Made by a program: the position numbers and the translations under genes. From Calditrichia bacterium (lineage in GTDB: Bacteria; Calditrichota; Calditrichia; RBG-13-44-9; J075), in NCBI GenBank assembly GCA_028284905.1, contig JANQQU010000015.1, positions 62,001-126,000 on the forward strand: a stretch of 64,000 nucleotides of DNA, written 5' to 3'. How positions within the stretch are numbered: the stretch's first letter is position 1; the number at the start of each line of letters is the position of its first letter. The notes under the pieces are model-generated. The model did not search any database. It worked only from the letters and a program-made list of their open reading frames with translations, and was not told the DNA's origin. Positions 1 through 64,000 of the stretch are shown here, piece after piece.

Positions 1-65
1 GATTCCCCTACCCTTTTTTACTATCATATAATCAGCATAAATAACCTTTGTCTCTGTCTCTCCGG

Positions 66-103
66 AGGGTTCTGATCAAATTTCAGTGTTTGATCAGAAC
101 CCT
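66..103. repeat. 15-bp perfect inverted repeat
   Basis: Positions 66-80 (AGGGTTCTGATCAAA) and 89-103 are exact reverse complements around an 8-nt loop. The arms could form a stable RNA hairpin and may be the terminator of a gene lying left of the window, but no clear T-run follows. The rest of 1-377 has no convincing gene. A 39-codon frame at 174-293, preceded by AGGAG at about 159-163, encodes a hydrophobic signal-like peptide ending in GYA. I regard it as doubtful. Confidence 0.6.
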
Positions 104-377
104 TGTAGCTTCGAAATAAAATATCAGCAAATCTTTTACAGACCGAATATGATTAAGCAGGAGCACGCAGTAAATGGATGATTACTACTTCTATATGAGC
201 TTTTTCTTTCTTTTCAGTCGTTCCCAGGTCGGAAAGGTAATCAGCCTGATTTTACTATTGTGTATTTTCTTTGTTCAAAAAGGCTACGCCTGATATCCTA
301 GTATTTCCCGGTTACAATCACCGGCTTCGTTCTGTTTCCTCCCTATGCGCAATATTTCTTGTTGAAAATCTATTTTC

Positions 378-2153
378 ATGTCATCACTTAACCCGGAGTG
401 TGCCTTGAGAAATTTTTACAAACTCATTCTTTTCATAGGTTTAGTACCGGCTATTCTTTACTCGCAGTCCTGGATATCTGCAACAACGCCGCCCTTAAAT
501 GCACTTAATGTTTCAAGCAATTCCGTCATCTCTGTAACTTTTGACCGGGATATTTCCGAAGCCACGGCATCTGAGGCAACCATTAAAGTTGCCGGCGGAG
601 AAACAGGCTACTATTCAACGGCCTTTGCTTATAATACCAGCACCCGGATATTAACCATCACATCTGCAAGTGAATTCAAGAATGGTGAAATTATTACCGT
701 TACTTTAACTACTGCCATTGAAGATATTGGTGGACAGGGGATGCCCCAATCGTTTGCCTGGCAGTTTACAGTCGCTGCTACCGAAGGAACCGGCCGCTTA
801 TCAGCACCATCAATTATTTCTGTCAGTGGAACGCCTTATGCGATTACCAGTGGCGATTGGAACAATGACGGCGCAATCGATCTGGCAACAGCAAATCGCA
901 GTAGCAGCACAGTATCAATTCTAATTAACGATGGTAGCGGCAATTTTAGTATCCAGGGCAGTGTGAGTGCTGGCGCTACGCCGGAATATCTTACCACTGG
1001 TGATTATGATCAGAGTGAATCGTTAGACATTGCCGTTGCCAGCGCTGGCAGTAATGCAGCGATAATTCTCAGCAATGACGGTAACGGCAGTTTTAGCAAT
1101 ATCGGTAGCACAACCGTGGTAAGCAGTCCCCATGGCATTAGCAGCGGCGATTTTAATGGCGATGGCGATATCGATCTTGCCGCTTCTAATTTTAGCAGTA
1201 ATGGCAGCATCTCCATATTGGACAATAATGGCTCAGCAACTTTCAGCCAGATAGCCACTCCGGCAGTAGGCAATGGCCCGGAAGCAGCGATTGTTGCCGA
1301 CCTGAACAATGATGGTAGTCCGGATTTAACCGTTCCAAATTTCTTTGCCGGCAACATCGTTACTTTGTTAAATGATGGCAGCGGGAGCTTTTCTCTAGAT
1401 GGAAATATAAGCCTGGGGTTTTCTCCCCATTTACCCACTTATGGCGATCTTAATGGTGATGGCGAGATTGATATCGTTGCCACTATTTCCGGTTCATCCC
1501 AGGTTGCAATTTTGGAAAACGAAAATGGCGCGCTTTCTCCGGGGACACCGCTATCTCTAAGCGGACAACCCTGGTCTGGGGCCAGCGCAGATATGGATAG
1601 CGACGGCGATCTCGATTTGTTAATCACGACTTACAGTGGCAATACACTGACGATTTGGGAAAATGATGGCAATGCCGCTTTTACTTTGGATACAACCATT
1701 GCTACCGGCATCCGTCCGCACCGGGTGGTTACGGCAGATTTTAATAACGATGGGGCAATGGACGCGGCAGTCACCAACGAAGGTAGTAACAATGTTTACG
1801 TCTTCCTGAACCAGCCAGCCGTGGGTATTTTCTCACCCACGAATAACATTCCGGTGACCGCCTCCCTATCGCAAAATTATCCCAATCCATTTAATCCGGC
1901 AACAACCATCGATTATGAAATAGCGCATCCCTCACAAACCGAGTTGGCGATTTATGACGTTCAGGGTAATTTGATTAAAATACTGCAAAATGGTGCTCAG
2001 TCAGCTGGTAATTATAGCTACCAATGGCAGGGACGGGATCTGCAAAACAATCCGGTTGCTTCCGGCGTATACATCTACCAGCTGCGCGTTGGGGATATTT
2101 CCGGCAATTCTGCACCAGCAGTTATCAGCAAAAAAATGATATATTTACAATAA
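378..2153 (+). CDS. Secreted FG-GAP/VCBS repeat protein with C-terminal sorting-type domain
   Basis: This 591-residue protein starts with a signal peptide (hydrophobic stretch ending near YSQS). An Ig-like Big_5-type domain covers about residues 30-131. Seven FG-GAP/VCBS repeats follow, with calcium-loop motifs such as GDWNNDGAIDLA, GDFNGDGDIDLA and GDLNGDGEIDIV. About 85 C-terminal residues begin with QNYPNPFNPATTIDY, the domain found on secreted proteins of Calditrichota and Bacteroidetes-like phyla and linked to type IX-like secretion or surface anchoring. It is probably an extracellular or surface beta-propeller protein with unknown ligand. The ATG at 378 lacks a ribosome site. A TTG at 405 has GGAG six bases upstream and keeps the signal peptide, so it may be the true start. 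A propeller kinase gene follows after 25 bp. Confidence 0.9.
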   Translation: MSSLNPECALRNFYKLILFIGLVPAILYSQSWISATTPPLNALNVSSNSVISVTFDRDISEATASEATIKVAGGETGYYSTAFAYNTSTRILTITSASEFKNGEIITVTLTTAIEDIGGQGMPQSFAWQFTVAATEGTGRLSAPSIISVSGTPYAITSGDWNNDGAIDLATANRSSSTVSILINDGSGNFSIQGSVSAGATPEYLTTGDYDQSESLDIAVASAGSNAAIILSNDGNGSFSNIGSTTVVSSPHGISSGDFNGDGDIDLAASNFSSNGSISILDNNGSATFSQIATPAVGNGPEAAIVADLNNDGSPDLTVPNFFAGNIVTLLNDGSGSFSLDGNISLGFSPHLPTYGDLNGDGEIDIVATISGSSQVAILENENGALSPGTPLSLSGQPWSGASADMDSDGDLDLLITTYSGNTLTIWENDGNAAFTLDTTIATGIRPHRVVTADFNNDGAMDAAVTNEGSNNVYVFLNQPAVGIFSPTNNIPVTASLSQNYPNPFNPATTIDYEIAHPSQTELAIYDVQGNLIKILQNGAQSAGNYSYQWQGRDLQNNPVASGVYIYQLRVGDISGNSAPAVISKKMIYLQ

Positions 2154-2178
2154 AATTCCGAAAGCACCGGGTTCGATT

Positions 2179-5100
2179 ATGCGTGTATCTCTACGAATAT
2201 TTATTTCCGCTCTTATTTTTTTTACCAGTATTCTGCCTGCACGAAATGCGGATGACATCTCTATCGAGTTTCTTTCCCTGGAAGAAGGCGTTTCTCATAA
2301 TCTTGTCTATAGCATACTTAATGATCGCCAGGGTTTTATGTGGTTCGGCACGATGTATGGATTGGTCAAATATGATGGCGTCCGCTATACGGTTTACAGA
2401 CATGATCCGGATGATATCAATTCACTCTCCTACGACGATATCATCTCTCTTTATGAAGATTCCCGGGGATTCATTTGGGCAGGCACCTGGGGGGGTGGCG
2501 TTAATTGTCTGGATCCGGAGAGTGGCCATTTTACCCGCTACCTGCATCATCCGGAAGATAGCAACAGTATCGCCGGAAATATTGTCTGGGCAATTTCCGA
2601 AACGAATGACAAGGATGGTATTTCCATCTGGTTCGGGACAAATGCTAACGGCCTTAGTCGTTTGCAAATCCCGAGTTCGATTGAGAATACAGAGTCAAAT
2701 CCCAAGACATTTATTCATTACAATAAAGAGAACGAACAGCTTCCCAGCAATTATATTCCCAAATTATATACGGACAGTTATAATCGCTTGTGGATAATGA
2801 CCTCAAAAGGGCTCGCTCGTTTTGAAGTGCAAGATGATACAGAAAAAATATCTCTTTCCCAGCCGGCGCCTCCCTCTTTTGCAACAGCCTTCCCATTGAG
2901 AATAAATAATTTAATGGAGACAAGTGCTTCCCACTACTTGCTGGCAACTAATTATGGTATTTTTCCAATGCAGCTGCAGGCAGATGGGAAAACTGAAATC
3001 GCCGATGCAAAACGTTATGAGAAACTAAATAAAATTAGCAGAGGCTTTAATTCGTTGCTCAAAGATAGTTACGGTTCGCTCTGGGCTGGTTCGTTCCGCG
3101 GACTTTATCAACTTTCCCGCGCAGATCAAACAGGCGAAGAAATTCGCCGCTACGACAGCCGGCAGTCTACTGAAAGTCGCTTGCAAACAGACAACATAAT
3201 TGCCATGTGTGAAGACCAGTCCGGCGTCCTGTGGGTTGGTACCTACTTCGGTGGTTTGCACAAACTAATTCGCAATAAAAAGCGCTTCGAACTTCTTCGC
3301 CATCGTCCGGAAATCGCTAACAGCCTTAGTAGCAGCAAAATATCATCAATTCACATCGATAGCGCAGAAAATGTATGGATTGCGACAATTGGCGGTGGCT
3401 TGAATAAAATTCGCTTTTCGGAAACGCAGATGCCCGAGATTACACGATATCAGCCAAATTCTAAAACGAAAGATGGTTTAAAAGCGAATGTACTAAATCA
3501 TGTTTATGAATTACCGTTTAAGAACGGCACGGAACAAACATTGTGGCTGGGAAGCAATCGCGGACTGATTAAAATGCAGCCGGACAAATCAGGCAAAGCT
3601 CGATTTCAGAGTTGGTCTTTCCAACCGGAGAATCCCAACAGTCTCAGTAACAATACGGTTAACAGCATCATTGCAACTGCACATCCGCAAACCGGTCGCT
3701 GGTATCTCTGGGTAGCGACTGTCAACGGTTTGAATCGTATCGCACTGGATTCAATCGATACCGGAAACTTCACTCGTTATTACCAGAGCAGCGCAGATCA
3801 TCCGAATGGCCTTCCACACAAATGGATTATTTCGCTGTATACATCCCGGGATGGTCACCTATGGATTGGTAGTTTTGGTGGATTAAGCCGGTATGATTGG
3901 CAAACGAACAGTTTTATCAATTACCAACATCAACTGGATGATCCGACCAGCTTAAGCAATAACTATGTGTATGCAATGCATGAAGATGCCCGGGGAAATT
4001 TCTGGATTGGCACCAGTAACGGTCTGAATCGCTTTCTTCCGCAGGACGGCACATTTGCTAATTATCGGGAAAAAGATGGATTGCCAAATGGTGTGATCAA
4101 TGGCATCCTGGAAGACAACAGCGGTCTGCTGTGGCTAAGCACGAATAAGGGATTGTCCCGCTTTAACCCTGTAAACGCCACTTTTCGGAATTTTTATGTT
4201 TCCGACGGTTTACAGAGCAATATTTTCAATCCCGGCGCCTATCAAATTGACACGGATGGCAAAATGTATTTGGGTGGCATCAACGGCTTGAACTATTTTC
4301 ATCCGGCTGATATCAACGAATCGACGTTTAAACCGGAAGTTAGAATCACCAGCATCCGCTGTCTGAACAGCGAAGATAATTTCTCTGTAAAATCGGAATT
4401 ACTCAATTTATCCCCCAGTCAAAACTCCCTCTCCTTTCAATTTGCAGCAATGGATTTCACGGCGCCGGAAAAGAACAAATATGCTTACAAGCTTACCGGT
4501 ATCGATAAAGATTGGGTGCATGCCGGGAAAATGCCGTTAGCAACATATCCGGGACTTCCTCCCGGTAATTACCAATTTCTCGTCAAAGCCAGTAATCATG
4601 ATGGGGTTTGGAACGAGACGCCCGCCTCAATCGCCTTTATCATTCATCCCCCATTTTGGCAAACTAACTGGTTTTATGCACTCTGCTTGTTCGGTATTTT
4701 ACTCGGGACTTATTTAATGCATCGCCGCCTGGTTCGGCAAAAGCTTCGGGAGATGGCATTGGTCAACAATGCACGGCGGAAAGAACGGGCCAGCATGCGG
4801 GAAAAAACAGCCCGGGACTATCATGACACCCTGGGACATCAATTAACAAAGATCTCTCTCTACAGCGAGCTTATTCGCCGCCAGTTAAAGCCTTCTGATA
4901 TTGCTGACAACATTGACAAGACACATTATCCGGAAACGCACCAAAATGGTTATTATTCATCGGCAGCGGATTTTTCCTTGAGCAACGATCACTTACTTAA
5001 TTACCTAGAAAAGATCACCACAGCTTCGAATGATCTTTGCAGTGATACCCGGGATTTCATTTGGGCGCTAAATCCCGAAAAGGATTCATTATACGATACC

Positions 5101-5544
5101 ATGCACCATCTGAAAACGTTTGGCGAAACACTTTTTGAAGAAAGCAGCATTACGCTTTCCGTCACTGGCATCGAGAAAGAAATGGAAAAGATATCCCTGA
5201 ATATGGACTGGCGCAGGCATCTTATTCTAATTTTTAAGGAAGCGCTCAACAATATTCTGAAGCATGCCCACGCTCAAAAGGTTATATTAACCGTAACGCT
5301 GGATTCATCCCGCCTGACAGTTCAATTACAAGATGATGGCAAAGGATTTCTGCCGAACGAAAAAGGTTGCGGGAATGGCTTACGGAATATGCATCAACGC
5401 GCTGAAAGTCTCGATAGTATTATTAAAATCGTGTCCGACAATTCTACCGGTACGACCATTCTTTTTCAAGGCATATTACCAGAAAATGATGTAGAGAAAA
5501 ACAAAACCACAAATGGAAGGGTGGCAAAAGATGATTCACGTTAG
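2179..5544 (+). CDS. Two-component propeller sensor histidine kinase (HisKA_3 type)
   Basis: This 1121-residue membrane sensor has an N-terminal signal or anchor sequence and two runs of Reg_prop propeller blades (motifs such as GFMWFGTMYGLVKYDG and GNFWIGTSNGLNRF) to about residue 720. A Y_Y_Y domain covers about 738-825 and one membrane helix about 830-850. The cytoplasmic kinase follows. The phospho-acceptor His is in YHDTLGHQ near residue 881, the N-box is EALNNILKHA near 1020 and the G-box is DDGKGF near 1051. HisKA_3 kinases pair with LuxR-type regulators, and one overlaps the 3' end of this gene. The propeller presumably senses a periplasmic ligand, often a carbohydrate in related hybrid systems, but nothing here identifies it. 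A stretch near residues 905-935 between the His and the catalytic domain looks like a lineage-specific insert. Confidence 0.93.
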   Translation: MRVSLRIFISALIFFTSILPARNADDISIEFLSLEEGVSHNLVYSILNDRQGFMWFGTMYGLVKYDGVRYTVYRHDPDDINSLSYDDIISLYEDSRGFIWAGTWGGGVNCLDPESGHFTRYLHHPEDSNSIAGNIVWAISETNDKDGISIWFGTNANGLSRLQIPSSIENTESNPKTFIHYNKENEQLPSNYIPKLYTDSYNRLWIMTSKGLARFEVQDDTEKISLSQPAPPSFATAFPLRINNLMETSASHYLLATNYGIFPMQLQADGKTEIADAKRYEKLNKISRGFNSLLKDSYGSLWAGSFRGLYQLSRADQTGEEIRRYDSRQSTESRLQTDNIIAMCEDQSGVLWVGTYFGGLHKLIRNKKRFELLRHRPEIANSLSSSKISSIHIDSAENVWIATIGGGLNKIRFSETQMPEITRYQPNSKTKDGLKANVLNHVYELPFKNGTEQTLWLGSNRGLIKMQPDKSGKARFQSWSFQPENPNSLSNNTVNSIIATAHPQTGRWYLWVATVNGLNRIALDSIDTGNFTRYYQSSADHPNGLPHKWIISLYTSRDGHLWIGSFGGLSRYDWQTNSFINYQHQLDDPTSLSNNYVYAMHEDARGNFWIGTSNGLNRFLPQDGTFANYREKDGLPNGVINGILEDNSGLLWLSTNKGLSRFNPVNATFRNFYVSDGLQSNIFNPGAYQIDTDGKMYLGGINGLNYFHPADINESTFKPEVRITSIRCLNSEDNFSVKSELLNLSPSQNSLSFQFAAMDFTAPEKNKYAYKLTGIDKDWVHAGKMPLATYPGLPPGNYQFLVKASNHDGVWNETPASIAFIIHPPFWQTNWFYALCLFGILLGTYLMHRRLVRQKLREMALVNNARRKERASMREKTARDYHDTLGHQLTKISLYSELIRRQLKPSDIADNIDKTHYPETHQNGYYSSAADFSLSNDHLLNYLEKITTASNDLCSDTRDFIWALNPEKDSLYDTMHHLKTFGETLFEESSITLSVTGIEKEMEKISLNMDWRRHLILIFKEALNNILKHAHAQKVILTVTLDSSRLTVQLQDDGKGFLPNEKGCGNGLRNMHQRAESLDSIIKIVSDNSTGTTILFQGILPENDVEKNKTTNGRVAKDDSR

Positions 5545-6151
5545 CATTGTAGAAGATGACAATGACATTCGGGAAGGTCTGGCATTACTGATAGACGGGA
5601 CACCCGGTTTTAGTTGCCTGGGGGCTTACCCGGACAGCGAGTCTGCCATTGCAGACATTAGCGTTAATGCACCGGATGTGTTGTTGCTGGATATAGAATT
5701 ACCCGGCATTTCCGGGGTTGAAGCGGTGCCACAGCTAAAAGCATTACAACCAGAAATGGATGTTATTATGTTAACCGTTCATGAAGAACCAGAGCTGGTA
5801 TTCCAGGCCCTTTGCGGTGGCGCTTGCGGATACCTGGTAAAGACCATTGCCCCAAGAAAATTATTACGTGGCATTGAGGATGCCGTAAATGGCGGCGCCC
5901 CGATGAGTTCCCATATTGCCCGCACGGTTATCCATTCTTTCCAGCGCCCCAGCGTGAAAACTCACCTCACTAATCGCGAATCGGAAATTCTCGCTTTACT
6001 GTGTAAAGGGCAAAGCTATAAAATGATTGCCGACCAGCTTTGTATTAGCAAGGGCACAGTGCATTGTCATATCAAGAATATTTACAGTAAGTTACAGGTA
6101 AATTCCAATTCTCAGGCGGTTGCAAAGGCGATTCGGGAAAATCTTGTTTAA
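5531..6151 (+). CDS. NarL/FixJ-family response regulator
   Basis: This 206-residue regulator has a receiver domain (acidic pair in VEDDND, phospho-acceptor Asp in LLLDIELPG near residue 54, conserved Lys in LVKTIAP) and a LuxR-type HTH at about 140-200 (LTNRESEILALLCKG ... SKGTVHCHIKNIYSKL). I chose the ATG at 5531 because GGAAGGGTGG lies six bases upstream. An in-frame ATG at 5513 would add six residues and has no better site. The start overlaps the last 14 bases of the upstream kinase gene, so the two are probably translationally coupled and form one two-component system. Its target genes are not visible. The neighbouring FG-GAP gene is a possible one. Confidence 0.95.
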   Translation: MIHVSIVEDDNDIREGLALLIDGTPGFSCLGAYPDSESAIADISVNAPDVLLLDIELPGISGVEAVPQLKALQPEMDVIMLTVHEEPELVFQALCGGACGYLVKTIAPRKLLRGIEDAVNGGAPMSSHIARTVIHSFQRPSVKTHLTNRESEILALLCKGQSYKMIADQLCISKGTVHCHIKNIYSKLQVNSNSQAVAKAIRENLV

Positions 6152-6178
6152 AGGCACCAGGAAATAAATTGAAGAATT

Positions 6179-7381
6179 TTACAGCCATGCCTGCAGTAAA
6201 ATATTCCTCGGCGTAATTTTTTTTGGACAAAACTCTCCGAGACTAATTTGGTAGCCTTTCTCCAGCAGGAATAAAGCCAAATCCAACACCAGCCAAAGCT
6301 CCAATGGCCTGCGAAATAAATGGCGTATAAGCTCCATCCGTGCTACTTGCAAGCCTCTTGGGATTGCCTTCTCCAGGTAGAAATCAAAATCAAGTTCTGC
6401 AGGTAAATGAATTTCTCGTTTTTCAGCTGCCCAAAAGCAAAATTCCGGAAAGGTTTTATTCAGCAGACTTTCTTTGACAGATGGTACTGTCAGATAATGC
6501 TTGCTACCGGAAATCTCCCGCTGGATCAGGTCGAATCCCAACCGCCAGCGTCTTTCCCGCTGGCGTAACTTGCGAATTCGCTTACTTGCCGTAACGGTTT
6601 CCTGAAGTGCGAGCTGCAAATCAAAGCGCTGAAGGCGTAGGGACGATTGGCTAACTGTCGTTGACAGGGGCTGATATATATCGTTTTTATGGCGGTGGTA
6701 ACAACAAGGCGCAATAGCGATCCGGGGCATCTTATATCTTTCTGCAAGGGTAACAAGGCGACGATGCAGATCTCCGCAGGCATGCAACGCTACGGCGTTT
6801 TGCGTTTCGGAGATATACGGCTCTATCCCCTCCTCCATCACATCAGCGGTAACAAACCGCATTTCCTTTTCAGCGCCGCTAGCCAGTTTTTCACCACGCT
6901 TAGAAAGTTCTCCGGAAATCTCGACACTGGTAACAGAATACCCTTTACTTGATGCGAGGTATCGTCCCAAGTGTCCTTTGCCCGCACACCATTCCAGTAA
7001 ATTTTCTTTCGAATCATCCAGGCAGGATGCAAAGTATTGTACCTGCGCCCATTTTCTCCCGGGCACATGCGTTTCCGGTTTTTCTAAATTTTCCAACAAA
7101 TTTTCGCGCCAACTTTGCGGGAGTTGAATCATCTCCGGACTGGATACAGCTGGCAGAAATTGAGATACATGCGCATATAATTGGGGAATATCAGCATCCA
7201 GCGCTGATATATCGGAAAGACTCAACGTAGATAGCCATTTTGAAAGCCCGGGATGGCTTTTTTTCCAGGGAAAATCATTCTGACCAAAGGGACGAAATTG
7301 CCAAAACTTTTGGTGCTGAATCAGGGAGTGATTAATCGAATCCCATAGTCTTTTGTAATCATTTCTAATTTGTAAGCTCAT
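6179..7381 (-). CDS. SAM-dependent methyltransferase (Methyltransf_32-like)
   Basis: The SAM-binding motif EWCAGKGHLGRYLA lies at about residues 130-143 of 400. It is followed by an acidic strand (VTSVEISGEL), ALHACGDLHRR near 198-208 and APCCYHR near 224-230. The CCYH block with an upstream HACGDL is characteristic of the Methyltransf_32/METTL25-like group, whose substrates are mostly unknown, with RNA or protein proposed. The C-terminal 150 residues are basic and not recognisable. The protein is probably cytoplasmic. It is transcribed alone, converges with the response regulator with 27 bp between stops, and diverges from the gene at 7643 across a 261-bp control region. Confidence 0.8.
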   Translation of the reverse strand: MSLQIRNDYKRLWDSINHSLIQHQKFWQFRPFGQNDFPWKKSHPGLSKWLSTLSLSDISALDADIPQLYAHVSQFLPAVSSPEMIQLPQSWRENLLENLEKPETHVPGRKWAQVQYFASCLDDSKENLLEWCAGKGHLGRYLASSKGYSVTSVEISGELSKRGEKLASGAEKEMRFVTADVMEEGIEPYISETQNAVALHACGDLHRRLVTLAERYKMPRIAIAPCCYHRHKNDIYQPLSTTVSQSSLRLQRFDLQLALQETVTASKRIRKLRQRERRWRLGFDLIQREISGSKHYLTVPSVKESLLNKTFPEFCFWAAEKREIHLPAELDFDFYLEKAIPRGLQVARMELIRHLFRRPLELWLVLDLALFLLEKGYQISLGEFCPKKITPRNILLQAWL

Positions 7382-7422
7382 AAATATGCATTATAACGAT
7401 AAAAACATTGACAAATTAACAA

Positions 7423-7467
7423 ATTGCAAATAGATTGTAGTCGAATGGTTTGCAAAATGCAACCATT
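7423..7467. promoter_or_regulatory. Candidate activator-binding sites (TTGCAAA type)
   Basis: Positions 7448-7460 (GTTTGCAAAATGC) are the exact reverse complement of 15816-15828 in the control region of the sigma-54 activator gene. ATTGCAAAT at 7423-7431 also recurs exactly at 15845-15853. The inverted repeat AATGGTT/AACCATT (7444-7450 and 7461-7467) encloses the 13-mer. The 13-mer lies about 85 bp upstream of a -24/-12-like sequence, a usual distance for enhancer sites of sigma-54 activators. That the same protein binds both places is inference. Confidence 0.45.
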
Positions 7468-7540
7468 TGCCACTCTAGAATAAAAACCAAACAATTGTAA
7501 AGTGCTGTTTTGCAGGTAATTATATCGCCTGTTTATAAAA

Positions 7541-7555
7541 TGGCTTAATTCTTGT
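7541..7555 (+). promoter_or_regulatory. Weak candidate sigma-54 (-24/-12) promoter
   Basis: TGGCTTAATTCTTGT has GG and a following G at the right spacing, with a TTG -12 core, but the usual GC at -12 is GT here. Transcription would start near 7566 and lead to the small gene at 7643. The call rests partly on the upstream 13-mer shared with 15816-15828. Confidence 0.35.
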
Positions 7556-7568
7556 CGATTCATTTCGG

Positions 7569-7587
7569 CTGAGTTTTCAAAACTCAG
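7569..7587. repeat. 9-bp inverted repeat in 5' leader
   Basis: CTGAGTTTT and AAAACTCAG face each other around one base. The repeat lies just after the presumed transcription start and about 55 bp before the start codon at 7643. It could be an operator or a short RNA hairpin. Its role is unknown. Confidence 0.5.
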
Positions 7588-7642
7588 TTTAAAAATATTA
7601 ATTAACCATTATACCTACAAGTACTCTTTGAGGAGGTTTATT

Positions 7643-7984
7643 ATGCCGGAATCTACAACGATAGCCAATCGGACAAATTCTACCAAGGTCATTGTAGAAT
7701 ATACGAAGGAAGGAGAATCGTCAATTACTAAAACGATAATTGATCCACCGAGCAGTTATCCAGATGTCAAAATTTGTGAGGATATTTCCAAGGAGAACCT
7801 CCCTGTATTGGATCTGGATGATGCTAAACATAATACGGAAGTTACTATAACCTACGATGGTGTAACGAATGAAAAATATTTCGTTATTAAATTGGAAAAG
7901 GGATTAAAAAACCTGCAGTTGAAGTTTACTTACACCAAAGACCCAGGTGATGGTGCGACCGTTACATGGGGAGAAGATCATTAG
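7643..7984 (+). CDS. Small protein of unknown function
   Basis: The 113-residue product is not recognised. It is rich in Thr, Glu, Lys and alternating hydrophobics (KVIVEYTKEG, TEVTITYDGV, LQLKFTYTKD), as expected for an all-beta domain, and has no signal peptide or membrane segment. The ATG at 7643 has a perfect AGGAGG six bases upstream (7631-7636). A TTG at 7628 in the same frame is less likely. The next gene, a metalloprotease, begins 79 bp downstream on the same strand, so the two are probably cotranscribed. This protein could be its partner, substrate or inhibitor, but nothing in the sequence proves that. Confidence 0.75.
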   Translation: MPESTTIANRTNSTKVIVEYTKEGESSITKTIIDPPSSYPDVKICEDISKENLPVLDLDDAKHNTEVTITYDGVTNEKYFVIKLEKGLKNLQLKFTYTKDPGDGATVTWGEDH

Positions 7985-8063
7985 GAGTTCTCAGGAGTAG
8001 TTTTACTGACGGGAGGGAGGCTACAGACAAATTCCTTTACATTAAAAGCTCATGGAGATTAAA

Positions 8064-10196
8064 ATGATTGAGCTGCCGAAGGGCTGTGCCTCCGCATATC
8101 CATTGAGAAATGGATCTTATAAATTACGCGTAACGCTTGACAAATTACCAGAGTCATCTTTTCAGGGCACTTTACGCATCGATAAATCTCTCGATGAAAA
8201 GTATTTCATCAGCGGAGATTTATATAAAAAACGCACGAAGGGTATTAAAAAACGGAGTAAAAAGAAAGCGCCGTTATTACATCCGAATCCCAAGAAACGA
8301 ATACCAATTTACCCGATTGCAAACTACACTTTTTACCTTAGTGTGTCTGACATTAGGGACGCTACTGAAGATTCTCCAGACGTAAAATTTGATTTTGCGC
8401 TTTACGAGTTCGATCATATCCATTGCTTTTCTCCCCAACAAGATAACACTGCCCCATCAACCTGGCGCCTTGTTGGCAATTATACGGCTTTATTCACCCC
8501 AAATACCAAGAGAGGAAAGTTATTTTCGGACAACAGCTATGCAAATGGTATCATTCTTAGCAGGAGCGGTGCGTCAGCCGGAAAAATTGGGATAATGAGA
8601 ACTTCCGATTATTTACGAAGAGCCATCATTGAAATAGATAAGGAAGACTACACATTCTTTCCTTACCACAATGGTTCTGGTAGAGACTGGCACGACGTTT
8701 TTAATCAATTTGGGTGGGATGTTACCTTACTCGCCAGCGAATCGAAAGTTCAGAAAAAACATGATAACGCCTGGAGTCTTGGAGAGCTCCATCAGTTTGT
8801 TATGAATAATAGAGACATTGCGAATCTTGATCGCGCCTGGTGTTATCATTTGCTTTGTGTAAGAAGCTTGGAAAATTCATCCCGGGGAATTATGTATGAT
8901 TTCCGCATCGGAGATGACAATTCCAATGACCCCAACAATATTCCCCGTGAAGGTGCAGCAATTGTTTCCCCCATCGTAGATGAGAAGCGTCCACCTGCGC
9001 TGAAAAAATTCAGTGAGGATACCGCCTTCTACTTTCGTACTGCTTTGCATGAGGTAGGGCATGCAATGGGACTTGGTCATAACAAATCCGGCCTCAGTTT
9101 TATGCGGCCGACAAACCATGTGACAAGGGAAGCAGATTCTCCGAAAAAAATAAACTGGAATTTTTCAGTTGAAGATCAGTTTCACTTAAAGCATCTGCCG
9201 GATATTCGGGTCCGCCCCGGAGGCATCCCCTACGATGTATTAAAATCGAATGGGAATAGCAATATGCCAATGGACAGTTCATCACACAAACACGAAGCGG
9301 CCAGTAGTGATCATGGCCTGAGAATAAAATTAGAACCACAGCTGAAAGAATATCCCGCAGGAGCGCCAATACGGGTAAACCTTGAAATAATTAATCAGTC
9401 AACAACCGCAAACGAAGCTGAAGTTCCGTCATACCTGCAGTTACATTCAGGCTTAATGAAAGGCATGGTCCAGGCAGCAGCGGAGAAAGATGATTCTGCC
9501 CCAATGGTCATTCAACAGGTCTTATATTTTGCAGATGAAGACAGTTGGGAAAAACTGCCCGCTAGTGCCAGCAAGATTCACTCCTTCACATTGTTAAACA
9601 GCGGCGATCGATTACTCTTTTCCAACCCTGGAGAATACAAACTCGCGATAGAACTATCCTGGTCCAGCAATGACGGGCGCGTTTACCGAGTGCCGGCAAA
9701 TACATCTATTACCATTGCTCCAGTTTCTTCACAAGCAGAGAAGCATACCCTACTTATTAAAGAAATCTCCGACACTCCGGAATTGTTTTTATTACTGGCA
9801 TTAGGGGGAGGAGATCACCTCCGCAAGGGAATTCGATTATTAAACCGATTGCTGAAGTTCCCGCTTCTGGCACCGCACTATTCCCTTCTAAAAGCCCGGC
9901 AAATTGGCAATGACTTCTTTGCACGAAAGGGGAACTTTAAACGGATGTACAAAAGCGTTATGCAGGAAAGCTTGATGGGGATTAGCGAGATACGGGACAT
10001 TCTTAATTTAATAAAGCCGAGTGTCGTGGCACAAAAAGATTTCCCGAAGGCAAGTTTACTGCTCAATCATTTAGTCAAAAAAGTTGATGCTATGCGCACA
10101 TGGGCGACATATACCCAGGATTTAGATGCGCTTAGTACTAAGATTCGGGAGAAGGAGCAACAATTCACTGATCATTCCATCAATAAAATACCATAA
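8064..10196 (+). CDS. Matrixin-like zinc metalloprotease without signal peptide
   Basis: The zinc site HEVGHAMGLGH (HExxHxxGxxH, first His near residue 329 of 710) with a downstream Met in GLSFMRPT is the metzincin/matrixin signature, so zinc-dependent endopeptidase activity is expected. The first 320 residues and the last 280 do not match a domain I know. A region near residues 425-560 looks like an Ig-type fold (IRVNLEIINQS, YKLAIELSWSS), and the C-terminus is helical and basic. No signal peptide or lipobox is visible, which is unusual for this family. The ATG at 8064 has GGAG six bases upstream. An ATG at 8052 would add four residues. It probably forms an operon with 7643-7984 and lies 47 bp before the propeller phosphatase gene. 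Confidence 0.8.
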   Translation: MIELPKGCASAYPLRNGSYKLRVTLDKLPESSFQGTLRIDKSLDEKYFISGDLYKKRTKGIKKRSKKKAPLLHPNPKKRIPIYPIANYTFYLSVSDIRDATEDSPDVKFDFALYEFDHIHCFSPQQDNTAPSTWRLVGNYTALFTPNTKRGKLFSDNSYANGIILSRSGASAGKIGIMRTSDYLRRAIIEIDKEDYTFFPYHNGSGRDWHDVFNQFGWDVTLLASESKVQKKHDNAWSLGELHQFVMNNRDIANLDRAWCYHLLCVRSLENSSRGIMYDFRIGDDNSNDPNNIPREGAAIVSPIVDEKRPPALKKFSEDTAFYFRTALHEVGHAMGLGHNKSGLSFMRPTNHVTREADSPKKINWNFSVEDQFHLKHLPDIRVRPGGIPYDVLKSNGNSNMPMDSSSHKHEAASSDHGLRIKLEPQLKEYPAGAPIRVNLEIINQSTTANEAEVPSYLQLHSGLMKGMVQAAAEKDDSAPMVIQQVLYFADEDSWEKLPASASKIHSFTLLNSGDRLLFSNPGEYKLAIELSWSSNDGRVYRVPANTSITIAPVSSQAEKHTLLIKEISDTPELFLLLALGGGDHLRKGIRLLNRLLKFPLLAPHYSLLKARQIGNDFFARKGNFKRMYKSVMQESLMGISEIRDILNLIKPSVVAQKDFPKASLLLNHLVKKVDAMRTWATYTQDLDALSTKIREKEQQFTDHSINKIP

Positions 10197-10243
10197 TTGT
10201 TGTTTGGAAAACCCGTTATTATTTATAGGAAGCCTGTATTTAA

Positions 10244-13200
10244 ATGAAAGCTATTATATCAATACAAATCTTGATTTTCTTCTGCTTACTAATTGCCAGC
10301 AATGGTCTTATTAGCCAAGATGCAATTCAGTCCCCACCAAATTGGGAAAAAGGTGTTCCGCTAATCGAGAATTACTCCCAACAGGATTATTGGGGCTCGA
10401 AAAAAATTGCCCAACCGCAAAGCTGGAGTATTACCCAGGATCGAAACGGCATGATATATTTCGCCAACCAGGGCACTATACTTCAATATGACGGACGGGA
10501 GTGGCGGTCATTGAGTGATTCTGTTAACACCACCCGTTCTATTGCCAGCGACCAAAAGGGCAAGATTTTTGTTGGAGGCGTTAATAACTTTGGATATTTC
10601 GCAGCTGATTCTTCCGGTAAATTGGTCTACAACTCGCTATCAGAAAACCTTGACATTACTTCCCAAAAATTTGATAAAGTTTGGAAAATTGTAGTCTTAG
10701 AGAACAGGGTTTATTTCCTCACTTCAGCGGTTTTGTTCGAATGGGATTATTCGCAATTGAAGCAATATATGCCCAAGACAAAGTTTCATAACGCATTTGA
10801 TGTTCGCGGCGATTTGTTTGTAACCGATCGGGGGATAGGATTAAAGCAATTAAATGATAGCTTGTTGTCATTAGTTGCCGGCGGAGAAGCGTTTGCCGGC
10901 CAAAAAGTATATGCGATCTTTCCGATTACTGACACATCCGAGCTAATTATAACGCGAGAACAAGGAATTTTCATTCGTAATGAAAAGAACGTTAGCAGCT
11001 TTGGCTCTTCTTTGGTACAAAACTATCTTGTCCAGAACAGAGTTTCCGGTGGTTGTCAACTGGCAGATGGCAATTTCGCATTTTCCACTTTAAACGGTGG
11101 CATTGTTGTCATGGACCCACAGGGCAAAATTCAACGGTTAATCACAAAATCCGATGGATTAAAAGAGAACAATGTCAAATTTATTTTCCCTGATCGGGAG
11201 CAGGGTTTGTGGGCGGCGCTTAGCACCGGCATTTCCCGGATTGAAATTCCTGGCCCTATTTCAGTTATCGACGAACGCCTGGGGCTGGAGGGCATTCCGC
11301 AAAGCATTATCCGACATCAGGAGAAATTAGTTGTCGCGACAACTGTCGGGATTTTCACATGTATTGCCTCTGAAGTTAATGAAAAGCCCTGGCAAAGAAT
11401 TGCCCCCAATATTGGCACCACCTGGCATTTGATATCCGATGATGACTTTTTGATCGCAGCCACACAAAACGGTATTTACCAAATTCGAGGCAAGCAACTC
11501 AAGCTGCTTTATCCCGCGCCTTGTTTTCGAATGCTTAAATCGAGCATTGATACCAGGCGAATTTACGCCGGTACTCTCGGTGGGTTTATTAGCTTTTACC
11601 GAAATGAGCAGTCCTGGGAAAAGGAAGACTTCCATATTGACGGTGCCTTTCCAACCAGAACAATTGTAGAAAATAACCAGGGCGATATTTGGTATGGCAT
11701 ACCGAATCAGGGTCCATTCAAAATTGCTTTAGCAGATAGTAGTTCAAAATTAAATTTCGACAATCCGAAAATAATATCGCTTCGGGATAATCATGCCTTG
11801 GCTGGTAGTGAGTTTAATGTCTTTAAAAACAATAATATTATCCGCCTGGCAACAGCAACGATGCTTTATCGCATCATAGATGAAACTCCCCCACGCTTAC
11901 TAGCGGATTCCGCTTTCGGCACAAAATTTATAAATGGTAAAGATTATATTTTTCGCCTGGAAACAGATCCTGCAAACAACATTTGGATTCATGCCAACAA
12001 CGAAACAATGTTTGCTGAACTACAAAACGACGGTAGTTTTTCAATTCATGACAAAGATCTAATGCGAATCCCGGAAGCCCAGATAAATGCCCTGCTCCCC
12101 GAAAAAGATGGGTTAGTTTGGCTAGGCGGTAGAGATGGTATTTTCCGTTACGATACAAAAAGCCAAAAAGATATTACGCAAGCACCGCCAACACTCATCC
12201 GTAGAATTTCAGTTTCTGGCGATTCATTATTCTATTCCGGTAATTCAAACCTGGGATTAACGCCTCCGCAACTTATACTTCCGGAAGCGCAAAGCATGGT
12301 TCGATTCGAATATGCCCTGCCCAGTTTTGATAATGCGCCGGCGAATCAATATCGTGTGTTTTTGGAAGGTTTTGACAATGACTGGTCGGACTGGAGCAGT
12401 GAGTCATATAAGGAATATAGCCAGCTACCGAATGGGGATTTTAACTTTCGCGTGCAGGCAAGGAACATTTATCAAACGATTGCAAAGGAAAGAAATTTCA
12501 GTTTTACTATCACACCCCATATATACAAAACATGGTGGTTCCTAACAATTACATTCATCTTTGCTTCAACTGCAATCGCATTAGTAGTGGCTCGCTATAC
12601 TCGGAATAGAACTCATCGATTTTACGTGCAGAAAGAGCTTGAGACGGCTAAATCTTTCCAACAAATATTATTACCACAAGAACCGCTGAAGATTCCCGGA
12701 TATGATATTTTTGGAAAATGCCACATCGCCTATGATGTTGGAGGGGATCATTATGATTTTTTCTGGCTGGACGAAGACGAAAAGACTGAATTGATTGTTT
12801 GTGTCGTTGATGTGGAAGGCAAAAGAATGGATGGTGCAATGTATTCTGTGTTAATCAATGGGATGATTAATATGGCCTTTCATTCTGATCCGGGGCAGAC
12901 CCTTCCGGTTATCTATAAAAACATAAACAACTCTCTGCTAAACTTTAAATATGGACATTCAATTTCGCTATTGCTTGGCAAGTTGGATATTAAAACGGGT
13001 CAATTTGTTTATTGCAATGCCGGTTGCCCCTCACCTGTAATAAAATATGATGATCAATTACGCCCGATTCAAACAACCAATGATCGTTATCGACCAGCCT
13101 TAGGAAAAATTTATGGAATGGAATATCCGCAAAATAAATGCGTGATCAAAAAAGGAGAGATTTTATTTTTATTTTCGGATGGCCTTACTGAAATCAAACC

Positions 13201-13369
13201 ACCGGCCGGCGAAAAAAACGCCAATCCTATTAAACAGATTCTAAAAAATCTGCAAACAAATTTACCGGCAAGCGAAATGTCTTCAAACATTTTTCAGGAA
13301 GTAAGCAAATATGAAAGTATAGAACCAAATCAAGATGATAAAACCTTGATTGTCATTAAACGGGATTAA
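10244..13369 (+). CDS. Propeller-sensor SpoIIE-type PP2C phosphatase
   Basis: This 1041-residue membrane protein has a signal peptide or anchor (residues 1-22) and a periplasmic beta-propeller sensor of the two-component-propeller type. A Y_Y_Y-like domain covers about 665-755 (QYRVFLEGFDNDWSDW), and one membrane helix lies near 763-783. The cytoplasmic SpoIIE/PP2C domain starts with the linker AKSFQQILLPQEPLKIPGYD. Metal-binding acidic motifs are VGGDHYDFF near 833, VVDVEGKRMDGAM, LFSDGLTE and a terminal QDDKT. SpoIIE-type phosphatases remove phosphate from the Ser of STAS partner proteins. A STAS gene lies 22 bp away, convergent, and its operon also encodes an RsbW-like HATPase domain. This is the probable input of that partner switch. 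Confidence 0.9.
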   Translation: MKAIISIQILIFFCLLIASNGLISQDAIQSPPNWEKGVPLIENYSQQDYWGSKKIAQPQSWSITQDRNGMIYFANQGTILQYDGREWRSLSDSVNTTRSIASDQKGKIFVGGVNNFGYFAADSSGKLVYNSLSENLDITSQKFDKVWKIVVLENRVYFLTSAVLFEWDYSQLKQYMPKTKFHNAFDVRGDLFVTDRGIGLKQLNDSLLSLVAGGEAFAGQKVYAIFPITDTSELIITREQGIFIRNEKNVSSFGSSLVQNYLVQNRVSGGCQLADGNFAFSTLNGGIVVMDPQGKIQRLITKSDGLKENNVKFIFPDREQGLWAALSTGISRIEIPGPISVIDERLGLEGIPQSIIRHQEKLVVATTVGIFTCIASEVNEKPWQRIAPNIGTTWHLISDDDFLIAATQNGIYQIRGKQLKLLYPAPCFRMLKSSIDTRRIYAGTLGGFISFYRNEQSWEKEDFHIDGAFPTRTIVENNQGDIWYGIPNQGPFKIALADSSSKLNFDNPKIISLRDNHALAGSEFNVFKNNNIIRLATATMLYRIIDETPPRLLADSAFGTKFINGKDYIFRLETDPANNIWIHANNETMFAELQNDGSFSIHDKDLMRIPEAQINALLPEKDGLVWLGGRDGIFRYDTKSQKDITQAPPTLIRRISVSGDSLFYSGNSNLGLTPPQLILPEAQSMVRFEYALPSFDNAPANQYRVFLEGFDNDWSDWSSESYKEYSQLPNGDFNFRVQARNIYQTIAKERNFSFTITPHIYKTWWFLTITFIFASTAIALVVARYTRNRTHRFYVQKELETAKSFQQILLPQEPLKIPGYDIFGKCHIAYDVGGDHYDFFWLDEDEKTELIVCVVDVEGKRMDGAMYSVLINGMINMAFHSDPGQTLPVIYKNINNSLLNFKYGHSISLLLGKLDIKTGQFVYCNAGCPSPVIKYDDQLRPIQTTNDRYRPALGKIYGMEYPQNKCVIKKGEILFLFSDGLTEIKPPAGEKNANPIKQILKNLQTNLPASEMSSNIFQEVSKYESIEPNQDDKTLIVIKRD

Positions 13370-13391
13370 AGTTTTCAACAAAAAAGATAGA

Positions 13392-13751
13392 TTATTCGGA
13401 ATGTTTTGAAAGCGCATCCAATGCATCTTTTTCTTCTTTGTAGATTCGGCCTTCGCAAAGAAAGAGAATTCCGGTATCCCGGCACATGTCTTCCACCATC
13501 ATCTCGCGAACACAGCAAATTGCCAGGGACTGACCATGCTTGTTAAGGAAGTTGTATAATTCCAGTATGGCGGCTGCCCCATGACTATTGATTAATTCCA
13601 CTTTTTCCATATTCAAGAGAAATGTTTTCGGAGCGTCCGCCCAACCGTTTTCAATATTACTTATTAAACTTTGTTTGAAACTAAGATTTATATAGTCCGG
13701 TGGATAAATGACTAAGACGTCTCCTTTGGCTTCAGAAACGAGTTTTTTCAT
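13392..13751 (-). CDS. STAS-domain anti-sigma-factor-antagonist-like protein
   Basis: The 119-residue protein is one STAS domain. The motif VELINSHGAAAILEL aligns with the DSSG/DSTG loop of SpoIIAA and RsbV, and Ser56 falls on their phosphorylated Ser. The preceding Asp is Asn here. The protein presumably switches between phosphorylated and free forms through the kinase domain encoded just upstream and the SpoIIE phosphatase encoded convergently. GGAGGG lies four bases before the ATG, and only 11 bp separate it from the upstream sigma-54 activator gene, so the two form an operon. No classical anti-sigma or sigma factor gene is next to it, which points to the fused HATPase domain of the activator as partner. 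Confidence 0.85.
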   Translation of the reverse strand: MKKLVSEAKGDVLVIYPPDYINLSFKQSLISNIENGWADAPKTFLLNMEKVELINSHGAAAILELYNFLNKHGQSLAICCVREMMVEDMCRDTGILFLCEGRIYKEEKDALDALSKHSE

Positions 13752-13762
13752 CTAGCCCTCCA

Positions 13763-15589
13763 TTAGTTTCGATTAATAGCCATGATTATTTTTGTGCCGG
13801 CATTACCCGAATCAATTTTTACATCGTCCATCGACTTATTAATAATATGTAACCCCCACCCTCTTGTTTCTCCGTTTTTTACCTTCTCTTCGATGCTTTT
13901 AATTGGCTTAATTTTCGTTTGGTCGAAACCAACGCCCTCATCCTCCACGGTAATTTTAAATTTTCGCGGGGTGACGAGGAAGTGCAATTTAATTTTTCCA
14001 TTACTATCTTCGCTATGTTCTACAGCATTTATAATAGCCTCTATAATAGATCTCTTAACGGCAACGGCTTGTTTTTTGGAAAGCTTTGCATCTAAAATTA
14101 ATTCTTCAGCTTCTTTCAATGCTTTGAGCTCCGCTCGTTCTTCCATCGGCAATGTAAGCCATTTTTCATTACGAGCTTGCAAATAGCGTTGTAATCGGCG
14201 ATGATCAATCTTCAACAGCCGCATTGTTTCATTCGTTTTGCCACCGGTTTTATCGAAAGCAAATTTAACATATCTGCCGATTGCCTTCTCTAATGGCTCA
14301 ACATTTTCGAAAGTTAATGAATGACCATGTGCCGGATAACGCACTTCTTCCGGTAAATGCTCTACATCGATAAGGTTATTATTGCAAAAGATATAAGCGC
14401 TCTCAATAACATGTTTTAGTTCTCGAACATTGCCCGGCCAAACAGATTTTCGTAACTGCGTTATTGCACGGGGTGTTATGTCTTTAATTTTTTTGGATTT
14501 ATTTTTACTATTTAACACCCGAATAAAATGCCTCGCCAATCGACCAATATCCTCTGTACGCTCCCGCAAGGGTGGAATTTCCAGAGCAACCGTTTTGAGG
14601 CGATAATACAAATCTTCTCTAAATTTTCCAGCTTCGACCTCCACTTTCAAATCTTTATTGGTTGCGGAAATTAATTGAAAGTCTGACTTGTATACTTTAT
14701 TGCTGCCAATAGGAGAATAACTGCCATCTTCTAACACTCTTAAGAGTTTGGATTGTAGTTCGAGAGGCATTTCTCCTATTTCATCGAGGAATAGAGTGCC
14801 GCCATTAGCTGCTGAAATTTTTCCTTCCCGATTATTAATCGCACCCGTAAATGCACCTTTTTCATGCCCAAAAAGCTCACTTTCAATCAAATTTTCCGGC
14901 AGTGCTGCGCAGTTAACAACAATGTAGTTTTTATCTTTTCGAAATCCGTTTTCATAAATTGCCCGGGCGATAATCTCTTTTCCGACGCCACTTTCGCCCT
15001 GGATGAGAACTGTAACATTTAATTCTTGGGCAGTAATAAATTTTACTCTCTCTTTAACCGCTTCAATAGCGACACTCTCGCCTACTATGGCCGGTATATC
15101 CACATCATTAATCTGAGATTTTAACTGCAAATTTTCTGCCAGTAATACAGATCTTTCCAATATGATCGAAGCGGTCGTCGCAAAGGCAGTAAATATGGCT
15201 TTGCTATGCGTAGAAAATACAGCTTCACCGGATTCTATTTGCGGATCAGAAACATATATAGCCCCGGCGACTTGTCCATGCAACCAAAGTGGCGTAGCGA
15301 GTTGAGTTGGTTTCTCAATCATAAAATCGCTATTTGAGGCATCAAATTTTTCCAGCCATGATTTGATTTTTTGTCGATTTATTTTCCTTGAGTCGATATC
15401 ACCAAAAGGGATAAGATCATCTGTTTCCTGTAGATACAAAGCACCACCACTTGCATCTATTGCGGCGATAGTCTCTAAAAGTATACTACGGAGTAGCTTT
15501 TGAGTCGATTCTCCTTGCGCAAATGCAAGCCGAAAAGCCCTGGCCTGATATAACAAAGTTTTTCTTTCGCGATGCATAATAGCTGACAT
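13763..15589 (-). CDS. Sigma-54 activator fused to an RsbW-like HATPase domain
   Basis: Domains in this 608-residue protein: GAF-like sensor (about 15-148); AAA+ sigma-54 activator with Walker A GESGVGKE (198-205), sigma-54 contact loop GAFTGA (245-250), Walker B TLFLDE (265-270), arginine-finger region FREDLYYRL and WPGNVREL (384-391); Fis-type HTH (about 445-471, [19 protein letters not shown]); and a C-terminal HATPase_c domain with N-box [10 protein letters not shown] (517-526), DEGVGF (550-555) and GWGLHII (577-583). The last domain resembles anti-sigma Ser kinases of the RsbW/SpoIIAB type, not His kinases, as no phospho-His domain is present. Activators normally end at the HTH, so this order is unusual. 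GAGGT precedes the ATG by four bases. The STAS gene follows in the operon. It probably activates the nearby -24/-12 promoters, including its own. Confidence 0.9.
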
Positions 15590-15723
15590 ATTTACCTCAC
15601 AATCCCAAAATACATGACACTACCATCTCCAGAGCATTTTTCATGGAAGACGGCGTTCACCGTATTTTTCAAATAAAAATATTGATATGAAATGGTTTAT
15701 TTTAATTAGGTAAACATTGAAAA

Positions 15724-15739
15724 TGCAAATAATGTGCCT
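15724..15739 (-). promoter_or_regulatory. Sigma-54 (-24/-12) promoter of the activator-STAS operon
   Basis: Read on the minus strand, AGGCACATTATTTGCA matches the sigma-54 consensus TGGCAC-N5-TTGCA at all key bases except the first T. GG lies at 15738-15737 and GC at 15726-15725, ten bases apart. Transcription would begin near 15713, giving a leader of about 120 nt before the start codon at 15589. It implies sigma-54-dependent autoregulation. Confidence 0.7.
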
Positions 15740-15815
15740 TTCAAAAACGGTAATCAAAATAACATTTCAATCGAATATATATTAATTAAACGACCATGTC
15801 AACGTTCAATTAATA

Positions 15816-15853
15816 GCATTTTGCAAACAGACAAACACAAAAAGATTGCAAAT
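15816..15853. promoter_or_regulatory. Candidate enhancer sites between divergent sigma-54 promoters
   Basis: GCATTTTGCAAAC (15816-15828) and ATTGCAAAT (15845-15853) both recur exactly upstream of the gene at 7643. The first lies about 85 bp from the leftward promoter and about 150 bp from the rightward promoter, normal distances for activator sites. ATGCAAAT also occurs within the leftward promoter and ATGCAATT near 15886, so the region is dense in the motif. Confidence 0.45.
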
Positions 15854-15970
15854 TGCACATACATCAACAGCTAAGCAGTAGTGAAATGCAATTAAACTCA
15901 ACTTTCTCAACCTCCACCAAAACTCCACAAAGCTTTCAAAAACAGGTACTTAAACCAGCCTCGATATTTT

Positions 15971-15986
15971 TGGTATGTCCCTTGCA
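15971..15986 (+). promoter_or_regulatory. Sigma-54 (-24/-12) promoter of the hairpin RNA
   Basis: TGGTATGTCCCTTGCA has GG (15972-15973) and GC (15984-15985) separated by exactly ten bases and a TTGCA -12 element, a good sigma-54 match. Transcription would start near 15997. No open reading frame follows. The downstream region holds three conserved hairpins and a terminator. Confidence 0.75.
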
Positions 15987-16061
15987 TAAAAAGCTAATAA
16001 AAGATAACAGGGAAAAATTAGATTGAAATTAAACAACAACGTAAAGATTAATTCTTACCTT

Positions 16062-16268
16062 CCCTGGCCCTTTCTTCGAGTGGCGGATTGGGCCGGGGAG
16101 GGGTTATAAAAGCAAAAAAGTTTTATCCTAACACTCCTGGCCCTTTCTTCGAGTGGCGGATTGGGCCGGGGGCGTTATTTAAACTGAAAACTTGTAATCC
16201 GGCGGCTTGATGCATTTGCATTGAGGGAGTACCCCGCTCCTTCTTTAGAGTGGCGAGAGGGAGCGGGG
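16062..16268 (+). repeat. Three tandem hairpin repeats
   Basis: Copy 1 pairs 16062-16070 with 16090-16098. Copy 2 pairs 16134-16143 with 16163-16172. Copy 3 pairs 16232-16240 with 16260-16268. Loops are 19 nt in all three. Copies 1 and 2 are nearly identical over about 37 nt. Copy 3 shares the loop core but has different stem bases: one G-C pair became C-G and one C-G became T-A. Spacing between copies is irregular (about 72 and 98 nt), unlike a CRISPR array. Confidence 0.85.
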
Positions 16269-16324
16269 GAAAACATTTTAGTTGAGAAAATATCCCTGTT
16301 GGGGAGAGGTTGAAAAGTGCCCAT

Positions 16325-16364
16325 GTGGCTGTATGATGGCTTTGCCATCTGCAGCCACTTTTTT
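16325..16364 (+). terminator. Rho-independent terminator of the hairpin RNA
   Basis: GTGGCTG (16325-16331) pairs with CAGCCAC (16352-16358), and inside it GATGGC (16335-16340) pairs with GCCATC (16344-16349). A run of six T follows at once. It ends the rightward transcript and may also serve the convergent gene whose stop codon lies at 16363. Confidence 0.85.
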
Positions 16365-16980
16365 ATTTTAAAGCAAGATAATCGAGCAACCTACTGACAA
16401 ATGAATGTCTTTTTTTAGCCCGCAAATGGTTTAACGTAAATGGAAGTAATACTAACGTCAGATAAATAATCAATGTTACGCCGGACCAAAAGACCGGTTT
16501 CTGAAAGACCAATGGCGAAATACCGAAATCCTTGAAAACGAATTCAGGGATACTTTCCATTAGAAAAGTCACAACGCCCCAAATTATTGCAACGACATAT
16601 TGCCAACTGGAAAAAGGGAACAATCCGGATATGCCAAATCGGGTATTATACTTGGCCATTTTCTCAAAATCGACATCGGCATATTTTGCTTTAATGAATT
16701 CTCCCAGTTCGTTCAGTGGATATTTGGAAACATAGACAGAGTAGAACGGATTTTTCTTATCCATTTCACCGATTGTATTGTCGACAATTTCCTTGAATAC
16801 GACCGGTTGGGATTGTGATAATTTTCGGCTTTTATCCAGTAAATTTGAGACCACTTTACCTACATTTGTCATTCGTTTGGCAATATTTACCGGATTATTT
16901 ACTTTGCGGGAAATCTTTAAAGCGTAGTCATAGTACTCAAGCACATCTGTGGAGATATTGTCGTATTGTTCCTGAAGGTT
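16363..16980 (-). CDS. Membrane protein of unknown function with two C-terminal helices
   Basis: I do not recognise this 205-residue protein. The first 130 residues are helical and charged, probably cytoplasmic. Two hydrophobic helices follow (WQYVVAIIWGVVTFLM and VTLIIYLTLVLLPFTL), then a basic tail (RAKKRHSF). The start at 16980 is chosen because AAGGA lies five bases upstream. The longer frame from 17043 would overlap the upstream gene. It is the last gene of a four-gene minus-strand run with the HAD hydrolase, TPR and TolB-like genes and lies 19 bp after the TolB-like gene. Confidence 0.7.
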   Translation of the reverse strand, partial: NLQEQYDNISTDVLEYYDYALKISRKVNNPVNIAKRMTNVGKVVSNLLDKSRKLSQSQPVVFKEIVDNTIGEMDKKNPFYSVYVSKYPLNELGEFIKAKYADVDFEKMAKYNTRFGISGLFPFSSWQYVVAIIWGVVTFLMESIPEFVFKDFGISPLVFQKPVFWSGVTLIIYLTLVLLPFTLNHLRAKKRHSFVSRLLDYLALK

Positions 16981-16999
16981 CATAGCCATCCTTGAAATT

Positions 17000-17905
17000 T
17001 TATTCTTCGGTAATTTCCAACTTTTTGACTTCATAAGCACCATCCATCAATTGTAAAAACCCAATACGACGTTGCTCATTCTCAACAAAATTAAGTATTA
17101 TTTCTCCGTTATCATTAACGAAAGGGACACTGTTTCCACTGTCATTATTGGTAATTCTCTCCAACGTTTTGCTAGCCAGTGTCAGTATATAAACCTCATA
17201 GTTACCATCACGATTCGAGCAAAAAGCAATTTTCTTTCCATCCGGGGACCAACAGGCAACGATATCATCTCCAGGATGATCAGTTAATTGCCGCAGATTA
17301 TCACCATTGGCATCCATGATGAAAATGTCATTATTTCCGGCCCGGTCGGAGAAGAATACAATCTGCTGACCATCGGGAGACCAATTGGCCACTTGATCAT
17401 TCGCCAAACCGTCCGTTAATGCCCGCTGCCGACTACCATCCGTCGATATTAACCGCAGGTGCCAATTAACCTCCCCCCATTCTTTTCCATCCGGGACGAC
17501 TTTAATCTGAAACAAAACCGCTTTTCCATCCGGGGAAAAAACCGGCACTCCGCTAAATCCTTTATTGTTCGTAATTTTTTGTAGATCGCCGCCATCGATA
17601 TTCATAATATAAAGTTCAACCTCCCGGGCACTCTCCCCTGCCCTCGGTGATTGAAAAACAATCTTTTTACCGTCCGGAGACCAGCTCGGATGTGCATCTC
17701 TGCCAGGGCTATTGGTCAGGCGTTTTAATCCGCTGCCATCGCGATTAACGATATAGATCTCGTTATCACCACTGCGGTCGGAACCAAATACAACCTGCAT
17801 GCCATCAGGAGACCAGGCAGGGAACCAATCGTTATAGCCGTTTTCCTGACCATATGCATTCCATGTCAACAGACAGATCGATATCAGTAAATTAAAAGTT
17901 TTCAT
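17000..17905 (-). CDS. TolB-like PD40 beta-propeller, exported
   Basis: The 301-residue protein has a signal peptide (MKTFNLLISICLLTWNAYGQ) and about six PD40 blades with the repeated motif PSWSPDGKKIVFQS or ACWSPDGKKIAFCS, typical of the TolB C-terminal propeller and related periplasmic proteins. It lacks the N-terminal TolB domain, so it is unlikely to be TolB proper and may bind peptides or other proteins in the periplasm. GGAG lies six bases before the ATG at 17905. The frame upstream to 18040 is a shadow of the TPR gene. It belongs to the operon 19517-16363. Confidence 0.85.
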   Translation of the reverse strand: MKTFNLLISICLLTWNAYGQENGYNDWFPAWSPDGMQVVFGSDRSGDNEIYIVNRDGSGLKRLTNSPGRDAHPSWSPDGKKIVFQSPRAGESAREVELYIMNIDGGDLQKITNNKGFSGVPVFSPDGKAVLFQIKVVPDGKEWGEVNWHLRLISTDGSRQRALTDGLANDQVANWSPDGQQIVFFSDRAGNNDIFIMDANGDNLRQLTDHPGDDIVACWSPDGKKIAFCSNRDGNYEVYILTLASKTLERITNNDSGNSVPFVNDNGEIILNFVENEQRRIGFLQLMDGAYEVKKLEITEE

Positions 17906-17933
17906 TGATGACTCCATTACAAAAAGCAGTATG

Positions 17934-18755
17934 CTAGTTATGCGTAATCCATTGCCGGACAAAATCGATCGCTCCCGGCGTTTCTTTCCAAAAAGCTTTA
18001 CTATTCTGCCAATACTCATAGGCCTGATCGGCGCCACCAACGGTAACGTATCCTTCTATATCGCTTTCCGGCTTACGATGTTTCTTTTTAGCAATTTCCC
18101 TGGCGACCAAAGGCAAGTGCGCATGTGCCTTCTTGAGGGCCGCCGCTGCTTTTTTATTCTTCCCCAACTGCAGCATTGCCAGCACTTTTCCATAATTTAT
18201 CTCTGGGAGAATATCCTCCGGATACCTGTCCACAAGTTTTAAAACCTGATTCGGTGCGGCATTCTCAAAGTATAAATCGATTAATGAACCTCGTATTCCC
18301 TGATTATCTGCCGGATTCAAATTCAGCAGCTTCTCAAACTGTTTAAGGGCTTCTTTATCTTTGCCCATATCTCTTAATAAACTGGCAAAGGCTTCACAAA
18401 TGCGAAGGAAGGGCCGGTTCCCGGAAAACTTCCAGTGTAGCTGTTTATTGTCTCCTATAAATTCAGCGGGATAGACAGCTTCGCCAACAGAAACGGCTTT
18501 TTTCAGCAAACTCAATCCGCCATCATAATCTTCATTATAAATCTTCATCATTGCCAGATAGTAATAGGCATCAAGATATTCAGGATATTTACGCAGGAAT
18601 TTTGCAAGCTTGACAGTTATCTCCTCGGTCAGTTCATCATCGAGCAAATTGAGGATCTTCGCAAAGCGGGTATCGGCTTTCTCCAATTTCCGGGATTTAA
18701 CAAATGCCCATTCACCGGGCGCCAATTGTTGCAATGTTAAATTCGACTGTGACAA
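17934..18755 (-). CDS. TPR-repeat protein
   Basis: The 273-residue protein consists of helical repeats with TPR character (YPEYLDAYYYLAMMKIYNEDYDGG, GKDKEALKQFEKLLNLNPADNQG). It has no signal peptide, so it is probably cytoplasmic and mediates protein contacts. The C-terminal 60 residues (VTVGGADQAYEYWQNSKAFW) resemble proteins found near SEC-C-type TPR proteins, but I cannot assign a family. It lies 18 bp after the HAD gene and 28 bp before the TolB-like gene in the same operon. Confidence 0.8.
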   Translation of the reverse strand: MSQSNLTLQQLAPGEWAFVKSRKLEKADTRFAKILNLLDDELTEEITVKLAKFLRKYPEYLDAYYYLAMMKIYNEDYDGGLSLLKKAVSVGEAVYPAEFIGDNKQLHWKFSGNRPFLRICEAFASLLRDMGKDKEALKQFEKLLNLNPADNQGIRGSLIDLYFENAAPNQVLKLVDRYPEDILPEINYGKVLAMLQLGKNKKAAAALKKAHAHLPLVAREIAKKKHRKPESDIEGYVTVGGADQAYEYWQNSKAFWKETPGAIDFVRQWITHN

Positions 18756-18773
18756 ATTATCTCCAGAAATATT

Positions 18774-19517
18774 CTACTGTGCCGCCCCGAATAGTTGAAC
18801 AACATCCTTAAACGCTCCCTGAAAGTCCGGGGTAATTTTCTGCACGGCATTTTCATCAAAGGAATGACTGACGGTTAAGGCATCTTCATTTGCGAAACTA
18901 TCCGTCGCCAGATATGTTTTCATGCCAACTTCTGCCGCAGCCAAATCATTTACCGGGTCGTTGCCAATCATTAAACAATTTTCCGGCGCAACACCAATCT
19001 CCTCGCTTATTTGAAGGTAATAGCGTGGGCTGGGTTTACAACGGGTTGTATTTCCAATATGGGTAATTAAATCAAATGCGTCCAGGGGAGCTGTCGCCCA
19101 GAGCAATCTTTTCTCCTGGGCTATCAACGGAAATACGGGATTAGTAGCAACGACTCGTTTAATAGGAAGATTAGTCAGGTGATTTATCACCGCTGTAATA
19201 CCTTCTACCGGCTGCATAATCTCCTTAAGTTCACTGAACTCATTGTTATAAAATGAGAGGAAGCGCTGCCAAAGCATTTTCGCTATTTCCGGATCACCAT
19301 TACTGAATTCAGCTAAAAAGAAATCCAGATTCGTGTCATCATTCTGTTTCTGCTTAATCATTGCCTGGGTTGCCTGAAGCACTTTTGGCACCACACTTTC
19401 CGGCGGCATCAGGTCAGAAAAATGAAGGGTAAGCAAATGAAAATACTTTTTGAAAAACTTTTTTTCGTCGTACAATATCAATGTATTGTCAAGGTCTATC
19501 AGGACAGCTTCAAACAT
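18774..19517 (-). CDS. HAD-superfamily hydrolase
   Basis: All HAD motifs are visible in this 247-residue protein: motif I DLDNTL (nucleophile Asp near residue 8), motif II VATNPVF (Thr/Asn), motif III Lys in TRCKPSP, and motif IV IGNDPVNDLAAA. The helical cap between motifs I and II (about residues 18-110) places it with the phosphoglycolate phosphatase-like subfamily. The substrate, a small phosphate ester, cannot be told from sequence. It heads the four-gene operon down to 16363. GGTGG lies just before the start. Confidence 0.88.
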   Translation of the reverse strand: MFEAVLIDLDNTLILYDEKKFFKKYFHLLTLHFSDLMPPESVVPKVLQATQAMIKQKQNDDTNLDFFLAEFSNGDPEIAKMLWQRFLSFYNNEFSELKEIMQPVEGITAVINHLTNLPIKRVVATNPVFPLIAQEKRLLWATAPLDAFDLITHIGNTTRCKPSPRYYLQISEEIGVAPENCLMIGNDPVNDLAAAEVGMKTYLATDSFANEDALTVSHSFDENAVQKITPDFQGAFKDVVQLFGAAQ

Positions 19518-19570
19518 TTAACCACCGGAATAAATTTCTGTGAATCATATTATACCGCATTGGAGCCAGT

Positions 19571-19687
19571 ATGGAGTTTTGGGCGCTTAGTATCATTTTT
19601 ATCATCATTTTCCTGCGGGCAGCCAGGCGAATTCTCGACAATGCTGAGAAAAAAGACGATTCAGAGGAACCAGGGAAAAGCGATTAA
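19571..19687 (+). CDS. Possible 38-residue membrane protein
   Basis: The reading frame encodes one hydrophobic helix (WALSIIFIIIFLRAARRIL) followed by a charged tail (AEKKDDSEEPGKSD). GGAG lies five bases upstream of the ATG. It sits alone between the divergent HAD operon and the end of the E2 gene. The clean helix, basic flank and ribosome site suggest a real small gene, but it is short and chance cannot be excluded. No family is recognised. Confidence 0.45.
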   Translation: MEFWALSIIFIIIFLRAARRILDNAEKKDDSEEPGKSD

Positions 19688-19691
19688 GCGA

Positions 19692-20870
19692 CTATACTGT
19701 TTGCAAAGCTTCAACAAAACTTGTCAAAAACGCATTTGCCTGAAATCCATCTAACGCGCGATGGTCGATTGTCAGTGTTATATAAGCCATCGGCTTAATT
19801 TCGGTTTCGTCCACACCATCTTTTTCGACGACGACAACCCGCTTCTCCAATTTACCGATACCCAGAATCGCTGATTGTGGCTGATTGATGATCGGCGTGG
19901 CAATCAAACTGCCGGTCATGCCATGATTAGTAATCGTAAACGTACCATTTCGCACATCTTTCTTTTCCATTTTACCATCACGGGCACGGCCAGTGATGTC
20001 CTGGAGATTTTGCGCAATTTCAAAGAGGGATAATTCCTGCGTTTTATGAAGCACTGGCACTAAAAGCCCCTGATCAGTTGCAGCAGCAATGCCGATATTA
20101 TAATCTTCGAATATTTCCAGTCCATCGTCATGCCAGCGACTATTCACTTCCGGCACGGCCTGCAATGCGGCGACGGTTGCCTGCACGAAATACGCTGTTA
20201 GCGTAAGCTTTACACCTTTTTTCTCGAAATCAGCTTTCCGTTTTTGCCGGTCGGATAGGATTACCGATAAATCAGCATCGAAAACGGCGGTTACGTGCGG
20301 TGCTGTTTTTAACAGGCTATCGACCATATGATTCGCTGTGCGGATGCGCGTGCTGCTATGGGGTACCATTCGGCTGGGCACTTCTCCGCCGGTTCCCTTG
20401 TCGCCGGATTGTGCAGCCAGATATTTCTCCACATCTTCGGCGGAAATTCTTCCCCCGCGACCACTGCCGATAATTTTGCTGGCATCCAGGCCATGGGTCT
20501 CGATCATTTTTCGCACCAATGGGCTCAGGCGAATCTCTTTACCACTGGCAGCAGAACGCTCGCGGCGACGGCGGGATGGTTTATCACTTTGCCCGGCTTC
20601 CGGCGCTTGCGCGGGGGCGCCGGCTTCGCTAACTTCTATCCGCCCGAGAACTTCTCCCGGTGCAAGATAATCATTCGCTTCTTTCAAGATTTCCTTTAAA
20701 ATGCCGCTTACCGGCGCTGCAATTTCCATGGAAACTTTATCGGTGCTAATTTCCACAATTGGTTCATGTTGAGAAACGGCATCCCCCGGTTGTTTGAACC
20801 AACGTTCCACAATGGATTCAGTCCCTTCCTGCTCCGACTCAGACATAACAATATCAATAATTTCAGCCAT
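19692..20870 (-). CDS. Dihydrolipoamide acyltransferase (E2) of a 2-oxoacid dehydrogenase
   Basis: Residues 2-78 form the lipoyl domain with the lipoylated Lys in STDKVSMEI. A short peripheral subunit-binding domain lies at about 117-152 (LSPLVRKMIETHGLD ... GRGGRISAEDVEKYL), and the acyltransferase domain covers about 170-392. The catalytic His is in DHRALDG near residue 370. The enzyme moves the acyl group from E1-bound thiamine diphosphate to CoA in a cytoplasmic multienzyme complex. It follows the fused E1 gene by 60 bp in the same operon. Its substrate could be a branched-chain 2-oxoacid or pyruvate. The E1 type favours branched-chain acids, without proof. Confidence 0.93.
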   Translation of the reverse strand: MAEIIDIVMSESEQEGTESIVERWFKQPGDAVSQHEPIVEISTDKVSMEIAAPVSGILKEILKEANDYLAPGEVLGRIEVSEAGAPAQAPEAGQSDKPSRRRRERSAASGKEIRLSPLVRKMIETHGLDASKIIGSGRGGRISAEDVEKYLAAQSGDKGTGGEVPSRMVPHSSTRIRTANHMVDSLLKTAPHVTAVFDADLSVILSDRQKRKADFEKKGVKLTLTAYFVQATVAALQAVPEVNSRWHDDGLEIFEDYNIGIAAATDQGLLVPVLHKTQELSLFEIAQNLQDITGRARDGKMEKKDVRNGTFTITNHGMTGSLIATPIINQPQSAILGIGKLEKRVVVVEKDGVDETEIKPMAYITLTIDHRALDGFQANAFLTSFVEALQTV

Positions 20871-20930
20871 AGCTCATCCTGCGTTTAAATGTGTTTAAGC
20901 CTTGATATACTTTTCTGAAAAGCCAAGCTA

Positions 20931-23012
20931 CTAAAACTCGACCAGTTCAATCATTTTATCTGCGATCGAATCAACATCCGGCAGCATTGCCTCCATCAGA
21001 CCGAGATTGTGGGGAATGGGGATATCCGGAGTTGCCAGACGTTCCACCGGGGCATCCAGATTGAAGAAGCATTCTTTTGCAACTCTGGCGGCAATCTCTG
21101 CCCCAAAGCCGGCGGTAATGTTATCTTCATGCACTATCAGGCAACGACGGTTTTTATTGACAGACGCCAGCACTGCATCTTTATCCCAGGGGGATAATGT
21201 CCGTAAGTCGAGAATTTCCGCGTCTACATCCGCTTCATCTGCAGCCAGTTCACAACGTTCCACCATGGCGCCCCAACTAACAACGGTAAGCTCGCTGCCT
21301 TCCCGGATTGTTTTTGCTTTGCCAAAAGGAAGCATATATTGATCTCCCGGATATGGCCGCCGCGCCCAAACACCATCAAGCAGCGCACGGTGTTCAAAAA
21401 AGATTGTCGGATTATTACTGCGCATTGCCGCCCGCAGCAGGCCAACCGCATCTTCCGCGTTGGAAGGAAATGCTAACTGCCAGCCCATTCCGTGTAACCA
21501 CATGACCTCATTACACTCACTATGCCAGGGATCGCCACATTTTGATGCAAACCCACCCGGCATGCGCACCACCATCGGAGCGGCAAAACGATTATTAGTT
21601 CGCCAGCGGATAGTCCCGCAGTTATCCAATTGCTCCGTTGCCGGATCAGCATATTTGCGGAACTGGATTTCGGCAACCGGCATCAGTCCGGCAATAGCCA
21701 TACCAACAGAACGACCGATAATGCCTTCTTCGGAAAGGCTGGTATCAAAGACCCGTTCTTCCCCAAACTTTTCCTGCAGTCCTAATGTGGCAGCATGAAC
21801 GCCCCCTTTCGGCCCAATATCTTCACCGAAAAGCAGCAGCTTCTGATTGCTTTCCAGTTCAGCATCCAGCGTGCGTCGTATTGCGGTAAGCATATTAATT
21901 CTGGCCGGTTCTGGCTCCGGAGATTCATTGGTCGACGGAAAACTGTGTCCCTCAACAGCTAAACCACCCATGTTCTGAACCAGCAAATTACCGTTATCAT
22001 CATTTTCGGAGAACAAAAAACGCTCAACGTCATCACTATCGGGCGCGGGGCGATTAGCTGCATTTTCAACGGCTTCGCGGACTTCCGCAACCGTTTTCTC
22101 TTGTAATGCTTGCCATTCATCGGCACTCATCAGTGCGGGGACAAGATACTGTTCCAATTTTTTCAGGGGATCATTTTCGTTTTCCGCAGCAATCAGGGAT
22201 TCGGGTTTGTATGCCTGGGTATCCTGTCCGGAATGGCCGTTGAGGCGAGGTACTGTCAGCCGGATCAACACCGGCCCTTTGCGATCACGAACCAGCGTGA
22301 CCGCTTCTTTTAATTTTTCTGCGGCTTCCCCGGGATCGGTGCCATCTCCTTCGATAATATGGAGATTCCCAAAGGAGGCCAAATTTGCCGCAATATTGCC
22401 ACCGGGCGTCTGTTTATCACTGGTTACAGAGATTGCATAACCGTTATCTTCAATATAAAACAGAAGAGGTAATTTCAGAGTTGTTGCCATCGTTAGAGAA
22501 GCCCAGAATCCATTAGTTGCAACGGATCCTTCCCCACCTAAAACTGCCGCGATGGCATTATCATAAGCAGATTCTTTCAGGACTATTCGGCGATATTCTA
22601 CCGCCTGCGCCCATCCGGCGGCCGGTGTATACTGCGAACCGACATCTCCGGACATCGGTAGTACAGATGCGCCGCCCAGTGAGGGCAGGTTGCAAACCAC
22701 ACCTATATCCCGGCCATCACTGTAACTGCCGGATCTGGCCATCGGCGCAGCGAGTGCATCTTCGAAACTGAGTCCCAGACTCAAGAGCAACGGTCGGGAG
22801 CGATAGTAGGCACCGGCAGCATCATGGGGGTTATCTAACAAACTCCCCAGAATAATCTGACTCATCTCATGTCCACGGGCAGAAAACTGATATAGCACTT
22901 TTTTGGCCGGCACCAGCTCGTTCTCTTCAATATCGTCCATTGCCCGTGAGGCAAAAACCAGGCGGGCGATATCGTGCCAGTCAAAATCCGGATGAACAGT
23001 TTTTTCGCTCAT
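20931..23012 (-). CDS. 2-oxoacid dehydrogenase E1, alpha and beta subunits fused
   Basis: The 693-residue protein joins an E1-alpha half (about 1-330; thiamine diphosphate region GGEGSVATNGFW ... EDNGYAIS) to an E1-beta half (about 370-693; RRTLDAELESNQKLLLFGEDIG, EEGIIGRSVGMAIAGL and HEDNITAGFGAEIA). Such fusions are common in Bacteroidetes-type branched-chain or acetoin/pyruvate dehydrogenases. The enzyme decarboxylates the 2-oxoacid and hands the acyl group to the E2 encoded next. The start at 23012 (MSEKTV) has AAGGA seven bases upstream. A start at 23054 is possible but has a poorer site. No E3 gene is in the window, so a shared dihydrolipoamide dehydrogenase is expected elsewhere. Confidence 0.92.
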   Translation of the reverse strand: MSEKTVHPDFDWHDIARLVFASRAMDDIEENELVPAKKVLYQFSARGHEMSQIILGSLLDNPHDAAGAYYRSRPLLLSLGLSFEDALAAPMARSGSYSDGRDIGVVCNLPSLGGASVLPMSGDVGSQYTPAAGWAQAVEYRRIVLKESAYDNAIAAVLGGEGSVATNGFWASLTMATTLKLPLLFYIEDNGYAISVTSDKQTPGGNIAANLASFGNLHIIEGDGTDPGEAAEKLKEAVTLVRDRKGPVLIRLTVPRLNGHSGQDTQAYKPESLIAAENENDPLKKLEQYLVPALMSADEWQALQEKTVAEVREAVENAANRPAPDSDDVERFLFSENDDNGNLLVQNMGGLAVEGHSFPSTNESPEPEPARINMLTAIRRTLDAELESNQKLLLFGEDIGPKGGVHAATLGLQEKFGEERVFDTSLSEEGIIGRSVGMAIAGLMPVAEIQFRKYADPATEQLDNCGTIRWRTNNRFAAPMVVRMPGGFASKCGDPWHSECNEVMWLHGMGWQLAFPSNAEDAVGLLRAAMRSNNPTIFFEHRALLDGVWARRPYPGDQYMLPFGKAKTIREGSELTVVSWGAMVERCELAADEADVDAEILDLRTLSPWDKDAVLASVNKNRRCLIVHEDNITAGFGAEIAARVAKECFFNLDAPVERLATPDIPIPHNLGLMEAMLPDVDSIADKMIELVEF

Positions 23013-23139
23013 GTAATAATCCTTTCCATCTATTCTCGTTTCAGTTTTCTGCAATATCAGCGGACGATTGTCCCGATTGAGCGTGGCTATCTGCCGGAGT
23101 TTTCCAGCAGACAGTATACCGAATTCTATTTCATAAATG

Positions 23140-24810
23140 TTAGTTTCCAGACGAGTTATTCATGTCTGCATCCCGTTTTTCTTTAAAAGCATTTCCCTCA
23201 TACCAATTCGGGAAGCGGGATTCATTTGCGAGCATATAGCCGACATGAAAGAGCAGTCGCAAGTCTTCAATCGTGCCGGTTAAATCCCAGGTTGCAGCAT
23301 CATATTCATCACCGGGTTTATGGTAAAGCTCTGACGTCCAGCGGGCGGATGCTTCGAGAATCTCTTCCTGACTTTTAGTAATATGGTCAATCCCCATCTT
23401 CGTATACATCGCCGGTACGCCCTGTTTCGCAAAGCTGAAATGATCCGAGCGGAAGAATAGCCCTTTTTCCGGTTCCGGATCGGGGCGGATATAGCGGTTT
23501 TGTGCTTTTGCAGCAATCTCCACGTACTCATCCAGCTCCGAATTGCCCAGCCCGACAACGGTAATATCTTTCATTTTACCAAAGATATTCAGGGCATCCA
23601 TGTTAATAACCCCGGCCGTTTTTGTGAGCGGATAGACCGGATTTGCTGCATAGTATGCAGATCCGAGCAAACCTTGCTCTTCAGCCGTTACAGCCATAAA
23701 GAGCACCGAGCGCCGAACGGGTTTGTCCAGTGCTTTAAATCCCTTCGCAATGGATAACAATGCAGCTGTTCCGGTCGCGTTATCCCGGGCGCCATTAAAA
23801 ATATTGTCGCCATCGATTTCCGGGTTGACACCGAAGTGATCCCAATGAGCGGTGTAGATGATAATTTCATCTTTCAAGTCGGTGCCGGGAATCATCGCTA
23901 AAACATTGTAGGAAGTTGAATTTTCGATGGTGTTGGTTAGCTTTAAGGAATAGCTTAATCCCAACTCAATGGATTGATGTTCACTAGTGGAAGCGGCAAC
24001 TACCAGTTCAGTATAATTCTGCCCGGCCAATGCGAAGAGTTTACGGGCGGATTGCCCGGAGATCCAGCCCTCGAATTTACAACGGGACATATTCCGGTCT
24101 TCCGGCACCATATAAAATTCCGGACCGCTCCAGCCACTCTGAACAACAAACCAGGGGTAACCAGCCGGCGCTGTTTCGTGAATAATAATAATACCATCAG
24201 CGCCTTGCCGGACAGCCTCTTCGTATTTGTAAGTCCAGCGGCCATAGTAAGTCATCGTTCTACCGCTAAAAAAGGAACTGTCTTTTGTTGCGAAACCGGG
24301 GTCATTCACCATCACGATGACGGTCTTCCCTTTTACATCCAGGTCTTTATAATCATCCCAGCCAAACTCCGGTGCGACAATGCCATATCCGGCAAAAACC
24401 ATTTCGGAATTTTCCAGTTCTACAGCATCGACCATACGACGGGTCAAACCAACATAACCGCTGCCAAGCGGCAAGCGAACCTCTCCCCCATTGCCTTTCA
24501 CAACCATTTCCGATTCCGGAGTGGATACAATCGACACCAGCGGGACTTCCTGAAAGAAATCGCCATTGTTGCCAGGCGCCAGTCCCAGCTTGGTAAATTC
24601 ATCTTTTAAATACTGAATCGTTTTTTTCCCGCCTGGCGTAGAGGGTGCTCTCCCCATGAATTCATCTGAAGCCAGCGTTTGCAAATGCGCAGTGTAATTT
24701 TCGAGATCTATTTTTTCGGCAGCACGCTTATAATCAGCCGACTCTGTACAAGCGGCGATACAAATGCTGACAATAAACAATAGCGTAATTTTCCACAGGA
24801 AGTTTAGCAT
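23140..24810 (-). CDS. M28-family metallopeptidase, lipoprotein
   Basis: The 556-residue protein has a lipoprotein signal with lipobox IAAC near residue 20. A PA-type inserted domain (about 130-270) is followed by the M28 zinc aminopeptidase domain. Metal-site motifs are TAHWDHFG, GARDNATGTAALL, TAEEQGLLGSAYY (catalytic Glu pair), INMDALN and RSDHFSFAKQG. It probably removes N-terminal residues from peptides at the periplasmic face of a membrane. The gene lies upstream of E1 on the same strand with a 127-bp gap, so cotranscription is uncertain. Confidence 0.92.
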   Translation of the reverse strand: MLNFLWKITLLFIVSICIAACTESADYKRAAEKIDLENYTAHLQTLASDEFMGRAPSTPGGKKTIQYLKDEFTKLGLAPGNNGDFFQEVPLVSIVSTPESEMVVKGNGGEVRLPLGSGYVGLTRRMVDAVELENSEMVFAGYGIVAPEFGWDDYKDLDVKGKTVIVMVNDPGFATKDSSFFSGRTMTYYGRWTYKYEEAVRQGADGIIIIHETAPAGYPWFVVQSGWSGPEFYMVPEDRNMSRCKFEGWISGQSARKLFALAGQNYTELVVAASTSEHQSIELGLSYSLKLTNTIENSTSYNVLAMIPGTDLKDEIIIYTAHWDHFGVNPEIDGDNIFNGARDNATGTAALLSIAKGFKALDKPVRRSVLFMAVTAEEQGLLGSAYYAANPVYPLTKTAGVINMDALNIFGKMKDITVVGLGNSELDEYVEIAAKAQNRYIRPDPEPEKGLFFRSDHFSFAKQGVPAMYTKMGIDHITKSQEEILEASARWTSELYHKPGDEYDAATWDLTGTIEDLRLLFHVGYMLANESRFPNWYEGNAFKEKRDADMNNSSGN

Positions 24811-24848
24811 GCGGTTCCTTTCTATATTTGCAGCATGATGTGTTCAGA

Positions 24849-25319
24849 TTATTTAACCGGTTGTAACTTTCTCATTCCGGTAATGAGCTTCCATTCCACC
24901 TCGGTAACCGGCTGAACAGAAAGACGGCTGATCCGGAACAAGGCCATTTCTGACAATTCCGGAATCGCTTTTAACTCTTTAATGGTTACTTCCGTATCCA
25001 GTTCCTGAAAGGCTTGAATATTCACCATATCCCAACGAGGATTATCCTGGGGACTTTTCGGATCGAAATATTTTGCGTCTGGGTCAAATTGGGTATGATC
25101 GGGGTAGGCTTCTTTAACGACTTTAGCAATTCCGACAATTGCCGGTACTTTTATCATGCTATGATAGAAAAAAACGAGGTCGCCAACAGACATATCCCGC
25201 ATATGATTGCGAGCGGCATAATTACGAATACCATCCCAGTGATCTGTATGGTTTGGCTCACTCTTCAGGTCGTCCCAGGAATAGGCATCGGGCTCCGTTT
25301 TCATCAACCAGTATTTCAT
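24849..25319 (-). CDS. EVE-domain protein
   Basis: The 156-residue product begins MKYWLMKTEPDAYSWDDL and contains DHWDGIRNYAARNHMRDM and LVFFYHS, hallmarks of the EVE/thymocyte-nuclear-protein-1 family in the PUA-like fold. EVE domains bind modified bases in DNA or RNA. As a single-domain protein its physiological ligand is not known. The ATG at 25319 has AAAGGA seven bases upstream. The frame open to 25400 has no better start. It is 92 bp downstream of the HtrA gene on the same strand. Confidence 0.9.
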   Translation of the reverse strand: MKYWLMKTEPDAYSWDDLKSEPNHTDHWDGIRNYAARNHMRDMSVGDLVFFYHSMIKVPAIVGIAKVVKEAYPDHTQFDPDAKYFDPKSPQDNPRWDMVNIQAFQELDTEVTIKELKAIPELSEMALFRISRLSVQPVTEVEWKLITGMRKLQPVK

Positions 25320-25411
25320 TGCACTTTCCTTTCCACTTAGAATTTTCGGAAGAATCAGTATAAGCGCTAATAATATACAGTTGACTCCCTGCGAAGCCAA
25401 ACAGGGAAAAA

Positions 25412-27028
25412 TTATGGTATTTCTAAAAAGAGGATTCGGATATCACTACCATCATCAAAGTTGCCTTCTTTTACCTTAAGGCGCAGGATTTTACCCGATG
25501 GCAAATCATCCGTTAACTGCTCGAAACCACTCAAGGTTAATACCGGATGATTGTTAATATCGATAAGGATTGTTTCCGGACGTACACCTGCTTTATCGGC
25601 GGGACTTCCCAGGGAAACACCGTTTATCCACAAACCATTTTCGGCAAGATATTCGGATTTTTCATTTTCACTCAGTGGACGAAGCTCCATTCCAAAGTGG
25701 TCATAGCTTTCTTCCTGGGTATTGTTCCCCTGGATAACCGGCACACTGGAGGCAGGCGCCTCTCCCAGTTCGACCTTCACTTCCCACTTCTTTTTATCCC
25801 GCCAGACCAATAGCCGGACGACTTCGCCGGGATGATGTTGGGCAATTTTGATTTGCAGATCGTTGACCGATTCAATTTTCCGGTCATTCACAGCCAAAAT
25901 GATGTCCCCCTGACGTAATCCTGCCTGGGAAGCAGGCGTGTCGCTACCGGCGGATTGGATTAGGGCGCCGGCCGGCCGGGATAATCCCATCGCTTTAGCA
26001 ACTTCGCTGGTGACCTGTTCAATGACAACTCCCAATATAGCACGGCGAACCCGGCCAAAGCGCAGAATATCGTTGACCACCTTCTTGGCGAGATTTATCG
26101 GGATAGCAAATCCGTATCCCTGGTAATAGCCGCTGCGGGTGGCAATTGCAGTATTAATACCAACAACCTCCCCTTTTAAGTTCACCAGCGCGCCGCCGCT
26201 GTTCCCGGGATTTATAACCGCATCAGTTTGGATAAAATTCTCAATTTTGTAACGGTAGCTATTATCAATAATATCAATATCTCTGCCAAGCGCGCTAACG
26301 ATACCGGTCGTTACTGTCGAGGTAAAGTTAAGCGGGTTTCCCACAGCCATCACCCATTCCCCTACTGAAACACTATCGGAATTCCCGATAAACGCCGGGG
26401 GTAAATCTTCGTCTTTAATTTGTAAAACAGCGATATCTGTGGTGGGATCGCCTCCAATCAATTCGGCACCAAATTCCCGCTTATCATAAAGAATCACCCT
26501 TAGCTCTCTGGCATCCTCAACGACGTGGTAATTGGTCATTATATATCCATCTTTGCTAACAATGATACCGGATCCAGACCCAGGCTGATAATGGCCGTCA
26601 TTTTCCTCATCCTCTTCATCTTCTTTCAAAAAAGGCAGTAATCCCATGGATGAGCGAACTTTCCGGGCACTATGAATCGAAACAACAGCAGGGAGGATCT
26701 TTTGGGCAGCATTAACAAAGGTACGATTGGGGTCTGTAAATGGTGGCACTTTTCCCGATATCTGTGGGCGCTTGCCGGGCTTTTCTATTTCTGTCGCTGT
26801 CACCCACTCAATGGTATCGGTTTCCGTTGTATTTGCTGCCGGGTCTTCCATCGAACGAAATGAAGTAGCACCATCCGTAGTCCCCCGGAAAGAATTTTCC
26901 GGAATCGGCCGATAGTTGTCGCTGGAAATTGGTTTTAGCGGTTTACCTGTAATGGAGAGGATCCAACTCATCAATACTACCAGCGCAAAACCGGTAAACA
27001 GTACGGTGATTTTCTTAAGTTTATCCAT
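25412..27028 (-). CDS. HtrA/Deg-family serine protease with two PDZ domains
   Basis: The 538-residue protein has an N-terminal membrane anchor (about residues 7-27), a linker of about 80 residues and a trypsin-like domain with catalytic His168 (MTNYHVVEDA), Asp198 (PTTDIAVLQI) and Ser277 (NPGNSGGALVN). Two PDZ domains follow (about 325-415 and 445-535). This is the DegP/DegQ layout: a periplasmic protease and chaperone that removes misfolded envelope proteins. The acidic stretch EDEEDEEND in the LA-loop region is a local feature. It diverges from an OmpA-type lipoprotein gene. Confidence 0.93.
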   Translation of the reverse strand: MDKLKKITVLFTGFALVVLMSWILSITGKPLKPISSDNYRPIPENSFRGTTDGATSFRSMEDPAANTTETDTIEWVTATEIEKPGKRPQISGKVPPFTDPNRTFVNAAQKILPAVVSIHSARKVRSSMGLLPFLKEDEEDEENDGHYQPGSGSGIIVSKDGYIMTNYHVVEDARELRVILYDKREFGAELIGGDPTTDIAVLQIKDEDLPPAFIGNSDSVSVGEWVMAVGNPLNFTSTVTTGIVSALGRDIDIIDNSYRYKIENFIQTDAVINPGNSGGALVNLKGEVVGINTAIATRSGYYQGYGFAIPINLAKKVVNDILRFGRVRRAILGVVIEQVTSEVAKAMGLSRPAGALIQSAGSDTPASQAGLRQGDIILAVNDRKIESVNDLQIKIAQHHPGEVVRLLVWRDKKKWEVKVELGEAPASSVPVIQGNNTQEESYDHFGMELRPLSENEKSEYLAENGLWINGVSLGSPADKAGVRPETILIDINNHPVLTLSGFEQLTDDLPSGKILRLKVKEGNFDDGSDIRILFLEIP

Positions 27029-27267
27029 TCAGCGTCCGATCGGTGTTGATTCGCAAAGGTCGTTTAAGTAGCAGATTTCCTGATCCCGGTGGTGGGTGTT
27101 CGAGAATTAAAAAATGCTCTTTTACATTTAGTAAAGCGTATGCTATATTGAACCGAAATTTTTGTCCGTTAGTTTCGTCCTGTTGAAACTTAATGTAAAA
27201 TAATATTTTATAGGTGACAAGGCCCAAATTGGCGATTTTTCTGAACGGAATTCAAAAAGGAGATTTT

Positions 27268-27936
27268 ATGTTCAAAAAAGTATTTAAGATTTTGGTTATT
27301 CTTGGTCTGCTTCTAGGATCTTTAAATTGCGGAATGACGCGCGCCCAGAAGGGGGCAACTATTGGTGCAACTACCGGCGGCGTTGTTGGTGGTGTTATTG
27401 GCAATGCTACCGGAAATACTGCATTAGGTGCAATTTTAGGGGCAGCTATTGGTGGGGCAGCCGGCGCATATATCGGCAGTTATATGGATAAGCAAGCAGC
27501 CGAAATCGAGAAAGACATTGATGGCGCTGAAGTTGAGCGTGTTGGTGAGGGGATTAAAATCACCTTTGACTCCGGCATTGTTTTCGATGTGAATAAATCC
27601 GATTTAAAATCCCAGTTCCAGGGTGAGCTCTCCGAACTGGCAGTGATCCTGAAGAAATATGAAGATACCGAAATCCTTCTCGAAGGCCATACAGATGCGA
27701 CTGGTTCCGATGAATATAATCTGGAACTTTCCAAGAAAAGAGCGCAGTCTGTATCCAATTTCCTTGCTGGCCAGGGAGTAACGGTCAATCGTTTCACCAT
27801 TATGGGCTATGGCGAGTCCCAGCCGATTGCTGATAATGAGACCACCGCCGGTCGTCAGCAGAATCGCCGGGTAGAAGTTGCAATTTATGCGAATGATAAA
27901 TTGAAGAAAGCTGCCGAAGACAAAACCAGCGGTTGA
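27268..27936 (+). CDS. OmpA-family lipoprotein with glycine zipper
   Basis: The 222-residue protein has a lipoprotein signal (lipobox near LGSLNC), a glycine-zipper segment (TIGATTGGVVGGVIGNATGN, about 30-75) and a C-terminal OmpA domain that binds peptidoglycan (LLEGHTDATGSDEYNLELS, KKRAQSVSNFL, GYGESQPIADN, NRRVEVAI). It probably ties the outer membrane to the cell wall and resembles YiaD-type proteins. AAGGAG lies six bases before the ATG at 27268. A longer frame from 27214 lacks such a site. A clear terminator follows. Confidence 0.93.
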   Translation: MFKKVFKILVILGLLLGSLNCGMTRAQKGATIGATTGGVVGGVIGNATGNTALGAILGAAIGGAAGAYIGSYMDKQAAEIEKDIDGAEVERVGEGIKITFDSGIVFDVNKSDLKSQFQGELSELAVILKKYEDTEILLEGHTDATGSDEYNLELSKKRAQSVSNFLAGQGVTVNRFTIMGYGESQPIADNETTAGRQQNRRVEVAIYANDKLKKAAEDKTSG

Positions 27937-27968
27937 TTTGATTCAACTTTTTTCTTATTAATTTTAAT

Positions 27969-28006
27969 ACCGGTTAGCTGCCCTGTTTAGTTAGCCGGTA
28001 TTTTTT
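27969..28006 (+). terminator. Rho-independent terminator after the OmpA-type gene
   Basis: ACCGGTTAGCT (27969-27979) pairs with AGTTAGCCGGT (27989-27999), allowing two G-U pairs, around a 9-nt loop. A run of six T follows from 28001. Confidence 0.85.
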
Positions 28007-28031
28007 AGCACACACCCAAATTCCAGAACAA

Positions 28032-28853
28032 ATGATTAAGACTTTTCTACACGGACGTTTAGAATCATCGACCTTTTCCTTGCAGAAACAACTTCTGGCA
28101 ATTTTCCTTCTTCTCATCTGCTTCTCTTCGCTACTTTTTGCCCAGGAACCAATCAGCTATCATCCACTGGGAGAATGGCGGATCATTACCAGCGACTTTG
28201 GTTATCGCGACAATCCTTTCGGAAAATCACGGGAATGGGAATTTCATAAGGGGATAGATCTGGATGTGGATATTGGCGATTCGGTATTTGCCTGGCGAAG
28301 CGGAGTGGTCACATTTACCGGATCAAACAAGACCTCCGGAAATATGATTCAAATAACGCACGAGGGCGGCTTTATATCGAAGTATCATCATCTTTCCAGC
28401 ATTGACGCCTCCAAGGGCGATTTTGTCGCTGGTGGGCAATTTATTGGCAGGGCCGGTGCCACCGGTCGCGTTACCGGGCCTCATCTCCATTTCACCATAA
28501 TCCTCAACAATGAAGCGATCGATCCGGAGCCTTACCTGAGAAAAGTACATTTGGCCAATTCTTCCAATCAGCATATTCTGGTTGAGAAACCGGTTACTAT
28601 TTACAAACACATATCGCTACGGACCTTTCCGGTAAATGGTAAAGTGACTATCGACGGGGAGAATATGGGTAATTCACCATTGGATACGAGGCTGAGTTAT
28701 GGCGAGCATTTTGTAGAAATTGATGCGGGGGATGCTTATGAACCGTTTGTTGCACGGCTGTGGGTAGATCAAAAATTTAACAGAATTTACACCGCCCGGT
28801 TACAACCGAAAAAAGATTCTAACCGGGCGAAGTCAGGGGCTTCAGGTAAATAA
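28032..28853 (+). CDS. M23 (LytM) peptidase with C-terminal PEGA domain
   Basis: The 273-residue protein has a long N-terminal signal peptide (hydrophobic core LLAIFLLLICFSSLLFA). An M23 domain follows with zinc motifs HKGIDLDVDIGD and GPHLHFTI, so it may cut peptidoglycan cross-bridges. Residues 195-260 look like a PEGA domain (GKVTIDGENMGNSPLDTRLSYGEHFVEI). All zinc ligands appear intact (HxxxD and HxH). It converges with the next gene with one base between the two coding ends. Confidence 0.9.
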   Translation: MIKTFLHGRLESSTFSLQKQLLAIFLLLICFSSLLFAQEPISYHPLGEWRIITSDFGYRDNPFGKSREWEFHKGIDLDVDIGDSVFAWRSGVVTFTGSNKTSGNMIQITHEGGFISKYHHLSSIDASKGDFVAGGQFIGRAGATGRVTGPHLHFTIILNNEAIDPEPYLRKVHLANSSNQHILVEKPVTIYKHISLRTFPVNGKVTIDGENMGNSPLDTRLSYGEHFVEIDAGDAYEPFVARLWVDQKFNRIYTARLQPKKDSNRAKSGASGK

Positions 28854-28854
28854 A

Positions 28855-29730
28855 TTAAACGAGTTTACCCGAAGCAACACTCCATGTAAAAGAAAGCACA
28901 TCGATCATATCTTCCGGCTGCAGGGAATCGCCAACACTTTCCAATTCCTTACGAACATAATCTGCAAACGATAACAACGTCGCATATGTATCCCAATTGA
29001 GTTCTTTGCGATAATTGAGATCGAAGGAGAATGCCGCAGCAGCATTGCGACTGGTTGTCGGCTTCAGGAAAATATATTTATCCGGATGGGCAGCAAAGAG
29101 GAAAAAGGTTTGAATTGTCCATTTCGGGGCACCGATGGTATTCAAACAGCTAACAAAGCGGTTAAAGCGAATCCGAATTTCCTGATCATCATGTATCAGG
29201 TTATAAAGGCGTTTGGCAAACAGTTCCTGATTATCTTCATTTTCAAGTGCCGCTTTTAGCAGCTTCTTTTCGGATGGCGCAATCAGGTTAATTTTATCAA
29301 CTACCTTCAAGGCATGTTCGCAAACTTCACTATAACTTTCGTTGTCCAGTAACTGCTCAAATGCTTCCTGGCTGAGATTTTCCATTAAAAGCTTGTTGAG
29401 GTCCAATTTCTTTTCCCGAGATTTTTCCCGATATTTTTTGTCCTGGAAACCATCCGGGGCAATTTTGTAAAATTCATCGACAAGTTCATCAATCCGTCGG
29501 TAAGGCAGGTTTTTCTCTTTATCTGGAACCATCAGGTTGTCAAGTAGGGGGTGGCTGGCTTCGTCGCCTTCCAGCTTAATCAGGTTAGCATAATTTGTAT
29601 CGAATTTCTTTTCGCCGCAGGTAAGGAAGAAAATGCGGACTTTATTTCCCATAGCGTGTTCAAGCACTTTGCCAATACCAAGATCCGGCAAATCTTTGTG
29701 CCTCACTATATCATCTTTCATGAAATACAT
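28855..29730 (-). CDS. DUF3553-type domain protein
   Basis: The first 50 residues of 291 (DDIVRHKDLPDLGIGKVLE, then GNKVRIFFLTCGEKKF) resemble the DUF3553/CarD-like SH3-type domain found on some UvrD helicases and stand-alone proteins. The remainder is helical with no domain I know (QEAFEQLLDNESYSEVCEHAL, WTIQTFFLFAAHPDKYIFLKP). No catalytic motif, signal or membrane segment is seen. It may be a cytoplasmic nucleic-acid or protein-binding factor. It converges with the M23 gene, and GGTGGG lies just upstream of its start. Confidence 0.7.
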   Translation of the reverse strand: MYFMKDDIVRHKDLPDLGIGKVLEHAMGNKVRIFFLTCGEKKFDTNYANLIKLEGDEASHPLLDNLMVPDKEKNLPYRRIDELVDEFYKIAPDGFQDKKYREKSREKKLDLNKLLMENLSQEAFEQLLDNESYSEVCEHALKVVDKINLIAPSEKKLLKAALENEDNQELFAKRLYNLIHDDQEIRIRFNRFVSCLNTIGAPKWTIQTFFLFAAHPDKYIFLKPTTSRNAAAAFSFDLNYRKELNWDTYATLLSFADYVRKELESVGDSLQPEDMIDVLSFTWSVASGKLV

Positions 29731-29983
29731 AGTCCCACCAATGCTAATTATTTATCATTCCGTGAATTACATCACTTAATGTAAGAAAAGTATGAGCGAA
29801 ATGCCTTATTTTTTTTATTATTTTTGCGATACATCACAGCATTTTAAGCAAAATGGACGATATAATTGAGATTTTTTGGCAGGAAAATCAGGCACATAAC
29901 TACTTCTGCAAATCCTTAATAAACAACAAGCTTATCTTGTTTTAATTTTTCAACCTTCCATGAACGACCCTCGCGATACTTCT

Positions 29984-30607
29984 TTAATATCGCTTCCCAT
30001 ATAGCCGATAAAAGGTTTCTGCTGTTTCCACCCCAACAAATCTCCAGTGATTCGCTTCCCCTACCCCCAGTTCGGGACGCCGGTAGTAGGTTAGTATAAA
30101 TCCAAAACGGTGCGCATTGCGGGAGAGCCAGCGAAATCGTTGACTGCGCCAGGTTACACCGACCAGGTCGACTGTAGTTCCGAGGTGATGCTCTGAATAT
30201 CCCGGATGAATCGCTTTCCCCGGCAGTTGCCGTTTCAGCTGTTTTTGATGGGCATAATCCCGGTAGGCACTACAAATAGAGAGCTGAACACCGGATTTTC
30301 GCGCAGCAGCCTGCATCCGTTCGAAATACTCCAAAGCCTCTGCATGCATATAGTAGTTCACCTGTGGGGTTTTCCGGCTCGCACAGCCAAAACCGGTCAG
30401 GCGTTTCAGGTTTAGCCGGAAAGTTTCGACAATAAATCCTTTATCATCAATTAGCGGGTAAATGCCTCCCACCGGAAATCCGTATTTATCATATAGGGCC
30501 GGTATCCGCGGCGCAGGCTTTTTTGCCGGACGCTGTTGAACAGGCGCTGTTGTACTACAGCCCCAGAGAAATATCAATAACAGAAAAATGGTAAATTTTC
30601 TGACCAT
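29984..30607 (-). CDS. VanY-like D-Ala-D-Ala carboxypeptidase (M15B), lipoprotein
   Basis: The 207-residue protein has a lipoprotein signal (LLLIFLWGC) and the M15B zinc motifs SEHHLGTTVDL (SxHxxGxxxD) and EANHWRFVG, with ICSAYRDYAHQ before them. Family members trim D-alanine from peptidoglycan stem peptides in the periplasm. It is transcribed alone. The 253 bp between it and the DUF3553-type gene hold no visible gene. Confidence 0.9.
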   Translation of the reverse strand: MVRKFTIFLLLIFLWGCSTTAPVQQRPAKKPAPRIPALYDKYGFPVGGIYPLIDDKGFIVETFRLNLKRLTGFGCASRKTPQVNYYMHAEALEYFERMQAAARKSGVQLSICSAYRDYAHQKQLKRQLPGKAIHPGYSEHHLGTTVDLVGVTWRSQRFRWLSRNAHRFGFILTYYRRPELGVGEANHWRFVGVETAETFYRLYGKRY

Positions 30608-30948
30608 AATCGAATAAGCAGTTAGTTATTGGATTTTCGGTTTTAAGCATCCGGCTTTTACCGATGAGCGTCTTGTTAACTACTTAAAAGATACTGTTTT
30701 TTGATAATTAATGCAAAAAAATGACAGGCGGGAACAGGCTTCTTGTTGTTTTTACTAAATTAAGAGAATGTATTAAAACGCGGGATTTCGCAGAAAAATG
30801 AAAGGATATACAAACAAGCACAAACAGGAGAACCCGGTATTTATGCAAGCAAAAAGTGAGATCTCCAAGAAGATGTAAACGGCAGAAGCCTTCTTGGTTA
30901 ATCAACGGCAAAAATAGTAATGTAAATTTTAAAGATAATTTTGAAGCT
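30608..30948. other. Gene-free stretch with one hairpin
   Basis: No gene is supported in these 340 bp. An open frame at 30708-30959 has no ribosome site and unusual composition. CCAAGAAG (30865-30872) and CTTCTTGG (30890-30897) form an 8-bp inverted repeat downstream of the small minus-strand gene at 30949 and may help end its transcript. Confidence 0.5.
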
Positions 30949-31176
30949 TTAGGCGACAACTTTTGACAGGCGTTTCACCCAATCTTTTCTTAAGCGCCAG
31001 CCCCATCCCGAAGCATAGAAGACAACATCCAGTATCATTCGCTGTCGTTTGTTGCGATGAGATAACAGGTAAGATAAATGCGCCGGTATATTCGCTTTTG
31101 CAGCGCTATTTCCCGGTTGCGAACTCAAATAATTACATAGCTCCCTCCAGTGAGTAATGTGCGTATTATCCGTCAT
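30949..31176 (-). CDS. Small basic protein of unknown function
   Basis: The 75-residue frame begins with an ATG preceded by GGGAG at five bases, which supports translation. The product is helical and basic (SYLLSHRNKRQRMILDVVFY, KDWVKRLSKVVA) with Trp-rich segments and no signal peptide. No family is recognised. It stands alone between two longer gene-free stretches. Confidence 0.5.
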   Translation of the reverse strand: MTDNTHITHWRELCNYLSSQPGNSAAKANIPAHLSYLLSHRNKRQRMILDVVFYASGWGWRLRKDWVKRLSKVVA

Positions 31177-31492
31177 ACACGCTCCCGCTAGTTAATGGTG
31201 GATAGAAAATTGCTGTCTACTCAGGTTAAGCAGCAGCAACCATAATCGGGGCGTTCTAAAACACATATTTAGATTTCAATCTTTAAAAAATGTGATTTAG
31301 CTCTAAATCTATTTTTTTCAACAAATTAGTGAATTTGATTTTTTTGCTGAATCTCATTCATAAACAGCAAAACGCCTTGGTTGGAAGAATTACCAGGAAA
31401 GTGAAAATTTAGTTAAGTAATTGAAATAATTTTGATTGGATAAAATTTAGAAACCGGCAGCCTGAGAAATGAACGAATTGACCTGGCTAACA
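31177..31492. other. Gene-free A/T-rich stretch
   Basis: I see no gene, strong hairpin or recognisable promoter in these 316 bp. The sequence is markedly A/T-rich between about 31255 and 31450. It separates the small gene at 30949-31176 from the end of the phosphatase gene. Confidence 0.5.
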
Positions 31493-34081
31493 TTAGCGGT
31501 GTTCGCGCTGCAGAATCAGAATTGTCGAGTCGTCTACACGGGGATAAAATCCGTAGAACTGGTTCAAGCGGTCTTCCATTTTACCTTTTAGGGCGACCGC
31601 GCCGAGGTTATTATTCTGAGTGAGAATTTCTACTAAAGTATTCTCATCAAAAATAATGTCACCATCCCTCTCTACTTCATCGTTTTGTTGCTCCGGCAAC
31701 ACTGCTTCAATAAAACCATCCGTATAGAGCACAAGCGTCGCTCCAGGCTCAAATGTTAATTCCACCGGGGAAAGCGTCTTCTTGAAGATATTCCGATTGG
31801 TTGTCAGGCCGATGCCTAAACCACTGGATTTTAGAAAAACATCCGCATTCTTCTGTTTGCCATTCATAAAAACCGGCTCGGTATGACCGGCCCGTACGTA
31901 AACAACTTTATTGGTTCGCGTGTCCAGTGTTCCTAAAATCAAGGTGACAAAAATGTGGCGGTCGACGACAGAGCTGGCAAAATAGTCATTCAATTGCAGG
32001 CATATTTCTCCGGGATCATCGGTAAATTGCCGAGCAAAACGAATCAGGCTCATACATTGCGCCATATACAGCGCTGCGGAAGAACCTTTTCCGGAAACAT
32101 CGCCAATCGCAAAAAGGTAGCGATGTTCGTCCAATTCAAAAAGGTCGTAAAAATCGCCTCCGACCTCGGTAGCCGTATGGAGGGCAGCTGCCACCTCATA
32201 GCCATCAATTTTCGGTAGTTCGCTGGGTAATAATCCTATCTGAACATCACGGGCGCTGCGAAGTTCAAATTGCAAGCGATCCTTTTCCCGCTCCTCTTCC
32301 CTGCTCTGCTTCAAACGCTCGCCCATTTGGTTAAAGGACCGGCCTAATTCTACAAACTCATCGTTCCCTTCAAAATAAATCTGATGATCAAGATTACCGG
32401 TGGATATTTCCAGAATGCCTGTCTTAAGCTGATTGAACTTTGTAATAATCATCTGGTTAATCTTATTACCAAAAGTCACTACCCGGCGGATAACAATCGC
32501 ATTTATGAAAAGATATAATAACCCTACCAGTAAGATAGATTTCCAAACGCCGCCTCTTAATAAACCGGCATTCACATCCAACAGGATATCCACCCCAAGG
32601 TAATGTTCGGTTTTTTCCATCCCATCCCACAGTGGCATATAAATGCGCCCAAAGGTTAAGCGTCTGATGCCAACAATCGATACATCGAGGGTGTTGTCCG
32701 GATTGCTATCGAGGGTGATATTAACGGCATCATCATAATCATAGGGCAGAATCCCAAAACGAAATGGACGGATAAAATGATCATCATCGAAGATTCGGAC
32801 ATAATAAGCCCATTGATCGAGAGAGTCCGGTCTAAAAGGAAAGGCAGACATCAGCGAACCGGTAAATAGTCGGAGGCGTTGCTTTACCGCAGAAAGGAAT
32901 GCTGTATCGACCCGGGCGACTTGAAATAAAAGCGTATCTCCGGAACGGGATTTTTGGAAAATATAAAAGTCTTCGGGATCGAATGTTTTTCCGGCGGTAT
33001 CCTGATTTGTAAAGCGAATACTACCTCCCCGGGGCAGCCTTCTTATCTCGGCGGGCGTCAACGGCGCATTGGCCGGAGAAATGACGCCGCTACTATCATC
33101 CAGGAAAAATTCCCGATACTCGACGGCAGTAAATTTCTCACCGGATTTCAATTTTTCAAACTGTTCGGCAAATGCATCCTTCAAATATTGTCCTTGCCAT
33201 CCGGAAAGGAAAAAGTAGAAAACCGCCATCAACACAAAAAATTGAATGGCTTGCGGAACGGTCGATTGTAATAATCCGGAAACCCGAAGCTTTCGAGCCA
33301 GTGAGGCATAGTTGTAGATCATCACGATTGGAATACGAATGACCAATGCGAGCAGGTACATTTTCGAAAGCAAATGAAAATAGCTGGGGATAGATTGCCA
33401 TATCCAACTGCTGCTAAATACGCGCTGATGAACATCCTCCAGATAGTTCGCGTTCCACCATAGATAAAGAACACCACTAAAGAGCATTAAATAGGCCCAG
33501 CTTTCTGTCAGGGTCAATTCTTCTAACCAGCGGGTTTTGTTGAGCAGCAGGAAAAGCACCAGTAATTTCAGACCAATCAGGAGAAAATACTTATCATCAA
33601 AAATTACAAAGTGGTAGAAATATCCCAGTATAAACAGGATGACCTGAAGTCCATAACTTTCCTGATTCTTATAGAGCAGCAGCAACCCGAAGCTTGTCGC
33701 CAGTAGGGTTAGAAAAGCGATTTGAAAAATATTGAGGAAAAAGCCAGTTGTTACCGGTGGTGTGCCATTTGAAGAAAGCCAAAAAGAAAGAACGGTTTGC
33801 AGAAAATAGCCGAGCAGAAAGGAAGCCAGCAGAAATTCCGGCAATAACGAGAAGCGGCTTTGCAATCGCTTAGTAAACTTTATCCAGGAAAAGAAGAAGA
33901 AAAAGATCAATAAAATCGGGAAAACAAAGCGTTGATGCACATTATAAAAAAGAAACAGCGATGAAACCAGCCATCCGGCCAGCCATGGGGCAACTTCCTG
34001 AAAGTTTTCTTTAAAAGATGCATCCCGAAAAGGCCTTAAAAAACCAGCGAGTCTTTCCGGAAATTTGAAATCCTGGCTCAA
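31493..34081 (-). CDS. Polytopic membrane SpoIIE-type phosphatase with HAMP
   Basis: The 862-residue protein has about eight N-terminal membrane helices (to about residue 290), an extracytoplasmic domain (about 300-505), another helix near 513-530 and a HAMP segment (ITKFNQLKTGILEISTGNLD ... DEFVELGRSFNQMGERL). A coiled linker leads to a SpoIIE/PP2C domain (DVQIGLLPSELPKIDGYE, EVGGDFYDLF near 639, AIGDVSGKGSSAALYMA, LYTDGFIEA, VDDSTILIL). It would dephosphorylate a STAS partner, but none is encoded beside it. The STAS protein at 13392 is the only one in the window. It precedes arfB's end by 33 bp on the same strand. Confidence 0.9.
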   Translation of the reverse strand: MSQDFKFPERLAGFLRPFRDASFKENFQEVAPWLAGWLVSSLFLFYNVHQRFVFPILLIFFFFFSWIKFTKRLQSRFSLLPEFLLASFLLGYFLQTVLSFWLSSNGTPPVTTGFFLNIFQIAFLTLLATSFGLLLLYKNQESYGLQVILFILGYFYHFVIFDDKYFLLIGLKLLVLFLLLNKTRWLEELTLTESWAYLMLFSGVLYLWWNANYLEDVHQRVFSSSWIWQSIPSYFHLLSKMYLLALVIRIPIVMIYNYASLARKLRVSGLLQSTVPQAIQFFVLMAVFYFFLSGWQGQYLKDAFAEQFEKLKSGEKFTAVEYREFFLDDSSGVISPANAPLTPAEIRRLPRGGSIRFTNQDTAGKTFDPEDFYIFQKSRSGDTLLFQVARVDTAFLSAVKQRLRLFTGSLMSAFPFRPDSLDQWAYYVRIFDDDHFIRPFRFGILPYDYDDAVNITLDSNPDNTLDVSIVGIRRLTFGRIYMPLWDGMEKTEHYLGVDILLDVNAGLLRGGVWKSILLVGLLYLFINAIVIRRVVTFGNKINQMIITKFNQLKTGILEISTGNLDHQIYFEGNDEFVELGRSFNQMGERLKQSREEEREKDRLQFELRSARDVQIGLLPSELPKIDGYEVAAALHTATEVGGDFYDLFELDEHRYLFAIGDVSGKGSSAALYMAQCMSLIRFARQFTDDPGEICLQLNDYFASSVVDRHIFVTLILGTLDTRTNKVVYVRAGHTEPVFMNGKQKNADVFLKSSGLGIGLTTNRNIFKKTLSPVELTFEPGATLVLYTDGFIEAVLPEQQNDEVERDGDIIFDENTLVEILTQNNNLGAVALKGKMEDRLNQFYGFYPRVDDSTILILQREHR

Positions 34082-34114
34082 GCAATACTCCTGAATGAGG
34101 TAAAGCGTATCATC

Positions 34115-34537
34115 TTAGTCGTCAAAGCGTGTTATTCGCCGCTGTTTTTTTAATTCGCTCCGGCGTTTCTTATCTGCCAATCGTTTTTGTTTTGCCGCGA
34201 ATGCTGGTTTGGTTTTTTTGCGGCGAGTTGGTCGACGGGCAGCTTTCCGAATCAACTCAACCAGGCGCTCCAATGCATCTGCGCGATTTTTCTCCTGAGT
34301 ACGATAGCGTCTGGCGACAATAACCAACTCCCCATCACCGGTAATTCGCCGGCCGGCCAGCTTAATCAAGCGCAGTTTTACTTCTTCCGGTAATGAGGGC
34401 GAATTGAGCACATGAAATCTCAGCTGCACTGCTGTGGCCACTTTATTGACATTCTGCCCACCCGGACCGGAAGAACGAATGAAAGTTTCTTTTATTTCTT
34501 TTTCTTCGATGGAAATTGTATCAGTTATATAAATCAT
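34115..34537 (-). CDS. arfB: Peptidyl-tRNA hydrolase ArfB (YaeJ)
   Basis: The 140-residue protein has the GGQ release-factor motif in SSGPGGQNVNKVATAVQLRF and a basic C-terminal tail (RPTRRKKTKPAFAAKQKRL ... SELKKQRRITR) that in ArfB enters the empty mRNA channel. It lacks the codon-recognition domains of RF1 and RF2, and its length fits ArfB. It frees peptides from ribosomes stalled at mRNA ends. It lies between the hpf gene and the phosphatase gene on the same strand. The hpf terminator at 34590-34619 separates it from hpf. Confidence 0.95.
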   Translation of the reverse strand: MIYITDTISIEEKEIKETFIRSSGPGGQNVNKVATAVQLRFHVLNSPSLPEEVKLRLIKLAGRRITGDGELVIVARRYRTQEKNRADALERLVELIRKAARRPTRRKKTKPAFAAKQKRLADKKRRSELKKQRRITRFDD

Positions 34538-34589
34538 GGTGAGATAATATAAAACAGAAAGGGCAAATTTAAAAACTACGTTTTTACAT

Positions 34590-34619
34590 AAAAAAGGCCG
34601 GTTAAGAAATTAACCGGCC
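34590..34619 (-). terminator. Rho-independent terminator after hpf
   Basis: GGCCGGTTAA (34596-34605) and TTAACCGGCC (34610-34619) form a perfect 10-bp stem with a 4-nt loop. On the minus strand six T follow (34595-34590). It ends transcription of the hibernation-factor gene. Confidence 0.9.
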
Positions 34620-34649
34620 TCATACTTAAATGTCTTTTTCCATGCGTTT

Positions 34650-34976
34650 TTAACTTTTTAGATAATCAGGAATAAAATTTCTTCTTTTTCCCGATTTTTG
34701 CGACTTGTCTTTATGACGTTTGATCTGCCGTAGCACCCTATCCAGTGCAAGGTCGAACGACTTTCGGATTTCATCAGAGGACTCTTTTATAATAATTTGC
34801 CGCTGATTCACAAAGATTTTAAATTCGGTATACCGGGAAGTCTTTTCCCATCCCAAAACGATCTCCATTCCTATTACACCATCATAAAATCTTTTTACTT
34901 TCTCCGCTTTCTCTTCGATATATGACTTCAGTTCATCCTGGAGGGTAAAATGCCGGGCAGTGATAGTTAAATGCAT
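34650..34976 (-). CDS. hpf: Ribosome hibernation promoting factor, short type
   Basis: The 108-residue protein starts MHLTITARHFTLQDELKSYI and has the beta-alpha-beta fold residues of the HPF/RaiA family (KVKRFYDGVIGMEIVLGW, ALDRVLRQIKRHKDKSQ). It lacks the C-terminal dimerisation domain of long HPF. It binds the 30S subunit and promotes dormancy of ribosomes under starvation. In many bacteria it sits beside rpoN, but no rpoN is in this window. Its own terminator follows. An AAGGAG-type site precedes the ATG. Confidence 0.93.
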   Translation of the reverse strand: MHLTITARHFTLQDELKSYIEEKAEKVKRFYDGVIGMEIVLGWEKTSRYTEFKIFVNQRQIIIKESSDEIRKSFDLALDRVLRQIKRHKDKSQKSGKRRNFIPDYLKS

Positions 34977-35508
34977 GAAAAATCTCCTTTTTTGGATTTA
35001 TTAAATCGAGCTAATAGGTTATTTATTGCGGGATAAACTCCCGGTTTTAGGTTTTCTGTCCTCCTTTCTAAAGTTAGTTTATGAGAAAAATCGATTTTTA
35101 GTTTCCCTGCAAAAAGGGATAAATCGAGTATGTTTTCTTCCTTATCCCCATACACAAAGGGAATAAGGTAACGGCAAATACTTAGCAGGCCTTAAACAGG
35201 CAAAGCTTTGTGTTATCTCAAAGAAGCCGTAAAACTAAAACGGTGAAAAATTTGTCAGAAAAAAATACGGAGAATCAAAGGAACAGGAGAAAAATTTCGA
35301 AAGAGAATAAATGCAATACGCAATTAAACATTTTCAATCTAATCCAGAAATCGGTGTACTTCAAGAAGAATTTTTCCCGATGCAAAGAAATTTCAAAATT
35401 TGAATGTGAGTTTGTAAAAGCGCAGAATCAGAAAGTTTGCCTACGCAAGGTTTATCGGTTTTGGAAAGCGGAAGTACTGACATCCCATAATATGTAGATA
35501 TAAATGAA

Positions 35509-35584
35509 CCATCATCCTTGATGGATAGTATCGTCCCTGATTATTCATTTATAATATCAGGCCGGGCTACCCTCGCTCCTGAGG
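35509..35584. repeat. Cluster of three small inverted repeats
   Basis: CCATCA/TGATGG (35509-35524, 4-nt loop), CCTGAT/ATCAGG (35536-35561) and CCTC/GAGG (35571-35584) follow one another. The arrangement recalls REP-type intergenic palindromes, but no second copy was found in the window. Confidence 0.4.
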
Positions 35585-35845
35585 ATACCCAGAAAATTTT
35601 GTCCCGATTAATCTTGAGGAAACAGTTTTTGTGGGGATGTCATTTCAATTAACGAAGCAGTGTCTGTCAATTACAGAAATAAGTAATTCTTTTCACAATA
35701 AGTTGCTGTGATAAGTGAAACAGTTTGAGAAAAAAAGAAATAATTTTAGGAGTATGTTTCTGGTAAGAAATTATGCGAATACTAAATACCGAAAGAACTA
35801 TCTGAGATTAATAAAAGCTTAATACGTTGTATTCTTTCACTTTAG

Positions 35846-35884
35846 GCATGTATCACCCTGCAGCAAAAGCTGGGTGATACATGC
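35846..35884. repeat. 13-bp perfect inverted repeat
   Basis: GCATGTATCACCC (35846-35858) and GGGTGATACATGC (35872-35884) are exact complements around 13 nt. It lies 60 bp past the stop codon of the iron-sulfur protein gene and may be its terminator, though no T-run follows on the minus strand. Confidence 0.75.
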
Positions 35885-35943
35885 GTGTTTTAAATATGCG
35901 TAGTCTAAATATCCGTTACAGTAAAGTGCTGATTCAGGATTCA

Positions 35944-37515
35944 CTATTTTACAAACGGTGAAGATTCGGAGATATCCTGCATCATCAAATCTTCCATGGC
36001 AACATTGTAACGGCTGCCGGGAGCAGTGTTCTCGAGTTTTAATACGCCTCTGGGGCAAACCGCTGCACAAACCCCGCATCCCACGCAGGAAGCCCGGGCA
36101 AAGTTCTGTCCGCGTTGTGCATACCAACGGACATCAATTCCCATTTCGCAATAGGTGGAACAGTTTCCACAGGAAATGCACTGAGCGCCGTTCGTGGTAA
36201 TAACAAAGCGGGACTTAAATTTCTGGATGATGCCCATGATCGCTGCCAGTGGACAGCCAAAGCGGCACCATACCCGGTTGCCCATCAGCGGATAAAACCC
36301 GGTACCGATGACCCCGGCAAAAGCAGAGCCAATAAAGAAGGAATACCATTGGTTTACCCGCCAGGTGTAATTGCTGAACAAAGCCCCATCAGACGTAAAA
36401 TTGGCAATCTGCATAACGGTCATTACAACCACGAGCACCAATACTGCGTTAATGATTATTCTTTCAAAACGCCAGGCTTTTAACGATTTATCAGACAGTT
36501 GCCGGAAAGGATCTCCCAGCGTTTCCGCCAAGCCACCACAGCCGCAAACCCAGGAGCAATACCAGCGTTTTCCATAGCGATAGGTCATCCAGGGAACGAC
36601 GACCAGCATCAAAATGATTGCCCAAATAAGCATCAACGTTCCCAACGTGCCGCCATCCAGTAAGGAAGACAAGCGCCAGTCGGTAAACAATGTGTAATCC
36701 AACGGCCAGGCATTTTTTAAATCCATGCTCGGTTGATTAAATCTTTCCAATAATGCAGGAATCATAAAAGCGAAGGCGAACTGGAAAAAGATCACGGAAG
36801 TCGTGCGAATCAGGTGGTAGCGGTTATGTCGATATTTCATATACATGCGCACGCCCATCACCGTAACCGCCAGCGTATAAAGCACACCATACAGGAACCA
36901 TTGATCTGCCGGCAGTTTGCGTAGAAACATGCTTAAGGGGTCCAGCAAAACAATAACATTGACGATGTATTCCGGATACCAGTAAAGGAGGATGTAAAAC
37001 CCGATCAAGTAACCTCCCAACAAGATCCCCAGCAATCCGCGTCCCATGGTGCTGCTAAAAAAGATATTGTTATGCTTTATCCCGGGCAGAGATTTGATAT
37101 CCGGCAAAATATAGATTAGCGCTCCCAGCGATGCGAGGATAATGCTGGCAAAGAAAAACAATAAGGTATGATCACGAAGCGGTCCGGAAACGGCTGCTTT
37201 AAGAATCCAGAATTTGTAGACGCCCAGTTGATAATCCTGCAGGGGATGCTCGGCGGTGTTTATATGGGATTCGATCGCATCAAGCGCAGCAAGTTTACTT
37301 TGGAAGGTTTCCCCGCTCAGTGGTGCCAGCAATGCCAGCGTTTCAGCAGGCACTTTATCCGCGGCAGCAGTCAGTGTAGTGCTATCTATCCGATATTCTC
37401 CAATACCGATGCTGACGGTAAAGATGGCCAGACCAAGCAGGAAAAGTATCAGTCCGGCTATTTTCAAAGTTTTCGAAGGTTGATGATGAGCATGTGTATT
37501 CGCAGTCATTTCCAA
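35944..37515 (-). CDS. Polytopic membrane 4Fe-4S protein (NapH/polyferredoxin-like)
   Basis: The 523-residue protein has about eight membrane helices, a cysteine motif WYCSWVCGCGG near 315 and CRFGCPL near 425, and two C-terminal 4Fe-4S ferredoxin motifs (CISCGNCSTYCEMG and CVGCGVCAAVCPRG). This is the NapH/NosR/polyferredoxin pattern, in which electrons pass between a membrane pool and periplasmic or cytoplasmic partners. The upstream gene, 54 bp away, encodes a FAD-dependent oxidoreductase. The pair probably forms one electron-transfer unit, with the flavoprotein as electron donor or acceptor. The terminal partner is not visible. Confidence 0.87.
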   Translation of the reverse strand: MEMTANTHAHHQPSKTLKIAGLILFLLGLAIFTVSIGIGEYRIDSTTLTAAADKVPAETLALLAPLSGETFQSKLAALDAIESHINTAEHPLQDYQLGVYKFWILKAAVSGPLRDHTLLFFFASIILASLGALIYILPDIKSLPGIKHNNIFFSSTMGRGLLGILLGGYLIGFYILLYWYPEYIVNVIVLLDPLSMFLRKLPADQWFLYGVLYTLAVTVMGVRMYMKYRHNRYHLIRTTSVIFFQFAFAFMIPALLERFNQPSMDLKNAWPLDYTLFTDWRLSSLLDGGTLGTLMLIWAIILMLVVVPWMTYRYGKRWYCSWVCGCGGLAETLGDPFRQLSDKSLKAWRFERIIINAVLVLVVVMTVMQIANFTSDGALFSNYTWRVNQWYSFFIGSAFAGVIGTGFYPLMGNRVWCRFGCPLAAIMGIIQKFKSRFVITTNGAQCISCGNCSTYCEMGIDVRWYAQRGQNFARASCVGCGVCAAVCPRGVLKLENTAPGSRYNVAMEDLMMQDISESSPFVK

Positions 37516-37569
37516 TTTCTCTTTCTATTCGTCTCGGATCAAAATATTGATTGAAGCATAAACACAGTT

Positions 37570-38904
37570 TTAACCGGCCAAAAATTTCGCCCAAAAGCCA
37601 CCGTGGGACTTCGCAGTTAAACGACTGCCAAACTGTTGATTATAAGCGGCGACGATTTTTTCCCAGTAGGGCTTAAAAAATTCCGGGTCGAAATTCGCAT
37701 CGGCAAGGTGCTGAACGACATACTCGACATCTTTTTTATCCCGTATCCAACTTTCGCAAACCGGATGCTTCATACGAATGCCGAAGAAGTTCATTCCGGT
37801 CACCGCTTTGCTCGTATTGTCATACACCAGGCGTACACAGTGTTTCCGGCCTTCATCTTCCCAATAGAAAAAGGATTCGCCATCACGGGGTACATTACTG
37901 ACGAATCCGTAGGTATGATATTCGATGTCGATGAACTTCGCCGAGTTGAACCAAATGCCCCGTTCATATTCAGTGGGATGTCCACAGATAGTACGCGCAA
38001 CCGTTTGGCCATGCTGACGGCCGGTATACCATAATTGCTCAATGCGATTGCGACCGCCATCTGTTACTTTGATTTCCGCGCAATCACCCGCTGCGTAAAT
38101 GTCCGGAATTTCTGTTTCCAGAAAGTCGTTCACCAGTATTCCCCGTTGGGTCGGGATGCCGGAATTTTTTGCTAAATCGATATTCGGATGAACACCCGGG
38201 GTGAGCCCAACCAACTGGCAGGAAATTTCTTCCCCCTTATCGGTGGTAATCGCCCGCACCCGTCCATTTGGGCCGGCAAGGATTTCCACTAAATTTGTTT
38301 CCAGGCGGAGATCTATGCCATGTTCCCGGACATGATTGCTAATCATTGCAGCTTCATTAATGGGCAGAATATTGTCCCAGTATTCCTTCTCTCTTACAAC
38401 AAAGGTAACGGGAATATTCCGGGAGATTAGCATCTCAGCTAACTCGATGCCAATCAAACCTCCCCCTACAATTACGGCTCGCTCTACACCGGCAATATTT
38501 TCTTCCAGCAAGGTTACATCCTGATAGTGATAAAGCCCCTGCACGCCCGGCAAATCCTGGCCTGGCCAGCCAAACTTGTTGCTGCGGGAGCCGGTGGCAA
38601 GGACGAGCTTGGTATAAGGCACTTCGGTGCCCTGGTCCAAAACAACTACTTTTTTCTCATGATCGACCCGTTCAACGTGGCCACGGAGTAAACCGATTCG
38701 GTTTTTCTCCCAGAACCAATTCTCATAGGGCTGGGTGTCCTCCAGACGCATATGCCCCATAAAGATGTACATGAGGGCTGTCCGGGAGTAAAAATAGTCC
38801 GTCTCATTCGAGATCACTGTTATTTGCATGTCACTTAATTTGCGAACATTACGGGCAGTAGTAATACCAGCAACCCCGTTTCCAATTATCACCAGATGTT
38901 CCAT
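37570..38904 (-). CDS. FAD/NAD(P)-dependent oxidoreductase
   Basis: This 444-residue flavoprotein has a FAD motif at the N-terminus (VIIGNGVAGITTARNV), a second Rossmann motif for NAD(P)H (AVIVGGGLIGIELAEML, near 145-162) and the FAD-closing motif DIYAAGDCAEI near 270. It belongs to the pyridine nucleotide-disulfide-type family, near nitrite or rubredoxin reductases, but has no redox-active CxxxxC pair near the FAD site. It is cotranscribed with the membrane ferredoxin protein downstream, so electron transfer between NAD(P)H and the membrane is the likely job. Confidence 0.88.
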   Translation of the reverse strand: MEHLVIIGNGVAGITTARNVRKLSDMQITVISNETDYFYSRTALMYIFMGHMRLEDTQPYENWFWEKNRIGLLRGHVERVDHEKKVVVLDQGTEVPYTKLVLATGSRSNKFGWPGQDLPGVQGLYHYQDVTLLEENIAGVERAVIVGGGLIGIELAEMLISRNIPVTFVVREKEYWDNILPINEAAMISNHVREHGIDLRLETNLVEILAGPNGRVRAITTDKGEEISCQLVGLTPGVHPNIDLAKNSGIPTQRGILVNDFLETEIPDIYAAGDCAEIKVTDGGRNRIEQLWYTGRQHGQTVARTICGHPTEYERGIWFNSAKFIDIEYHTYGFVSNVPRDGESFFYWEDEGRKHCVRLVYDNTSKAVTGMNFFGIRMKHPVCESWIRDKKDVEYVVQHLADANFDPEFFKPYWEKIVAAYNQQFGSRLTAKSHGGFWAKFLAG

Positions 38905-39130
38905 ATTAACCTTTTCTCAGGATTTCACCGTTGGCTTCGGCAGTCATTCTTTTCCACAATTAATTGCGCATCTCCAATAGCGTAGCTAAAATTCGCTGAA
39001 TATGCCAAGAGTTTTCTTTATCGTTCGAAAAAATATACCGAGGAGTTGTCACGAAATTATCACGGTTTCAGTAATATTCTCGCACAAAACGTTTCTGGGG
39101 GAAATTTAAAGGGGGGTATAAAAAAGAAAA

Positions 39131-39154
39131 GGCAATTCTGAACTATGAATTGCC
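39131..39154 (-). terminator. Rho-independent terminator after the 58-residue gene
   Basis: GGCAATTC (39131-39138) pairs with GAATTGCC (39147-39154). On the minus strand TTTTCTTTTT follows. It lies 28 bp past the stop codon of the gene at 39182-39358. Confidence 0.8.
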
Positions 39155-39181
39155 TTCGAAAAAGAGGATTTTCTAAAATAC

Positions 39182-39358
39182 TTATTCGTCGCTGGATGCT
39201 TCTTCGGTTTCTTCAACTCCCATTTCTTCTTCCATGCGAATTCTTTCAGCAGTTTTTTCCTGCCAGTTTAAAGTGTTCCACCACTTTTTTAATTTGCGGA
39301 CATCAGTATCCGAATGGGCAGCATATTTGTGAAGTAGTTTGCTGGCGGTTTTATTCAT
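39182..39358 (-). CDS. Small acidic-tailed protein of unknown function (58 residues)
   Basis: The frame starts with ATG at 39358, preceded by AGGAG at seven bases, and is followed by its own terminator, so it is very likely a real gene. The product begins MNKTASKLLHKYAAHSDTDV, contains a basic Trp-rich centre (RKLKKWWNTLNWQEK) and ends in an acidic tail (EEEMGVEETEEASSDE). No signal or membrane segment is seen. The centre could contact nucleic acid or the ribosome, but I recognise no family. Confidence 0.7.
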   Translation of the reverse strand: MNKTASKLLHKYAAHSDTDVRKLKKWWNTLNWQEKTAERIRMEEEMGVEETEEASSDE

Positions 39359-39497
39359 GGCGATACTCCTCTTGCTTTACATTGCAGCGTTTTACAGAAT
39401 TAGCGGCCCAAAATAATCAATTTTTAGCCTATCACCAAATGGTAATAATTTTCACTCAACCCAATTTACCAGCAAGCTACTATTTAAACTTAACTTA

Positions 39498-40067
39498 TCA
39501 ACTTTGTTTTTTACGAGTATAGCGGATATTCCAAACATCTTGCCAGGTTTCTCCACCATCATCAGAGCGCTGCCAGTTCCAATCCAGCGTGTTTTCGTTA
39601 ATATTTTCAAAAACCATGCGGGAGACAAAGGTCTTGCCTGCACGTTCGACCGCTGCAGTCCGTAATTCCATTTTTCCGTTTTCGTAACTACCGGTAAATA
39701 AGAGATAGCCGCCGGAATTATCTACCCAGGTTTGCTGCCACTGCTTCGTCCGGGCATTATAAACAGACCAGCTTTTTCCAATAAATGATCCGTCCCCGGT
39801 GCTAAAGTTTTCCTGAACGACACAGCTGCCGAGCAACTTCTCGATCTTGTTACTTCCCTTCCCCTGCTGGTCCGCAGGAGTGCCGGCCTGTCCACCCGGC
39901 CAGGTAAGCTCCCATTCTCCCAGCCAGAAATCAAACTGGGCTGCTTCCGGCTGGCTACAGGGCGCCTGTGGCTGCTGATTATTATCCTGGGCAGACGCAA
40001 TTCCAACCGATAAAAGTGTCATTAAAATAATCATAAGAAATCCATAAGACTTTTGCTTTTTCTTCAT
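39498..40067 (-). CDS. Exported DUF1579-like protein
   Basis: The 189-residue protein has a signal peptide (MKKKQKSYGFLMIILMTLLS ... ASAQ) and then FDFWLGEWELTWPGG, WQQTWVDNSGGYLLFTGSYENGK and SRMVFENINENTLDWNWQRSDDGGETW. The FDFWLGEW start and Trp-rich beta strands are usual for the DUF1579/lipocalin-like family, whose role is unknown. GAGGTG precedes the ATG. It has no operon partner, and the 476-bp stretch upstream to the TM2 gene holds no other gene. Confidence 0.8.
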   Translation of the reverse strand: MKKKQKSYGFLMIILMTLLSVGIASAQDNNQQPQAPCSQPEAAQFDFWLGEWELTWPGGQAGTPADQQGKGSNKIEKLLGSCVVQENFSTGDGSFIGKSWSVYNARTKQWQQTWVDNSGGYLLFTGSYENGKMELRTAAVERAGKTFVSRMVFENINENTLDWNWQRSDDGGETWQDVWNIRYTRKKQS

Positions 40068-40543
40068 GTTTCACCTCTTCTTAAATATTGACGGGGTTTC
40101 GGCAATTTTATTGACCGTTAATCAATGTCGCAATGTTGTTTATTGATGAGCATTTAATAACCGATGTTAAAAACCGGCAGGAACAGCAGCGTTTCCTCCC
40201 TAACCTTTGTCATGAAAATTCAGAAACCTGCTGTTCCATCCCGGCTCAGCAAAAATAAACTGCATCTCAATTAAATTTAAAGCGAGCCGGAAAATGAAAT
40301 ATACCCAATTATGGAGATATTTTCCCTTAAAACCAGAGAATTATCGATTCAATTGGGTATACAATGAAAGGAAATAGATGAATTGGGTCAATTTTGTGGG
40401 AAGCGATTTAGAGCGCTAAAATAAAGCTGTGAGTTAGAATCAACTTTAACAAATGGCAGGAAATTGCAATGAATATCTTGATTCGGCCGCATCCAGTAAT
40501 AGCGGATGCTGACTCCTCTAAAAGCCAGCATCCATTAAACAGT
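40068..40543. other. Gene-free stretch with one hairpin
   Basis: No gene is supported here. GGATGCTG (40504-40511) and CAGCATCC (40526-40533) form an 8-bp inverted repeat just after the stop codon of the TM2 gene and are a probable terminator structure without a T-run. The rest shows no recognisable site. Confidence 0.5.
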
Positions 40544-40954
40544 TTAGGCAGTTTGCACCTTTGTCGCTTGATTGACTTCCGATATCTGGCTGTTAAGCGT
40601 CAGATAATCATAAAGAACTCCCATCAATAGCAGGCCACCGGTGAACAAGTAGAGTATGCCGGTTAGCCATTTGCCCATATACATGCGATGGACGCCAAAT
40701 ACGCCAAGAAAGGTTAGTAGAATCCAGGTAATGTTATAATCGACTTCACCGGAGACATAGCGGATATCAGCCTGCCGGTCCATGGAGGGGATTAACACAA
40801 GGTCCACTACCCATCCAATAAGAAATAAGCCAAAAGTAAAAAAGTAAATAGTGCCACTGACTGGTTTTCCATAGTAAAACCTATGGGCGCCTAAAAATCC
40901 AAAAATCCAGAGGATATATCCCAGTGCTAAATTATGCGTCGGTTGTTGGTTCAA
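40544..40954 (-). CDS. Membrane protein with two TM2 domains
   Basis: The 136-residue protein has two copies of a TM2-type unit (GFLGAHRFYYGKPVSGTIYF and GVFGVHRMYMGKWLTGILYL), each with two helices around a short turn, so four membrane helices are expected. TM2 proteins are common in Bacteroidetes-type genomes and their function is unknown. There is no clear operon partner. Confidence 0.9.
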   Translation of the reverse strand: MNQQPTHNLALGYILWIFGFLGAHRFYYGKPVSGTIYFFTFGLFLIGWVVDLVLIPSMDRQADIRYVSGEVDYNITWILLTFLGVFGVHRMYMGKWLTGILYLFTGGLLLMGVLYDYLTLNSQISEVNQATKVQTA

Positions 40955-41079
40955 AGTCTCTCCTTCAATAGTTCGTTTGTTTTTTCTTCTTGCTAACTAT
41001 GGAATCAGCTTATTACTGCTTCTATATAATTCTTATCGGGCAATTCATTTATTTTGAATTATTCCAGGCACTTGTCTGA

Positions 41080-41832
41080 TTATGGTAATGAGAGTACTGC
41101 TTCCGCAATCGGCATTTGCAACGCCCGGGAAAAGTCTGATTGTGCTTTCTGAAAAGCCGCTTTTCCTTCAGATAAACGATACGGCCCAACCCGCGGTAAT
41201 GATTCAATGGTAAAACTTCGCATATTCGGTCGCCTGGGTATTTCCAAAGACGCGCTATTCTTACTTCGCCAGGGAGAACGGGAAGAGATGTGGTGATAAA
41301 ATACCCGCTCTCCTTCTCTGACGCCGGCCAAACCGGCCCGGTCGACGATGCCGCCATCCAAATAGTAGCGGCCATTATAACTCAGGGGTTGAAACATCAG
41401 CGGAACGGCACATGTGGCATAAGCAGCATTGGCAGCACTGCCGGTTTTCAGCGTAGCCACCGAGCGTTTAAAAACATCCATAACCGATACAGTCACCGGA
41501 ATCCGTCCATCTTCCAGACGGCGATGATCGCATATTTCATCAACGATCTTACGAAACCGTGCCCCTCTTAAAAATCCCCACCCTGGTGCCGGATCCCAAA
41601 AATCTTCCCGGTTCAATTGAAACAGGAATTGCTGTAATTCCCTGGCGCTACATCCGCAGGACCAACAGATGCCCACTAATCCGCCGGCGCTGGACCCAGT
41701 AATTTTCGCCGGTTCAAGACCTTCATCCTCCAGAACAGAAATAATACCGCAATGGGCAAAGAAACTAAAAAAACCGGATGACATCGTTAATGTAAAGGGC
41801 GCTTCAGTGAGCCATTCCCGTAGAGATTGCAT
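41080..41832 (-). CDS. Patatin-like phospholipase
   Basis: The 250-residue protein has the nucleophile elbow GSSAGGLVG (GxSxG, Ser near residue 47) and the catalytic Asp motif YLDGGIVDR near 158-166. These form the Ser-Asp dyad of patatin-like lipid acyl hydrolases. The oxyanion-hole loop, normally GGGxRG, reads SSGFFSFFAHCG here, so activity may be altered. The N-terminus has no signal peptide. The gene lies 57 bp after the end of the large secreted-protein gene on the same strand. Confidence 0.85.
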   Translation of the reverse strand: MQSLREWLTEAPFTLTMSSGFFSFFAHCGIISVLEDEGLEPAKITGSSAGGLVGICWSCGCSARELQQFLFQLNREDFWDPAPGWGFLRGARFRKIVDEICDHRRLEDGRIPVTVSVMDVFKRSVATLKTGSAANAAYATCAVPLMFQPLSYNGRYYLDGGIVDRAGLAGVREGERVFYHHISSRSPWRSKNSASLEIPRRPNMRSFTIESLPRVGPYRLSEGKAAFQKAQSDFSRALQMPIAEAVLSLP

Positions 41833-41889
41833 ATTTTCCCATGTGCATGTTCATTTCAAAGTTCATCGACAAAAATATTCGCATCATAC

Positions 41890-44800
41890 TTATTTTACAA
41901 GGAGCATTTTACGCGTTTTTTGAAAATTTCTTTCGCCATCAATTTGAATCCGGTAGAAATAAACCCCGGAGGCAAACATCCGCAGGTCCAGCACCGATTC
42001 ATAGAAACCAGGCTGCCGCAAGGCATTATCCAACACAGTAGAAATCTTTCGTCCCAAAACATCAAAAATTTGTAAGGTCACTTTTCCGGAAACCGGTAAG
42101 GCATAACGAATGGTTGTGGTTGGGTTGAATGGATTCGGATAATTCGGGCGAAGATCAAAAAATGCCGGAAGTAAATCCAGGTCGTTAATGTTCGCATTTA
42201 CAAATCCTTCATTGCCCACTAATAAAATTAGTTCTTTAGTATTGCCGTTTGAAGGTAGCGAAATTTCCAACAGCGATTGATTGCGCAAATCCCGGGCGAT
42301 CTGCGTTGTTTCATCTACGAGGATAATCTGAAATTCCGCCGGGACTGTTTCAATGCCCTGAAAACTGAGAGAAACCGGGGAATTCCGTTGGCTACCAACC
42401 TCTAATTGCCAGCGATAGCCATCTTTGCCGGGCGACCGAATATCTGCGCTCAGATTTGCCGGCAGTTCCCATTCCGGATGGGGAAAACGCACGGTAATTC
42501 CCCCGGGCAGCAATGGCAACTCGTGCCAATCATTAACATCCAGATTGTCCTTGGCTGATGCCTGGACGCCGAGATAATTAATTTTATCAGTAAATCCAGC
42601 ACTTTCAGCAATTATTTGCATCTGCCAGTCATTTGTATTTGTAATAACGCCTGCTTTACCGCCTGGCTTCTTCTCTTCAAAATCATCATTGAATGGATCA
42701 TCGGGATTCGCAAAAACAATTGTATCGGCCTCCTGTACCCGAATAAACAACCCCGTCCAGGGCAATAAAGTAATTTCAGGATTATCTGCGCCGGCTTTTA
42801 TCCACTCTCCGTCGTATTGCCAAATTTGTAGACCAGTAACATTCTCACTCAACCGGTTGCCTAAACGCTTCAGCTTTAACTGGGAGAGTTCCAGCTCGGC
42901 ATTGTAGGGATTACCAATTAAAGTCCAGTCGTTACCACTCAATTGCCATCCGGGAACTGTGCCATTGATGCCGGCACTTGTCGGCATAGTTTCGCCGGAT
43001 TGCCGATTGGTAAGGTTGCGACTTTGCCGGATTAGAATAAAGTATGCCTCACCGGAAGCGAGCTCCAGGCCAGCACCTTCCGACCACTGATTTCCTCCTT
43101 GATAGCGATAGAAGCGCCAATCGCCTTTTTGTCCGTAAGTGCCTAAATCACCGAGAAAACCAGCGGCAGTAGCCGCACTGCCGGAGACATTCATTGGCAT
43201 GGAAATTATCCGGTAAGCTTCTCCGTTAAAGCCACCGGGAATTAATGGGGAATCGCCCAAATCACCGGCAGCTAAATTTACCGGCAGGGAAAAAAAGTCC
43301 AGATCGCCATTCTGCAGCGTGGTATCATTGCCGGCAGAATCGCTGGCGGTAATACGATAATCAAGTCCCTGACTGCCGACCAGGATGCCATCAATCCGGG
43401 CGATACTATCATCGAAAGCGGTGATAAACGGTGCTTCATCCCCGGCCCGCCAGAAACTCAATTCCATTTGGGCCAGATTGACGTCGTTGACCTTTTGGGA
43501 AATGACGACTTCCTGCCCGGCAATCGCGCCTGAGGGTATATTGTGCGGAAGGAAGGCCGGCGGTTCATCATCAAGAAGAATGCTGGTATTGAGCACATTG
43601 CTTTCATTAGCAGATACGTCTTTAAATTTTGCATAAATATTTTTCTTACCTGCTTCTCCGGAAAGCTGAAAGCTGCTTGCGGTTTGGTAAGCTAACCAGC
43701 CACTGTTTGTGAACAAGCTATCTTCCGCAATGCTCATGGAATCGGCGCCATCCGCAGCCAGTAAGAGACTGATATTGCGCGTTGCAGTAAAGCGCTGTTG
43801 CCCACCGATGGACAGAGATAAAGTTTGCGGTGGATCAAGGTCGATGGTTTGAAAATAGAGCCCCCCGGAGGTTGCTGCGAAGAAGCGGTTCACATCCGGA
43901 AACTGATAGGCGCCGAGGGAATATACCGAGCGAATATCGTCCAACCCGGTATTTAACGGGGTCCAATGGCGTCCCTTATCTATCGTTCGGAATATTTTTC
44001 CCTCGTTGGAAGTGCCGGCATAGGTAATCCCATCAATAGTTATAAATGTCGAGACAACCTGCGCTGTTCCCCCAACTGTTGCTGGATGCCACTCCCAGCC
44101 ATCATCGCTGTAATAAATGCTGGCAGCCATCTGAGAAGAACCGTCTCTTGCAGTGCCGGCATAGAATGTCTCATTTGTGTTTGTTAGCGATTGCGGAGAA
44201 ACATTTGCCGGAAAAAGCGTCCTTTCCCAGTTTATACCATCGCTACTGCGGAAGATAGCTGATCCTCCTGATGGATTTGTTCCGCTGCGGGCTGCGTAGT
44301 ACATATCATTTCCAAATATAAGCGCAACAACGCGCCCTGAATCCTGGGGGATATTGCTTCGAACCCATGGACTACTGCCGGCTTTAAAATGCAATTCCCG
44401 GGTATCTCCGTTCTGAACTCGGGCAAAGAGCGTATCTCCTAAAGAGAAAAAAGATTCGATATCCGGATCGGTAATACCGGGAATATTTGCCATTCCCCAA
44501 TTGACGCCGTCTTCGCTGCGAAACAAGTTAGTAGCGTAGTCACCTCCCTTTTTACGGGCACCGGCAAACATTCCCCCTCCCTGTTCAGCCATCATTAGCA
44601 CTTCCAGGCTGTCCGGAAAATTCACCTCGGTCCAGTTTAGTCCGTCAAAGCTTTGAAATATCCCATCATCAAACCCTTCATCAAAAGCAGTTGCGGCATA
44701 TACGGCGCCGTTTTTTTCGATGAAAGATGTTACTACTTTTTTATCTAATGGATCCAGCGCGCGGATCCAGGAACTGCTGCCATCCACGCTGCGCTGAACA

Positions 44801-46122
44801 CCATCACGTCCGTAGCTAAGTATCCGGCTGTCGTCGATGTAATAACCAGTAGTTACCGCCGGAGATATTACATTACGAAGCACCCAATTAGTCCCTGCAT
44901 CGATGCTATACAATAAACCGATATCCGTCGCTGCAAAGACCCCATTACTGATAGCACGGATCATCAGGACAGTTTCGTCATCCAGGGGCGGATTCGCTTG
45001 TCGCCAGTTACTGCCACCCGGTTTTAAAAACATGCCATCACCTTCACTACCGGCATATAATGTGTTGCTGCTATGATAGAGCGTCATAATGAATGTATCA
45101 TCCATTGGCGGGCCAAATTGTTGCCAGGTTTCGCCATTGTCGCTGCTCCAAAAAATTCCCAGGGGTGTTTCCTCATTATCATCGGGATTTTCCAGAATAT
45201 TTGTCGCCGCATAAAGCGTATCATTCTGTAAGAGAATGTCATTGACAATTTTATCATCCATTGGGGCAATTGTTTGCTGCCAGGTTGTGCCATCATCGCT
45301 ATAGAAAATTCCTTTGCCCCCGGCGTTAGCTGCGTCGCCACTAATCCCTGTTGTGGCAAAAAGCCTGTTTGATGTCGCCAGAAGCTTCTTAACATTGATT
45401 TCAGCCAGCGACGGGACAGAATTCCAGGAAATACCATCAGCACTGTAAAAGATGCCCGCCCCGGCGGTGCTTGCATAGATTGTTCCCTGCCAGCGTTTAA
45501 TTGCCGTAATGGGTGAATTTCCCTCACCGTCAAAAATCGCGATGACACTCGCACCATTATCATTACTGCGATAGATACGGGCATTTTCACCTCCCACATA
45601 AAGCGTATCGCCAATGGCAGCAATGTGTGCTTTCGAAGTGGTGCTGAGGACCGAGGGTAATCCATTAACAGCTGTCCAGTTAAGCCCATCATTACTTCGC
45701 AAAAGCGGCGGAACAGCCGTTGATGATTCTACTAACTCTGCCCCGGGCGAAATGCTTGCGTAAAGATAACCGTTAATGTAAGCGAGTTGATGAACGGTGG
45801 AATTATGCATCGGTGGATTTGCCTGCCCCCAGCTTCGTCCTCCATTGGTGCTGCGAAAAACACCGCGGTTGACTGTGCCGGCATAGATAATGTCAGTATT
45901 ATTAGGATTTTCCAGCACTATCTGCACAGAAACGTCTATTAGCGGTCCGCTGCTTTCCCAGATTCCCGGGGCCACCGTTTGCGGAAATATCATCTCACTG
46001 CCGGAGAATAGCAGCATACTGAGCAGAAATAACTGCCAGCCGAAAAAACGAAAAGGATGCTTCCGGCAAATACAATCATCTTGAGTTGAAAGGTTAAAAA
46101 CGGACAGGTTGATTTTTTTCAT
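41890..46122 (-). CDS. Very large secreted BNR/propeller-repeat protein with NYPNPFNP sorting-type domain
   Basis: The 1410-residue protein has a signal sequence (WQLFLLSMLLFSGSEMIFPQ) and about fifteen BNR/sialidase-type Asp-box repeats (such as IFRSSDGINWERTLF, IFYSDDGTTWQQ, FRTIDKGRHWTP) that make beta-propellers to about residue 780. Ig-like segments and a fibronectin-like region follow, and it ends in NYPNPFNPTTTIRYALPVSG, the same C-terminal domain as in the protein at 378-2153. It is probably secreted or surface-anchored. The repeats are also found in photosynthesis-stability factor-like and glycosidase-like proteins, but no catalytic site is seen. AGGAA lies seven bases before the ATG at 46122. 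Confidence 0.9.
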   Translation of the reverse strand: MKKINLSVFNLSTQDDCICRKHPFRFFGWQLFLLSMLLFSGSEMIFPQTVAPGIWESSGPLIDVSVQIVLENPNNTDIIYAGTVNRGVFRSTNGGRSWGQANPPMHNSTVHQLAYINGYLYASISPGAELVESSTAVPPLLRSNDGLNWTAVNGLPSVLSTTSKAHIAAIGDTLYVGGENARIYRSNDNGASVIAIFDGEGNSPITAIKRWQGTIYASTAGAGIFYSADGISWNSVPSLAEINVKKLLATSNRLFATTGISGDAANAGGKGIFYSDDGTTWQQTIAPMDDKIVNDILLQNDTLYAATNILENPDDNEETPLGIFWSSDNGETWQQFGPPMDDTFIMTLYHSSNTLYAGSEGDGMFLKPGGSNWRQANPPLDDETVLMIRAISNGVFAATDIGLLYSIDAGTNWVLRNVISPAVTTGYYIDDSRILSYGRDGVQRSVDGSSSWIRALDPLDKKVVTSFIEKNGAVYAATAFDEGFDDGIFQSFDGLNWTEVNFPDSLEVLMMAEQGGGMFAGARKKGGDYATNLFRSEDGVNWGMANIPGITDPDIESFFSLGDTLFARVQNGDTRELHFKAGSSPWVRSNIPQDSGRVVALIFGNDMYYAARSGTNPSGGSAIFRSSDGINWERTLFPANVSPQSLTNTNETFYAGTARDGSSQMAASIYYSDDGWEWHPATVGGTAQVVSTFITIDGITYAGTSNEGKIFRTIDKGRHWTPLNTGLDDIRSVYSLGAYQFPDVNRFFAATSGGLYFQTIDLDPPQTLSLSIGGQQRFTATRNISLLLAADGADSMSIAEDSLFTNSGWLAYQTASSFQLSGEAGKKNIYAKFKDVSANESNVLNTSILLDDEPPAFLPHNIPSGAIAGQEVVISQKVNDVNLAQMELSFWRAGDEAPFITAFDDSIARIDGILVGSQGLDYRITASDSAGNDTTLQNGDLDFFSLPVNLAAGDLGDSPLIPGGFNGEAYRIISMPMNVSGSAATAAGFLGDLGTYGQKGDWRFYRYQGGNQWSEGAGLELASGEAYFILIRQSRNLTNRQSGETMPTSAGINGTVPGWQLSGNDWTLIGNPYNAELELSQLKLKRLGNRLSENVTGLQIWQYDGEWIKAGADNPEITLLPWTGLFIRVQEADTIVFANPDDPFNDDFEEKKPGGKAGVITNTNDWQMQIIAESAGFTDKINYLGVQASAKDNLDVNDWHELPLLPGGITVRFPHPEWELPANLSADIRSPGKDGYRWQLEVGSQRNSPVSLSFQGIETVPAEFQIILVDETTQIARDLRNQSLLEISLPSNGNTKELILLVGNEGFVNANINDLDLLPAFFDLRPNYPNPFNPTTTIRYALPVSGKVTLQIFDVLGRKISTVLDNALRQPGFYESVLDLRMFASGVYFYRIQIDGERNFQKTRKMLLVK

Positions 46123-46384
46123 TTTCATTTCCTGAATTTTAAGAGACAATGGCATCTAAATTTATCTGCCAGCGACCTTCATAAAGTCTATATGAGTATA
46201 GGGAAATGTGATTATATAAAAAAGAAGTATCAATTACCAGATTTCCTCCATTCTCAATAAATAGTTGGGCATAGGTTTCATTACCCTTTCAAAGCGAGCC
46301 GAAGAAAGAGTTTTAAAAAATTGGCATTGAAAACTAATTTCGAGATGGTTTTATTCTGAACGTCTAAATCGAATGGAGCAAAAA

Positions 46385-47203
46385 ATGCCGGAAGGCCCGG
46401 AAATCAAAAGAGAAGCAGATAAAATAGCCGCGGCAATTGCCGGAAAGCGGACAAGAGATGTATTCTTTGCCTTTCCGCATTTACAGCAATTCAATACTCG
46501 CCTAACCGGTGAGCGGGTCACCTCCGTTGAAGCAAGAGGAAAGGCACTCCTTACTTCCTTTGGTAATGGATTGACCATTTACAGCCACAATCAGCTTTAT
46601 GGTAAATGGATGATTGTTAAAGCCGGCCGGTTGCCGGATACTACCCGCCAATTACGTCTGGCGATCCACAATGAAAGAAAGTCTGCACTACTTTACAGCG
46701 CTTCGGATATAGAAGTGCTTACCTCTGAAGAATTGGAGAAACATCCCTTCCTGAGAAACCTCGGCCCGGACATTCTAAATGAGAATGTAACGCCAGTGCA
46801 GGTTTTGGAGCGACTGCAATCGCAGACATTTCACCGGCGAAGAATTACGGCCCTTTTGCTGGATCAGCGTTTCCTTGCCGGGCTTGGCAATTACCTGCGC
46901 AGCGAAGTAATGTTTAAAGCAGGGATCAATCCGCAGGCCCGGCCAATGGATTGTTCAGAAGAAATGCTTACCGCATTGGCTGATGCGATTGTTAATCTCA
47001 CGGTGCAGTCTTATCAAACTGCCGGTATCACCAATGACCTTGCACGGGTCGAGGCGTTGAAATCGATGGGGCAGCCCCGGCGAAATTACCGGTTTTATGC
47101 CTTCGCGCGAAAGGGACTTCCCTGCTATGATTGTGGTGAGAAAATTGTAAAGATAGATGCAGGTAGCAGAAGACTCTATTACTGCCCCTCCTGCCAGGGA
47201 TAA
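46385..47203 (+). CDS. nei: Endonuclease VIII-like DNA glycosylase
   Basis: The 272-residue protein starts MPEGPEI; Pro2 and Glu3 are the catalytic residues of the Fpg/Nei family once Met is removed. The Lys in EARGKALLTSF and the zinc finger CYDCGEKIVK ... YYCPSCQG complete the pattern. PEGPEI and the HNQLYGKW motif favour Nei over Fpg (MutM). It removes oxidised pyrimidines from DNA. The ATG at 46385 has GGAG six bases upstream. The frame from 46373 would block the terminal Pro. It converges with the M20 gene with 8 bp between. Confidence 0.92.
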   Translation: MPEGPEIKREADKIAAAIAGKRTRDVFFAFPHLQQFNTRLTGERVTSVEARGKALLTSFGNGLTIYSHNQLYGKWMIVKAGRLPDTTRQLRLAIHNERKSALLYSASDIEVLTSEELEKHPFLRNLGPDILNENVTPVQVLERLQSQTFHRRRITALLLDQRFLAGLGNYLRSEVMFKAGINPQARPMDCSEEMLTALADAIVNLTVQSYQTAGITNDLARVEALKSMGQPRRNYRFYAFARKGLPCYDCGEKIVKIDAGSRRLYYCPSCQG

Positions 47204-47211
47204 GCTTCTCT

Positions 47212-48375
47212 TTAGCCGGTCGTTCCGCAAAATTCAAGTGCAGTTTCAGCGAGCACATGGGCAAGATCTACCACCGAATCCATATCCACCCACTCTTCTT
47301 TCGAATGCAAACCATCCCCAATTGGACCGAGCAGAATGGTGTCAATCCCCGCTTCCATCAGCAATGCGGCATCTGTCCAAAATGTTGCCCCAAAATGAGG
47401 CTGCTTTTTCCCAATCCGTTTTTCCAAAATTTTATCGGTAACGCCAACGATATCCGCATCAGCGTCGATTTCGAACGGTGGGCGCTCCAGAAAAGGATTC
47501 AGACGCAACTGCAGCGATGGATCAGCGGCTTGCAGGCGATCGATGATTTCCTGGAATTCTGCGGTAACAGTATCCGCGATCTCCCCCGGTGCGGTTCTCC
47601 GTTCTACCTGCAGCTGGCAGTTCGCGGAATATACGCTAACTTCGGTGCCGCCATTGATCAGCGAGGCATGCAGAGAGGGCGGACCAGCCAGCGGGTGCGG
47701 TGGGCGTTGGCGAACGGCTTGTTCGAGCTTATCCAATTCCGCCAGAAATCGTCCCATCCGCATTATCGCATCAACGCCGACTTCATAACGACTGCCATGG
47801 GCTGCCTTGCCCAGAGATTCGATCTCATACCAGATAAATCCGCGATGCGCCCGGCAGATGCGCATATCGGTTGGTTCGGTAACGATCGCCGCATCAGCGG
47901 TATAGTTGCGAACAATATCGGCGGTGCCAATACTGGCATATTCTTCGTCCGCCACCGCGGTAATAATTAAATCCCCTGCCAGTTGTTTACCGGAGTCCAG
48001 CACTGCTTTTGCGGCTGCGATCATTGCTGCAACGCTGCCTTTCATATCCTGACTACCACGGCCATATATGCGACCATTGCGGTAATCGCCGGAAAAAGGA
48101 TCCTTCATCCCTTCGACACCAACCGTATCCACATGCCCATTCAACATTAAAGATCGTCCACTCCCCTCGCCTTTTAAAATACCGACGACATTGACACGAT
48201 TGGGCCCGAGGACATGCATATTCACGGTTAATCCCAAATCCCGCATGACGCCAGAGATAAACTCTCCGATTTCTCCTTCCCCGGGACTGCCGGGTGTCAG
48301 TGAAGGATTGCAGGAATTTATTCTCACTAAATTGCTTAATAATTTGCGGAGATAGCCGCTGTCAATATTTATCAT
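47212..48375 (-). CDS. M20-family amidohydrolase (ArgE/DapE-like)
   Basis: The 387-residue protein has the metal-site motifs of M20 deacylases: NGHVDTVG (first zinc His and Asp), YGRGSQDMKGSVAAM (bridging Asp), TAVADEEYASIGT (catalytic Glu pair) and VTEPTDMRICRAHRG. It resembles acetylornithine deacetylase and succinyl-diaminopimelate desuccinylase, but substrates vary within this family and no biosynthetic partner is nearby. AGGTGG lies five bases before the ATG at 48375. A longer frame to 48429 is less likely. Confidence 0.9.
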   Translation of the reverse strand: MINIDSGYLRKLLSNLVRINSCNPSLTPGSPGEGEIGEFISGVMRDLGLTVNMHVLGPNRVNVVGILKGEGSGRSLMLNGHVDTVGVEGMKDPFSGDYRNGRIYGRGSQDMKGSVAAMIAAAKAVLDSGKQLAGDLIITAVADEEYASIGTADIVRNYTADAAIVTEPTDMRICRAHRGFIWYEIESLGKAAHGSRYEVGVDAIMRMGRFLAELDKLEQAVRQRPPHPLAGPPSLHASLINGGTEVSVYSANCQLQVERRTAPGEIADTVTAEFQEIIDRLQAADPSLQLRLNPFLERPPFEIDADADIVGVTDKILEKRIGKKQPHFGATFWTDAALLMEAGIDTILLGPIGDGLHSKEEWVDMDSVVDLAHVLAETALEFCGTTG

Positions 48376-48510
48376 ACTGACCACCTGTCCCTTTTGGAGG
48401 TTCTCACTTCTCTTTGTTCGGCAATGCATATTTCTTAAACCAAATGTGATCCTACCACAAATGTTAAGTTGATCGACTTTGCAGCATTTAGCAGTAATTT
48501 ACATTCTGTT

Positions 48511-48821
48511 TTAAGAAGATATTTCACGGTGTCGGTGTATCCAATAATACCAGGCGACAATCAACCATTGGGATAGCCCGGCAATACCGATAGTTTTAAC
48601 AGATGGAGGGGGAGGACCAAAGATGTTACCAAAATAAATAATGCTGAGGCAAACGATTACTGCCCAGAAGCGCCGGTTAGCTAATGCCAAATATAGCTAA
48701 CTCCACGATCAAAGTGCGCGGAATGCAATCCCATATAGGAAGCCATAAATAGTGTTCCCAGTGATGGACGCTCGGCGGTTTTCTTACCGGCAAGCGCCAC
48801 CCCAAAATGTCCCACAAACAT
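48511..48821 (-). pseudogene. Decayed small membrane-protein gene
   Basis: From the ATG at 48821, with GAGGTG upstream, the frame reads MFVGHFGVALAGKKTAERPS, followed by TLFMASYMGLHSA and then a stop. A second frame starting near 48690 reads RRFWAVIVCLSIIYFGNIFG and GPPPPSVKTIGIAGLSQWLI and ends HRHREISS at 48511. Both parts match the two ends of a family of small membrane proteins of about 200 residues that start MFVGHxGVAL and end near FGPPPPS. The middle is missing and the parts are out of frame, so an internal deletion is likely. The conserved start and end argue for recent decay. I do not know the function of the family. Confidence 0.6.
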
Positions 48822-49034
48822 AGAACACCTCTTTAGTCTCTGTCTCCGTAATAAATCTACGAAGCAGGAAATTCTTAGGCAAATTTAGTGCGCATGGATG
48901 ACGCGTTTTACCAGCCGCATATCAAAAACGGCAACATCTATGTCCACTTTGCCGATAAACAGATGGCTTGACAACTTCAAAAATAAACCGTACCATTTAT
49001 ACAGAGACCAACAACTATACAAGGGAGACAACCA

Positions 49035-50351
49035 ATGCGTCATCCCGGCAAATATCCGGCTTTCCGATTTGGCTTATTTCTTTTTTTCGCAGCCTTGCTT
49101 AGTTTTTTCCCCCTCACTGCACAGCAATCTGTTTATGTCGTCGATGTAGACGGTGTCATCAACCCGGCATCATCGGAATATATGTTGGCAATGATCGAGA
49201 AAGCGGAAGAAGAAAATGCCCACTGCCTTGTATTTCAACTGGACACTCCCGGTGGTCTGGTCACTTCCATGCGGGAAATTACCCAGGGTATTCTCTCGGC
49301 AAAAGTGCCGATTGTGGTCTATGTCCATCCCGCCGGTGCCCATGCAGCTTCTGCCGGCACTTTCATCACCATGTCCGCCCATGTTGCCGCGATGACGCCG
49401 GGAAGTAATATCGGCGCCGCCAGTGTCGTCAATATGGGCGTTGGGAAGGATAGCATGCAAACAGTGGTGATGCGCAAAGCCACCAATGACGCGATCGCGT
49501 TCATCAAAAGCGTTGCGGAGAAACGCGGCCGAAATGCTGAATGGGCAGAAAAGGCCGTTACAGAGGCGGCATCAATCACCGCTAATGAAGCACTTTCACT
49601 GAACATCATCGATTACGTCTCCCCCACCCTGGATAGTCTCCTTATCCAGATGAATGGCCATAAAGTAGACCTGGATACTGCCCAGGTAATCCTCGCCACA
49701 CGAAACGCCAATCGACAGTATCTGGAAATGCCGCTGCGCTATCGGATTCTCGATGTCATCAGCGACCCGAACATTGCCTATTTACTCCTGATTATCGGTT
49801 TTTACGGTATCATGTTCGAGATGTATAACACCGGTGCAATCTTCCCTGGCATTGCCGGTGCGATCTGTATCATCCTCGCTTTTTACGCGATGAATACGCT
49901 GCCAGTCAACTTTACCGGCATCTTATTGATCATCGTTGCGATAGTCATGTTTGTTCTGGAAATCAAGGTTGTCAGTCATGGCGCCCTAACGATCGGGGGG
50001 ATTGTCGCCCTTGCTTTGGGTTCGATTATGCTATTCGATACAGACTTGCCATACCTGCGCGTCTCCTGGCCGGTAATAGCCACGGTGGTCATCACCACGA
50101 CGCTCTTCTTTTCTTTCGTTATCGGCATCGGTTTAAGAGCACAACGTCTTAAACCGGCAATTGGCCAGGAAACACTGAAGGATAGCGAAGGATTTGCACT
50201 GGGACATTTTGAAAATGGTCTCGGGCAAATTCAGTATGAAGGGGAAATATGGCAGGCAAGAAGTGATCAGGAAATAAAAGAGAATGATCCGGTGAAAATC
50301 CTGAAAATAGATGGACTGGAATTAATCGTCGTCAAAAAAGAGATGTCCTAG
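49035..50351 (+). CDS. NfeD-family membrane serine protease (long form)
   Basis: The 438-residue protein has a signal peptide, a ClpP-like protease domain (about 30-240; [25 protein letters not shown] with catalytic Ser near residue 106, and the Lys-bearing [20 protein letters not shown]), four or five membrane helices (about 250-370) and a C-terminal NfeD OB-fold domain (about 375-438). Long NfeD proteins cleave stomatin-type partners. The slipin gene follows 41 bp downstream, which is the usual arrangement. The pair probably maintains membrane protein quality. Confidence 0.93.
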
Positions 50352-50392
50352 AATCATTAGAAACGCTTAGCGAAAAAACGGAGGTCATTACT

Positions 50393-51145
50393 ATGCCGGT
50401 TATTTTTACAGCGGGAATGATTGCACTTATTTTCTTTATTCTTTTGATCTTCAACATGATCAAAATTCTGCGGGAGTATGAGCGTGGGGTTATCTTTCGC
50501 CTGGGACGGCTTATCGGCGCAAAAGGCCCTGGTTTGATCATCCTTATTCCATTTATCGATCGGATGGAAAAAGTGAGCTTACGAACGATTGTACTCGACG
50601 TTCCTACCCAGGATGTTATCACCCTGGATAATGTTTCCGTGCAGGTGAATGCAGTTGTTTATTTTCGGGTAATCGATCCACAGAAAGCGATTATCGGGGT
50701 GGAAGATTTTAAGTTTGCTACTTCGCAGCTATCACAGACGACTCTGAGAAGCATTGTCGGTCAGGTAGAGCTGGACGAATTACTCGCTCAGCGGGAAAAG
50801 ATCAACAAGCAACTCCAGCAAATTATCGACAAACATTCTGATCCCTGGGGGATTAAGGTGACGCTGGTAGAAGTAAAACAAATTGACCTGCCCCTGGAAA
50901 TGAAACGTGCCATGGCGAAACAAGCGGAAGCGGAACGTGAGCGTCGTGCGAAGATTATTAATGCGGAAGGCGAGCAGCAGGCCGCGCAAAAGCTCCAGGA
51001 AGCGGCACAGATTATTCAGGATTATCCGGTAGCGATTCAGCTGCGCTTTTTACAAACGCTTTCGGAGGTTGCCACGGAAAACAACTCAACCACTATTTTC
51101 CCGGTGCCGATCGATTTATTGCAGTCATTTTCTGAGAAGAAATAA
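50393..51145 (+). CDS. Slipin (stomatin/SPFH-family membrane protein)
   Basis: The 250-residue protein has an N-terminal membrane helix ([17 protein letters not shown]) followed by an SPFH domain ([61 protein letters not shown]) and a coiled-coil ([27 protein letters not shown], as short segments). Slipins form membrane rings and are cleaved by the NfeD protease encoded upstream. GGAGG lies 10 bp before the ATG. Right after its stop codon an octamer repeat and hairpin terminate the operon. Confidence 0.94.
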
Positions 51146-51184
51146 ATGAGCAGATGAGCAAATGAGCAAAAATGCTCATTTGCT
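51146..51184. repeat. Octamer repeats (ATGAGCAR) forming a 12-bp hairpin
   Basis: Three direct octamers ATGAGCAG, ATGAGCAA, ATGAGCAA (51146-51169) follow the stop codon. AGCAAATGAGCA (51157-51168) pairs perfectly with TGCTCATTTGCT (51173-51184) across AAAA. The structure lies between convergent genes and may end both transcripts. The same octamer recurs at 61614-61645. Confidence 0.85.
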
Positions 51185-51200
51185 TTCAGTAATTGTCAGA

Positions 51201-52958
51201 TCACTTTTTCCGTTTTCGGGAGCCGCCTTTTTTCCCCTTGCCCTTTTTCTTCTTTTTGCCCGGTTTATAAATCGCTGTATCTCCGGCGGGACGCAGGTTG
51301 AACGGATAGCCAAATACCCAAACGCTGTTTAAAGCACGCAAGACTTCCCGGGGAAGATTCTCCGGTAAATCGACGGTGCTGAAATCATCATAAATTTCGA
51401 TCTGCCCGATCAAATCACTGGCCAGCCCGGCTTCATTGGCAATCGCTCCAACAATATTCCCCGGCTTAATGCCCTGGTTATAGCCAACATCAATGATGTA
51501 TTGCCCCATTCCCTCATCAGCAAAAATCGATACTTTTTTCCGGCGGGATTTTTTGTCTTTCTTAAACCCTTTCCGCTCCCGGGAATTTTCCCGGCGATTT
51601 CTTTCCGGCCGTTCCGATCTCATTGGTTTGTCCGGCAGCAGTAAAGGACTATTTCCCTGTAAAAGTTTACCAAGCGCGGCGGCGATATCCAGCGCAGCGA
51701 CGTCGTGCTCTACCTGGTACTGAGCGAGCATTCCCTGGAAAAAGGATAGATCTTCATTTTCCAGCGCATCGGTTATTCGTTGTTTGAAGCGGGCAATTCG
51801 TTGCACGTTGATCGATTCGGTGGAAGGGAGATCCATCAATTCAATGCGCTGATTTGTCGCCTTCTCAATGGCGCGCAGCATGCGTCTCTCCCGGGGAGCG
51901 ACAAACAGAATCGCTTCGCCGCTACGTCCCGCACGGCCAGTCCGCCCAACACGATGGACATAAGATTCCGTATCATAAGGGATATCGTAATTCACAACAT
52001 GGCTCACCCGGTCTACGTCCAGTCCACGGGCGGCGACATCGGTCGCAACGAGAATATCCAGTTCCCCTTTTTTGAAACGCTCAACAGTACGTTCGCGCTG
52101 TTTCTGAGCAATATCACCGTTCAGTGGTGCCGAAGCGAATCCGCGTGCTTCCAGCTTTTCCGCCAGTTCAATCGTCGCGGTTTTCGTGCGTACGAAAACG
52201 ATCATGCCATCGAACGTTTCCGCTTCCAGAATACGGGTAAGTGCTTCCAGCTTATGATAGCCACTGCCCATCCAAAAGCGCTGACGGATCGTTTCGGCAG
52301 TAGTGGTTTTAACCTTGATAGTAATTTCCTGGGGATTTTCCAGGTATTTTTTGGCAATGCGGCGAATTTCCCGGGGCAATGTCGCAGAAAAAAGCGCGAT
52401 CTGCCGGTCTTCCGGGGTTTGTTCGAGAATCCATTCCACATCATCAATAAATCCCATACGGAGCATCTCATCGGCTTCGTCCAGCACCAGGCATTGTAGT
52501 CCATCAAGGATTAGGGTGCCACGACGCATGTGGTCCATCACTCGTCCCGGTGTTCCTACCACGACATGAGCGCCGCGCTTCAACTGGCGCAACTGGCCGG
52601 TATAATCCTGCCCGCCATAAATAGGCAATACATGAAATCCACGAATTCTTGCCGCATATTTCTGAAACGCTTCTGCTACCTGAATAGCTAATTCGCGGGT
52701 TGGGGTTAACACCAATACCTGCGGTTCCTTTTGGCGGGTATTGATTTTTGATAATAACGGCAGGGCAAATGCAGCGGTCTTTCCGGTGCCGGTTTGCGCC
52801 TGGCCAAGCACATCACGACCTTCCATTACAAAGGGAATAATTTCAGCTTGAATCGGTGTCGGGGTTTCGTAACCAACATCTTTCAGTCCACGCATCACAT
52901 TTGGCGAAAGGTTTAAATCTTCAAAACTTTCGATGAGTAATTCATTCTGTTCTGACAT
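51201..52958 (-). CDS. deaD: DEAD-box RNA helicase with DbpA-type RNA-binding domain
   Basis: The 585-residue protein has all helicase motifs: Q-motif near residue 15-35, AQTGTGKT, PTRELA, TPGR, DEAD, SAT and HRVGRTGRAGR. A linker rich in Arg and Lys follows, then a DbpA-type RNA-binding domain (KVSIFADEGMGQYIIDVGYN ... VGAIANEAGLASDLIG) and a very basic end (KKKKKGKGKKGGSRKRKK). This is the layout of CsdA/DeaD, which unwinds RNA in ribosome assembly and cold adaptation. It converges with the slipin gene. Upstream at 53115-53147 an inverted repeat (GCCGAAG/CTTCGGC) may lie in its leader. Confidence 0.9.
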   Translation of the reverse strand: MSEQNELLIESFEDLNLSPNVMRGLKDVGYETPTPIQAEIIPFVMEGRDVLGQAQTGTGKTAAFALPLLSKINTRQKEPQVLVLTPTRELAIQVAEAFQKYAARIRGFHVLPIYGGQDYTGQLRQLKRGAHVVVGTPGRVMDHMRRGTLILDGLQCLVLDEADEMLRMGFIDDVEWILEQTPEDRQIALFSATLPREIRRIAKKYLENPQEITIKVKTTTAETIRQRFWMGSGYHKLEALTRILEAETFDGMIVFVRTKTATIELAEKLEARGFASAPLNGDIAQKQRERTVERFKKGELDILVATDVAARGLDVDRVSHVVNYDIPYDTESYVHRVGRTGRAGRSGEAILFVAPRERRMLRAIEKATNQRIELMDLPSTESINVQRIARFKQRITDALENEDLSFFQGMLAQYQVEHDVAALDIAAALGKLLQGNSPLLLPDKPMRSERPERNRRENSRERKGFKKDKKSRRKKVSIFADEGMGQYIIDVGYNQGIKPGNIVGAIANEAGLASDLIGQIEIYDDFSTVDLPENLPREVLRALNSVWVFGYPFNLRPAGDTAIYKPGKKKKKGKGKKGGSRKRKK

Positions 52959-53227
52959 ATATATTTTCCAGCGTTAATTGCAAACTGTTGAAATCAATGT
53001 GTTGATGTTTAAGGCTGCATCTTTACGAGCAAGTTTGAAACGGCGGGGTAAAAATGACGACATATTTCCAACAGAAAAACAAAGATTAAATAGCCGAATT
53101 TCTTATTCCGGCAGGCCGAAGGATGCTTATCTATTTTCAGCTTCGGCGCGCCAAATTAGCTGTAGCGGGGTGATGAGTCAAGCAGTTAATAAATCTCCTG
53201 AGAATTGAGACGCCGGAAAATACAAAC

Positions 53228-54484
53228 TTATCCGAGATCAATACTCTTTAGGAAGTGATCGATTTCCGCTTTAGTATTATAAAAATTCGGGGAAAGGCGG
53301 AGCATATTTGCATTCGCGGAATGAAATGGCCTGACGACAATCCCGTTTTCCTGAAAAAGTTTGCTGGCCAGTTCCCGACTGTCTGCCCCGGTTATTTCCA
53401 GACTATACAGGGAACAATTTAGTTCCCCATCCAAAGGGGATTGCCATTGAAGTTTCGGGTGTTCACGAACGCTAAGCAACAGGTATTCGCGTAAGTTCCG
53501 GCGCATTTCCGTAGTGCGATCTATAGTTAGCTTTTCTTGAAATTCAACTGCATGGGCAAGTGTCAGCACCTCCGGCCAGTTACGGGTGCCGTAATCCTCG
53601 AATATCCGCACGGTATCTTTCCAGGATTTTTGTCCCCAGGTTACCCAAAAGGGTTTGACATCCGCCTGTACGGATTTTCGCAAATAAAGCAAACCGGTGC
53701 CTTTCGGCGACTGCAGCCATTTGTGTGGACTCATGGCGTAGAAGTCGACATCTAACGCTTGTAAATCCACCGGCATCATGCCAACCGACTGGGCGCCATC
53801 AACAGCGATATAGCGCACGCCCTTCTCCCGGGCCATTTTGCTGATTTCCTTAACCGGATGTAATAAGCCAACCGTGTTGTCGATGTGCGGCAACACCAGC
53901 ACCCGGGTATTTTCGCGAATTTCCCTAGCATACAACTCAACAACATCTGCCACACTGAGATGCTTTACTTCATTCAGTGGAATCTCGAATTGTCGCACCT
54001 GGTATCCTTTTTCCGGAGCATAATGAAACCAGCACTGACTGGCGCCGGAATGATTGAGTGAACTAAAGAGTACTTCATCATTCGGGGAAAGTTTTAATCC
54101 GGATGCGAGGAGATTAAACCCTTCCGTTGTATTATGATTAAAAACAATTTCATCTGCCTGGCAATTGAGAAACTGGGCGACCTTTTCACGGGTATTTTTT
54201 AATGGTTCCAGCCAGGGTTTATTCCAAATATAAAACCAGGGATTGGTTTCACAGATATCCAAGTATTTCCGGCGGGCAGCATGTACTGCTTTCGGCATCG
54301 TGCCGATAGATCCATGATTAAAATAGGTTACCCCAGGGTCGAGCAGGTATTCGTCACGCCAATTCGTCGATTCCGATCGATCTAACGTTTCTAATGCATT
54401 CGCAAAACCATCTTTGACAGAAAGAATAATTGCTGCAGCCGTGGCGCTTCCCATCCCTTTTTTCAAAAATGCACGCCGATCCAT
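53228..54484 (-). CDS. Tat-exported class V aminotransferase-like PLP enzyme
   Basis: The 418-residue protein starts MDRRAFLKKGMGSATAAAII, a twin-arginine signal, and continues as a class V aminotransferase/cysteine desulfurase fold with the PLP Lys in SPHKWLQSPKG and the cofactor motif VDGAQSVGMM. It resembles isopenicillin N epimerase-like proteins, whose activities vary. Export of a PLP enzyme with its cofactor is consistent with the Tat route. The octaheme cytochrome gene is 45 bp upstream on the same strand, so the two are likely cotranscribed. Confidence 0.87.
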   Translation of the reverse strand: MDRRAFLKKGMGSATAAAIILSVKDGFANALETLDRSESTNWRDEYLLDPGVTYFNHGSIGTMPKAVHAARRKYLDICETNPWFYIWNKPWLEPLKNTREKVAQFLNCQADEIVFNHNTTEGFNLLASGLKLSPNDEVLFSSLNHSGASQCWFHYAPEKGYQVRQFEIPLNEVKHLSVADVVELYAREIRENTRVLVLPHIDNTVGLLHPVKEISKMAREKGVRYIAVDGAQSVGMMPVDLQALDVDFYAMSPHKWLQSPKGTGLLYLRKSVQADVKPFWVTWGQKSWKDTVRIFEDYGTRNWPEVLTLAHAVEFQEKLTIDRTTEMRRNLREYLLLSVREHPKLQWQSPLDGELNCSLYSLEITGADSRELASKLFQENGIVVRPFHSANANMLRLSPNFYNTKAEIDHFLKSIDLG

Positions 54485-54529
54485 AAGGTCTCCTATTTTC
54501 TAAAAATTTATCAAGTAATGATTTCTCTT

Positions 54530-56809
54530 TTATTTCTTCGCGTTTTCAATCATTTGAAGGAGCTGCTGAGCGCCGGGATCATTACCGGTGAGTTGTACTA
54601 ACTGCCGGGCAAAAGGTTCGGCTTTCTGCCAATTCTCATCCTGAACATAAAATATCGCCAGGGCATGAATAATTGTCGGATCCCGGGGATCCATCCCATT
54701 TGCTTTTAAGAGATTCGCTTCCGCAGCAGGACGCATTTCCAGATGCTGCAGCGCCAAAGCATAATTGTAAAGAACCCTGGGACGGTTTGTCAATAATTCT
54801 GCAGCTTTCGCCAAATGATTAATTGCTTCAGACAAACGCTGTTCTTCCGCAAGCAGCAATCCGAGAGAGTAGTGTAATTCCCCTTCTTCCGGTGCATATT
54901 TCAGTCCGTCTCTTAATGCAATCTCGGCTTCGTCATTTCGTTGCTGGCGACTCAGGAATGAGGCTAAATTAAAGTATGCCGGCAGAAAATAACTGTCTGC
55001 GGCAATTGCCGCCCGGTAAGCAATTTCCGCAGAATCGGCCTGTTGCAGATACTCGAAACTAATCCCCATGTTTAACAGATTTGCCGGTTGATCAGCATTT
55101 TCATAGAGCATTGCCTTGTATTCCGCCAGTGCAGACTGATAAGCGGCTGGATCGACTGCGATTCGCATTCTTACCGGCACTGTCGTTAGCATCCGCGCAG
55201 CAGTGATTCTAACCGAACGGGATTTATCCTGTAACAAAGGCGCCGCTATCACTACCCGCTCCTCCGGGGAAACAGCAGACAAGCCTTCCAATGCGGAAAT
55301 TCGCATCAAAGGATCTTTTTCAGAAACACTCTTCTGCAGTAAACTTTTCGACGTTGGCCCGCTAATCTCCGCCAGCACGGATAAAGCAGTTGCCCGGACG
55401 ATTGCTGCCATCGCTTTGTCCTGCACGAGCTCGGTTAATTTTTCAATGCTTCCCGGTTTGCCCAGCTGACCTTCGGCAAGCGCTTGAATTTTTAGCGGAA
55501 TTTCCTGCCGGGGGCCATACCAGCTTTCCATTTTTTGCAATGCCCATTCAGGGCTTTTTTCGGCATGGCAACCGTTGCAGGGGTTCGGGGTGCCATAAGC
55601 GATCGTCGCTTCCGGACGAGGAATAATAAAGCTGTGGTCTCTCCTCGGGTCGACAACCATATAGTTTCGCGCCGGCATATGGCAACTGACGCACAAAGTC
55701 CCTTCGCTACCGCTTTTATGAAAATGATGTTCGGGCAAATCATAATTGCCAATTTTTAAATTTTCAAATGGCCGCACAGCTTCAGACTGATGACAGCGGT
55801 TGCAAAGTTCATTGCCCTCTGCAACCAGAGTCAGTGAATGTGGATTGTGGCAATCGCTGCAACGGACACCGGCCTGAAACATCTTGCTTTGTCGGAAAGA
55901 ACCGTAAACATACACTTCTTCGAGAATTTGCCCGTCCGGATAATACATACCACTACGCAACAATTCCGGTTGAAAATGATCGAGATAAGGTAATTCATGG
56001 GCATCATTTGCGGTAATTGCCAGCCGCCGGGAATGGCAGGGCGCGCAGGTTTCTACCTGAATTTGCGGCTGCGCTTTAAAATCGTTGCGCAAAGCCATCT
56101 CGCTCCGCGTCGGAGAGTTATTCGTCGAATCATATTTTTCGGCCCAGGCGATATGCGCACTGCCATTGCCATGACAGGCCTGACAACCCACATTGATTTC
56201 GTCCCAGCGGGTATGGTATGTTTTGCTATCAAAGTCAAAATTTTTAGTCAAATTGGTTGAATGGCACTCGGCGCACATCATGTTCCAGTTTTGGTAGGCG
56301 CCGCTCCAGTGCAATGGATCATCATGGGCAATTTTTTCATCAGGATAGAGAGAGAACCAGCGTTCCTTTTCAGTGTCCCAAACCACACTGAATGCCTGAT
56401 AACGCCCTCCGGGAAATGCGACCAGATATTGCTGTAACGGTGCGATACCAATGACGTAATCGATGCGAAAATCCTGCAACTCACCATCCGGCCCCTCGGT
56501 ATGAATCCAATGCCCGCCGTCTTTTTTGAAGAAGCGGGTGGTAATGCCATCTTTCTGAAAAGACGTATTATTAAAATTCCCGAGCACACTGCTGTCATTT
56601 GCTGTCTGCAGGGCCTTATCATGATGCGACCCCAGCCAATCCTGGTATTCTTGTTGATGGCAAACAGCACAGTCTTTACTAACGGCTACTTTCCCGGGTA
56701 TCTCCGGCATTTTCTCCGCTTCCCCATCCACCGGGGGATGATCGCAACCGGAGATGCTGATTGCAATCGCTAACAAGATCAGGTAAAAACTATTGAAAGA
56801 ATGTTTCAT
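54530..56809 (-). CDS. Octaheme cytochrome c lipoprotein with HEAT and TPR repeats
   Basis: The 759-residue protein has a lipoprotein signal (AISISGCDHPP) and eight CxxCH haem sites: CAVCH, CAECH, CQACH, CAPCH, CSDCH, CNRCH, CVSCH and CNGCH (about residues 48-420). This resembles the cytochrome c-554/doubled-CXXCH family. HEAT-like repeats follow (about 440-560) and then TPR repeats (about 575-755). It probably transfers electrons in the periplasm or at the outer membrane, with the repeats as docking surface. No terminal oxidoreductase is identified nearby. It starts the operon with the exported PLP enzyme. Confidence 0.9.
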   Translation of the reverse strand: MKHSFNSFYLILLAIAISISGCDHPPVDGEAEKMPEIPGKVAVSKDCAVCHQQEYQDWLGSHHDKALQTANDSSVLGNFNNTSFQKDGITTRFFKKDGGHWIHTEGPDGELQDFRIDYVIGIAPLQQYLVAFPGGRYQAFSVVWDTEKERWFSLYPDEKIAHDDPLHWSGAYQNWNMMCAECHSTNLTKNFDFDSKTYHTRWDEINVGCQACHGNGSAHIAWAEKYDSTNNSPTRSEMALRNDFKAQPQIQVETCAPCHSRRLAITANDAHELPYLDHFQPELLRSGMYYPDGQILEEVYVYGSFRQSKMFQAGVRCSDCHNPHSLTLVAEGNELCNRCHQSEAVRPFENLKIGNYDLPEHHFHKSGSEGTLCVSCHMPARNYMVVDPRRDHSFIIPRPEATIAYGTPNPCNGCHAEKSPEWALQKMESWYGPRQEIPLKIQALAEGQLGKPGSIEKLTELVQDKAMAAIVRATALSVLAEISGPTSKSLLQKSVSEKDPLMRISALEGLSAVSPEERVVIAAPLLQDKSRSVRITAARMLTTVPVRMRIAVDPAAYQSALAEYKAMLYENADQPANLLNMGISFEYLQQADSAEIAYRAAIAADSYFLPAYFNLASFLSRQQRNDEAEIALRDGLKYAPEEGELHYSLGLLLAEEQRLSEAINHLAKAAELLTNRPRVLYNYALALQHLEMRPAAEANLLKANGMDPRDPTIIHALAIFYVQDENWQKAEPFARQLVQLTGNDPGAQQLLQMIENAKK

Positions 56810-56823
56810 AAAAGGTCCGCAGG

Positions 56824-58374
56824 TTATGTATTCAATGACAGCCGGGAAAGCATGCCGGTGATGCTATTCTGAATTAAATCAATAAGGTTTTCGGTAACAT
56901 TTTCACAGAACCCCGGTAAGGCGGTCAATGATATTCCCCAAAGTTCTTCGTTACTGCAAATGGTTGCAACAAACGCTGCCAAACTTTCTTTATTCTCCAG
57001 ATCAACACTTTGCCATTGGCGATGAAAATATTCGGCCTGGTCGTCTCGCAATGGATATAATTCATCTCCGACATGAGCGTGATATTGCTTATCTACTTTT
57101 GTCGTATACATGAAGAATAAATAAGCCGCAAAACCAGCGCAAATCAGATGGGGTGGCTGGTTAAAGCGCTGATAATAATCCCGGATAACCGGGAGAAGGC
57201 GCATATACATTTTTCGGGTAGACTGAAAGGTAATATCTATCAGCCGATGCCGAAGAAAAGGATTGTTAAAACGGCTAAGCACCTCATCGATGTAATCTTC
57301 CACTTCCGCCTGGGGAAATGGAAGCGTTGTGGCAATTTCATTGCGCATCACCGTTTGTACGAATCGAGCAATTAACGGATGACGCATCATATCCAGAATG
57401 TGGCGTTCCCCGGCGAGTAGAGCAAGATGAACGCTAATCGTATGGGCGCCATTAAGCAAACGCAGCTTCAACATACGATACTTTTCGATGTTTTTCCGAA
57501 TAATGATCGTAGGGTTCGCTGCTGTGAAAGCTAGCTGTTTTTCTAATGAAGCATCGCCTTCAATTGCCCAAAGGCTGTAGGTTTCCGCTACTGTAAATAA
57601 TGCATCCCGATAACCAAGGTGTTTACGTATTACCCTCGCGGATTCGCCACCGGGAGATTCCGTAATAATGCGATCTACAAGTGTATTACAAAATTGATTG
57701 GCATCCCGGATCCAATTAAGAAATGTTTCCTCCAATTGCCAGCGCTTGGCCAATTGCAAAACGATTTCCTGCAAACGGCTGCCATTGTTTTCTATCAATT
57801 CGCAGGGGAGCATAATTAACCCGCGTTCCGGATCTCCCTGAAACGCCTGAAAACGTTTATACAGCACTGCCGTTAATCTTCCCGGAAAGGAGGTAAGTTT
57901 TCCATCTGGGCTATCGGCGGATTCATCCGCGGTAATGCCAACTTCAGTGGTATTTGAGATAATAAATTGCAACGCCGGAGCGGCTGCAACAGCTAATATT
58001 TCCTGCCATTGTTCTGTTGCGATTAATACTCTGCTTATTGCGCTGCAAACCCGGTAATTCTCCACCACTTCATGTTGCTGGAGACCATTTACGCAGACCG
58101 TGTAATAATAATCCTGGTTAAGAAAGTTCTTTGCACGGTCCCTACCGGTAGATTGCACAGCAACGATGCTGCCATTAAATGATCCATCTTGATTGGCTCG
58201 GTCGATAAAAAAGTCTGCGAATCCCCGTAAAAATCGACCGGTCCCGAATTGCAGCACTTTCTCCGGCATCATTTTTCCGGAATTGTCCGGTAACATCAAC
58301 TCAATTTCATTTTCGACCGTCTCTTTCTTTAGGAGCGCATCAACGACAGTCTGGTTCAAGTTTGGTAATTCCAT
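56824..58374 (-). CDS. uxaB: Tagaturonate reductase (UxaB)/mannitol dehydrogenase family
   Basis: The 516-residue protein has the N-terminal Rossmann motif VLQFGTGRFLRGF and the polyol dehydrogenase signature KLRLLNGAHTI (Lys, Asn and His of the active site) near residues 310-320. The family reduces tagaturonate to altronate in hexuronate breakdown. No partner uronate genes (uxaA, uxaC) are present, so a related polyol or uronate substrate is possible. The start is uncertain: 58374, 58383 and 58404 all have poor ribosome sites. It ends 14 bp before the cytochrome gene start on the same strand, so they may form one transcript. Confidence 0.85.
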   Translation of the reverse strand: MELPNLNQTVVDALLKKETVENEIELMLPDNSGKMMPEKVLQFGTGRFLRGFADFFIDRANQDGSFNGSIVAVQSTGRDRAKNFLNQDYYYTVCVNGLQQHEVVENYRVCSAISRVLIATEQWQEILAVAAAPALQFIISNTTEVGITADESADSPDGKLTSFPGRLTAVLYKRFQAFQGDPERGLIMLPCELIENNGSRLQEIVLQLAKRWQLEETFLNWIRDANQFCNTLVDRIITESPGGESARVIRKHLGYRDALFTVAETYSLWAIEGDASLEKQLAFTAANPTIIIRKNIEKYRMLKLRLLNGAHTISVHLALLAGERHILDMMRHPLIARFVQTVMRNEIATTLPFPQAEVEDYIDEVLSRFNNPFLRHRLIDITFQSTRKMYMRLLPVIRDYYQRFNQPPHLICAGFAAYLFFMYTTKVDKQYHAHVGDELYPLRDDQAEYFHRQWQSVDLENKESLAAFVATICSNEELWGISLTALPGFCENVTENLIDLIQNSITGMLSRLSLNT

Positions 58375-58433
58375 TCGCAGCATCCATTTCGATTGATGCG
58401 GCAATATACGATTTTTTGTGAAGAAAGCGAAAC

Positions 58434-58490
58434 CGGGGTTCGGGGCTGTAGAATGAATTCATGAATTCATTCTACAAGGTCCGAAACCCC
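58434..58490. repeat. 30-bp perfect palindrome within a longer inverted repeat
   Basis: Positions 58447-58476 read identically on both strands (TGTAGAATGAATTC, then ATGAATTCATTCTACA). Flanking GGGGTTCGG (58435-58443) and CCGAAACCCC (58481-58490) extend the stem with a one-base bulge. It overlaps the stop codon of the YitT-type gene and probably acts as its terminator. It could also be a protein-binding palindrome. Confidence 0.85.
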
Positions 58491-59323
58491 TCACCAATCA
58501 TTTCGGTGACGTCCGATGCAATCACAAATGCATGGGGGTCGTATTGCCGGATAATATCCCGTGCCAGTTTAAACTGATCGTAACGAATAATGATCATCAA
58601 TAAATTTTGTGGCATGTTATTGATTGCGTTATTTGCCATCAAAATGCTTGATTCCGCGCAAACTTCTTTTGTCAACTGCGTGCGGATTTCATCCATTTTC
58701 GGCGAAACAATCAGCAGCTTCTTATGCTGATACATACCGAAAGTTATCGAATGGATTGTCTTTGAAAACATATAAAGCGCAATTGCTGAAATCATTGCCT
58801 GCTCTATCCCAATCACCAGGCTACCGGAGCTGATCACGATCGACTCGACCATTAAGACCGTTCTGCCGGGAGGAATCCCCAGTTTACCAGAGAGAATATC
58901 CGCAATGCCCAGCGTGCCGATAAAACTATATCCATTAAGGATGATAAACCCAACACCAAGTCCGGCGAGAATACTGCCCCCAATTGCCATCAGCAGAATG
59001 TTTTCAGAGATAAGGATCGTATTCGTCCAGGGTGTGGTTAGCTGCACCAGACTAATAAAAGTTGCCAGGGTAAGCGTCGATTTTATCAACTTTTCCCGGC
59101 GCATGTAGGCAAACTGGATCATAAAAAAGACTACAGCGACACAGAGAATAATTATCCCGAGATAATCATTGAAATTCTCACCAAACAAATTTAACAGAAT
59201 AATCGATATACCGGGGATACCACCGGCGAATATCGCCATCGGTTTGTAAAAAAGATTCACCGCCATCGCCAATCCGAATGCCCCGGCGAGCATTCCCAGA
59301 AATTCCAAAATTTTTCGTAACAT
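58472..59323 (-). CDS. YitT-family membrane protein
   Basis: The 283-residue protein has about five membrane helices (about 10-200) and a C-terminal cytoplasmic DUF2179 domain (KLLIVSPKMDEIRTQLTKE ... NNMPQNLLMIIIRYDQFKLARD). This is the YitT/DUF161-DUF2179 layout of unknown function. The motif AGGIPGISIILLNLFG in the first helices is family-typical. AAAGGA lies seven bases before the ATG at 59323. It diverges from the S41-like gene with 77 bp between. Confidence 0.9.
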   Translation of the reverse strand: MLRKILEFLGMLAGAFGLAMAVNLFYKPMAIFAGGIPGISIILLNLFGENFNDYLGIIILCVAVVFFMIQFAYMRREKLIKSTLTLATFISLVQLTTPWTNTILISENILLMAIGGSILAGLGVGFIILNGYSFIGTLGIADILSGKLGIPPGRTVLMVESIVISSGSLVIGIEQAMISAIALYMFSKTIHSITFGMYQHKKLLIVSPKMDEIRTQLTKEVCAESSILMANNAINNMPQNLLMIIIRYDQFKLARDIIRQYDPHAFVIASDVTEMIGEGFRTL

Positions 59324-59400
59324 GATGTTTCCTTTAACGATTTGCAAACTTTTCCAAATTTCTCCGTTAGTATGAATTCTGATCAAATAGAGAGGTCTTC

Positions 59401-61617
59401 ATGCAGAAAAGTGACAAACAATTTCCAAATCCCCTGTTTCTCTGGGGAACGCTGCTGCTTAGCGGTATTTGTGCCCTCATTTTTTATATGAAGCTGGACA
59501 ATCCTTTTGGGGGATTATTTTGGGGAAGCATGTATAGCACCATTGGCGGGATTTTATTTTTCCTTCTGCTCCTCTCTATCAAATCAATTCGTTCTTCGCG
59601 GACACTCTTTCGCTATTTGGGTTTTGCCGGGGCTTTGCTGGTTCTACTGGCTGGCGCAACGGCCATTTCCCTGGCCAGCGATTACCGGCAGCTGCTTTTC
59701 CCGGATAGTATTGCCGGTGAGATTAGCAAAGAAGACTGGCAGGAAGATTTGGCCTTCCTTGCCCGGGAAATGCCGGCCAGACATCGCGATCTGTTCCGAG
59801 CAGTTACTCAGGACTCTTTCCAACTCGCTGTCGATCAATTGCAGGCGGAAATACCTGCCTTAAACGATGAACAGATTATCACCGAATTGATGCGAATTGT
59901 TGCTTTACCAAATGATGGACACACCTGGTTGCATCCCTATCAACCGGCGATTAATGCGAATATTTACCCCCTGCAATTTTACTGGTTCGACGATGGCATA
60001 TTTGTCATTGATGCGGCAGATGCATACCGGGAGATTGTCGGCACACGTCTGCTCAAGATTGCGGATGAGGATATCTTTCAGATTTTTGAGAGCATGAAAC
60101 CACTGATCGGCGCAGAAAACGACCTTCATAAAAAATATCGTTTTCAAATGATCAGTCTAACCGCAGAATTGCTATACGGACTTGGCATTACTCCGAGTAA
60201 AAATGAAACAAATTTCACCTTTGAAAAGCCTGATGGCAGTAATATTACTATCGCTATGACGCCGGAGCCGTTTTATACCTGGTTAGGCTGGTCTGCCCTG
60301 AAGCCGGTGGATAATCTGAGCGCACCAGCAATTAGTAATAGCCGGAAAGACTGGTATTGGTTCGAGTTAAATCCCGCCAATAAACATCTATATGTGCAAT
60401 TTAATCAGGTGCTGGATCAATCCGGGAGGGAAACCCTCGATGATTTTGTAGAGCGTCTTTCCACCTTTGTCGATGAGAACACATTCGATCGTTTCATCCT
60501 CGACATCCGCAATAACCACGGTGGCAATAATCAAAAGCTCGGGAATTTCATTGAGCTGCTAAGCACCCACCCGAAAATCAACCGGCGCGGCGCTTTTTTT
60601 GTGCTCACCAGCCGGCGCACGTTTTCGGCAGCAGTAAATTTTACCGCCATGCTGGAAACCCGCACCAAGGCATTATTTGTTGGCGAACCAACCGGTCAAG
60701 GTCCAAACTTATTCGGTGATAATCGCCCGATCTATCTTCCGAATTCCCGCATTCGGGTGGACATTTCTTCCCGCTGGTGGGAAGGCAGCATTCCGGAAGA
60801 CCAACGCGAATGGTTTTATCCCGATATCCCGGTGGTTTACACCCATGAAGATTTTCTTAACGGGAGAGATCCTGTTTTAAATACAGTGGCGTCCTATAAG
60901 CCAAATGAAAAATTGCTCGCTTCCCTCCCGAAAGATTTCCAGCAATTGGCGCTCGCAGGCGAGGCGTTGCCCACAAAGCCCTTACCGCTGGATCAGTCGC
61001 AGGCAGATGAGATAACCGGTAAATATCTCTTTAGCAAGATGGGTATCCTGAACATTACCCAAAAAGACAGTCAACTATTTTTAACCATTGATGATCCACT
61101 GGAAGGGAACATCTTTTCGGTGTTATCCGAATTGCATCCGATTGGAAATATGGCTTTTACAACGGACATCAACGAGGTGGGTATTGCATTTACGAAAACA
61201 TCCGCTGCTGCCGCGCCGCAACTGCATATGTATTGGGGAGATTCTCAACGGATTCTGGAAAAATTACCAGCAGGTTATATGTCTCCCCTGGAAATGTTAC
61301 GATCCGGAAAAGTTGCCGATGGTATTGCTGCGATAAAAGCGGATCAAGCAAATTTTGCCAGCGGATATTCCAATCTGGAAGGATTGCTGAATAACCTCGG
61401 TTATCAATATCTTCAGCAAGAGAAGCTTGAAGATGCCATCGCAATATTCCAGTTAAACACCGAATTATTCCCGAACTCCTGGAATGTATACGACAGCCTT
61501 GCCGAAGCATTTATGACATCCGGCGACAATGCCCGGGCAATTGAGTTTTACCAGAAGGCTTTGGCGATTAACCCGGACAGCGATCATAGTCGTCGAATGC
61601 TTGATCAGTTACAATGA
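59401..61617 (+). CDS. Membrane-anchored S41-like peptidase with C-terminal TPR
   Basis: The 738-residue protein has three membrane helices (about 12-90), a domain containing the S41 core (FDRFILDIRNNHGGNNQKL near 362, SRRTFSAAVNFTAML with the presumed catalytic Ser near 406, and GEPTGQGPNLFGDN) and a C-terminal TPR region (GLLNNLGYQYLQQEKLEDAI ... AIEFYQKALAINPDS, about 640-735). The Lys that completes the S41 dyad is not certain, so activity is unproven. It is transcribed alone, and an octamer repeat array directly follows and overlaps its stop codon. Confidence 0.85.
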   Translation: MQKSDKQFPNPLFLWGTLLLSGICALIFYMKLDNPFGGLFWGSMYSTIGGILFFLLLLSIKSIRSSRTLFRYLGFAGALLVLLAGATAISLASDYRQLLFPDSIAGEISKEDWQEDLAFLAREMPARHRDLFRAVTQDSFQLAVDQLQAEIPALNDEQIITELMRIVALPNDGHTWLHPYQPAINANIYPLQFYWFDDGIFVIDAADAYREIVGTRLLKIADEDIFQIFESMKPLIGAENDLHKKYRFQMISLTAELLYGLGITPSKNETNFTFEKPDGSNITIAMTPEPFYTWLGWSALKPVDNLSAPAISNSRKDWYWFELNPANKHLYVQFNQVLDQSGRETLDDFVERLSTFVDENTFDRFILDIRNNHGGNNQKLGNFIELLSTHPKINRRGAFFVLTSRRTFSAAVNFTAMLETRTKALFVGEPTGQGPNLFGDNRPIYLPNSRIRVDISSRWWEGSIPEDQREWFYPDIPVVYTHEDFLNGRDPVLNTVASYKPNEKLLASLPKDFQQLALAGEALPTKPLPLDQSQADEITGKYLFSKMGILNITQKDSQLFLTIDDPLEGNIFSVLSELHPIGNMAFTTDINEVGIAFTKTSAAAAPQLHMYWGDSQRILEKLPAGYMSPLEMLRSGKVADGIAAIKADQANFASGYSNLEGLLNNLGYQYLQQEKLEDAIAIFQLNTELFPNSWNVYDSLAEAFMTSGDNARAIEFYQKALAINPDSDHSRRMLDQLQ

Positions 61618-61687
61618 GCAAATGAGCAGATGAGCAGATGAGCAAACTTCAAAAATTGCCCATTTGCCCATTTGTCTATTTACCTAT
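61614..61687. repeat. Octamer repeat array with inverted counterpart
   Basis: Four ATGAGCAR octamers (61614-61645) are followed after 10 bp by four degenerate complements (TTGCCCAT twice, TTGTCTAT, TTACCTAT; 61656-61687). The array can fold into a long imperfect hairpin and begins inside the stop codon of the S41-like gene. It is the same unit as at 51146-51169. Confidence 0.85.
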
Positions 61688-61843
61688 TTTACAAACATTT
61701 CCGCTAAATTCGCGAGTTTCCGCACAATCTTTCCCTGCAAAATCAACATATTTTACGCCTAGCATTTTACCGCCGATCATTGTCTCAGTTCAATTTTAAC
61801 CCGTTTCAATACCGGAAGCGCTATCATCTTCAAGGAGGAATGT

Positions 61844-62575
61844 ATGATACTGTGCTCTCAATGCGGTACTATTAATAAAGACCAGAGTAAAGTTTGTATA
61901 TATTGCAAAAAATCATTTGTTAAAAAAGTACCACCGAAAAAGACATCAGTAGTAGTCAATCAATTAAAAGCTTATTATAATCGCCCCGGCACCCCATTAA
62001 AGCTTGCCAAATTAGGCATGTACATGACTGCTATGGCCTTTATTGGTTATTTATTTATTGCCAAAAATGCATTGGTTGGTGATGCAATATATGACCGAGC
62101 CGAAAAATTCTACAATAAAGCCCGCTATTCCGAAGCATTAACCTGCTTTGAGAAATATGTGCAAAAATGTCCTGATGCCGATCTGGTTCCCCTGGCACAA
62201 CAAAAAATCGCCAATCTCAGTTATAAATTGCTGGCAACCGCCCGGGAACGAAAAGAAAATTTAAAGAAAATCCCCAACCTTCTCAAGAAGGCACACGCGG
62301 CAATGAATCGTCAGCAATTGCTGCATCCGGTTGAAGATAATGTTATGAATTACGTCTGGCAGGTGCTCTCGATTGATCCTGAAAACAGCGACGCAGCAAC
62401 GATCAAGGAAGCAGTCATTTATCACCTTAAGGAAGAGGCGTTAAAGTACCGTATGGCGAAAGATATCTTCGGTACCATTCGCGCCTACAAAAAACTAATG
62501 ATGGTCGATCCGGAAAACACCAACATTTTCCGTGATTTCCAAAAAGTTGCTGCCAGCGTCGAAAAACCAAATTAA
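61844..62575 (+). CDS. Zinc-ribbon membrane protein with TPR-like region
   Basis: The 243-residue protein starts with a zinc ribbon (CSQCGTINKDQSKVCIYCKK, two CxxC pairs), then a basic linker, one membrane helix (MYMTAMAFIGYLFIAKNAL, near 65-83) and helical repeats of TPR type (AEKFYNKARYSEALTCFEKY, then EALKYRMAKDIFGTIRAYKK). The zinc ribbon lies in the cytoplasm and the repeats on the other side. Function is unknown; such proteins often organise membrane complexes. AAGGAGG lies five bases before the ATG. Confidence 0.8.
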   Translation: MILCSQCGTINKDQSKVCIYCKKSFVKKVPPKKTSVVVNQLKAYYNRPGTPLKLAKLGMYMTAMAFIGYLFIAKNALVGDAIYDRAEKFYNKARYSEALTCFEKYVQKCPDADLVPLAQQKIANLSYKLLATARERKENLKKIPNLLKKAHAAMNRQQLLHPVEDNVMNYVWQVLSIDPENSDAATIKEAVIYHLKEEALKYRMAKDIFGTIRAYKKLMMVDPENTNIFRDFQKVAASVEKPN

Positions 62576-62695
62576 TATTCTACCAGCGGCGCCCTTTCCT
62601 TGAGAGAGCGCCGGCAGCAAATCAATCATCGCTTTATTCTTGCCTGCAGAACTTCTATATTCCCTCCTTCATAAAAAGCAGGCAACGCATCCGTT

Positions 62696-63898
62696 ATGAA
62701 CGAAACTCGGAAGTTACAGGCGAATATTCCGAAAATTCTCTTTTGGAATGGCGCACGAATGTTCCTGGTAATTATGCCAGTGGTAGTGCCATTTTTCCAG
62801 TCCCATGGCCTCAACATGGAACAGATATTTCAGCTACAATCGATCTTTGCAATTTCGCTGGCGATACTGGAGGTGCCCTCTGGCTATATCGCGGATTTCA
62901 TTGGGAGAAAAGGAGCACTGATTGTCGAAGGTATCTTCCACGGCATCGCCTATAGCATTTTACTATTCAGTGATTCCTTCCTTGGTTTCGTTTGCTTCGA
63001 GTTGGCTATTGCAGTTGCGGTCAGCCTCGGCTCCGGCACAGATGTCGCACTTCTTTACGATACCATGGCGCTGCTCCCGGACAGCAAAGAGAATGAAAGC
63101 AAGGTGCTCGGCCAAAAGCTCTTTTACTCACAGACAGGTGAAACTCTGGCAGCCCTTTTGGGGGGCGCCCTCGCGGTCTATTCATTAACCCTGCCTGCCC
63201 TGGCAAATGCGATTATCGGCTGGGTGCCGCTGTTTATTGTCCTCTCACTCTATGAGCCGCCGCGCCAACTGATGAGCAAGCAGAAACACATCGAGAATTT
63301 CCGCTATATCTACAGGTCATTATTCCGGGATTCCCGATTGCTGCGCTACATTATCCTCAATCTTATTTTTTATGGTCTGGCAACATTACTGGCGGTTTGG
63401 GCTTTTCAAGGGTACTGGAAAGCCTATGATATTCCCTTAAGCTATTTCGGCTATATTTGGGCGGCCTACAACTTGACAGTTGCTTTAACTGCCCGGATGG
63501 CGCATAATCTGGAAAGGCGATTCGGAGCGGTTGCCCTGATCATTACCATCGCGATTTTGCCGGTCGCAGGTTACCTTGGTATGGCATACTTTTCTGTATG
63601 GTTGGGAGTAATCAGTGGATTTGCATTCCAGTTCTGCCGGGGATTGACCCAGGTGATTTTCCGCGATGCACTGAATAAACGCGTCAGTGGCGATATGCGG
63701 GCAACGGCAAATTCCATTAGCAGTCTCGGAGTACGGCTCTCTTTTGCCTTTATCGGTCCCCTAATGGGCTACCTGATAGACCACCAGGGATATTCTACCG
63801 CATTTTACTTTTTCGCCGGCGTTTTTATCCTGGTCTTTTTCTTGGTTTCATTACCATTGCTGAAAATGCGTCATTCCTTCCTGAATGCGGGTGGATGA
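62696..63898 (+). CDS. MFS-type transporter
   Basis: The 400-residue protein has about twelve membrane helices. The MFS motif A-like turn between helices 2 and 3 is GYIADFIGRKGALIVEGI. It belongs to the drug/unknown-substrate MFS families, and no substrate can be read from sequence. It is transcribed from the region downstream of the zinc-ribbon gene, with 120 bp between. The last 102 bp of the window, 63899-64000, hold no gene that I can support. Confidence 0.9.
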   Translation: MNETRKLQANIPKILFWNGARMFLVIMPVVVPFFQSHGLNMEQIFQLQSIFAISLAILEVPSGYIADFIGRKGALIVEGIFHGIAYSILLFSDSFLGFVCFELAIAVAVSLGSGTDVALLYDTMALLPDSKENESKVLGQKLFYSQTGETLAALLGGALAVYSLTLPALANAIIGWVPLFIVLSLYEPPRQLMSKQKHIENFRYIYRSLFRDSRLLRYIILNLIFYGLATLLAVWAFQGYWKAYDIPLSYFGYIWAAYNLTVALTARMAHNLERRFGAVALIITIAILPVAGYLGMAYFSVWLGVISGFAFQFCRGLTQVIFRDALNKRVSGDMRATANSISSLGVRLSFAFIGPLMGYLIDHQGYSTAFYFFAGVFILVFFLVSLPLLKMRHSFLNAGG

Positions 63899-64000
63899 TC
63901 CCACAAATGTTCACTTTCGTTGCCTGATGGAAAAAATATGGTATATTAGAATATCCTGAAACTGGCAGTACGGGAAGAAAAGCGTTGGCAGAGCAGCAAA

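Follow-up and report, generated by a model that had tools for sequence, protein, structure and literature searches.

The window analysed, a 64,000-nucleotide stretch of a Calditrichia bacterium contig, contains a group of partner-switch and sigma-54 genes beside a gene-free stretch predicted to specify a structured RNA. Features are given below by position and strand, with sigma-54 sites scored against the consensus TGGCACR-N4-TTGCW (maximum 12).

7416–7463, no strand: two dyads 33 bp apart (7416 and 7449), upstream of the protease/phosphatase operon
7541–7556, + strand: tentative weak sigma-54-like site, TGGCTTAATTCTTGTC, 8/12, with TTGT instead of TTGC
7643–7984, + strand: small conserved protein, encoded by the operon's first gene
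8052–10196, + strand: metallopeptidase-like protein (HEVGHAMGLGH), in an operon with the gene at 10244
10244–13369, + strand: SpoIIE/PP2C phosphatase with Reg_prop and Y_Y_Y sensor
13392–13751, − strand: STAS anti-anti-sigma-like protein with a conserved N-S-x-G serine
13763–15589, − strand: fused activator with GAF-like N-terminus, AAA+ sigma-54 domain (GAFTGA), Fis-type HTH region and RsbW-like ATPase
15724–15739, − strand: sigma-54 promoter of the activator gene, AGGCACATTATTTGCA, 11/12
15774–15802, − strand: sigma-70-like site TTGACA-N17-TATATT (11 of 12), possible basal activator promoter
15813–15827, no strand: dyad ATAGCATTTTGCAAA, possible activator binding site
15845–15859, no strand: dyad ATTGCAAATTGCACA, approximately midway between the two sigma-54 promoters
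15971–15986, + strand: sigma-54 promoter (−24/−12) of the RNA, TGGTATGTCCCTTGCA, 10/12, GG-N10-GC
15997–16366, + strand: predicted non-coding RNA without a credible reading frame
16062–16098, + strand: hairpin H1, 9-bp stem, loop with GAGTGGCG (folding, alignment)
16135–16171, + strand: hairpin H2, a tandem duplicate nearly identical to H1, the two lying 73 bp apart (folding, repeat comparison, alignment)
16232–16268, + strand: hairpin H3, in which the stem has diverged, two pairs being compensatory, and the loop has the same GAGTGGCG (folding, alignment)
16325–16369, + strand: terminator stem-loop and T tract (sequence and folding)

The proteins encoded here include each component of a partner switch, namely a PP2C phosphatase, a STAS protein with a phosphorylatable serine and an RsbW-like kinase domain, the N, G1 and G2 motifs of which were recognized by inspection. 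The last of these forms the C-terminus of the sigma-54 activator, with the STAS gene adjoining and the SpoIIE-type phosphatase gene convergent, bearing out the fused partner-switch activator proposed in the initial annotation. The GAF-like N-terminus of the activator (without a Pfam hit) and its Fis-type HTH were also assigned by inspection. All five module proteins are kept in G003, a genome of the same family, with identities of 40% for the activator, 30% for the phosphatase, 28% for the small protein, 24% for the peptidase and 22% for the STAS protein, and the activator has conserved GAFTGA and, in its fused ATPase domain, conserved ATP-binding motifs. The operon at 7643–13369, encoding the small protein, the metallopeptidase-like protein and the SpoIIE-type phosphatase, is conserved alongside the fused activator in G003. 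When 192 genomes were searched with the C-terminal part of the activator, a full match was obtained in G003 only, and the other matches with a readable frame were not sigma-54 activator fusions; a contig search with the activator protein returned just two distant AAA+ relatives. No description of a fusion between a sigma-54 activator and an RsbW-like ATPase was found in the open-licence literature. In distant genomes, large ATPase-like proteins (L080 94–1926 and L086 256–1944) end in the same RsbW-like domain and represent another apparent partner-switch kinase fusion. The genome under study encodes RpoN and CsrA; Hfq was not found in it using a model that detected Hfq in control genomes.

The activator gene is adjacent to and divergent from the predicted RNA, and two divergent sigma-54 sites lie within one 411-bp gap. 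Among 3,000 shuffles of the region 15590–16010, 3.5% contained a site scoring 10/12 or better, counting both strands, and 0.1% contained two such sites, as the real region does. The RNA promoter, TGGTATG-TCCC-TTGCA, is the weaker of the two (10/12 versus 11/12) and the further from a pair of dyads of the form TTTGCA-N3-TGCAAA, which lie 32 bp apart between the divergent promoters. Measured from the dyad centres, the distances to the GG of the activator promoter are approximately 83 and 114 bp, and those to the GG of the RNA promoter are 152 and 121 bp. The dyad-to-activator-promoter spacing is conserved in G003, where two perfect dyads, the only ones in that 8.2-Mb genome, are located approximately 81 and 111 bp upstream of the GG of the activator's sigma-54 site; one dyad and a sigma-54 site also precede the orthologous operon there. 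No dyads spaced 28–34 bp apart arose when either of these two regions of the window was shuffled 4,000 times, and four of the seven best dyads in the window fall within the two module gaps, which together occupy about 1% of it (P 4e-7). These probabilities are indicative, since the consensus was partly drawn from the same regions. Some matches to the combined dyad and sigma-54 pattern were present outside the module when the genome was searched. The dyads are putative binding sites of the activator and provide a clear, mutable candidate for probing the circuit. In G003 a subtilisin-like protease gene (L149 7165–9204, G003:C80), whose product has weak similarity to IetS defence proteases, carries dyads and a sigma-54 site (CGGCACCCAACTTGCC) upstream and is a probable extra target of the activator. 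A sigma-54-like site (TGGCCTGGCATTTGCA) is also present directly upstream of a probable lipoprotein gene (L109 1491, G000:C11).

The start of the RNA near 15997 was predicted from promoter geometry, giving a length of approximately 370 nt. The folding energy of the predicted RNA is −150 kcal/mol (z −7.2), a value equalled by none of 100 shuffles, and the + strand is favoured as the functional RNA because the complementary strand folds less well (−107 kcal/mol, z −4.2). No ORF of more than 40 amino acids starts within the transcript on the + strand, and a small peptide encoded by the transcript was rejected as no ORF had a convincing start. The terminator was not listed by a simple terminator scan, although folding revealed a stem at 16325–16358 followed by TTTTTTATTTT, on the + strand only. 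Within the RNA, H1, H2 and H3 each fold with z values of −4.2 to −4.6, have a GC content of 68–70% compared with 45% for the window, and have the exact loop GAGUGGCG in common. They align without gaps, with all nine stem pairs formed in 3/3 sequences (100% paired), and between H1/H2 and H3 two stem pairs are changed on both sides whilst the loop core GAGTGGCG is invariant. Since H1 and H2 are near-identical tandem copies, these represent two independent hairpin versions rather than three. The compensatory changes are suggestive of selection on the stem but not proof of it, given so few sequences and the 66/500 column shuffles that matched the observed covariation. The initial annotation had described a promoter with GG and GC exactly 10 bases apart and TTGCA at −12, some 370 bp without a reading frame, three related stem-loops and a terminator, and these observations were confirmed; the three stem-loops all fold and align, with the reservation that only two of them are independent.

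Relatives of the RNA were sought widely. A covariance model of the hairpin was run against 59 other genomes, among them 39 others of the phylum, and gave no significant match; plasmid and phage collections contained no hairpin match either. Exact 16-mers in viral contigs were present once each and scored weakly with the model, in keeping with chance. The RNA matched no Rfam family at gathering score, and up to an E value of 10 only sub-threshold miRNA chance matches were seen. Nor was a copy detectable in G003, despite the same proteins and dyads, and no structured RNA was found in the protease-side gap of that genome (L149 6560–6950; z +1.4 and −0.7). The presence of the proteins and dyads in G003, where the RNA is missing, indicates that the RNA is not essential to the module. 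No genome besides G003 was found to have the module, and with the RNA missing there, it may be a recent, lineage-specific output.

One alternative is that the hairpins represent repeat DNA, palindromes of a REP or MITE-like kind lying between two genes without any RNA function. Their high GC content and the tandem duplication of H1/H2 are in keeping with this, and the genome does carry another, dispersed GC-rich palindrome, the shortest copy of which scores 26.9 bits with the hairpin model. However, the 8.55-Mb genome has only three copies of the motif, every one at this locus, where a REP or MITE would have many dispersed copies; the conserved flanks of the dispersed family are missing from H1–H3; and inert repeats would not be expected to come with a promoter, compensatory changes in their stems, a strand bias and a terminator that acts in one direction. 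We consider repeat DNA an improbable explanation. Kinship of H1–H3 with the genome's dispersed CCCCGGCCCCTCTCC palindromes was rejected as no flanks are shared. About six dispersed GC-rich palindromes (ACCCCCGGCCCCTCTCC..., L053–L061 and L052 7879–7920) with conserved flanks and a MITE-like appearance were recorded in this genome.

The + strand sigma-54 site could alternatively be a chance match, with the RNA either transcribed from a different promoter or not made, and sigma-54 acting only at the activator promoter (15739). The 3.5% of shuffles of this gap with a comparable site would allow this, as would the dyads, which are closer to the activator promoter and conserved there. The site nevertheless lies directly upstream of the hairpins in the correct direction and spacing, and a promoter scan found no sigma-70-like site before them on the + strand, making chance unlikely. 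A third explanation accepts sigma-54 control and has the RNA titrate CsrA through GGA motifs, as Rsm/Csr RNAs do. The presence of CsrA in a genome where Hfq was not found fits with this, and three of the eight GGA motifs in the RNA are largely unpaired. There is no enrichment, though (eight GGA against a shuffle mean of 9.8, and three ANGGA against 2.5); the conserved loop core GAGUGGCG lacks GGA, the H3 loop has none at all, and the loop GGA of H1 and H2 is predicted to be paired. A CsrA sponge thus seems quite unlikely.

The preferred reading is a sigma-54-dependent, trans-acting regulatory RNA controlled by the partner-switching activator, to which we assign a probability of roughly 0.6. 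The promoters, dyads, hairpins, terminator and protein domains are evident in the sequence itself. Several features of sigma-54-dependent small RNAs adjacent to their activators, of the CrcZ/NrsZ kind, are found here: a −24/−12 promoter with GG-N10-GC, rpoN in the genome, an adjacent sigma-54 activator gene, putative upstream activator sites in the form of paired dyads, no coding sequence and an intrinsic terminator. The reading as a sigma-54-dependent small RNA is supported and strengthened by the second, better and divergent sigma-54 site on the activator gene and by paired dyads that recur at another module promoter and in a related genome. The earlier interpretation as a whole is partly supported: the prediction of such an RNA beside its probable, fused activator is upheld, whereas the module is conserved in G003 without a detectable copy of the RNA.

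In partner switching a phosphatase dephosphorylates a STAS protein, which in its unphosphorylated form binds an ATPase domain. At this locus the membrane SpoIIE-type PP2C phosphatase, with its sensor propeller, would dephosphorylate the STAS protein, which would then bind the RsbW-like ATPase domain of the activator and alter its activity; as this domain is fused to the activator, STAS binding would directly alter activator output. Binding might either relieve or impose inhibition. The activator would bind the paired TTTGCA-N3-TGCAAA dyads and drive three transcripts, comprising its own gene with that of the STAS protein, the small-protein/peptidase/phosphatase operon, and the RNA. The approximately 370-nt RNA, if transcribed as predicted, would act in trans, displaying three copies of one loop on stems that are rigid and GC-rich. 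Repeated loops of this design are used both by RNAs with several mRNA partners and by RNAs that titrate a protein. The loops here would most likely base-pair with mRNAs without Hfq, the alternative being titration of an RNA-binding protein. In duplex predictions within the window, H3 ranked several module genes high and H1 gave no such ranking; as the best H3 energies were no better than those of shuffled loops, no RNA target is claimed. A broader proposal is tentative: that a partner switch built into a sigma-54 activator controls a new-family, multi-loop, Hfq-independent regulatory RNA in a phylum whose small RNAs are nearly unstudied. If correct, one locus would link serine-phosphorylation partner switching, sigma-54 and RNA regulation, and would offer a small RNA open to testing in a phylum that has been little studied and in a genome where Hfq was not found.

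Control of sigma-54 activators is usually exerted through phosphorelay, ligand binding or a partner protein. The locus resembles several known systems in its logic, although membership of their families was not found. CrcZ of Pseudomonas, driven by CbrB and sigma-54, is a small RNA transcribed as its own unit beside the gene of its activator (PMC8871633), as predicted here. It differs in lying downstream of cbrB rather than divergent from the activator gene, in depending on a two-component response regulator rather than an activator with a fused partner-switch domain, and in titrating Hfq/Crc, whereas no Hfq was found here. NrsZ of Pseudomonas aeruginosa, under NtrC and sigma-54, is a processed RNA of approximately 226 nt from the gap beside ntrC that interacts with the rhlA leader (PMC8395346). 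The predicted RNA would likewise arise from a gap beside its probable activator gene; NrsZ however is under two-component control with unrelated neighbours, and no common sequence family was detected. Assignment to the CrcZ or NrsZ family proper was rejected for want of an Rfam match at gathering score, which presupposes that Rfam covers both families. In P. aeruginosa the HsbR-HsbA partner switch (PP2C, kinase, STAS) controls production of the small regulatory RNA RsmY (PMC6482189), and a partner switch governing a small RNA is likewise proposed here. That system acts via RpoS and a diguanylate cyclase alongside GacA, whereas here the sigma-54 activator itself carries the kinase domain. The syp cluster of Vibrio fischeri is under the sigma-54 regulator SypG. 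V. fischeri has the partner-switch proteins SypE (kinase) and SypA (STAS) (PMC10120452). Kinase and sigma-54 activator are separate proteins there rather than fused. To our knowledge no RNA of the present type belongs to the Syp system. Given CrcZ and NrsZ as precedents for sigma-54 RNAs beside their own activator genes, the system is not of the wholly undescribed kind for which it had first been named a candidate. Its distinctive features are an activator of which a partner-switch kinase domain forms part and, among the probable outputs of that activator, a structured loop-repeat RNA with no known relative.
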